Assembly (NCBI GenBank): GCA_021158405.1
Contig: JAGGUP010000094.1
Span: 1 to 34,702 of the forward strand
Source of the DNA: Bacteroidales bacterium
GTDB lineage: Bacteria; Bacteroidota; Bacteroidia; Bacteroidales; UBA12170
Reading direction: 5' to 3'
DNA length: 34,702 nucleotides
Shown here piece by piece: positions 1-34,702 of the stretch (positions are counted from its first letter, which is position 1; each line of letters opens with the position of its first letter). The notes beneath the pieces are model-generated. The model made no database searches and was not told the origin of the DNA. It saw nothing but the letters and a program-made list of their open reading frames with translations. The position numbers and the translations under genes were made by a program.

Positions 1-1010
1 TCGTCTGTATCCATATTGGCTAGCATTTCTAAAAGAAAGCGCGAATTGAATCCAATTTCCATATCCTCTCCGGCATAATTACAAGCTAAACGCTCGTTTG
101 CTGCATTAGAATAATCTAAATCTTCTGCTGAAAGAACCAATTCCTGGCCTTGAATTTTGAAACGTATTTGATGTGTAGATTGATTTGCATAAATAGAAAC
201 ACGCTTGATGGAATTATACAAACTCAAGCGATCAACAGCCATTTTATTTGGATTATTTACCGGAATAACAGCGTCGTAATTAGGATATTTGCCATCCACC
301 AACTTACAACTCAATATCATATTATCGAAAACGAAAACTGCATTTTTTTGTGAGTATTTTAAAATAACAGCTTCCTCATCTTGTGGAAGTGCATTCTTTA
401 ACAGAATAAGCGGTTTTTTTGGTAATATAAAAGATATATTGGCTTCACTTTTCACATCACTACGTGTATAGCGAACCAATTTATGAGCATCAGTAGCTAC
501 AAAGGTAGCACTATCATTTGCTAAAGTACAAAATACACCTGCCATAACCGGACGCAATTCATCGTTGCCTGTTGCAAACAAAGTTTTATTGAAAGCATTT
601 ACCAAAACATCGGCCGGAATTTGAACTTCAACGACATCTTCCATTTCCAATGACTTAGGAAATTCGGCAGCATCGTGACCGGAAAGTTTATATTTTCCTT
701 CTCCCGCGGTTAATTCAATCTGAAAATCATCCTCTGAAACGGTAAAAATGATAGGGATATTGGCAAAGGTTTTTAAGGTTTCAATTAAAATACGAGCTGG
801 AATAGCCACTCTTCCAGATTCATCTGCTTTCTCAAGTTCCAAATTTACCGACATTGTTGTTTCCAAATCAGAACCCGTAATTTTTAATTTATTACCATCG
901 AGTTCGAATAAAAAATCATCTAATATGGGCAAGGTGTTTTTCGTATTGATAACACCACTAATGGATTGCAAGCTTCTTAGAAGACTCACGCTATTGACTA
1001 TAAATCTCAT
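1..1010 (-). CDS. dnaN: DNA polymerase III beta subunit (sliding clamp), partial: C-terminus beyond window
   Basis: The ring-shaped clamp tethers DNA polymerase III to DNA. Translation of the minus strand from ATG at 1010 gives 336 codons without a stop, beginning MRFIVNSVSLLRSLQSISGV. Recognisable clamp landmarks are NTLPILDDFLFELDG near residue 25, IPARILIETLKTF in domain 1, DEFPK-like AAEFPKSLE, and the domain 2 stretch ELRPVMAGVF followed by VATDAHKLVRY. The family is about 370-375 residues in Bacteroidota, so some 35-40 C-terminal residues, including the last part of domain 3, lie outside the window. The ATG at 1010 is the family start. The 131 bp between it and the DUF819 gene are AT-rich; I see no clear TAnnTTTG box there. 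Identification is from the sequence pattern and is firm. Confidence 0.96.
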   Translation of the reverse strand, partial: MRFIVNSVSLLRSLQSISGVINTKNTLPILDDFLFELDGNKLKITGSDLETTMSVNLELEKADESGRVAIPARILIETLKTFANIPIIFTVSEDDFQIELTAGEGKYKLSGHDAAEFPKSLEMEDVVEVQIPADVLVNAFNKTLFATGNDELRPVMAGVFCTLANDSATFVATDAHKLVRYTRSDVKSEANISFILPKKPLILLKNALPQDEEAVILKYSQKNAVFVFDNMILSCKLVDGKYPNYDAVIPVNNPNKMAVDRLSLYNSIKRVSIYANQSTHQIRFKIQGQELVLSAEDLDYSNAANERLACNYAGEDMEIGFNSRFLLEMLANMDTD

Positions 1011-1141
1011 TTATTATCGATTTAATGTTGTTTACTTTTGTTTTATTAATACCGTAAAATTATTAAAAATTAATGACTTATTTGGATGTATTCATATTTT
1101 TATTCACCAACTTATTAAGAAATCCTTCAGCGAAGTAAGAA

Positions 1142-2299
1142 TTAAAACGGCCAATGCAATAAGAGTTCAGACATGAGGAATCCAAGATAGTTGCCCAAGG
1201 CATAGCCAATAATTCCTATTGTAATTCCAGGCACCAAAATTTCTTTATTTTTTAAAGCGCCACTTACTACCGGAACAAAAGGTGGACTGCAAATTAAAGC
1301 CGTACTTGTAATAATCATTGTATCGGTATCGGTCTTTGTAAATCTGGAAATAATAACTTGCAAAAGCAAGGACCCGAAAATTACAAAAGAAAGATAACCA
1401 AATATGGCGAATGTTGGAGACGCTAGGTTACTCAAATCAACCATAGAAGCAACCACAATACTAAATACAAGGATAAGATACATCCCCAAATCGAAAGATT
1501 CGTTTACTCTATTCACTCCTGGAATTAAAGAGGCTAGAATAGACAAGGTGCTAATTCCTAAAATCACTATAATCATCAGGTAATCCGAAGGAAAAAGCAT
1601 AGCTAATCCGCCGGAAACAGCAAAAATCAAAATGGCTAAACCCAGTACTTTAATAATAGGCCAAAGGGCTTTTTTATTGAATAGAACATCGTATGATTCC
1701 TCACTAATATCGCTTTCTGAAACGAAAATTCCTGTCGATTTTTTGAAAGAAGGCAGGAAATAATTAAATACTTTTTGCCCTACTGTAATCAAAAACAAGA
1801 AATAAAAAGCGCCTATTATCAAATCATAAGAATGAACCATTAAATAAGTGGCTGGTTCTACACCCAACATCACATTCAAAGAAGCCAGGTTTGGCGTGCC
1901 GCCGGTATAAACTCCAACCAATAAGCCTCCCACTTTCCAGAATTCAGGATCTCCTTCCGGACGGAATATTTGATAGCCAATAACTACCGTAATCAAAACA
2001 CTAAAAAGACCAACCATTAATGATTTAAATGTTGGCCCTGCTAAACGAAACCAATCTTTTATATTCGACGGAAACAGCAAGAGAGGAATCGCAAGAGGCA
2101 CCGTAATGCTTGTAAGGATATCTTGCACCCCATAAAAATCATCGGGCAATAATTTTGACAAACCAAGCAATATTCCAATAATATAAGCTATCGCAATAGA
2201 GCCAATTTTCTTTAATAAGGGGAATTTTTTACACGCTCTCAATATAAACGCAGGAGCAATAAAATAAAAAGCAACAAGCAGTACAATATCTATTCTCAT
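1142..2299 (-). CDS. DUF819 family integral membrane protein
   Basis: A 385-residue polytopic membrane protein with about ten hydrophobic segments and the signature stretch YTGGTPNLASLNVMLGV near residue 130, which marks the DUF819 (YjcL-like) family. The motif GGTPN and the duplicated-looking helix pattern resemble sodium-coupled carboxylate/glutamate carriers, but no substrate is known for the family and none can be inferred here. A Bacteroidota promoter with both boxes ends only five bases before the ATG (see promoter entry), so the message would have almost no 5' leader. The start is supported because M1 directly precedes the first hydrophobic helix. It reads away from the Nudix gene in the same direction (61 bp gap) and towards dnaN. 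Confidence 0.85.
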   Translation of the reverse strand: MRIDIVLLVAFYFIAPAFILRACKKFPLLKKIGSIAIAYIIGILLGLSKLLPDDFYGVQDILTSITVPLAIPLLLFPSNIKDWFRLAGPTFKSLMVGLFSVLITVVIGYQIFRPEGDPEFWKVGGLLVGVYTGGTPNLASLNVMLGVEPATYLMVHSYDLIIGAFYFLFLITVGQKVFNYFLPSFKKSTGIFVSESDISEESYDVLFNKKALWPIIKVLGLAILIFAVSGGLAMLFPSDYLMIIVILGISTLSILASLIPGVNRVNESFDLGMYLILVFSIVVASMVDLSNLASPTFAIFGYLSFVIFGSLLLQVIISRFTKTDTDTMIITSTALICSPPFVPVVSGALKNKEILVPGITIGIIGYALGNYLGFLMSELLLHWPF

Positions 2300-2304
2300 A
2301 AGGA

Positions 2305-2335
2305 CAAAGTTAGCCGAATAATTTATTTATGCAAA
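2305..2335 (-). promoter_or_regulatory. Bacteroidota promoter (-33 TTTG, -7 TAACTTTG) for the DUF819 gene
   Basis: On the minus strand TTTG (2335-2332) is followed after exactly 19 bases by TAACTTTG (2312-2305), matching the Bacteroidota consensus TTTG-N19-TAnnTTTG. Transcription would start about 4-7 bases further on, at or next to the ATG at 2299, so the transcript may be leaderless or nearly so. Confidence 0.6.
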
Positions 2336-2360
2336 TTTAAGCTCCCGATTCTGTAGGATG

Positions 2361-2987
2361 CTATTCCTCTAATTTTGATTCTTTCACTAGTTCTTTAAGC
2401 GTACCATAAGAATCAGCTAAATGATTGGTTAAATCCTTTTTTGGTACCCAAACGGCTTCTAAAATATCTTCTTCTTGTTGTGGTTTTAGCCTGTCGGTAA
2501 AATCGCTCTTCATTAAAAACCAATAGGTTCTTTTAACAATCCATTGATTTCCATATCGATAAATATGAAAGGTAGTTGGTAATTTACGAACAATAGAGAG
2601 GTTTGCAACGGCTGTTTCTTCCTGAACTTCTCGCAAGGCAGCTTCCTTAATGCTTTCTCTTTTCTCAATCTTGCCTTTTGGGAAATCCCACACACCAAAT
2701 CGCTTAATCATTAAAAAAGCATTCTTGGAATTTTGAACCAGCCCTCCAGCCGCTTCCAATACCAAAAATTGATTTAAAAATTCGGTAAAGGATTCTTTCA
2801 CATTTCCCCTCTGATGAAGCACAATATTTCTGGTGAAACTTCCGGATTTTATCATCTCTGCAAAATTAAAAATAAGCTGATTTGAAATGTTTAACACATC
2901 ATACTCCTCATTTTCAACAAATTGATTCTCTATAAATTCTCCGAAAAAAATCCACCTTTCGTTGATAAAAACTTTATACTTTTGCAT
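2361..2987 (-). CDS. Nudix hydrolase family protein
   Basis: A 208-residue soluble protein with an N-terminal segment of about 75 residues and a C-terminal Nudix fold. The Nudix box spans residues 105-127: G105, E111, then REVQEET from R119, fitting G-x5-E-x7-REUxEE. The final glycine of the consensus is alanine (A126), a tolerated change. Such enzymes cleave nucleoside diphosphates linked to another moiety using Mg2+ held by the REUxEE glutamates; the substrate is unknown. It is divergent from pyrE with a 127-bp spacer, an arrangement I know from other Bacteroidota, which may point to nucleotide housekeeping. The ATG at 2987 is preferred because the protein begins with a plausible strand-forming segment and no alternative start is needed. 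Confidence 0.9.
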   Translation of the reverse strand: MQKYKVFINERWIFFGEFIENQFVENEEYDVLNISNQLIFNFAEMIKSGSFTRNIVLHQRGNVKESFTEFLNQFLVLEAAGGLVQNSKNAFLMIKRFGVWDFPKGKIEKRESIKEAALREVQEETAVANLSIVRKLPTTFHIYRYGNQWIVKRTYWFLMKSDFTDRLKPQQEEDILEAVWVPKKDLTNHLADSYGTLKELVKESKLEE

Positions 2988-3114
2988 TTAGAATGGCATA
3001 TTTATCTGTTCATTACAAAGGGAGTCTTTGTGATCAACAACATTAATTCAAATCAAAAATAAGAGAATCTTTTCAATAACGCGAAAAAATTTCTATTTCA
3101 CTTAAATACCGCAC

Positions 3115-3768
3115 ATGCAAAACGACGTAAATACGACCAATGAAGTAGCACTCCAAGTAGCCAAATTGCTCTTAAAAGTAAAAGCTATTAAACTTCAACC
3201 TAATGCCCCTTATACATGGGCTTCAGGATGGAAGTCACCAATTTATTGCGACAATCGACTAACCTTATCATATCCTCAAATCCGCACTTATATTCGTCAA
3301 GAATTCGTCAAATTAATTCAACAAGAATTTGGCGATATTGATTTAATTGTTGGAGTTGCAACCGGAGGCATTGCGCAAGGAGCTTTAGTAGCTCAGGAAA
3401 TGGGTTTGCCTTTTGCTTATGTTCGCTCTACAGCGAAAGAACATGGAATGACCAACCTCGTTGAAGGCATTGTGGAATCAGGCCAACGCGTGGTTGTAAT
3501 AGAAGATCTTATCTCGACCGGAGGAAGTAGTTTAAAAGCTGTGGAAGCACTTCGTGCATTAGATTGTGATGTTAAAGGTTTGGTTGCTATTTTTAGTTAT
3601 GATTTTGATGTTGCCAATGAAAATTTCAAGGCGGCAAAATGTAATATGTTTACGCTTTCGAATTACAGCGCTTTAACAGAACAGGCCTTTGCCGATGAAT
3701 TTATACAAGAAAAAGATTTTGAACTTTTAAAAAAATGGAGAAAAGACCCTGCCAAATGGGGGAAATAA
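3115..3768 (+). CDS. pyrE: orotate phosphoribosyltransferase
   Basis: Converts orotate plus PRPP to orotidine 5'-phosphate in de novo pyrimidine synthesis. The 217-residue protein has the PRPP-binding signature VVVIEDLISTGGSS at residues 126-139, the orotate/PRPP region SGWKSPIYCDNR near 37-48, and the flexible catalytic-loop segment RSTAKEHGMTNLVEG near 104-118, with the KxHG core seen here as KEHG. Length fits the bacterial family (about 210-215). The start ATG at 3115 precedes the normal amphipathic first helix. The SRPBCC gene follows after 9 bp and is probably co-transcribed. Confidence 0.97.
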   Translation: MQNDVNTTNEVALQVAKLLLKVKAIKLQPNAPYTWASGWKSPIYCDNRLTLSYPQIRTYIRQEFVKLIQQEFGDIDLIVGVATGGIAQGALVAQEMGLPFAYVRSTAKEHGMTNLVEGIVESGQRVVVIEDLISTGGSSLKAVEALRALDCDVKGLVAIFSYDFDVANENFKAAKCNMFTLSNYSALTEQAFADEFIQEKDFELLKKWRKDPAKWGK

Positions 3769-3777
3769 TATAATACT

Positions 3778-4179
3778 ATGACAACAATTACCAGCCACAA
3801 AAAAACAATTGCAGCTTCCGCTGAAACTATTTTTGAATTTCTTAGCGATTTCAATAACTTACAAGATCTTATGCCCAACAAAGTAGTGAACTGGAATTCT
3901 ACTATGACTACCTGTGCTTTTACGATCGAAAATATGGCTCATATGAATATGGCTTATGGCAAAAATATTAAGAACGAAAAAATTGAAATGGTATCAGAAG
4001 GAAAAAATCCTTTTACCTACGATTTGAGTACTAATATTTCTAAAATAGACGAATCAAACTCCGAAGTTTCTGTAGTTTTTAATGGCGATATGAATGCGAT
4101 GATCGCGATGATGGCAAAAAAACCTCTTCAAAATTTTGTGGATGTTTTGGTTGATCGTTTGCAAGAAAAATACAGCTAA
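3778..4179 (+). CDS. SRPBCC (START/Bet v 1-like) family protein
   Basis: A 133-residue protein with the usual SRPBCC opening, an N-terminal strand (TTITSHKKTI) then helix SAETIFEFLSDFNNLQDLMP, alternating strands, and a long C-terminal helix (PLQNFVDVLVDRLQEKY). The fold forms a hydrophobic ligand cavity; ligand and role are not known for this group. It sits 9 bp downstream of pyrE on the same strand and ends convergently 15 bp from birA, a neighbourhood common in Bacteroidota. Methionine content is unusually high in residues 95-120 (MNAMIAMMAKK). There is no signal peptide, so it is cytoplasmic. Confidence 0.8.
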   Translation: MTTITSHKKTIAASAETIFEFLSDFNNLQDLMPNKVVNWNSTMTTCAFTIENMAHMNMAYGKNIKNEKIEMVSEGKNPFTYDLSTNISKIDESNSEVSVVFNGDMNAMIAMMAKKPLQNFVDVLVDRLQEKYS

Positions 4180-4194
4180 AGAACCCTTTTCATT

Positions 4195-4935
4195 TTATAA
4201 AAATTCGATCTCTTTCATATTATAAGTAGAGCGGATTTTTAATTCCTTTTCAATGAGTAATCTCCCATAGAGATCGACTCCTTGTATTATTCCTTCAAAC
4301 GTACCGGATGCATCTTTGAATATTTTTTTTTCATTCAATCCGTATAAGCAGTTCAAATAATCAGCATTTATCCGACCTATATCTCCTCGCTCTAACTGAC
4401 TGAACCTTCTATTTATAGACTGTAATAAATTTTTCAGTTCAACTTCCAGGTCAGCATCATCTCCTAAAATTTGCTTTAAAGAAATTGGGTTTGACGTATC
4501 GCTCTTAAATTTCATTTGATTGATATTCAAACCCAATCCTACTATACTATGCTCTAATTTATCGCCTAGAAAACTGTTATGTGTCAGCATTCCTGCAATT
4601 TTACAATCTCCCACATATAAATCATTTGGCCATTTTATTTTCACCTTATGTATTCCCTTTTCAACCAAATAATCGTTTACTGCCAGAGAAATTAATTTAT
4701 TGATTTGAAACAACTCTGACGCAGCAATAAAATCCGTTTTTAAAAACAGACTGAAAGTTAGATTCATTCCCGCTTCACTTTCCCAAACATTGCCGCTTTG
4801 TCCTATTCCGGCAGTCTGATGTATTGCCCGAAGCACATCTCCATGATTCAATCGGTTTTCTTTTTCCCACTCTTTCATCAACAAATTCGTAGAAACCGTT
4901 TCGTTTACCGTTTTTATATTGAATTGAATACTCAT
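4195..4935 (-). CDS. birA: biotin--[acetyl-CoA-carboxylase] ligase, lacking the DNA-binding domain
   Basis: Activates biotin with ATP and transfers it to the carrier lysine of biotin-dependent carboxylases. The 246-residue protein has the catalytic domain (STNLLMKEW near 15-23, KWPNDLY at 101-107, and CKIAGML from 111 with the catalytic-type lysine K112) and a small C-terminal SH3-like domain (FEGIIQGVDLYGRLLIE). It has no N-terminal HTH, so it is not a BirA repressor. The biotinyl-AMP loop reads GIGQSGN at 43-49, while the family norm is GRGxxG; the first conserved arginine is isoleucine here (codon ATA, read directly). The start ATG overlaps the end of pabC by 4 bp, indicating co-translation with the pab genes. 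Confidence 0.92.
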   Translation of the reverse strand: MSIQFNIKTVNETVSTNLLMKEWEKENRLNHGDVLRAIHQTAGIGQSGNVWESEAGMNLTFSLFLKTDFIAASELFQINKLISLAVNDYLVEKGIHKVKIKWPNDLYVGDCKIAGMLTHNSFLGDKLEHSIVGLGLNINQMKFKSDTSNPISLKQILGDDADLEVELKNLLQSINRRFSQLERGDIGRINADYLNCLYGLNEKKIFKDASGTFEGIIQGVDLYGRLLIEKELKIRSTYNMKEIEFL

Positions 4936-5531
4936 AATCCTTGAATGTTTTGAATTGGCAATACTCTATTTTCATCAAAATCGAGCATGGCGTTAATAAG
5001 CATAAAAGACTCAAAATTAGTTATATCCGCAGGATAAATTTCATGTTCTTCTATTCTTCCTATATTTAATAAATATTCCCGTCTAACGCCCTCCAATAAA
5101 GGAGAATCAGGAGTAAACCAGAGTCCGTTTTTTGAAAAAATAATGTTTGTGAAGGAGGTGTCGCTTATTTTTCCATTTTTCACTATCAACACTTCATCTG
5201 CTGGCAATGCAAGGTTTTTGAGCTCCTCTAGTTGACTTCTATCGGTTGATTTATAGGCATAATTTATAGAAGTCTCTTGCAATTTTAAATGCGAAATCCT
5301 TTGAGGCCTGTAAACGGAAAATTGCACATTAACTATTTCCAGATCATAAACTATACGGCATTTTACCACTCCCTTTTTATATTTTTCGGGAATGTGTATA
5401 AAATGTTTCAAATCCCATTCATCTTCAACACAAAAAAATAATTTTCGTGTAGCATTGAAACGATCGTTATGATAATCTAACAATCCTATATTACCATTTT
5501 CTATCCTAATGCTTTCAATAAATTGGGACAT
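4932..5531 (-). CDS. pabC: class IV aminotransferase, probable aminodeoxychorismate lyase
   Basis: Probable PLP enzyme releasing p-aminobenzoate and pyruvate from 4-amino-4-deoxychorismate in folate synthesis. The 199-residue protein carries the class IV lysine in YKSTDRSQ (K94), then the DEVLIVKNGKISDTSFTNIIF segment that holds the PLP phosphate, with D instead of the more usual E before the S/T-N-I pattern, and the substrate-side loop LLEGVRREYLL. At 199 residues it is about 70 shorter than E. coli PabC, as is common for Bacteroidota homologues. Its start overlaps pabB by 17 bp and its end overlaps birA by 4 bp, so the three form one operon. A branched-chain aminotransferase-like activity cannot be excluded from sequence alone, but the context favours PabC. 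Confidence 0.85.
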   Translation of the reverse strand: MSQFIESIRIENGNIGLLDYHNDRFNATRKLFFCVEDEWDLKHFIHIPEKYKKGVVKCRIVYDLEIVNVQFSVYRPQRISHLKLQETSINYAYKSTDRSQLEELKNLALPADEVLIVKNGKISDTSFTNIIFSKNGLWFTPDSPLLEGVRREYLLNIGRIEEHEIYPADITNFESFMLINAMLDFDENRVLPIQNIQGL

Positions 5532-6504
5532 ATACTTTATCTATCAATTCGTTGTATTCCTTTTCGACATCGCTAAAAGTAGTAATTCCTCCGCCGCTTT
5601 TAAAAACCAATTGTCCTTTTTGCTCTTCAATAAAGCGAATCATTACAGCGCTATCTAATTTTTCTCCATCAAAAATACCAAAAACACCCGTGTAAAATCC
5701 GCGCTTATAGCCTTCCGCTTCGCCTATTATTTCAATCGTTTTTTTCTTTGGCGCACCACTAATTGAACCTGCAGGCAGAAGTTTAAAAAAATTAGTGCCT
5801 AATTCATCAAAAAAATCGGGTTCAGTATCACCCACAATTTCGGAGCTCACTTGCAATAATTCTTTCTGATTGGTTTTGAGTCGGTCGATATATCGAAAAC
5901 GTTCTACGCGAACATTTTTAGCTATCATACTTAAATCATTTCGAATTAAATCGACAATGGTATTATGTTCTGCAGTTTCTTTTTGGTCGTTAAGAATCAG
6001 GTTTTCAGCATTGGGAATTTGAGCATCTATGGTCCCTTTCATTGGAAAAGAGGCTATTCTCCCGCTTTCTACGCGAACAAAGGTCTCGGGAGAGAATACA
6101 ACAAACTGATCTTTTAACCACAATTTATAAGTCGCTTTTGCCTGAAGAAAAACACTTTTAGTTGTTCTATTTAGCATTATGGGCGTTGGTTGTGTCAGAT
6201 TTACCAAATAGGTATTCCCATAATCGAGATTTTCTTTTACGCTCATAAAAGCTTCTTGATAACTGGCAAAAGAAACAGGGAATTTATTAAATTGGAGAGG
6301 ATCGACTTCCGCGTTCAAATCACGATTGGGAGCATTCGTATTCTTATTAATTTGATACAGAATCTTTTCGGAATCAATAGTATCCGTTGGCAAAACCAAA
6401 CCGTTCTCTCCCAAAAAATCAATTACAAACAAAAAAGGAATGCGTGCTTTTCCTAAAGCATTCATTTCTGCAATCGCCTCTGTTTTCTGTAACATAATCC
6501 CCAT
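5515..6504 (-). CDS. pabB: aminodeoxychorismate synthase component I
   Basis: Aminates chorismate to 4-amino-4-deoxychorismate. The 329-residue chorismate-binding domain shows FPMKGTIDA at 153-161, with K156 in the KGT position that marks PabB rather than anthranilate synthase (PIAGT), followed by IVDLIRNDLSMIA, the signature GSISGAPKKKTIEII, and FYTGVFGIFDG, plus the C-terminal GGGIT segment. It lacks the N-terminal extension of E. coli PabB, as in other short Bacteroidota forms. ATG codons at 6504 and 6495 are both possible (329 or 326 residues). The amidotransferase partner pabA is transcribed divergently, 37 bp away from the longer start. Confidence 0.93.
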   Translation of the reverse strand: MGIMLQKTEAIAEMNALGKARIPFLFVIDFLGENGLVLPTDTIDSEKILYQINKNTNAPNRDLNAEVDPLQFNKFPVSFASYQEAFMSVKENLDYGNTYLVNLTQPTPIMLNRTTKSVFLQAKATYKLWLKDQFVVFSPETFVRVESGRIASFPMKGTIDAQIPNAENLILNDQKETAEHNTIVDLIRNDLSMIAKNVRVERFRYIDRLKTNQKELLQVSSEIVGDTEPDFFDELGTNFFKLLPAGSISGAPKKKTIEIIGEAEGYKRGFYTGVFGIFDGEKLDSAVMIRFIEEQKGQLVFKSGGGITTFSDVEKEYNELIDKVYVPIY

Positions 6505-6520
6505 AATTTTTATAGTATTG

Positions 6521-6528
6521 CAAAGATA
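6521..6528 (-). promoter_or_regulatory. -7 box TATCTTTG upstream of pabB
   Basis: The minus strand reads TATCTTTGC 17 bases before the pabB ATG, matching TAnnTTTG(C). No good -33 TTG at 19-21 bases was seen. It lies in the short pabB/pabA divergent spacer and so may be shared or interfering. Confidence 0.4.
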
Positions 6529-6541
6529 AACATTGCTTTGT

Positions 6542-7114
6542 ATGAAAGTGCTTTTACTCGATAATTACGATTCGTTTACCTATAACCTAAAACAATTAAT
6601 TGAGCAATTTGGCGTTAAGAAACTCGATATAATAAAAAACGATCAAATAAATTTAGATGCCCTCCAACAATACGATAAAATCATGCTATCACCAGGCCCC
6701 GGACTTCCATTAGAAGCGAGTTCAATGCTGGATATCATTCGCAAATATGGAGCCTACAAACCCATTTTAGGTATTTGTCTGGGTCATCATGCCATTGCAA
6801 GATTATTTGGAGGGAAATTATTTAATTTCGATCAACCCGTTCATGGCATTTCCAGAGAAACATATCTATTAAAACCTGATTCTATTTTTCGTTCAATACC
6901 GCAAACTTTTCAAGTGGGATTATACCACAGTTGGGCAGTTTCTGACGAAGATTTTCCTGAAGATTTAGAAATTATTGCAAGAAGCGAAAAAGGCATCATT
7001 ATGGCTCTTCGGCATAAAAAATACAATATTAAAGGCGTCCAATTTCATCCTGAATCCATTATGACACCCCTAGGAAAAACAATTGTTTGGAATTGGCTCG
7101 AAGAAACTATTTAA
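6542..7114 (+). CDS. pabA: aminodeoxychorismate/anthranilate synthase glutamine amidotransferase component
   Basis: Class I glutamine amidotransferase that feeds ammonia to PabB. The start is placed at ATG 6542 (MKVLLLDNYDSFTYNL), the standard N-terminus; an upstream TTG three codons earlier is less likely. The oxyanion-loop segment LSPGPGLP, the nucleophile elbow GICLGHH with C79, and the C-terminal HPES pair complete the Cys-His-Glu triad. The residue after GH is His, where Gln (GHQ) is usual. At 190 residues the length is normal. No trp genes are nearby, and its divergent partner is pabB, so the p-aminobenzoate role is preferred, though TrpG sharing is known in the family. The 3' end overlaps the convergent MobB-like gene by 8 bp. 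Confidence 0.92.
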   Translation: MKVLLLDNYDSFTYNLKQLIEQFGVKKLDIIKNDQINLDALQQYDKIMLSPGPGLPLEASSMLDIIRKYGAYKPILGICLGHHAIARLFGGKLFNFDQPVHGISRETYLLKPDSIFRSIPQTFQVGLYHSWAVSDEDFPEDLEIIARSEKGIIMALRHKKYNIKGVQFHPESIMTPLGKTIVWNWLEETI

Positions 7115-7691
7115 GAATTTTAAACCGATATTCTTCCACACCAATCTGTTCAGGTGAGAAATCAAAAACAGCACCATCAAAATTCACGATTTTGTCAGCC
7201 AAAGGCATGAGTTTTTTAGCCGAGTCTTTTTGAGGCTCTTGTCCTTTCATCTTAAAATACAAAAACAAACCCGGATCTACAAAAGTCCGCAAACCACCAG
7301 ATTCGCATACCCAAAGCACTTTTTCATCAGCCATTCTATAAACAAAATCAAAAGCTTCTGGTAATGCAATATCCGAATTTATTTGAACAAAAAACACTTC
7401 GTCTGCACCGGCATCAAACATGCGTGAACTATCCTTGATTCCATCAGTTTTCTTTTCCAAAGAAATCTGAAAACCCTCCTTCTGAATAATTAAATTTTCA
7501 GGATTCGAATGATGAAAATGAGGCGTTATTTTTAGACCATACACCTGATAGCCCAGCTTTTTCAGCCGATGAATAATAGACACAGCGAAAGATGTTTTTC
7601 CCACATTTTGTCCGGCTCCGGCAAGTAAAACCAAATTTGGAACAGAAAAATGTTCTGGAACATTTCGTTGTATATGTCCTATTGAAAGCAT
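7107..7691 (-). CDS. MobB-like P-loop NTPase
   Basis: A 194-residue protein with a Walker A motif (AGQNVGKT, residues 26-33), then strand-helix patterns LKITPHFHH, SSRMFDAGADEVFFVQ and VLWVCESGGLRTFVDPGLF resembling MobB/COG1763-type GTP-binding proteins. MobB helps attach GMP to molybdopterin, but this protein is divergent and its role here is an inference. It is last in the minus-strand run from guaB, 16 bp after surA, and there is no other molybdopterin gene beside it; the AOR-family enzyme lies about 6 kb upstream. It could equally be a general P-loop GTPase/ATPase that handles a metal or nucleotide cofactor. Confidence 0.6.
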   Translation of the reverse strand: MLSIGHIQRNVPEHFSVPNLVLLAGAGQNVGKTSFAVSIIHRLKKLGYQVYGLKITPHFHHSNPENLIIQKEGFQISLEKKTDGIKDSSRMFDAGADEVFFVQINSDIALPEAFDFVYRMADEKVLWVCESGGLRTFVDPGLFLYFKMKGQEPQKDSAKKLMPLADKIVNFDGAVFDFSPEQIGVEEYRFKILK

Positions 7692-7707
7692 TTAAAATTC
7701 GTAGAAA

Positions 7708-9069
7708 TTATTTTGATTGCCACGCTTCAAAATAAGAGCACGTATTAAATTTATCATTGATATGGATATAGGTTTTTCCAGCTCTCTCTTTTACCCAAGA
7801 ATCAATTACTTCCTTTTTCTTTTTGCTAATCGCTGCCTTTTGAATAACATCATAATCCTGCCTCATATTGGCTTTATGAGGCGCAATTTTTTTAACCAAC
7901 TGAAGTAATCTATAAGCTTGCTGATTTTTATCCGTAGTAAAACTTACAGCACCGGAAACTTTTCCAACATCCAACTTATCAATAACATAGAAAACTTTTG
8001 GATCTAACTCTTCTGCTTGAAATATCGCATTTCCACTTTTTGGGTTCAGAATCAATCCTCCGTTAAAACGATTTTGTTCATCAGAAAATTTCAAGGCCGC
8101 AGCTTTAAATGTAATGCTATTTTTTACAATTAAATTGCGAATACTATCCAAAAAAACAGCCGCTTCTTTCAACGCATAGGGAGAAATTTTTGGGCGAAGT
8201 AAGATATGACGAACATTGATAAATTCATCCTTTTTTTCAATCATCTGAATAATATGATAACCCGCTTCCGTTTCCACAATACCCGATATTTCACCTTCTT
8301 TTAAGCCATAAGCGACGTCTTCGAATTCGGGATACAATTCACCTCTGCCATACATACCCAGCTCTCCACCTTTTTTAGCAGATCCGGGATCTTCAGAATA
8401 TAGAATAGCCAGTGTAGCAAAGCTCTCCCCTTTGAGAATTCGTGTTCTAAGATTGAATAATTTTTCTTTAACAGCCAATTTTTCGGCCGCTGAAATGGGT
8501 GGCTTTTTCACAATCTCAGCAACCTGATAAGCCACATTAATAAGGGGTAAGCTATCTTGATGAATCTCCTTATAAAAAACCTTAATCTCTTTTGGTGTAA
8601 TGGTTACGTTCTTTGTGATTTGCTCTTGAACATCTTGTTGAAGAATCTGGTCACCGATTATTTCACGCATCTCCTCTTTAAACTGATCCACCGGCTTATG
8701 ATAATATTCTTCCAGTTTTTCCTGACTTCCAAACTGAGAAATATAATATCTAAAACGGCGGTCAAGTTCTTGTTCCACTTGAGCCGGACCTACTACAATA
8801 CTATCAATATCTGCTTGATTTAAAAGCAGTTTTTGAAAAATCAACTCCTTTAAAATATCGCATTTGATTGTTGACGAGCTCCCTTCAATATAGCCTTGCA
8901 TACGATACTGCAAATACTGAGTCTCAATATCTGATTGAAGGATTATATTCTTTCCTACAACAGCAACCACCTCATCCAAAACAGTTTGCGATTTTTGCTC
9001 AGTTTCCTGCCCAATAGCGAACAGGCTAATTATAAAACTAAATGTAAGTATTGAAAAAGTTTTTTTCAT
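7708..9069 (-). CDS. surA: SurA-like periplasmic peptidyl-prolyl isomerase/chaperone
   Basis: Periplasmic chaperone that escorts outer-membrane proteins. Start at ATG 9069 (MKKTFSILTFSFIISLFAIGQ) gives a clean signal peptide; an in-frame ATG at 9078 would add three residues. After the signal comes the SurA N-domain (VVAVVGKNIILQSDIETQY), then a parvulin-type domain around residues 175-280 with KKGGELGMYGRGELYPEFE and ETEAGYHIIQMIEK, and a second, weaker parvulin-like domain starting at VRHILLRPK. The architecture N-domain + two parvulin domains + short C-tail fits SurA. It follows the SurA-N-like lipoprotein gene by about 66 bp and the two-parvulin PPIase in the same direction, forming a foldase cluster. 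Confidence 0.9.
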   Translation of the reverse strand: MKKTFSILTFSFIISLFAIGQETEQKSQTVLDEVVAVVGKNIILQSDIETQYLQYRMQGYIEGSSSTIKCDILKELIFQKLLLNQADIDSIVVGPAQVEQELDRRFRYYISQFGSQEKLEEYYHKPVDQFKEEMREIIGDQILQQDVQEQITKNVTITPKEIKVFYKEIHQDSLPLINVAYQVAEIVKKPPISAAEKLAVKEKLFNLRTRILKGESFATLAILYSEDPGSAKKGGELGMYGRGELYPEFEDVAYGLKEGEISGIVETEAGYHIIQMIEKKDEFINVRHILLRPKISPYALKEAAVFLDSIRNLIVKNSITFKAAALKFSDEQNRFNGGLILNPKSGNAIFQAEELDPKVFYVIDKLDVGKVSGAVSFTTDKNQQAYRLLQLVKKIAPHKANMRQDYDVIQKAAISKKKKEVIDSWVKERAGKTYIHINDKFNTCSYFEAWQSK

Positions 9070-9135
9070 AATATTCATATTTCATTTTCGGATAGCGGTC
9101 AAAATTAAGACAATAATCCCATTAGTCGGTTTAAT

Positions 9136-9993
9136 TTAATATATCTCAAAATTCTTTTGTTGAAAAGCACGTTCAAACAATGCGTTTTCCATGTTTTCTA
9201 TTAATACGAGTTTCCTTTTATTCAAAATTATCTTCTTGATTTTTCCCTTCTCAAACTCAATTGGAGACAGCTCATCAGCCACTTTAAATCCTTTGATATA
9301 AAGAAAAAAAACATCCGGTTTATCCTTAAATTCGATAAATCGATTATTCCTTAGAAACACAGATTTATTATAGGTTGTGATTGGAATCTTCGTAAGTAAA
9401 TCGTTAAAAAGTATCCATTTTTCATCATCTATAAAATAATCTTTACCATATTCTACACAAAAATTCTCCAAGGCCAGCTTTTCAGTAGTTGTATCTCCTA
9501 AGTTTTTAAAAAGATCACGAGCCATTTCGAGTTGAGGTGAGTTTTCGTCCAATTGAATAAAACTAAACTGAACAATACTTTCTTTCAGCTCAAAATCTTG
9601 AACATGTTGCTGATAATAATCTTCAATCTCCGTTTCCTTTACTTCGGTATCCAATTGCTGATCGATATACAACTTTTTAAACTGAAAAAGCAACAATGAG
9701 TTCCTATATTCTTGCAGTTGCTTATCAAAATTCTTTAGGCTATCAGGCAAGTTATTGGTAGCGTGCTGAACCAAAATTTCATTGCGCACCCAAGAATTAA
9801 CAAAGCTTTGAGCCAGCTGCAACGAATCATTGGGATTGGCACCTTTAGTAATGTAATCTCCTATGTTTGAGTATTTTAAATAATGATCGTTCACACGTGC
9901 TAAAATAACATCCTGGTCGTTAATACCATTTGTATTACAAGCAAAAAGGCTTATCAAAAAAACTAAAACAACCGATTTTAATCCTGTCTTCAT
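9136..9993 (-). CDS. SurA-N-like lipoprotein without a parvulin domain
   Basis: A 285-residue predicted lipoprotein: hydrophobic leader then lipobox LFAC with C19, followed by Asn-rich linker. The mature N-terminus (DVILARVNDHYLKYSNIGDYI) and the following helices resemble the SurA/PpiC N-terminal chaperone domain, but no parvulin motif (GG-x-LG, GYH) is present. It is sandwiched between two parvulin genes; its start overlaps the upstream PPIase stop by 4 bp, so it is translationally coupled. Inference: a membrane-anchored, isomerase-free holdase in the outer-membrane-protein pathway. No aspartate follows the lipobox cysteine (C-N), so outer-membrane sorting is possible. Confidence 0.75.
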   Translation of the reverse strand: MKTGLKSVVLVFLISLFACNTNGINDQDVILARVNDHYLKYSNIGDYITKGANPNDSLQLAQSFVNSWVRNEILVQHATNNLPDSLKNFDKQLQEYRNSLLLFQFKKLYIDQQLDTEVKETEIEDYYQQHVQDFELKESIVQFSFIQLDENSPQLEMARDLFKNLGDTTTEKLALENFCVEYGKDYFIDDEKWILFNDLLTKIPITTYNKSVFLRNNRFIEFKDKPDVFFLYIKGFKVADELSPIEFEKGKIKKIILNKRKLVLIENMENALFERAFQQKNFEIY

Positions 9994-11984
9994 TCTTTAT
10001 CTCGTTCTTTTAAAGTACGTAAAACATGCTTATCAACTTTTACTTGGTAACGTTTCTTTAACTCAGCTATCCATTCTTTTTCAAGATGAGTTTGGTAATT
10101 AGCAATCGCCATTCCTCTTGTTTCACTTAACTTCTTAAGTGTTGGTTTGAGAATATCACGGAAAGCAATAATGGCCTCAACCTCGCCATTTTCATCCATC
10201 AACGAATAAAAAGCTGATTTCTTCCATTTGAAAGCATCGTATTCTGGTTTATCGCCTTTTTCGATAGTTATATTTTCCAAACGAACTGGATTTAAACTAT
10301 CACCTGAAAACTCATTAAGAATCTCCTCATCGGTTTTTCCAAGGAAAAGCAAATCTTGTACGCTATCGGAATAACTTTTATCATTTAAATGAAAGACTGA
10401 AAGCTGCGCTCTTTTTTTCCATTTGTATTTGTTCTGATTCTTCGCAAAAAACTGTTCCAAACCTAAAGTATCTTTTGAAGCTGCTGACCAAACTTTCTTA
10501 TCCATCAAATCAAACAAAAGAATTCCCTCGCGGTATTCGTTCATAATTAATCGAAACTCGGAATACTTTTCTTCCAAATGTTCTTCTTCATAATTCAAGC
10601 AATTTTGATTTACATATTCCTGATATCTTTTTTCAAGAAATACAGGAAAATTGTCAGGCATTACAGATTCTTTTTGCTTATCCAGATGCATTAGGAAATC
10701 GTATTGACTGTATTCCCTATCATGAATTGAAAAGATCGGTTTTGTATAATTCGACAAACTTTCAATCACAAATTTAGAAGAATAAAAATTCGCATTGACA
10801 GCAGAAAAGGCTTCATGAAGGTTCTCTGGAAATTCCAGAAAATGCTCTTCATTTTTTATCTGAGCTATTTTCGCCAGCTCTCCTTTATGTGAACGGACAT
10901 CTCTTTTTAATTTCTCTTTAATTTCCTCTTTTACTTTTTCAAAATCCTCTACTGGTTTTTGATCGAGAAATTTAATGATATGCCAGCCAAAACTCGTTTT
11001 TACAGGAGCAGATATATCGCCTACCTTCATTTTTGAAATTGCAGCAATAAATTCGGGCACCATTCTGTTTGCACCAAACCAAGGCAATTCGCCTCCTTTT
11101 TTACTGGAACCTTTATCATCGGAATGTTGACGAACAATCTCTTCGAATGTCTTTCCATTTTGGATTTGAGCATACAAAGTATCTATCCACATCTTGGCAG
11201 AATCAGCTTCACTTGAGCTACTGTTTTTGATAAAAATATGCGCTGCACGAACTTGACCAATAGCGGGAATTTTATCTGTCAGAAAAATCAAATGATAACC
11301 AAAGCGAGTGCGCACAGGCATTGAAATTTCTCCTTTTTGCAAATTAAAAACGGCTTCTTCAAAGGGGAAAACCATGTCAAAAACTCCAAAATAGCCTAAG
11401 TCACCTTGATTTCCTTTTCGCATCGGGCGGCCATTTCCCATATTTGTATCTCTTGCCGAGGGATCTTCAGAAAATTTAACCGCTGCATCAGCAAAGCTGT
11501 AAGTTCCATCTAGAATCGCCTGGCGAGTTTGAAACGCCTTTTGAAAAACAGCTAGCGTATCTGCCGGTGAAGCATTTTCGGCCAAACGAAATAAAATATG
11601 ACTGGCTCTTACATTGATCAGCATGCGATCATAAAGTTGGCGGACAGTTTCATCATTCACCTCTTCAATAACCAAATAAGGCTTTGCTAGTTGCTGGCGA
11701 TATCCCTCTAATTCTTTAAGAAAAGGAGTTGCGGTATCCATTTTAGCATCTTTGGCTTCTTTCACCTTCAGTTTGAAATTAATATAGAGCTCGAGGTATT
11801 CTTTTAAGCTGGTTTTTTCACCTTGTAAGTTAATATTGCTATTTTTCTTATAGATCGACCAAAATTCCTCTGCATCTACTTTTTCATCACCAACAGTTAA
11901 CAAAACAGAAGAACTGTCTTGAGCTATTCCACTCAATGAAAAGACTATTATTAATCCAAAAAGACTAAACCATTTTTTGATCAT
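9990..11984 (-). CDS. peptidyl-prolyl cis-trans isomerase with two parvulin domains
   Basis: A 664-residue exported foldase. Residues 1-21 form a signal peptide ending SGIAQ. Two adjacent parvulin domains follow: the first near 123-235 (ASHILFRLAENAS, GDLGYFGVFDMVFPFEEAVF, RFGYHLIFLTDK) and the second near 243-345 (RAAHIFIKNSSSS, KKGGELPWFGANRMVPEFIAA, SFGWHIIKFLDQK). The C-terminal half is mostly charged helix without a recognised domain and may be a chaperone region. It starts 22 bp downstream of the guaB stop and is coupled by a 4-bp overlap to the next lipoprotein. The order guaB-PPIase-PPIase-like-surA is familiar from Bacteroidota. Confidence 0.9.
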   Translation of the reverse strand: MIKKWFSLFGLIIVFSLSGIAQDSSSVLLTVGDEKVDAEEFWSIYKKNSNINLQGEKTSLKEYLELYINFKLKVKEAKDAKMDTATPFLKELEGYRQQLAKPYLVIEEVNDETVRQLYDRMLINVRASHILFRLAENASPADTLAVFQKAFQTRQAILDGTYSFADAAVKFSEDPSARDTNMGNGRPMRKGNQGDLGYFGVFDMVFPFEEAVFNLQKGEISMPVRTRFGYHLIFLTDKIPAIGQVRAAHIFIKNSSSSEADSAKMWIDTLYAQIQNGKTFEEIVRQHSDDKGSSKKGGELPWFGANRMVPEFIAAISKMKVGDISAPVKTSFGWHIIKFLDQKPVEDFEKVKEEIKEKLKRDVRSHKGELAKIAQIKNEEHFLEFPENLHEAFSAVNANFYSSKFVIESLSNYTKPIFSIHDREYSQYDFLMHLDKQKESVMPDNFPVFLEKRYQEYVNQNCLNYEEEHLEEKYSEFRLIMNEYREGILLFDLMDKKVWSAASKDTLGLEQFFAKNQNKYKWKKRAQLSVFHLNDKSYSDSVQDLLFLGKTDEEILNEFSGDSLNPVRLENITIEKGDKPEYDAFKWKKSAFYSLMDENGEVEAIIAFRDILKPTLKKLSETRGMAIANYQTHLEKEWIAELKKRYQVKVDKHVLRTLKERDKE

Positions 11985-12006
11985 TTTTGCACTTTTAAGA
12001 GGTTAA

Positions 12007-13600
<1,594 letters not shown>

Positions 13601-13618
13601 AAATATATTGGATAAAAA

Positions 13619-15427
13619 TTAAATCGTAAATTCTAAACCCAATTCCTTGAGTTTTTCTTGGCTTGGGCGACTGGTTTTTAGATTCCAACCACGTTCAGTA
13701 TAATATTCTTCTATCCACTCATTAAAATCCTCATGAGTAGCTAAGATATCTTTGCCTTTTCCGTAGGTGTGAGCATCTTTAAAAAAACGCTCAGGCAAAC
13801 AATCATCATCACGATTAAATCCTTCGCGATAGTTGAACATTTTTTCCAAATTAAATATCCGTTCGCCTATATGTTTAAACTCTTCATCGGTTTGTTCAAC
13901 ACCAGTGATTGCCTCTATAAAATGGCGATAAGAAATCTCTCCTTTATACCAAGATCCAGCAAAGCTGCAAGCTCCGAGAGAATCTTGACTAGCATCAAAA
14001 TTTTGACGATTAGGGTTCGATCCATTCAAATGACAAGCACCTCTATTTGCTGTTCCATATGTTATCATCATCCGAGCAGCATGCGTATTTACATTCCAGG
14101 CAGCCAATTCATGACCTTTTACATGAATGGCAAACTCTTCAGAACCTTGTCCAATATGTGCTGCAAGAGCCTTAACCCCTTGCGAAGCGAGTTTTCCAAT
14201 TCCTTCTCTACGTGCAATTTTATGAAGCATTTGGATAGAAGCATCAACAGCACCCCATTTCAAATCAATTCCATCTAAAAAGTCTAAATCGATCATTCCT
14301 TTTTCGCGAGCTTCCATCAAAAAGCCTAAAACACCTCCTGCAGTAATGATATCAATTCCATAATCATCGCAAATGAAAATCATTTTATTAAGACCTTCCA
14401 AATCAGAAATTAAAAGGTTAGCACCCATCATTGTTCCCGTTTCATATTCCGGTCCATCATGAACAACACCGCCATAAGCACCTTTGGCAAAACCACTTTT
14501 CTTACAAGCCAGCTGACAAGAAAAGCAAGCAAAATCGCGTTTCCAAATCTGTGTTCGTGCCGCTTTGGTATTGATCATTTCTATTTCTTTGAAAGTACCT
14601 TCTCGGTAATTTCTTACGGCCATAGTACCGTTATCACTAGAGCTTTCCAGAGCATCAGCCGTTCCTCCTGAGCGCCAAGACTCAACACCTTCTTTATCTT
14701 CACGAAAAGCAGTACGTGCTTTATCTAAAAGCTCCAAATACATTTTATGCTTCGCTAAATTGGGTTGTTGATTTCCATTGACAACAATGGCTTTTAAATT
14801 TTTAGACCCCATAACAGCACCAACGCCACCTCTACCCGCAGCACGAGCAGCGGTATTAATTATACTCGCATAAGGAACACCGTTTTCTCCACCTTGACCA
14901 ATATAACAAGATTGATATTGCTTACCAAATTTCTCAATCAACAACTTATCAAAAGTATCGGTTCCCATCCCCCAATAAGAACGCGCGCTTTTAATTTGCA
15001 CTTTATCATCCTCGATAAGAATATAAACTGGAGAACTTGCTTTACCCGTAACAGCAATTCCATCATAACCAGCAAATTTTACTTCCGGCCCAAAGAAACC
15101 ACCCATGTTAGCATAGGAAATGGTTGAAGAATGCTCCTGATTTTTATTTACAGGCGATGTTCTTGGCGATTTTGTAACAACGGTTGTCCGCGACGACGAA
15201 GGAATTGGCAATCCACTAAAAGGGCCAGGCATAAAAAGCAAAGGATTATCTGGCGATAAAGGATCTAAACCCGGTTCTTTTATCCTGTCCCAAAGAATTT
15301 TCATTCCTAAACCACGTCCACCTAAATAATTCTTTAAATCGTCTTTGCTTATTTTTGTTTTCTTAATTTCTCGAGTTGTTAGATTAACATCCAACAAAAC
15401 TCCGTATTGTCCCCAAATCTTATCCAT
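13619..15427 (-). CDS. aldehyde:ferredoxin oxidoreductase (AOR) family tungsten/molybdenum enzyme
   Basis: A 602-residue AOR-family protein. Visible landmarks: N-terminal GGRGLGMKILWD (36-47), the family signature RAAGRGGVGAVMGSKNLKA near 195-213, [4Fe-4S] ligands in CFSCQLAC (C301, C304, C308), the pterin/metal motif DDYGID (354-359), and the second motif DSLGAC (482-487) whose C487 would be the fourth cluster ligand, as in Pyrococcus AOR. Members bind a tungsto- or molybdo-bispterin and oxidise aldehydes or related substrates; the substrate here is unknown. The gene overlaps the upstream polyferredoxin stop by 8 bp and has a perfect AGGAGG six bases before its ATG. The pair recalls E. coli ydhY/ydhV. 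No signal peptide is present. Confidence 0.92.
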   Translation of the reverse strand: MDKIWGQYGVLLDVNLTTREIKKTKISKDDLKNYLGGRGLGMKILWDRIKEPGLDPLSPDNPLLFMPGPFSGLPIPSSSRTTVVTKSPRTSPVNKNQEHSSTISYANMGGFFGPEVKFAGYDGIAVTGKASSPVYILIEDDKVQIKSARSYWGMGTDTFDKLLIEKFGKQYQSCYIGQGGENGVPYASIINTAARAAGRGGVGAVMGSKNLKAIVVNGNQQPNLAKHKMYLELLDKARTAFREDKEGVESWRSGGTADALESSSDNGTMAVRNYREGTFKEIEMINTKAARTQIWKRDFACFSCQLACKKSGFAKGAYGGVVHDGPEYETGTMMGANLLISDLEGLNKMIFICDDYGIDIITAGGVLGFLMEAREKGMIDLDFLDGIDLKWGAVDASIQMLHKIARREGIGKLASQGVKALAAHIGQGSEEFAIHVKGHELAAWNVNTHAARMMITYGTANRGACHLNGSNPNRQNFDASQDSLGACSFAGSWYKGEISYRHFIEAITGVEQTDEEFKHIGERIFNLEKMFNYREGFNRDDDCLPERFFKDAHTYGKGKDILATHEDFNEWIEEYYTERGWNLKTSRPSQEKLKELGLEFTI

Positions 15428-16103
15428 TGATTACCTCCTCTCCTGAATAATAACGTTCAAATAATTCTTCGGCAATTTCTTCAGGTGAAAGGCCAAAATA
15501 TGTTCTGTTTACATCTACTTCTCTAAATGATAAAGCACCATAAGGACAATTTTTTACACATTGAGGATCACCTCCACAATGGTCGCAAATATGCTCTGGA
15601 TGCCTTGTTTTAGGATTCATTTTTATAACACCCGTTCGCTCAGTTTCACAAATATCGGCACAAGAACCACAGCTAATACACACGTCGTGATTGGTACGAA
15701 TGGCCTGAGTTACTTCATCGCGATAAATGGCTTTGTATCCACTTATTGGATCGGGAGTAACAGGACAAGCATTTACGCAAGGTGTATCTGGACAATTAGC
15801 ACAAACACTCGGAACATCCACATCAGGATTGTAATGATAAACTTGAATATTGCCCAATTTTGGGTTTCCTAAACCGTTGAGAATTTCTCCATTGATTTCC
15901 ACGGGATAGTGGAAAGCGGAACAAACGGTTTCGCAAGTACGACAACCCGTACATTTATCAAAATCGACAACAATGGCTTTAAGAATTCCGTTTGTGGCTT
16001 CATTCCCAAACAAGAAATGATATTTGCCCAAAACAACAACTCCACCACCGCCAATGGCTAATTTTTTCAGAAAATCTCTTCTACTGGTTTCCTTGTGTGT
16101 CAT
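15420..16103 (-). CDS. Tat-signal polyferredoxin with four [4Fe-4S] clusters, AOR partner
   Basis: An electron-transfer protein of 227 residues from ATG 16103 (MTHKETSRRDFLKKL); an in-frame ATG at 16142 would add 13 residues and is possible. The N-terminus carries a textbook twin-arginine motif SRRDFLKK followed by a glycine-rich hydrophobic stretch. Sixteen cysteines form four clusters: CTGCRTCETVC, CANCPDTPCVNAC, CISCGSCADIC and CDHCGGDPQCVKNC, the arrangement of DmsB/HycB/YdhY-type subunits. It is translationally coupled to the AOR-family gene by an 8-bp overlap, so it is inferred to receive or supply the AOR electrons. The downstream enzyme lacks its own signal; if the Tat motif works, the complex would be exported by hitch-hiking. 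Confidence 0.92.
   Translation of the reverse strand: MTHKETSRRDFLKKLAIGGGGVVVLGKYHFLFGNEATNGILKAIVVDFDKCTGCRTCETVCSAFHYPVEINGEILNGLGNPKLGNIQVYHYNPDVDVPSVCANCPDTPCVNACPVTPDPISGYKAIYRDEVTQAIRTNHDVCISCGSCADICETERTGVIKMNPKTRHPEHICDHCGGDPQCVKNCPYGALSFREVDVNRTYFGLSPEEIAEELFERYYSGEEVING
15433..15438 (-). promoter_or_regulatory. Shine-Dalgarno GGAGGT before the AOR gene
   Basis: The minus strand reads AGGAGGTAATCA directly before the AOR ATG (GGAGGT, then six bases). It is formed by the last codons of the ferredoxin gene (Gly-Glu-Glu-Val). Such a strong match is unusual in Bacteroidota, where leaders are normally A-rich, and may boost translation of the catalytic subunit. Confidence 0.6.
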
Positions 16104-16406
16104 AGGTTTGTTTTTGGTTATATGAAAAGTCTTCAACTTCATACTAATTTTGAGTTTGACTTTTTCAGCATAAAGATAATTTTTTAGGGCTTCATGATTG
16201 ATTTCCTAACTAATTTGTAATGATTTTAAATTACAAAACCGACTTAATCTAAGGTATTTTAAAAAAACATGGCTTCTCTGTTTGGGTTCTATAAACGTTT
16301 TGCTATTTTTGGTGATGGAATACTATCGTAATTTTCAAAATAAGCATGGAACTGAATCTACTTGCTATTTTAATCTGCTCAATATTGACAACTAATTTAT
16401 GACAAA

Positions 16407-16562
16407 ATGAAATACATCATTTTAATTTTCATAATGCTCCTCGTAGTAAACACAGGAATACAAGCATTCAAACAAAGCAATAAAAGAGTTCCGCCAACCA
16501 CCATATTAATTTTAATCGTTTTAATCGTTTTACTATTTCTATCTTATCAGTCCATTTTATAA
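16407..16562 (+). CDS. small hydrophobic protein, 51 residues, two predicted membrane segments
   Basis: ATG at 16407 opens 51 codons: a first hydrophobic segment (residues 3-14), a short polar linker with AFKQSNKRVPPTT, and a second hydrophobic run of I/L/V (33-45), ending YQSIL. The linker is positively charged, which predicts a helical hairpin with the loop in the cytoplasm. No family is recognised. It lies in the spacer upstream of the pentapeptide gene, 64 bp before it. It might be a real small membrane protein or a chance open frame in AT-rich DNA; the balanced two-helix pattern argues for the former. Confidence 0.4.
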   Translation: MKYIILIFIMLLVVNTGIQAFKQSNKRVPPTTILILIVLIVLLFLSYQSIL

Positions 16563-16626
16563 ATGCCTTTAAAGCTTAATTTAAAATATTATTTTTACGA
16601 GTGAATTAACTCAAGAAACAAACCCC

Positions 16627-17199
16627 ATGAGTAAAGCATATATCGAAGATCAAACCTTTAAAGGGATAGACTATTCCTCTATAAATATTTCCATAACCGA
16701 CTATGAAAATTGCTCTTTTATCCATTGCATTTTTTCAAATACTAACTTATCCAATATCAATTTTTCTGAATGCGAATTTGAGGGTTGTGATTTTAGTAAT
16801 GCGAAAATACAAAATACTGCTTTTAGAGAATCAAACTTCAAAGATTGCAAACTCATTGGATTGAATTTTGAGCATTGTAATCCCTTTTTATTTTCAGTAA
16901 ATTTTACAAACTGCCAACTAAATTTTTCTTCTTTTTATAAACGTATTCTAAAAAATACGCTCTTCAAAAACTGTATCCTTCAGGAAGTAGATTTCACAGA
17001 AACAGATTTAACGTCCTCTAATTTTGATGCTTGTGATTTAACAAGAGCCAGCTTTGAAAATACTAATTTACAGAAAGTAGATTTTAGGACATCTTTTAAT
17101 TATTCCATAGATCCCGAACTTAACAAACTAAAAAAAGCCAAATTCTCAAGAATGGAAGTCATTGGTTTATTAAACAAATACAACATAGATATTGAATAG
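16627..17199 (+). CDS. pentapeptide-repeat protein
   Basis: A 190-residue protein built mostly of five-residue repeats with the central F or L typical of right-handed quadrilateral beta-helices (for example SNTNLSNINF, CDFSNAKIQNTAF, DLTSSNF, DLTRASF, NLQKVDF). It is cysteine-rich in the repeat faces and ends in KLKKAKFSRMEVIGLLNKYNIDIE-like helical cap (residues 166-190), the standard cap of Qnr/MfpA-type and of many Bacteroidota homologues. DNA-gyrase mimicry is known for Qnr and MfpA, but this chromosomal, shorter group has no proven function. The codon usage looks like its neighbours. It stands alone on the + strand with its own AT-rich upstream region. Confidence 0.85.
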   Translation: MSKAYIEDQTFKGIDYSSINISITDYENCSFIHCIFSNTNLSNINFSECEFEGCDFSNAKIQNTAFRESNFKDCKLIGLNFEHCNPFLFSVNFTNCQLNFSSFYKRILKNTLFKNCILQEVDFTETDLTSSNFDACDLTRASFENTNLQKVDFRTSFNYSIDPELNKLKKAKFSRMEVIGLLNKYNIDIE

Positions 17200-17465
17200 T
17201 TAGAAAGTCTAGCTTTTTACTATCATTTCTTATCAATCAGAACTAAAATTTTGTCATTAATTTCAGATGTATTCACGCGTACATTTCCGCAAGTTTAATA
17301 ATTTCTAAACTTTTTTTTACAAATATTTAACTTTAAATCTGATAATAAAACCCCATTCATCTTTTATTTACATCTAATATATCTGCATATTTGCAATGTA
17401 ATATAATTTACGATTCTGGATACTCCTATTGAGTACTCGCAATTAACATAAAAAAACAAAAAAAC

Positions 17466-18830
17466 ATGAAAAAATATGATGTAGTCATTATTGGAGCTGG
17501 TCCTGCAGGAATAATAACAGGAGTAACAGCAAAAAAACAAAATCCAGACAAATCAATTTTAATGATTCGTGAAGAAGAAAAAGGCCTAGTTCCTTGCGGT
17601 ATCCCATATATATTTAACAATCTTAATTCTGTAGATAAAAATAGTATGGGACCAAAGGCTTTTATCGATTTAGGTGGAGAAGTACGCACTGATCCTGTTA
17701 TTGACGTTAACATCAATAATAAAATAGTAAAGGTACAATCTGGAGAACAGTTTTCTTTTGAAAAGCTTGTTTTTGCAACGGGGTCAAAAGCAGTTGTTGC
17801 TAGCTTTATACCTGGGTATGATCTGAAAAATGTGTTCTACATTAGAAAAAGCTATAACTATATTGATCATTTATTTAATGAATTGAAGGATAAAAAAAAT
17901 ATTATTATTGTTGGTGGCGGATTTATAGGTGCCGAAATGGCTGAGCAATTGGCGATGAACACAGATAAAAACATAAGTTTAATTGAAAGTGAAAAATTCT
18001 GTTTTTCAAAAGCTTTCTCTCATACATTGAGCGAAATAGCAACAGAAGAACTTGAAAAATCAAATGTAAATGTACATACCTCAACTTTAATTGAGGAAGT
18101 GTTAGGCGAAAATGGGCTTGTTGATGGAGTTAGATTGAATAACAATAAAGAGATTAAGGCAGATGCTGTAATTTTTGCTGTTGGATATAAGCCAAACGTT
18201 GAAGTAGCAATAAAATCAGGCTTGCAAACCAATACGACAGGAGCAATTATTGTTGATAATTATGGGCGCACATTGGAAGATAATATTTATGCCGTTGGGG
18301 ATTGCTCTCAAACATTAGGATTCTTAACTGGAAGAAGTGATTATATCATGCTTGCATCCACAGCCACAGCAGAAGCACGTATTTTAGGCTATAACTTATT
18401 TGGAATAAAAATAAAAAATAGTTTTGCCGGAACAATTGGAGTTTTTTCTACTAAAATTAATGAATTAGCAATGGCAGCTGCCGGGTTAAATGAAAAAAAT
18501 GCAATTCCTTCTAATATTGATTTTATTACATCTCAATTTAGTGCTTTTGACCGACACCCTGCTTCTATAAAAGACTCTTCTTCATTAACAGTAAAATTAT
18601 ATGTTTCTCCATCAGATGGTTCAATCTTAGGAGGAGAAGTTTGGGGTGGAGATTCAGCTGGTGAAATAATTAATATTATTGGTCTTGCTATTCAGAAAGA
18701 AATTACTATTTACGAACTTATTTCATTCCAAATAGGAACACATCCTTTACTTACTAGCGCTCCAACTATGCCAGTAATTATTAAAGCTGCAGAACTTGCT
18801 CTTTCTAAAATAAAATCTTTGAAAAATTAG
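17466..18830 (+). CDS. FAD-dependent CoA-disulfide reductase / NADH oxidase-like oxidoreductase
   Basis: A 454-residue pyridine nucleotide-disulfide oxidoreductase of the single-cysteine subgroup. It shows the FAD dinucleotide fold GAGPAGIITG (10-19), the redox residue C44 in VPCGIPYIF equivalent to Cys42/43 of Nox and CoA-disulfide reductase, the NAD(P) fold IIIVGGGFIGAEMAEQL near 151-167, the second FAD motif IYAVGDCSQ, and a C-terminal dimerisation domain from about 330. It could reduce CoA disulfide, polysulfide or oxygen; sequence alone does not decide. The leader has an A-rich tract just before ATG 17466. No neighbour is obviously linked; the AOR operon is divergent about 1.4 kb away. 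Confidence 0.88.
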   Translation: MKKYDVVIIGAGPAGIITGVTAKKQNPDKSILMIREEEKGLVPCGIPYIFNNLNSVDKNSMGPKAFIDLGGEVRTDPVIDVNINNKIVKVQSGEQFSFEKLVFATGSKAVVASFIPGYDLKNVFYIRKSYNYIDHLFNELKDKKNIIIVGGGFIGAEMAEQLAMNTDKNISLIESEKFCFSKAFSHTLSEIATEELEKSNVNVHTSTLIEEVLGENGLVDGVRLNNNKEIKADAVIFAVGYKPNVEVAIKSGLQTNTTGAIIVDNYGRTLEDNIYAVGDCSQTLGFLTGRSDYIMLASTATAEARILGYNLFGIKIKNSFAGTIGVFSTKINELAMAAAGLNEKNAIPSNIDFITSQFSAFDRHPASIKDSSSLTVKLYVSPSDGSILGGEVWGGDSAGEIINIIGLAIQKEITIYELISFQIGTHPLLTSAPTMPVIIKAAELALSKIKSLKN

Positions 18831-18952
18831 CACCATTATTGCTTTGACAAAAATGAAATTTATATTCCATTGAGCAACAAAATATTGTGCATTTAGCTTT
18901 ACTGCGTTTCCTTTGATCGATTGGCAAATAACACGGACACTACTTCCATTTT

Positions 18953-19050
18953 GAGAGCTTTGAAAGACGATAGATTTTGATTCAAATTGAGGCGAAATCA
19001 AATGAAAAACCACAGTTTACTACCGTAAATGAGGCTTTTAAAGTATCTTT
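18953..19050 (+). repeat. dispersed intergenic repeat, copy A
   Basis: About 98 bp closely matching the reverse complement of 25936-26036. The longest identical cores are GATTTTGATTCAAATTGAGG and the run starting ATGAAAAACCACAGTTTAC, then CCGTAAATGAGG after two mismatches. Overall identity by eye is about 80-85 percent over 85-100 bp. It lies downstream of a + strand gene and upstream of another. Confidence 0.85.
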
Positions 19051-19161
19051 TTAGAATTGAAATCTAAAATTATAGAGACAAATGGAAAACTTTGCAAAGC
19101 TCTGCTTCCAAACAAAAAATTAAATTTTATTTAAAAAACTACATATGTACGATTGTTTTTA

Positions 19162-19169
19162 TATTTTTG
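19162..19169 (+). promoter_or_regulatory. -7 box TATTTTTG upstream of the OB-fold lipoprotein gene
   Basis: TATTTTTG 24 bases before ATG 19194 matches TAnnTTTG; no TTG at the ideal -33 spacing was seen. Confidence 0.4.
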
Positions 19170-19193
19170 TTATTCACTTAACTGAATAATATT

Positions 19194-19712
19194 ATGAAGA
19201 AGATTTTCTTGTTTTTATCCTTGATCGCCTTATTTGTTTCTTGTGGCGAAAATCCAAAAAAGGTCAACAATACTAATGCTACGGAAACTACACTTATTGA
19301 AAAGCCCCTTTTAAGCTTAGCTGATTTTAATTCAGAAGCAGGAAAATGGGTTAATCAAGAAATTCAAATTGAAGGAATTGTTGATCATGTGTGTAAACAC
19401 GGTGGTAAACGCCTTTTTTTAGTGGATGACTTTGGTGATGTGCATATTGATGGCGAAGAACGTTTTGATGATGCATTAACAGGCAGTAATATTATGGTAA
19501 CCGGAGTGGTAAAAGAATTCAAAGTGGATGAAGCTTACTGTTTACAAATGGAAGAAGACCATATTCAAAAGCACAAAGAAGGTGTTGATAGCGAGGATAT
19601 TTATGCTCAGAAAATGAATCAAATAAAAATGTATCGAGACTCGATGCAAACTGCAGGACTTGATCATTTGTCATTTTATTCTATAGATTACATTTCGCAT
19701 AGTATAAAGTAG
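19194..19712 (+). CDS. OB-fold-like lipoprotein
   Basis: A 172-residue predicted lipoprotein: leader MKKIFLFLSLIALFVSC with lipobox FVSC (C17). The mature part has a linker rich in N and T, then a strand-rich core (QEIQIEGIVDHVCKHGGKRLFLVDD, VHIDGEERF, NIMVTGVVKEFKVDEAYCLQME) that looks like an OB-fold (tRNA_anti-like/YgiW-type) domain, and a C-terminal helix. The conserved-looking Cys, His and Gly in VCKHGGK and the second Cys in AYCLQ could bind metal or form a disulfide. It precedes the PepSY-associated membrane gene by 100 bp on the same strand, and the two may act together at the cell envelope. Function not known. Confidence 0.75.
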   Translation: MKKIFLFLSLIALFVSCGENPKKVNNTNATETTLIEKPLLSLADFNSEAGKWVNQEIQIEGIVDHVCKHGGKRLFLVDDFGDVHIDGEERFDDALTGSNIMVTGVVKEFKVDEAYCLQMEEDHIQKHKEGVDSEDIYAQKMNQIKMYRDSMQTAGLDHLSFYSIDYISHSIK

Positions 19713-19812
19713 TCTCTTTCTTAAAAATCAAGTTTAATTATCAAAATTTCCCTCTCTGATTATTTGATAATCTTAGCTAATATTGCTTACTATTTATTTA
19801 AACTTAAAACGG

Positions 19813-20373
19813 ATGAAAACTCTTCGTAAATGGAGCCGCATATTGCACCGAGATATTGGTTTTTTCTTTATCGGAACAACTTTGATTTATGGATTATCTG
19901 GAATTGCATTAAATCATCTAAAAGATTGGAATCCCAATTATTCGGTTGAATTGCTCCCGTTTCACACAACTATTTCTTTGGCCAAAAACGATGAAATAAA
20001 AACCAATATCAAAGACCTATTAAGTAAAATTGCTCCAAACGAAACCTATAAACAGCATTATTACCCGCAAGAAGATCTGGTAAAAATTTTCTTAAACGGC
20101 GGCTCTTCCATAATTGTAAATATAGAAACAGGAAATGGAGAAGTCGAATTTCTAAAAAAGCGTCCGGTATTTTATAGTGCTAATTATCTACATTACAATC
20201 CAAATAGCTGGTGGAAATGGTTTTCGGATATTTATGCCGGAGCTTTAATTCTTTTCGCCATAACTTCTTTGTTTATGGTAAAAGGAAAGAAAGGCATCAT
20301 CGGTTGGGGTGGTGCATATACTGTTCTCGGAATACTGATTCCCCTTATATTCTTGATTATTTTGTTAATGTAA
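19813..20373 (+). CDS. PepSY-associated transmembrane protein
   Basis: A 186-residue membrane protein from ATG 19813 (MKTLRKWSRILHRDIGFFF); an upstream in-frame TTG is rejected. The first helix begins RILHRDIGFFFIGTTLIYGLSGIALNH, the hallmark of Bacteroidota PepSY-associated TM proteins, with a histidine on either side of the helix. A periplasmic domain of about 95 residues follows, then two more helices (YAGALILFAITSLFMV and AYTVLGILIPLIFLIILLM). Relatives are often linked to iron/haem uptake or redox membrane proteins, but that is family knowledge. The 3' end converges on mazG with a 4-bp gap. Confidence 0.82.
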   Translation: MKTLRKWSRILHRDIGFFFIGTTLIYGLSGIALNHLKDWNPNYSVELLPFHTTISLAKNDEIKTNIKDLLSKIAPNETYKQHYYPQEDLVKIFLNGGSSIIVNIETGNGEVEFLKKRPVFYSANYLHYNPNSWWKWFSDIYAGALILFAITSLFMVKGKKGIIGWGGAYTVLGILIPLIFLIILLM

Positions 20374-20377
20374 ACAA

Positions 20378-21148
20378 CTATTCAAGTTTCTTCGCCTCTT
20401 CCCAATACACATCCATTTCGGCCAAGCTCATATCATGAAGCGACTTGCCTACGGTGATAGTCTCTTTTTCGAGGTATTCGAAACGTTTTTTAAACTTCTT
20501 GTTGGTACGTTCCAAAGCATCTTCTGGATTAATATCTAAAAAACGAGCATAATTGATTAAAGAAAAAAGTACATCGCCAAATTCGGCTTCCATTCTTTTT
20601 TTATCATCCGACTTACTTACTTCTTCGTGAAACTCACCCAATTCTTCCTGCACTTTTTCCCAAACCTGCTCGGGTCTTTCCCAATCAAATCCAACTCCAC
20701 GCACTTTTTCTTGCATACGATAAGCTTTCACCATAGCTGGTAACGACTTCGGAACACCTTCTAAGACAGACTTTCTACCTTCTTTCATCTTCAAAGCTTC
20801 CCAGTTTTGCTCTACCGTTTCGGCATCATCTGCCTTCACATCACTGTAGATATGAGGATGACGATAAATCAGCTTTTCGCTGATGCTATCTAATATGTCT
20901 GCCATATCAAAAGCATTTTTCTCCGAACCAATTTTAGCATAGAAAACCATATGCAACATCAGATCGCCAAGCTCTTTTTTTACTTCCTCCAAATCATTTT
21001 CAAGAATAGCCTCTGAAAGTTCATAAACTTCCTCAATGGTCAGATAGCGAAGGCTTTCTAAAGTTTGTTTTTGATCCCACGGACAAGCTGTCCGCAAATC
21101 GTCCATAATATTTAACAATCGCTCAAAAGCTTTTAATTTTCGTTTCAT
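20378..21148 (-). CDS. mazG: nucleoside triphosphate pyrophosphohydrolase
   Basis: House-cleaning enzyme that hydrolyses (d)NTPs to NMP and PPi. The 256-residue protein has the two tandem MazG domains of the full-length family. The N-terminal one shows CPWDQKQTLESLRYLTIEEVYELSEAI and KKELGDLMLHMVFYA with the Mg-binding EExxE/ExxD residues; the C-terminal one shows VQEELGEFHEEV and AEFGDVLFSLINYARFL. Its start is 42 bp downstream of the proS stop in the same direction, so the two are probably co-transcribed. Confidence 0.95.
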   Translation of the reverse strand: MKRKLKAFERLLNIMDDLRTACPWDQKQTLESLRYLTIEEVYELSEAILENDLEEVKKELGDLMLHMVFYAKIGSEKNAFDMADILDSISEKLIYRHPHIYSDVKADDAETVEQNWEALKMKEGRKSVLEGVPKSLPAMVKAYRMQEKVRGVGFDWERPEQVWEKVQEELGEFHEEVSKSDDKKRMEAEFGDVLFSLINYARFLDINPEDALERTNKKFKKRFEYLEKETITVGKSLHDMSLAEMDVYWEEAKKLE

Positions 21149-21190
21149 GACATTGATTTTGGACTTTAAAACCCCGATAAAAAAGACTCT

Positions 21191-22660
21191 TTAATAAGCT
21201 CTGGCAAAAACTACGCGTTTATTCGAAGGTTTCCCTGAATAAATGCATTTTCCAATTTCCTCTTTGGCATCCAAAGGAATAGTACGAATAGTGGCCTTGG
21301 TTTCGTCTTTAATTTTTTGTTCTGTTTCTGAAGTTCCATCCCAATGCGCATAAAGAAATCCGCCTTTTTCAATTTCGGTTTTAAATTCTTCCCAGCTATC
21401 TACATTCTTCGAATTTTTTGCTCTGAATTCTACAGCTCTATCGAAAAGATTTTGCTGAATTTCATCAAGTAAAACCACTATTTTATCTTCGATGCCTTCC
21501 ATTGGCATTACTTCTTTCGAAAGCAGATCGCGTCGGGCAACTTCTATTGTTTTGTTTTCCAAATCGCGAGGTCCGATTCCAAAACGAATTGGAACACCTT
21601 TGTATTCGTATTCTGCAAATTTAAATCCAGGCTTTTGTGTATCGCGATTATCATATTTCACACGAATTCCTTTGGCGCGTAATTTTTTTGTAATCTCTTT
21701 TACCTCTACAGAAATGGCATCCAATTGATCTTCATTTCTATAGATTGGAATAATAACAACTTGAATAGGTGCCAATTTAGGAGGCAAAACCAAGCCATTG
21801 TCGTCGCTATGTCCCATAATGATTGCACCAATCAAACGCGTAGAAACGCCCCAACTGGTAGCCCAAACATATTCGAGTTTATTGTCTTTACTTAGATATT
21901 TTACGTCAAATGCTTTTGCAAAATTTTGTCCAAGGAAATGAGATGTTCCTGCTTGCAAAGCTTTTCCATCTTGCATCATCGCTTCAATACAATAGGTTTC
22001 CACAGCACCTGCAAAGCGCTCATTTGGCGATTTAGTTCCTTTTAAAACCGGAATTGCCATAAAGTTTTCAGCAAAATCGGCATAAACCTCCAACATTTGT
22101 TCGGCTTCAGCAATAGCTTCACTTTCCAGCGCATGAGCCGTATGACCTTCTTGCCATAAAAATTCGGCAGTGCGTAAAAATAAACGTGTTCGCATTTCCC
22201 AACGAACCACATTCGCCCATTGATTAATCAAGATTGGTAAATCACGATAGGATTGTATCCAACGTTTGTAAGTATCCCAAATAATTGTTTCTGAAGTTGG
22301 CCGAACAATTAATTCTTCTTCCAGTTTAGCATCCGGATCAACAACTATTTGTCCATTTTCATCATTTTTTAAACGATAATGAGTAACTACTGCACATTCT
22401 TTTGCAAAACCTGCTACATGACTTGCTTCTTTTGAAAAAAAAGATTTTGGAATAAATAAAGGGAAATAAGCGTTTTCATGTCCTGTTTCCTTAAACATAC
22501 GATCTAATTCGTGTTGCATATTTTCCCAAAGTGCATAGCCATAAGGCTTTATCACCATACTCCCCCTAACCGAAGAGTTTTCGGCAAGTTCAGCATGTTT
22601 CACTATATCGTTGTACCATTGCGAATAATCTTCCGCTCGAGTTGAAAATTTTTTAGCCAT
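21191..22660 (-). CDS. proS: prolyl-tRNA synthetase, eukaryote/archaea-like type
   Basis: Charges tRNA-Pro with proline. Start at ATG 22660 ([20 protein letters not shown]) gives 489 residues; an upstream in-frame ATG at 22723 overlaps the -7 promoter box and would add an unusual 21-residue tail. Class II motifs are visible: motif 2 region [24 protein letters not shown], and motif 3 [24 protein letters not shown], followed by the anticodon-binding domain ([12 protein letters not shown]) and a C-terminal zinc-like/Y-ending domain finishing RAY. It lacks the YbaK-type editing insertion, as do other members of this type found in Bacteroidota. Confidence 0.96.
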
Positions 22661-22710
22661 ATTAAATTGTGGTATAGTATTTGCTTTTTTTTGATTGATT
22701 TGAATTGGTG

Positions 22711-22718
22711 CAAAACTA
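22711..22718 (-). promoter_or_regulatory. -7 box TAGTTTTG upstream of proS
   Basis: TAGTTTTGC on the minus strand matches TAnnTTTG and lies 50 bases before ATG 22660. It sits inside the possible 22723 extension and supports the downstream start. Confidence 0.4.
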
Positions 22719-22766
22719 AGCATAATTTGAAAATAGACATTTGAAAAAATTGAAATATAAAAATAA

Positions 22767-22773
22767 GGGAGGT
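22767..22773 (+). promoter_or_regulatory. Shine-Dalgarno-like GGGAGGT before the low-complexity lipoprotein gene
   Basis: GGGAGGT ends four bases before ATG 22778. Such a strong purine box is uncommon in Bacteroidota and suggests efficient translation of this gene. Confidence 0.5.
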
Positions 22774-22777
22774 AATT

Positions 22778-24313
22778 ATGAAAACGCTCATTAAAACTTT
22801 AACAATACTTTTGATTCCTCTTGCATCTTGTATTACGCCTCAATACACGGGAGTTTATAATGACGATGTATATTCGTTTGGAGAAAAATCCCAAGGAATG
22901 ACTTCGGTAATCGCACCTAGGGAATCTGCATATGCAATTTCTGAAGCACAAGATCAGAGCAATCAGTCGATGAATGAAGTTCAAGATGATACTTTTGGCG
23001 AAGTGTTAATCGATGATAATTATTATTATGAAGACAATTTTCAATACGATGATTACTACGATTATTCTTACGCTTCACGGATTCGTCGTTTTAACAATCC
23101 ATTGAATGGAGCTGGTTATTACGATTCATATTATACCAATCTGTATTGGTATGATTACAACCCATACTATTGGGGAACAAGTATTTATATAGGATATGAT
23201 TATCGTTACGACTATGCCTATAATCCTTTCTACTCACCTTATTCCAGCTTTTACAGCTATTCAAATTACTATCCATACAATTACCGTTGGAATTCCGGCT
23301 ATTATAATCCCTACTACGGATATAACTATTGGAGTCCATATTCCTATGGAAATTTTTACAATGGTGGGTTCTGGACTGGATATTATACAGGATATAATTA
23401 TGGTACAAATCCTTATGATATAAATTCGCGTTATTATGGTCACAGAGATCACAGCACGGCTAATTTAGGAAGAAGTCGCAGCTCAATTTCTACAAACTCA
23501 ATTAAAAAACCAGTCGGTACGATAAATAACAGCCGCAGCTCAATTAATTCCAATCGGGGAAGTCGAGTCACAAGTTCGAGGACATCTAAAGCTGTTTCAG
23601 AAAATAGAGGCTATTTCTCAAGTAGCAGACAAAGTTCAACTATTAAAAAAGACAGAAACAGTTCATCCTTGCGCCCTGAAAATCGTAGTGCAACTCAATC
23701 AAAAACTGTAAATATTGGCAGCTCAAGTAGCAGAGTAGGTGCAGATTCAAGACAAAATATTTATAATAAAGCAAACAGGACAAGTCAGACCGGCAGTTCT
23801 CGCTATTCTTTCGACCGTAATACAACAAATACGAATACAGGATCGAGGTATCAAAATGTAAGAAATACAAATCCTGATAAATCTACTATAAACAATTCTA
23901 ACACAAGGCATACTTATCAGTACAATACTCCAACAAACACTAGTGAAAGATCGAGTAGGGAATTTTCTACTACTCGCTCAACAAATAGTAGATATCAGCG
24001 CCCTGCTTCAACAAACACAAGTGTAAAATCATGGAGACCTGTAAATACACGTACTTATAGGAGCACAAATACTAACTCCAGAAGTATTATACAACGTCGA
24101 CCTATTCCATCCAAATCTGTTCAACGATCAAATTCATCTAGAGGAACTACTCGTTCTGTTTCAAGACCAACAAAAAGCAGTAGTAGAAGCAATAACACTT
24201 CATCTGTACGTTCTTCATCGAACTCAAGTTCGAGCAGAAGTTCAGGTGGAAGCAGAAGTTCAGGTGGAAGCACAAATAGAAACTCTGGAGGAGGAAGATC
24301 AAGTCGGCGTTAA
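22778..24313 (+). CDS. Tyr-rich then Ser/Arg-rich low-complexity lipoprotein
   Basis: A 511-residue predicted lipoprotein with lipobox LASC (C18). Residues 18-75 are ordinary and acidic; 75-225 are extremely rich in Tyr with Asn, Gly and Ser (runs such as [19 protein letters not shown]); 225-511 are Ser/Arg/Asn/Thr-rich and strongly basic, ending in SRSSGG repeats and RSSRR. No enzymatic domain is visible. The acidic-aromatic-then-basic order suggests a surface or envelope protein that self-assembles or binds polyanions; this is inference. It is divergent from proS (the starts are 117 bp apart) and followed by the porin gene after 38 bp. Tyr-rich relatives are widespread but uncharacterised in Bacteroidota. 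Confidence 0.8.
24233..24268 (+). repeat. 18-bp tandem repeat, two copies, in the lipoprotein gene
   Basis: AGCAGAAGTTCAGGTGGA occurs twice head to tail and encodes [12 protein letters not shown]. The length is a multiple of three, so copy-number change would keep the frame. Confidence 0.85.
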
Positions 24314-24351
24314 TTAAACCACTAGTAATTAATTTATTAAAAATTATAACA

Positions 24352-25812
24352 ATGAAAACACGATATTTACTTCTAATACTTTTGGTTGGTTTAATTTTCC
24401 AAACCGGTCAGTCTCAAAACAGCACGGATGCATTTCGCTTTTCATCCTATGATATTTTAGGTTCAGCAAGATTTGTTGCTCTTGGGGGAGCATACGGAGC
24501 TGTGGGTGGCGATTTAAGTACTTTAAATTACAACCCAGCAGGATTAGGGATTTTTCAATCCCCCGAATTTAGTTTCTCACCTACTTTAAATTATTCTGCC
24601 AATGATGCAATTTACAACGGCAGCATGAGCATGGATTCAAAAACAAATTTTAACCATGGTTTGGTTGGAATCGTAAGCACTCGCCGTTTCCACGAGGGAT
24701 CAAAAGCGAATGCTTCGGGTTGGAAAGCCATTAATTATGGCTTCTCCATAAACAGAACCAAGAATTTCAGCAACACTACTTTTATCGTAGGAGAATCCAA
24801 AAGCTCTTCGCTTGCTAATGTATGGCGCGATAATGCAAATGGCTATTATCCGGAAGAATTAAATTCTTTTTCCGAAGGCCTAGCCTGGGATACTTATATT
24901 TTAGATTCTGTGTCAGGAAACCCTTCGCAATATTATAGCGGAACTCCAATAAATGGTGTTTCGCAAACGTATTGGGAAGAATCAAAAGGCTATATTAATG
25001 AAATGTCTTTTGCTATGTCGGCAAATTATAACGACAGACTTATTATTGGTGTGAGTATTGGAATACCTACTTTACATTTTACTCGCAAAATTGAATACAG
25101 CGAATCTGCTTTACAAACCCCTGCCGATTATGAGTTTGATCAATTTACTTATACTGACAACTTACTAACAGAAGGGACAGGTATAAATGCTAAAATTGGA
25201 TTTATCTATATCGTTTCGCCAAGTATTCGTCTTAGCGGAGCTTACCACACCCCTACTTATTATGGCGAAATAACCGACGAATATAATACGAGTCTTGAGA
25301 GCGTTCTGGGCGATAAGAATGATTATTATAGCGAATCGCCCATTGGAAATATGGTTTACAATTTAAGTACTCCTTCCCGTCTTATGCTTGGAGTTAGTAC
25401 TTTCTTTTCTAAAAATGGTTTTGTAAGTCTTGATTACGAATATATGGATTATGGAACTTCTAAATTATCGGCTTCTTCCTATTCTTTTGCTGATGAGAAT
25501 TACGATATAAGAACCGATTTTCAGGTTGCACATACATTACGAATTGGCGCTGAGTGGAAAATAGATTATTTTACAATTCGTGGCGGATACAATGTTACGA
25601 GTTCGCCTACAATTTCAAGTGTGAACGATATTATTAGCTCTTCCTATTCCTGGGGAGCCGGATACCGGATGGGCAAAACCTATTTCGATTTTGCTTATTC
25701 AAAACGAACTACAGACAATTTATTCTACATCTACAATCCCGATTATGTAAACCCGGCGAGTTTAGTCAATACAACTAAGAACTACGTCTTTACTTTGGGA
25801 TATAAATTTTAG
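24352..25812 (+). CDS. OmpP1/FadL-like outer-membrane transporter
   Basis: A 486-residue outer-membrane beta-barrel. A signal peptide ends near QTGQSQ (22); the mature N-terminus has the FadL-type sequence SARFVALGGAYGAVGGDLSTLNYNPAGLGIF (residues about 37-67) with the conserved NPAG turn. The rest is alternating aromatic strands, and the chain ends in YVFTLGYKF with the terminal Phe needed for barrel assembly. FadL relatives import hydrophobic compounds; Bacteroidota members are sometimes labelled hemin receptor without proof. It is 38 bp downstream of the low-complexity lipoprotein gene, so the two are probably one operon, and is followed by a hairpin terminator. Confidence 0.88.
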   Translation: MKTRYLLLILLVGLIFQTGQSQNSTDAFRFSSYDILGSARFVALGGAYGAVGGDLSTLNYNPAGLGIFQSPEFSFSPTLNYSANDAIYNGSMSMDSKTNFNHGLVGIVSTRRFHEGSKANASGWKAINYGFSINRTKNFSNTTFIVGESKSSSLANVWRDNANGYYPEELNSFSEGLAWDTYILDSVSGNPSQYYSGTPINGVSQTYWEESKGYINEMSFAMSANYNDRLIIGVSIGIPTLHFTRKIEYSESALQTPADYEFDQFTYTDNLLTEGTGINAKIGFIYIVSPSIRLSGAYHTPTYYGEITDEYNTSLESVLGDKNDYYSESPIGNMVYNLSTPSRLMLGVSTFFSKNGFVSLDYEYMDYGTSKLSASSYSFADENYDIRTDFQVAHTLRIGAEWKIDYFTIRGGYNVTSSPTISSVNDIISSSYSWGAGYRMGKTYFDFAYSKRTTDNLFYIYNPDYVNPASLVNTTKNYVFTLGYKF

Positions 25813-25837
25813 GCTATTGCCTATCGGCAAAAGCCTA
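25810..25837 (+). terminator. hairpin terminator after the OmpP1/FadL-like gene
   Basis: The stop codon opens a 12-bp stem with one mismatch (TAGGCTATTGCC / GGCAAAAGCCTA) and loop TATC, followed by TTT. The T run is short, so termination may be partial. Confidence 0.6.
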
Positions 25838-26118
25838 TTTCCTGAATTGGTCATCTTGAGGTTACAGCTTTCCTTAAGATGGCCTTCATTCTTTTGAGAC
25901 TTATGCAAAACTCATTTTTTGATCCAACTCTCCGTTAAAATCTTCTTCAAAATCCTCATTTACGGAAGTAAACTGTGGTTTTTCATCTGATTTTGCCTCA
26001 ATTTGAATCAAAATCTTTCATCTTGCAAGGTCTCTCATTTTAACAAGACTTAACAGCAATTAATTCTTCTTAACACTTCCTCATTTGCTTCTTCTATATT
26101 TTAGCACAAAATAAGTAA
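25813..26118. other. gene-free 306-bp gap with two hairpins and repeat copy B
   Basis: Holds the terminator above, a second hairpin at 25849-25884 (GGTCATCTTGAGG / CCTTAAGATGGCC, about 11 pairs with one or two mismatches), and repeat copy B. No gene is seen. The last 80 bp are AT-rich and should contain the promoter of the next gene. Confidence 0.65.
25936..26036 (-). repeat. dispersed intergenic repeat, copy B
   Basis: Inverted counterpart of 18953-19050. On the minus strand it runs GAGAGACCTTGCAAGATGAA then the shared core with ATTCAAATTGAGGCAAAATC and CCGTAAATGAGGATTTTG. In both copies one frame is open for about 20 matching codons around IQIEAKS-EKPQFT-VNE, but each has a stop just upstream or one codon before it, so no gene is claimed. 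The flanking hairpin at 25849-25884 may be part of a longer version of the element. Confidence 0.85.
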
Positions 26119-26904
26119 ATGAAATCCTATTCCCAAAATCGTATTAAAATAATACTCTTATTTTTTCTTTTGGGAATATACAGCTTATTACAGGCACAGG
26201 ACACAACGCATTTAGTCAAAGGAATTATTCGTAACAGCACAAATTACGAGCCTATTAGTTTTGCACTGGTAAAAAACGAAATGCTCAAAATAAAAATAAT
26301 TTCTGATGAACAAGGCCTGTATATTATCCCTTTTAATCAAGGCGATTTACTAAAAATTACCGCCATTGGATATAAAGATGGTTTTTATATTGTAAATGAC
26401 ACTTCCGAAATTCTGACTGATTTTCCCATTCAATTAAAACCGCGTATTTATGAATTGGATGAGTTTACCCTAACACCCTATAAAACCGTTTTGCAGTTTA
26501 AACATGCATTTACTCAATTGGATTTGCCGGAAAACAATCTTGCTCCGGAAATTAATTTGCCCTTCATCAAACATCATCTTCCTGATGAAAATGAAGAGAT
26601 AACAGGTGGTGTTTCTTTTACAAGTCCTATTTCCGCATTATACAACACCTTCAGTCACAAAGGGAAAATGCAAAAGAAATACCGGTTATTGATGGCAAAT
26701 GATTATAAAAGTAAACTGGTTGAAAAACGCTTTAATAAAACTCGTGTAGCCAGGATTGTACCCACTATTTTGAATGAAGATTTGGATGATTTTATTGAAT
26801 TTTGTCAGTTCGACTTTGGTTTTTTATTGAATGCTTCCGATTATGAATTAATAGCCGCTGTTCAGAAAAAGTATACCGAATATTTGGGGACAAAATTCCT
26901 TTAA
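26119..26904 (+). CDS. exported CarboxypepD_reg-like domain protein
   Basis: A 261-residue exported protein. A signal peptide ends at LLQAQ (26). Residues about 30-110 form a beta-sandwich of the CarboxypepD_reg-like type: VKGIIRNSTNYEPISFALV, SDEQGLYIIPFNQGDLLKITAIGYKD, then a strand pattern ending in LKPRIYELDEFTL, which is the usual DeltaG-type tail of that domain in Bacteroidota. The C-terminal part (110-261) is charged and helical without recognised domain. Family members lack peptidase activity and are found in envelope proteins. It is convergent with radA, whose stop is directly adjacent. Role unknown. Confidence 0.8.
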   Translation: MKSYSQNRIKIILLFFLLGIYSLLQAQDTTHLVKGIIRNSTNYEPISFALVKNEMLKIKIISDEQGLYIIPFNQGDLLKITAIGYKDGFYIVNDTSEILTDFPIQLKPRIYELDEFTLTPYKTVLQFKHAFTQLDLPENNLAPEINLPFIKHHLPDENEEITGGVSFTSPISALYNTFSHKGKMQKKYRLLMANDYKSKLVEKRFNKTRVARIVPTILNEDLDDFIEFCQFDFGFLLNASDYELIAAVQKKYTEYLGTKFL

Positions 26905-28272
26905 TTAGGCAAATACATATTTAAAAACATCTTCCACTTTATTCACCGCTATGACTTCTATTTTACTGCTTTTGGGAATGGCTTTTTGATTGAATTTTGA
27001 AATAATTATCCGTTCAAAACCCAATTTTTCAGCCTCAGAAATTCTTTGATCAATGCGATTTACAGATCGAATTTCACCTGACAAACCCACTTCGGCAGCA
27101 AAACAGGTTTTATCATCAATTTCAATATCTTCATTCGATGATAAAATAGCACATACAACCGCCAAATCAATGGCCGGATCATCCACCTTAATTCCTCCGG
27201 CTACATTTACAAATACATCTTTAGAACTTAGTCTGAACCCTGCCCTTTTTTCCAAAACCGCGAGCAACATATTCAATCGTCGACTATCAAAACCTGTTGT
27301 TGAACGTTGTGGTGTACCATAAGCTGCTGTACTAACCAATGCCTGAATCTCAATCACCATAGGTCGCATACCTTCCATAGTAGATCCAATGGCAATGCCG
27401 CTTAGCATTTGATCGCGATGAGAAAGTAATATTTCCGAAGGATTAGATACTTGACGCAATCCCGTATTTTGCATTTCATAAATTCCCAATTCGGAAGTGG
27501 AACCAAACCTATTTTTTACAGATCGTAAAATTCGATAGCCATAATTTCGATCGCCTTCAAAATGCAAGACACTATCCACCATATGTTCCAAAACTTTTGG
27601 TCCTGCAAGGCTTCCATCTTTAGTAATATGACCGATTAAAATGACCGGCGTATTGCTTTGTTTAGCATATTTATGAAACTCTCCGGCACTTTCGCGAATC
27701 TGAGAAATACTTCCTGCCGTTGATTCAATATGTTCTGAATGCATCGTTTGAATGGAATCTACAATCAAAATCGTAGGTTGAAGATCACGTATTGCTTGCG
27801 CTATTTTTTGCGTATTGGTTTCAGTAAGCACAAAAGTTTCAGACATGGTCATCTGCAAACGCTCGGCACGCATACGAATCTGCTGTTCGCTTTCTTCACC
27901 GGATACATAAAGCACCTTCTGATTTTTCATTTGCAAGGCGACTTGCAGCAACAAAGTAGATTTGCCTATTCCGGGTTCTCCGCCCAAAAGAACTATTGAT
28001 CCTGGAACCAAACCTCCGCCTAAAACCCTATTTAATTCTTCATTATGTGTGTTTATGCGCTGATGTTCGCTAAGTTCAATTTCTGAAATCTTTTTGGGAT
28101 GAATCTTGTTTGAAAGGGTATCTGGACTTACCCATTGTTCTTTGGGCTCGGATTTTTGAATACGCTCTTCAACAAAAGTATTCCATTGTTGACAGGAAGG
28201 GCATTTCCCTATCCATCTAGGGGATTCTGCACCGCAATTTTGACAAAAGAAAGTGGTTCTAATTTTAGCCAT
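26905..28272 (-). CDS. radA: DNA repair protein RadA (Sms)
   Basis: A DnaB-like hexameric branch-migration motor used in recombination and repair. The 455-residue protein has the N-terminal zinc finger (C10, C13, C24, C27), Walker A GEPGIGKST (98-106), Walker B ILIVDSIQTM, the RadA-specific KNRFG motif (VKNRFGST), and the C-terminal Lon-protease-like domain containing the GGIKVDDPAIDLAV stretch. Length and order are normal for the family. It starts 330 bp downstream of the rfaE2 stop in the same direction, with a repeat-bearing gap between them, so it is probably separately transcribed. Confidence 0.97.
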   Translation of the reverse strand: MAKIRTTFFCQNCGAESPRWIGKCPSCQQWNTFVEERIQKSEPKEQWVSPDTLSNKIHPKKISEIELSEHQRINTHNEELNRVLGGGLVPGSIVLLGGEPGIGKSTLLLQVALQMKNQKVLYVSGEESEQQIRMRAERLQMTMSETFVLTETNTQKIAQAIRDLQPTILIVDSIQTMHSEHIESTAGSISQIRESAGEFHKYAKQSNTPVILIGHITKDGSLAGPKVLEHMVDSVLHFEGDRNYGYRILRSVKNRFGSTSELGIYEMQNTGLRQVSNPSEILLSHRDQMLSGIAIGSTMEGMRPMVIEIQALVSTAAYGTPQRSTTGFDSRRLNMLLAVLEKRAGFRLSSKDVFVNVAGGIKVDDPAIDLAVVCAILSSNEDIEIDDKTCFAAEVGLSGEIRSVNRIDQRISEAEKLGFERIIISKFNQKAIPKSSKIEVIAVNKVEDVFKYVFA

Positions 28273-28602
28273 GAAAATACTTTTCTAAAAAGTACGAAGG
28301 TAATAGATTCGTGCTGAAATACCAATACGTTGGAAAGATTATCAAGAGGCTAGATTCAATTCCTAAACTCCAAGTAGAGCAAAAAGCAATCTTGTTAAAG
28401 AAAAAGCGCAAAATAAGTTATTTGTCAGTAGTGTCCGGCTAAAGTTTGTCCTTCAACCTGCAACGCTTATTTGGTTTAACCTTTACGAGGTATGAAATGT
28501 CTGGGGCTTGATTTTACTATAATACTAAATCTCCTACCGAGAACTTTCCACGTAGCGGATAAACTTTATAAGTTATCGGACAACAATGGTTATTTTAAAA
28601 AT
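28273..28602. other. gene-free 330-bp gap between rfaE2 and radA
   Basis: No gene is visible in either strand. The left 150 bp should hold the radA promoter (TACTTTTT about 30 bases before ATG is a poor -7 candidate). The middle holds the TGTCCG-flanked element at 28431-28584. Confidence 0.6.
28431..28584. mobile_element. MITE-like or IS-remnant element with TGTCCG terminal inverted repeats
   Basis: Left end GTGTCCGGCTAAAGTTTGTC and reversed right end TTGTCCGATAAC...AAAGTTTATCC share TGTCCG and AAAGTTTrTCC, offset by an insertion of about six bases. The element is about 154 bp with no intact ORF. No convincing target-site duplication is seen. It could be a MITE or the joined ends of a deleted insertion sequence; I cannot name the family. 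Confidence 0.5.
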
Positions 28603-29094
28603 TTAGCTTTCTTTAATTTTCTGTTCAATCTCACTGGTGGAATATCCTAGTAAGAAATCGATGGTTTTAATTTCTCCGCCTCTGGCTTTTACAATATCGT
28701 AACCAACAATATCTTCCGGTTTATAATCGGCACCTTTAACCAAAACATGTGGTTGAACAAGCTTGATAAGCTCATAAGGTGTTTGTTCATCAAAAAGAAT
28801 AAGACCATCAACAAAATCCAAGGCACCTAAAATTAATAAACGGCTATATTCATCCTGCAAAGGTCTATTATTGCCTTTCAATTTACGAACAGAAGCATCG
28901 GTATTCACTCCAATAAATAAAACGTCACCTAAATCGGCTGCTTTTGAAAGATAGTCAATATGTCCACGATGCAGAATATCAAAACATCCATTCGTAAAAA
29001 CAATTTTCTTCTTTTGTTTGGCCCACGCTTTTAAAAGTACTTCCAGCGATTCAGGGGTTTGAATTTTCTGTTGTATTTTGTCTAGATTATTCAT
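28603..29094 (-). CDS. rfaE2: cytidylyltransferase family, D-glycero-beta-D-manno-heptose 1-phosphate adenylyltransferase-like
   Basis: A 163-residue nucleotidyltransferase with FTNGCFDILHRGHIDYL, HRGH at 42-45 being the HxGH catalytic motif, and YSTSEIEQKI at the C-terminus corresponding to the ISTT-type motif (G-x-STS). It matches the HldE C-terminal/RfaE2 domain as a stand-alone protein that makes ADP-heptose for lipopolysaccharide core. Kinase and epimerase genes are not in the window. Its start overlaps the upstream membrane-protein gene by 8 bp, so it ends the panC/panD group. A glycerol-3-phosphate-type cytidylyltransferase is the alternative but fits less well. Confidence 0.9.
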   Translation of the reverse strand: MNNLDKIQQKIQTPESLEVLLKAWAKQKKKIVFTNGCFDILHRGHIDYLSKAADLGDVLFIGVNTDASVRKLKGNNRPLQDEYSRLLILGALDFVDGLILFDEQTPYELIKLVQPHVLVKGADYKPEDIVGYDIVKARGGEIKTIDFLLGYSTSEIEQKIKES

Positions 29095-30100
29095 TACTGG
29101 CTTTTGTTTTTACAAAAATTAACAGAATATAAGATACACTCCCGACAATAATAAACATTATGGTTTGCGTTGCATGATTTGCAGTGGCAAACGCTGCAGC
29201 AACTTTTACAGGAATTTCATACAGCTGACTTAACACTTCTGTAATTACAAAATGATAAGAACCTATACCTCCCGGCACGGGCACCACAATACCCAAGCTA
29301 CCAATTCCCAGAACAGTTACTCCATCGAAAAAAGTAAGATGTGAAGTTTCAGGAAAAGCTTTAAAAGGTAAGATGATCATCAATAAATAAAGTAGCCAAA
29401 TCACAAATGTATGAAAGAGAAACAAACTTCTTTGTTTCAACTTCCTAATACTCTTTAAACCCTCCATAAAACCATCGATGAAAGATTCTAATTTTTGATA
29501 GAGTAAAGTGGTTTTCAGCCAAGGCTTCAATTTTCGAAACACGATAATAGAACCAAAGATTAAAACTATCAAAATGGCTAGAACAATCAAAATGGCAACA
29601 AAATTACCTGAATAAACTCCCAATAAAGGCTCTATAAGCAATTCATTCAGAAACCCGCCTATTTTTTGTATTTGAGAAAACACGACTACGGCTATAATAA
29701 AAAACAAAACCACTAAATCAAAAACACGCTCGGCTATCACAGTTCCAAATAAAGCATTGAAGGGTATTTTTTCCTTTTTTCCTAAAAAGCCACAACGCGT
29801 AACTTCACCCAATCGAGGAAGAGCAAGATTAGCCAAATAGCCCATCATAAGAGCATAAAAGGTAGTCGATACTCTCGTTTTATAACCCATCTGACCGATA
29901 AGTAAATTCCAACGCAATGCACGAAAAACATGACTCATTATGGCGAGAATAATGGCTCCTAAAAACCACCAATAATTGGCTGTTTTCAGCTCTTCCCATA
30001 ATTCATTAAAAGCCAAGCCTCGGAAAGCAAGTAAAAGCAAAGACACTCCAATTGCAATGAAAAACAAATATTTAATAACAGATACGAGGATTCCCTTCAC
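29087..30100 (-). CDS. YbhN/AglD-like lysylphosphatidylglycerol synthase-type TM protein (UPF0104)
   Basis: A 337-residue polytopic membrane protein with about eight helices. Family landmarks: AFRGLAFNELWEELKTANYWW in the N-terminal half, HVFRALRWNLLIGQMGYK, the conserved YLANLALPRLGEVTRCGFL (92-110), and GIGSLGIVVPVPGGIGSYHF with the PxPGGxG motif near 265-285. Related MprF membrane domains flip lipids, but this subgroup has no known substrate. The gene starts directly after the panD stop (no gap) and overlaps rfaE2 by 8 bp. A link between pantothenate and envelope genes is seen in other Bacteroidota; its meaning is unclear. Confidence 0.85.
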   Translation of the reverse strand: MKGILVSVIKYLFFIAIGVSLLLLAFRGLAFNELWEELKTANYWWFLGAIILAIMSHVFRALRWNLLIGQMGYKTRVSTTFYALMMGYLANLALPRLGEVTRCGFLGKKEKIPFNALFGTVIAERVFDLVVLFFIIAVVVFSQIQKIGGFLNELLIEPLLGVYSGNFVAILIVLAILIVLIFGSIIVFRKLKPWLKTTLLYQKLESFIDGFMEGLKSIRKLKQRSLFLFHTFVIWLLYLLMIILPFKAFPETSHLTFFDGVTVLGIGSLGIVVPVPGGIGSYHFVITEVLSQLYEIPVKVAAAFATANHATQTIMFIIVGSVSYILLIFVKTKASNE

Positions 30101-30451
30101 TTATTTGGGTATTTTATTAAACTCGTCTGGAAAAATAATCGACGGTTTATGTTTTTTGGCTTCTTCAAAATCCATACTTGCATACGACACAATAATAATT
30201 TTGTCTTTTACAGCAACTTTACGAGCAGCAGCACCATTAATTCCAATAACACTACTTCCTCTTTCACCTTTGATTACATAAGTATCAAAACGGTTTCCAT
30301 TTGTAATATTATAGATATGAACACGCTCATTTTCAATGATATTCACAGCATCCATTAGATCTTCATCTATAGTGATGCTACCAATATATTCCAGGTTGGC
30401 TTCTGTAATTCCAACACGGTGGATTTTAGATTTTAAAACTTCAATTCGCAT
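30101..30451 (-). CDS. panD: aspartate 1-decarboxylase (proenzyme)
   Basis: Makes beta-alanine for pantothenate. The 116-residue zymogen self-cleaves at G24-S25 in YIGSITID, S25 giving the pyruvoyl cofactor, exactly as in E. coli numbering. Other conserved parts are [18 protein letters not shown] and the [17 protein letters not shown] substrate loop. It sits 91 bp after panC with its own -7 box and abuts the following membrane-protein gene. Confidence 0.97.
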
Positions 30452-30458
30452 AATGCTG

Positions 30459-30490
30459 CAAAATTAACTAATATTTTAGAATACAATCAA
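30459..30490 (-). promoter_or_regulatory. promoter candidate for panD (-33 TTG, -7 TAATTTTG)
   Basis: TAATTTTGC (30466-30459) eight bases before the panD ATG, with TTG (30490-30488) 21 bases upstream of it. This suggests panD and the genes behind it can be transcribed apart from panC, again with a very short leader. Confidence 0.5.
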
Positions 30491-30542
30491 GCTGGATAGA
30501 TATTTTAAAGGTTTTTTAAGAACTGTTTTACAGCACACAAGC

Positions 30543-31376
30543 CTAAAATTCCAAATTATCGATTAAACGCACATCACCTAAAAAAGCAGCAGCACAAACT
30601 ACGGGATAATTGCTTTGACTCCAATCTGTAATTGACTGTAAACTATGTCCATCCACAATTTGAATATATTCCACTCTAAAATTTCTGCTTAATTTCTCAA
30701 TTGCGTTAGCTTCCAATTGAACAAGAGTAAAATTATTTTTATTTTGCTTGATGAAATTAAGAGCTTGCGAAAGTTCAACAGCTTGCTCACGTTCTTGTGC
30801 TGATAATCGACGGTTACGCGAACTCATTGCCAGTCCATCTGCTTCCCGAACGGTATCCATTCCTACAATCTGGATAGGACTCCCCATTTGTTTAGTCAAA
30901 GCTCTTATAATTGCCAGCTGTTGGAAATCTTTCTTTCCAAAAAAAGCTTTATCGGGATGAACAAGATCAAAGAGCCTTTTTACAACGACAGCCACTCCAC
31001 TAAAATGACCGGGTCGCGCAGCTCCTTCCATTACCGTTTCCAAAGCACCAAAATTATATTTCTCCTCCACTTCCTCAGGATACATCTCCTCTACAGATGG
31101 AAAAAAAATAACATCACAACCTGTTTTTTCAAGCATTTCCCGATCACTTTCAAATGTTCGTGGATACTTCTTCAAGTCTTCTTTATTGTTAAACTGAATC
31201 GGATTGACAAAAATACTTGCAACCACTATATCGCACTGTTTTCCAGCCTCTGAAACTAAAGCCAAATGACCAGCATGCAATGCTCCCATTGTAGGAACAA
31301 ATCCAATGCTTTTCCCGTCGAATTTTGCATCTTCAATATATTGATTTAAGTCCGCTTTCCGCTCAAATATCTTCAT
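30543..31376 (-). CDS. panC: pantothenate synthetase (pantoate--beta-alanine ligase)
   Basis: Joins pantoate and beta-alanine with ATP. The 277-residue protein has FVPTMGALHAGHLALV with HAGH at 34-37, VNPIQFNNKEDLKKYPR, PGHFSGVAVVVKRLFDLVHPDKAFFGKKDFQQL, and MSSRNRRL (KMSKS-like loop), all canonical. It follows the thioredoxin-like gene by 8 bp and precedes panD by 91 bp. panB is not in the window. Confidence 0.97.
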   Translation of the reverse strand: MKIFERKADLNQYIEDAKFDGKSIGFVPTMGALHAGHLALVSEAGKQCDIVVASIFVNPIQFNNKEDLKKYPRTFESDREMLEKTGCDVIFFPSVEEMYPEEVEEKYNFGALETVMEGAARPGHFSGVAVVVKRLFDLVHPDKAFFGKKDFQQLAIIRALTKQMGSPIQIVGMDTVREADGLAMSSRNRRLSAQEREQAVELSQALNFIKQNKNNFTLVQLEANAIEKLSRNFRVEYIQIVDGHSLQSITDWSQSNYPVVCAAAFLGDVRLIDNLEF

Positions 31377-31384
31377 CGAATCTT

Positions 31385-31894
31385 TTATTTTTTCAGAATG
31401 GAAACCAAATCTGCCTCTAAAGTAGAGTCGGGATTTTCTATGATTCTACCAATTTCAATATCACCTCTGTACACTATAAAAGTTGGAACACGTTCAATAT
31501 TCATTTTACTCATATCAACATTTTCCGCCTTCTTTTTTTTATTAACCGCCAAGTAATTAACATTTGATATTTCAGCCAAGGCGGCAACTTTAAAAAAGTC
31601 GGGAACATTTGCTTTTGAATCGCCACACCAAGTTCCAAAAACAACCAAAACACGCAAATTTTTATCTGCAGAAAAAGCATTTTTCAAATATGCAACTTCT
31701 TCTTTATTCGCTTGATAGGCTTCATATTTTAGCTCTTCGTTACCTAAATAATCTTTTGATGAAATCCCTGCTCTATCAACCCAGCCAACTAATATTTCAC
31801 GATTCAAATCGGGATCAATAATTACCCTATTTAATTCTTGTGCTTGTATACTTACAATAAAGAGTAGAAAAAAACCTAGAACTATTTGTTTCAT
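31385..31894 (-). CDS. exported thioredoxin-like protein with a single active-site cysteine
   Basis: A 169-residue protein from ATG 31894 (MKQIVLGFFLLFIVSIQAQE), which gives a clean signal peptide; an open frame extending 63 codons upstream lacks any family likeness and crosses the promoter. The thioredoxin fold is shown by VLVVFGTWCGDSKANVPDFF with C90 and S93, a WCGDS variant of CxxC, and by the cis-proline loop ERVPTFIVYRG. One cysteine excludes a classical dithiol oxidoreductase; such CxxS forms may act as isomerases or sensors, or be non-redox. It is 8 bp upstream of panC and could share its transcript. Confidence 0.82.
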   Translation of the reverse strand: MKQIVLGFFLLFIVSIQAQELNRVIIDPDLNREILVGWVDRAGISSKDYLGNEELKYEAYQANKEEVAYLKNAFSADKNLRVLVVFGTWCGDSKANVPDFFKVAALAEISNVNYLAVNKKKKAENVDMSKMNIERVPTFIVYRGDIEIGRIIENPDSTLEADLVSILKK

Positions 31895-31919
31895 AATTTT
31901 CCATTTAAAGGATAAACAA

Positions 31920-31927
31920 CAAAGGTA
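31920..31927 (-). promoter_or_regulatory. -7 box TACCTTTG upstream of the thioredoxin-like gene
   Basis: TACCTTTG on the minus strand, 25 bases before ATG 31894, matches TAnnTTTG. A TTG lies 15 bases upstream of it, closer than the usual 19-21. The box supports the downstream start. Confidence 0.45.
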
Positions 31928-32019
31928 TAAATGATTTATTTGCAATGCCGAAAAATTTACGCTCAAAATAAATACTTTTTCTGCTCTAATTTGTAAGGGG
32001 CTTTGGTTGAAGAATTTCG

Positions 32020-32027
32020 TACTTTTG
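32020..32027 (+). promoter_or_regulatory. -7 box TACTTTTG upstream of the RIC-like gene
   Basis: TACTTTTG ends 18 bases before ATG 32046. An in-frame TTG at 32007 lies upstream of the box and is rejected as a start. Confidence 0.45.
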
Positions 32028-32045
32028 TACTTTAAATTACGCATT

Positions 32046-32777
32046 ATGCAGATTAAGAAAGAAATGAAAATGGCGGATGCCATTCATCGCAATTATTTGT
32101 TACTCCCTGTTATCAACAGGCTTGGAATTCAATTGGGATTTCAGGATAAAACCATCGAAAAAGTTTGCTTAAAGCAAAATGTAGATGTGGAATTTTTCCT
32201 CACTATTCTCAATGCTTATTTAGATACAAATGACAAATCATCGAAGCAACTTCAGGCGCATTCAGTAAAAGATGTTGTGTCTTATCTATTAAAAACGCAT
32301 TCCTACTATTTGGAACGCATTATTCCCGAAATTGAAAACCGCATCAATCTGCTTATTCAGCATTCTCAATTGAATAAAAATGAGTTTTTACTTGTTAAAA
32401 ATTTTTTTGAAGAATATAAAAAGGAGCTATATGGCCACATTTCTTTAGAAGAAAATTTCGTTTATCCTTATATGATTGAGATAGCGGATGCTTATCATTC
32501 TAAATCCCTGAGTAAAACGCTTGAAGATAAAATAAATAGTTATCCTATAACAAGTTACGAGAAAGAACATTCTGATATTGAGGCCAAACTTTTCGATCTT
32601 AAAAACATTCTGATTAAATATCTGCCTACACCAAACGACAGCTATATCCGCAATCGCATATTAATGGAATTATTTACTTTGGAACAGGATTTAAACGATC
32701 ATTCTCGTATTGAAAATAGGGTTCTAATTCCCAAAATAACACAAATGGAAACAGCATTAATCGCTCTAAAAAAGTAA
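32046..32777 (+). CDS. hemerythrin-like di-iron protein of the RIC/YtfE type
   Basis: A 243-residue cytoplasmic protein. An N-terminal part (about 1-55, MADAIHRNYLLLPVINRLG) resembles the DUF542/ScdA_N domain but has no Cys-Cys pair. The hemerythrin-like bundle shows H85, H131, E135, H175, H219 and E223, with the H-x3-E spacing at both sites, the same six-ligand pattern as E. coli YtfE (His84, 129, 160, 204; Glu133, 208). YtfE repairs iron-sulfur clusters after nitrosative or oxidative damage; a similar role is inferred here. It is followed after one base by a LuxR-type regulator gene, so the two form an operon. Confidence 0.87.
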   Translation: MQIKKEMKMADAIHRNYLLLPVINRLGIQLGFQDKTIEKVCLKQNVDVEFFLTILNAYLDTNDKSSKQLQAHSVKDVVSYLLKTHSYYLERIIPEIENRINLLIQHSQLNKNEFLLVKNFFEEYKKELYGHISLEENFVYPYMIEIADAYHSKSLSKTLEDKINSYPITSYEKEHSDIEAKLFDLKNILIKYLPTPNDSYIRNRILMELFTLEQDLNDHSRIENRVLIPKITQMETALIALKK

Positions 32778-32778
32778 T

Positions 32779-33348
32779 ATGATAGTCATTGCTACATCTT
32801 CTTTCATTGTTCGGAAAGGGCTTGCTGATATAATTAAGGAATTGTATCCGGCTAAAAAAATTATTGGAGTCGGCTTTGCTGAAGAATTAGAAAAATTAAG
32901 AAATCAACATACAATTGCTCTTCTTTTGGTTTCGGCAGAAATTTTATCAAATGTCAACTTATCTTCCTTTCGAAATATTCAAACAATAAAACTAATAGAT
33001 TTCCGTCCGGATTATATTGAAGCTGATTCTGCAAATTCTGAGCTTCTTTTTCTCGATGATACAGAAACCTCTATTTTACATATTTTAAAAAGAAATCTGG
33101 CTTTGATGGATAAAAATAGTTCTGGCAATAAATCTGATTCTATACTAAGTGATCGAGAACTTGATATTGTACGAGAAGTGGCTAGCGGCAATACGAACAA
33201 AGAAATTGCAGATAAATTATTTATCAGTACACATACGGTTATTACTCACCGAAAAAACATTACCAGAAAACTAGGAATTAAAACCGTTTCCGGACTTACA
33301 GTCTATGCACTCTTAAACAAATTAATAAAAATGGGCGACAGTTTATAG
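32779..33348 (+). CDS. LuxR-family transcription regulator with a degenerate receiver domain
   Basis: A 189-residue protein with an N-terminal receiver-like alpha/beta domain (1-105) and a C-terminal LuxR HTH (about 122-185: LSDRELDIVREVASGNTNKEIADKLFISTHTVITHRKNI). The receiver has lost its phosphorylation set: the acidic pair after strand 1 is SS (IVIATSSFIVRKGL) and the acceptor Asp after strand 3 is absent (IALLLVSAEIL). It should therefore not respond to a histidine kinase in the normal way. One base separates it from the RIC-like gene, so it probably controls that operon or the associated stress genes; the signal is unknown. Confidence 0.87.
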   Translation: MIVIATSSFIVRKGLADIIKELYPAKKIIGVGFAEELEKLRNQHTIALLLVSAEILSNVNLSSFRNIQTIKLIDFRPDYIEADSANSELLFLDDTETSILHILKRNLALMDKNSSGNKSDSILSDRELDIVREVASGNTNKEIADKLFISTHTVITHRKNITRKLGIKTVSGLTVYALLNKLIKMGDSL

Positions 33349-33375
33349 TTGAGTCTGTAAAGCCGAAAATATTTC

Positions 33376-33383
33376 TAAATTTG
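33376..33383 (+). promoter_or_regulatory. -7 box TAAATTTG upstream of tatC
   Basis: TAAATTTGC, 14 bases before ATG 33398, matches TAnnTTTG. A TTG at 33349-33351 is 24 bases upstream, longer than usual. It suggests tatC has its own promoter. Confidence 0.45.
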
Positions 33384-33397
33384 CTTTTTTATATACC

Positions 33398-34252
33398 ATG
33401 GCCGAACAAATCAGCTCTAAAAAGAATAAGAACAAAAAGCAAGCGAAAGTTCATGATGAGAAAGAGATGACATTCTGGGATCATCTTTCTGAACTGCGTG
33501 GCACTTTTGTACGATCGATTTTGGCGATAGTCCTGTTGGCTATTATTGCTTTTGCAAACAAATATTTCATCTTTAATAATATTGTACTAGCTCCAAAAGA
33601 CTCTAGTTTTATTACCAATCGCATACTTTGTTCTCTCGGCCAGCTCCTAAACATAAACTACTTCTGCATAAAAGAGTTGTCTTTAGTCATTATAAACATC
33701 AATATGTCGGGGCAATTTATGACCCATATGTATATCAGTTTTGTTGCCGGATTTATTGTCGCTGCACCTTATATTATTTTTGAGTTTTGGCGCTTTATAA
33801 AACCTGCACTTTATGATATTGAGCGTAAAAATTCCGGCAGCGCTGTAATTGTCAGTTCATTGTTATTCTATTTTGGTGTGCTCTTTTCCTATTTTTTGAT
33901 TGTTCCTTTGGCCTTAAATTTCTTTGGTTCATACCACGTTAGCGAAATGGTACAAAACCAGATATCTTTAAATTCATACATCAGCACCGTTGTTTCTGTA
34001 ACACTTTCTATTGGTTTGGTTTTCGAGCTCCCAATTGTGATTTATTTTTTAGCGCAAATCGGTATTGTAGATGTCGCATTTTTAAAAAAGAACCGAAAAT
34101 ATACGCTAGTTATCGTCTTAATACTTTCAGCCATTATCACTCCGCCCGATGTTTTTAGTCAGATTTTAGTTACTGTACCTTTAATGATTTTATACGAGTT
34201 TAGTATTTTGCTGGCGAAGAGGGCGGTGAAGGATGCTAAGGGAAAAGAATAA
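33398..34252 (+). CDS. tatC: Sec-independent protein translocase TatC
   Basis: Receptor for twin-arginine signal peptides in the cytoplasmic membrane. The 284-residue protein has the N-terminal MTFWDHLSELRGTFVRSI motif, six hydrophobic helices, FVAGFIVAAPYIIFEFWRFIKPAL in the loop/TM3 region, and the conserved FELPIVIYFLAQIGIV and AIITPPDVFSQ near the C-terminus. A lysine-rich N-tail precedes it. An insertion of about 30 residues between TM1 and TM2 (LAPKDSSFITNRILCSLGQL) is normal for Bacteroidota. tatA/tatB are not here. It gives the window its Tat pathway, relevant to the Tat-signal ferredoxin. Confidence 0.95.
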   Translation: MAEQISSKKNKNKKQAKVHDEKEMTFWDHLSELRGTFVRSILAIVLLAIIAFANKYFIFNNIVLAPKDSSFITNRILCSLGQLLNINYFCIKELSLVIININMSGQFMTHMYISFVAGFIVAAPYIIFEFWRFIKPALYDIERKNSGSAVIVSSLLFYFGVLFSYFLIVPLALNFFGSYHVSEMVQNQISLNSYISTVVSVTLSIGLVFELPIVIYFLAQIGIVDVAFLKKNRKYTLVIVLILSAIITPPDVFSQILVTVPLMILYEFSILLAKRAVKDAKGKE

Positions 34253-34576
34253 TATTATCTCTTAAAAAAACAATCAAACTAAGCCCTTTCTCATTTCAAA
34301 ATACAGATTATATAAGAATATAAACCATAACAGAATTTATTACAAAACTTATCCTACAAAGGCAAGATTTATTTTCTTCTATAATAGAACTTGTTTAAAG
34401 TCAAACAGCAAAACTGCGAGCGAACCCTTGGTGCCATTGACTTCAGCTATTTTTTGATTCCGTAGCTAAGGCTATGCAATAAAAAATGAGATTCGTCACT
34501 GGACACCAATGGTTTACTCTTGAAATTACTCTTTAACTTTAAACAAGTTCATATACAAATATTTAATAAGAGGTAT
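34253..34576. other. gene-free 324-bp gap between convergent genes
   Basis: The first 134 bp are AT-rich without a gene. The right half is filled by the palindromic element at 34387-34550. No simple terminator with T-run was seen for tatC or the hydrolase. Confidence 0.7.
34387..34550. mobile_element. 164-bp palindromic MITE-like element
   Basis: The ends are perfect 15-bp inverted repeats, GAACTTGTTTAAAGT at 34387-34401 and its complement at 34536-34550. The interior is also self-complementary: left GAGCGAACCCTTGGTG and TATTTTTTGATT against right GAGTAAACCATTGGTG and ATTTTTTATT (reverse strand), and the exact centre (34468.5) is TAGC-TAAG-GCTA. The transcript would fold into one long imperfect hairpin. 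There is no ORF. The flanks offer at most ATA as a target duplication. Confidence 0.75.
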
Positions 34577-34702
34577 CTATTTCCTCAAAAAACCCTCCAC
34601 ATCCTCAAAAAACACTTCCGGTTCTTCTGCATGCACCCAATGTGTTGCATTAGCAATTGTTTGGATTTCTGCCTGTGGGAAGGCATTTTTTAGCGGTAGT
34701 AA
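34577..34702 (-). CDS. alpha/beta hydrolase, C-terminal 41 residues (5' part beyond window)
   Basis: The minus strand from the window edge reads 41 codons to TAG: LLPLKNAFPQAEIQTIANAT then HWVHAEEPEVFFEDVEGFLRK. The pattern A-T/G-H-W-V-H-A-E-x-P-E-V-F is the C-terminal catalytic-histidine strand-helix of YbfF-type esterases and other alpha/beta hydrolases. The nucleophile Ser and acid are outside the window, so the substrate cannot be judged. It is convergent with tatC. Confidence 0.75.
   Translation of the reverse strand, partial: LLPLKNAFPQAEIQTIANATHWVHAEEPEVFFEDVEGFLRK

Follow-up and report, generated by a model that had tools for sequence, protein, structure and literature searches.

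The 164-bp palindromic element near the end of contig JAGGUP010000094.1 of a Bacteroidales bacterium, studied here within the whole 34,702-nucleotide stretch that was analysed (the window), is very probably a non-autonomous MITE of an IS5-family IS of the ISBf6-like group, presumably moved in trans by a transposase encoded elsewhere. Support for this reading comes from the multiple copies with their terminal inverted repeats (TIRs) and target duplications of 3 bp, from a locus in a congener that is free of the element, and from a matching IS and a decayed fragment of such a transposase in the element's own genome. The central hairpin of the element is moreover a module common to at least three MITE families, which we call A (that of the window copy), B and C.

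A preliminary description of this DNA had reported perfect 15-bp TIRs and a central TAGC/GCTA pair on one midpoint, and this proved exact: the two TIR 15-mers are perfect inverted repeats, and both they and the TAGC..GCTA pair (34463-34474) are centred on 34468.5. Within 33901-34702, perfect inverted stems reach a length of 15, compared with a maximum of 8-11 in mononucleotide shuffles (n = 20). The foldback suggested in the same description is also borne out: it is predicted for the whole element both as RNA (-56.9 kcal/mol, z -8.66) and as DNA (-30.8 kcal/mol, z -6.49), a stability equalled by 0 of 200 shuffles for either molecule, and a 47-nt arm pair is 74% complementary. The ORF list contains no ORF of at least 80 aa within 34387-34550. 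The parts of the element are collected in Table 1.

Table 1 Features of the family A copy in the window (positions on contig JAGGUP010000094.1).
Feature	Position	Strand	Evidence
164-bp MITE, family A copy	34387..34550	.	13 copies in own genome, fold z-scores, relatives in G008 and G393
Left TIR, GAACTTGTTTAAAGT	34387..34401	+	14/15 against the end of the IS5-family IS (G393)
Right TIR, reading GAACTTGTTTAAAGT on the minus strand	34536..34550	-	Perfect inverted match to left TIR
Left target-site duplication, ATA	34384..34386	.	Exact 3 bp in 10/10 testable copies; cross-copy control 8/90
Right target-site duplication, ATA	34551..34553	.	Same 3-bp comparison as left side
Central core hairpin, TTCCGTAGCTAAGGCTATGCAA	34458..34479	+	C34460/C34477 mismatch; common to MITE families B and C
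Helix 2 (covarying arm), left side	34418..34433	+	7/12 helix pairs changed on both sides between lineages
Helix 2 (covarying arm), right side	34504..34519	+	Pairs with 34418..34433

Rather than a single-copy spacer, which the preliminary description had set against its own proposal, the element is a repeat. Thirteen copies, each on a different contig, are present in its own genome (G000; 187 contigs totalling 2.94 Mb, 96.3% complete). Eleven are complete and the other two are truncated by contig ends; identity to the query is 93-100%, and pairwise identities among the complete copies (n = 11) are 0.92-0.99. An exact 3-bp duplication borders all ten complete copies that have at least 3 flank bases on both sides (ATA, AAT, GAT, TAT, AAA, ATT, ATT, ACT, GAT and ATT); when left and right flanks were swapped between copies, 8 of 90 combinations matched at 3 bp, and a 4-bp match was found in none of the copies. 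The eleventh complete copy (L004) has only two left-flank bases, both of which agree. All 13 copies lie outside any clear gene, in convergent, divergent and tandem gaps, as judged from stop-to-stop ORFs of at least 80 aa with starts uncalled; for L004, L017 and L018, at contig ends, the gene context comes from one side only, and at L005, L008 and L016 a stop-to-stop frame extends partway into the element. The copies occur in both orientations and adjoin unrelated genes. The element therefore combines the hallmarks of a MITE, namely short length without coding capacity, TIRs, a constant 3-bp duplication and near-identical copies at unrelated sites. The same genome also contains a lone perfect GAACTTGTTTAAAGT 15-mer without the element (L027, on contig C57).

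In the window, the element sits in a convergent gap, as had been stated beforehand: tatC (PF00902) ends at 34252, and a minus-strand ORF with its stop at 34577 is cut by the contig end. This ORF resembles an alpha/beta hydrolase, in that a 30-residue piece of the corresponding ORF in congener G006 matches hydrolase families with E values of 0.0002-0.01, all below cut-offs; the 41 residues that lie in the window match none of them. Among the 10 other genomes of the genus, 7 have TatC, and in 6 of these about 1.5 kb of sequence follows it; within 1.5 kb behind tatC, none of these 6 congeners contains an exact 13-bp TIR or the core. In G004, whose TatC is the most similar (83%), the TatC and hydrolase ORFs stand end to end and convergent without the element, in a synteny comparison that is not base-precise. 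An ORF between tatC and the next gene, absent from G004 and from the window (34253-34576; L264-L269), was seen in G006 and G010, where the hydrolase follows it, and in G009, G002 and G001, where a different minus-strand ORF does.

The position of the window copy between convergent genes, together with its strong fold, is what would be expected of a bidirectional terminator or mRNA-stabilising palindrome serving these genes. We regard this as very unlikely, because the other copies include some in divergent and tandem gaps and no terminator-like site (a G+C-rich stem plus U run) is present within 34387-34550, the sole site found lying at 34670-34685; the earlier judgement that the element is more than a terminator thus holds. 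The MITE may nevertheless affect neighbouring genes as a side effect.

Members of family A were also found in other genomes. Within the genus, G008 contains divergent members, the best long match having 80% identity and all three pieces being cut by contig ends. The exact TIR occurs in 8 of 393 genomes, including the element's own; apart from G000 and G008, it is found once per genome in 6 genomes, none of which showed a paired element. G008 (3.1 Mb) also has three isolated perfect GAACTTGTTTAAAGT 15-mers to which no element is attached (L051, L052 and L053), compared with a single occurrence of the reversed control pattern. Scanning genome contigs for GAACTTGTTTAAAGTYAAA returned 24 stretches. 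In 8 of them a mate end with no more than a single mismatch lies less than about 300 bp away, and 6 of these 8 belong to the Prolixibacteraceae MAGs PL23b_bin.91 (G393), PL24a_bin.47 and UBA12447. Across these three MAGs (G393, G394 and G395), sites matching GAASTTGTYWAAAGTTRAA with at most 2 mismatches number 75, 101 and 26, respectively, against 6, 7 and 7 for the reversed control, whereas G008 (11 versus 7) and the Parabacteroides MAG G396 (2 versus 5) show no clear excess.

Six elements fetched from G393 have the same layout as the window copy (five of 164 bp and one, L201, of 176 bp) and are 69-77% identical to copy L002, so that by these measures they plainly belong to the same family. 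Among nine fetched elements from G393 and G394, the 3-bp duplication is exact in five and off by one base in the other four, with a cross-copy control of 4/72. Elements with the same TIR that lack the core, 163-243 bp in length, exist as well. Paired TIR sites only 68-69 bp apart at G393:C7:16030-16097 and C37:172598-172666 suggest very small elements with the same ends. Separately, in two Crocinitomicaceae / Flavobacteriales MAGs, a lone left half of a family A element (L102 and L121) seems to occupy equivalent positions, flanked by one and the same pair of genes; beyond the TIR, the match of L121 to L199 is better than 500 of 500 shuffles and that of L102 is reached by 1 of 500, while their matches to the window copy are weaker, being reached by 14 and 57 of 500 shuffles. 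Among viral contigs with a TIR hit, a mate and a duplication were absent from the surrounding 6 kb, L159 alone showing a weak pair with four mismatches; one further TIR hit lacked a nearby mate. The one family A element queried had no match in plasmids or phages.

The TIR leads to a likely mover. A DDE_Tnp_1 search of the Prolixibacteraceae MAGs (35 matches, 30 fetched) yielded an apparently complete 891-bp IS in G393 (L244:1460-2350), with ends GAAGTTGTTTAAAGTT / GAAGTTGTCAAAAGTA and a TTC duplication. The only long open frame in it spans 260 codons, with no start assigned, and scores 137.5 bits against NCBIfam NF033580 'IS5 family transposase' (cut-off 110); it also matches Pfam PF13340, PF13359 and PF01609. 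The MITE and this IS have little in common beyond the TIR, where 14 of 15 positions agree. The element's own genome carries a decayed transposase fragment (G000:C35:46784-47065; 98 aa at 46% identity to the G393 protein, with 6 stops), whose end, GAGCTTGTTTAATGTTTCCGTAATAAAAT, agrees with the G393 IS end at 26 of 29 positions and with the MITE TIR at 13 of 15. Taken together, the ends held in common with an IS encoding an IS5-family transposase and the decayed piece in the same genome indicate that, on the features tested, the element is a MITE of an IS5-family IS.

Searching the 11 genomes of the genus with the G393 transposase protein matched only the C35 fragment. No intact parent was found in these 11 genomes, in which assembly gaps could hide one: of 33 DDE_Tnp_1 matches, 30 were fetched and had no paired TIR-type ends, as was also the outcome for the 17 of these loci put through a general end search. 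Further relatives of the transposase are present in 680 plasmid records, the best 15 of which, those listed, have 47-53% identity over 91-99% of it and include ISBf6 of Bacteroides fragilis. Three of the four fetched from Bacteroidota plasmids (those of Adhaeribacter, Bernardetia and Pontibacter) have GAA..TGTTTA-like ends related to those of the MITE. Within those best 15 of 680, the ISBf6-like IS5-family ISs thus rank with the nearest annotated relatives that the transposase has; unlike the MITE they are autonomous, and the ISBf6 end, GAAGTGATTTAAACTT, is more distant.

In the mechanism that we favour, an IS5-family transposase of the ISBf6-like group (DUF4096 plus DDE domain), encoded elsewhere, would recognise GAASTTGTYWAAAGTTRAA ends and move the MITE, leaving the 3-bp target duplication. 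We infer that the copies in G000 were moved in trans by a transposase of this type, and this genome would now keep just the decayed gene fragment with one end, no active parent being left.

Two other candidate parents were rejected: G395:C10:1135-2902 has no matching duplication and only a piece of another transposase, and G393:C23:42900-46050 has no matching duplication and contains ordinary thioredoxin-like genes, the gene names being judged by eye. Two further stretches came to light. One, of about 2.4 kb, at G394:C80 (L240), is bounded by GAAGCTGTTTAAATTT / GAAGCTGTCTAAAAAT ends and a 3-bp duplication, and its two transposase-like frames, which overlap, look unlike the IS5 type when judged by eye; the other, at G000:C146 (L072), is an apparently intact IS with TGAGACCTTTGCAA ends, resembling the ISPg1 and BrickBuilt TIRs as given in excerpts of PMC4596501.

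With its nearly fixed mismatch, the central hairpin of the element also calls to mind REP-like palindromes, whose movement depends on a single-strand transposase (HUH/IS200-type, RAYT). REPs have a central hairpin with a mismatch. Perfect TIRs combined with exact target duplications mark double-strand DDE transposition, and HUH transposition is not known to leave a target duplication. Because the TIRs are perfect, the 3-bp duplications are exact in 10 of 10 cases and the matching IS encodes a DDE enzyme, the chance that the element is REP-like appears negligible.

We then compared the paired structure across 19 family A members, comprising the 11 complete G000 copies, two G008 pieces and the six G393 elements; this alignment excluded the partial G000 copies, two in number, and L012, the third piece from G008. 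A standard pair occupies 95.6% of cells in 44 named pairs, a figure biased towards pairing because the structure was drawn from the same alignment plus the TIR. Thirteen of the 44 pairs have changed on both sides, whereas structures slid by 1-3 columns give 0-4 such pairs and 1 of 500 shuffles reaches 13; further pair types number 22, which is not above shuffles (mean 24.0; 480 of 500 reach 22). It is mostly between lineages that these two-sided changes are seen. Among the G000 copies, a single two-sided change contrasts with 15 one-sided ones (6 with the pair kept and 9 with it broken; 3 of the 15 stem from a one-base insertion in L007), and substitutions are similarly frequent at paired (17 over 88) and unpaired positions (21 over 75). 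Such uncompensated changes within one genome indicate that copies drift after insertion. Moreover, G-U cells (20, in 8 pairs) are hardly in excess of A-C cells (16, in 9 pairs), arguing that there is no overall preference for an RNA strand; the core pair 77-95 is exceptional, being G-U or A-U in 19 of 19 members, and unpaired blocks are conserved among family A members.

These data bear on the second half of what had been proposed for the element, which was described as either a non-autonomous foldback/MITE family or a long structured RNA. An RNA kept by the host, whether regulatory or the product of a small RNA gene, would account for the very stable fold, the 13 pairs changed on both sides, the conserved unpaired blocks and pair 77-95. 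One-strand RNA selection would, however, favour G-U over A-C, and covariation that occurs between lineages, hardly within a genome and without a G-U bias argues against a host RNA. The element also has no Rfam match up to E = 1, and its copies stand in both orientations by unrelated genes. We thus consider a host RNA most unlikely and retain the MITE half of the proposal, on the strength of the copies, TIRs, 3-bp duplications and IS5-family match. It seems that the active lineage regains its pairing, whether through the importance of pairing for amplification or by template switching between the arms.

The core of the element extends beyond family A. Seven of 247 genomes, the element's own among them, contain the pattern GCATAGCYNTRGCTAYGGAA, and none contains its reversed control. 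Outside G000 it is listed at 25 places, of which 22 were fetched (3 of G002 were left out), giving 18 complete MITE-like elements, 2 truncated ones and 2 at contig edges. Family B comprises 16 delimited elements in G000, G002, G009 and G183, with ends ATACCA..TGGTAT (a further G000 copy, L067, was not delimitable and is outside this count), and family C comprises 4 elements in G008, G077 and G185, with TAGACTTTATAATG-like ends. All three families measure 161-164 bp, except for the 176-bp L201, and in each of 11 elements examined the core lies at most 2 bp from the centre. For all 20 family B and C elements, folding predicts paired outer arms, without a shuffle control; in L226 and L227 the inner part is predicted as three hairpins instead. 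With the boundary shifted by one base, we observed probable 3-bp duplications in both families, TWA in 14 of 16 family B elements (cross-copy rate 0.41) and AWT in 4 of 4 family C elements (0.50). The support is weaker than for family A, since the boundary was picked afterwards (five boundaries and eight lengths were tried) and the target preference is strong, the constant TA flank being uninformative. One element each of families B and C had no match in plasmids, the core had none in viral contigs, and B-type ends were absent from the genus DDE_Tnp_1 loci already fetched.

Similarity between the families is concentrated in the core. In 37 of 39 cross-family pairs, the elements align above the best of 200 shuffles, over spans of 22-29 bp (A-B) and 37-63 bp (A-C) that cover the core; with the core masked, 2 of 39 do so, each by one point. 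An alignment of the core from 10 cross-family elements has 15 invariant columns, and the C-C mismatch is present in 9 of the 10, with T-C in L068. The TIR occurs without the core, and the core occurs with other TIRs.

Descent of A, B and C from one ancestor, with arms and ends rewritten and the centre kept, is the explanation towards which we lean. Convergence, or exchange of the core between unrelated MITEs, has a smaller though considerable probability: it fits the near-complete loss of cross-family similarity on masking and the existence of TIR-A elements lacking the core, but the central position of the core, the 161-164-bp length (bar the one 176-bp element) and the 3-bp duplications, probable in B and C, amount to more than one exchanged block explains. 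We tentatively suggest a Bacteroidota superfamily of foldback elements of about 160 bp, whose unit would be the 22-bp hairpin TTYCRTAGCYANGGCTATGCAA with its nearly fixed C-C mismatch; interchangeable arms and TIRs would let it exploit several 3-bp-duplicating transposases, and the hairpin would have an amplification role of its own. For example, it might provide a binding site, function in nucleation or against cruciforms, or give a signal keeping the palindrome tolerable. Selection on the core, if it occurs, would implicate some step of MITE amplification besides end recognition; should self-templated correction be what keeps the arms paired, the elements would form a natural record of such a mutation process.

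In titles and abstract starts of the open-licence literature, we recognised no description of the window element or of its core, and the sole match to the string GCATAGCCATAGC was a plant work, unrelated by title. Correia elements, from other hosts, are short TIR-flanked MITEs, often adjoining genes. The Nezha, ERIC and RUP elements named in PMC3733652 are likewise short, TIR-flanked and often next to genes, a likeness by description only, from parts of that paper, and they belong to other hosts. MITECca01 of Cardinium (PMC9769881) similarly represents a MITE amplified from one IS with inverted repeats kept, but its parent is IS982, it measures about 240 bp, and a whole-length foldback is not mentioned in the excerpts of that report. 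Close parallels exist in Porphyromonas gingivalis, with its IS5-derived MITEs BrickBuilt, MITE239, MITE464/PgRS and MITE700 (PMC4596501, in excerpt). Like the family described here, these belong to the Bacteroidales, have about 10-20 copies each and carry TIRs that equal or closely resemble the ends of ISPg elements of the IS5 family, and BrickBuilt is intergenic and without a transposase remnant. They differ in their TIRs (GAGACC.., ACGTCA..); BrickBuilt and 464/PgRS contain internal tandem repeats, BrickBuilt duplications are variable, and the excerpts mention no common central hairpin. The window MITE is therefore an ordinary IS5-type element of a kind already known in Bacteroidales from the passages of PMC4596501 cited above, and the fixed centre with exchanged ends across MITE families is the new and unexpected part.
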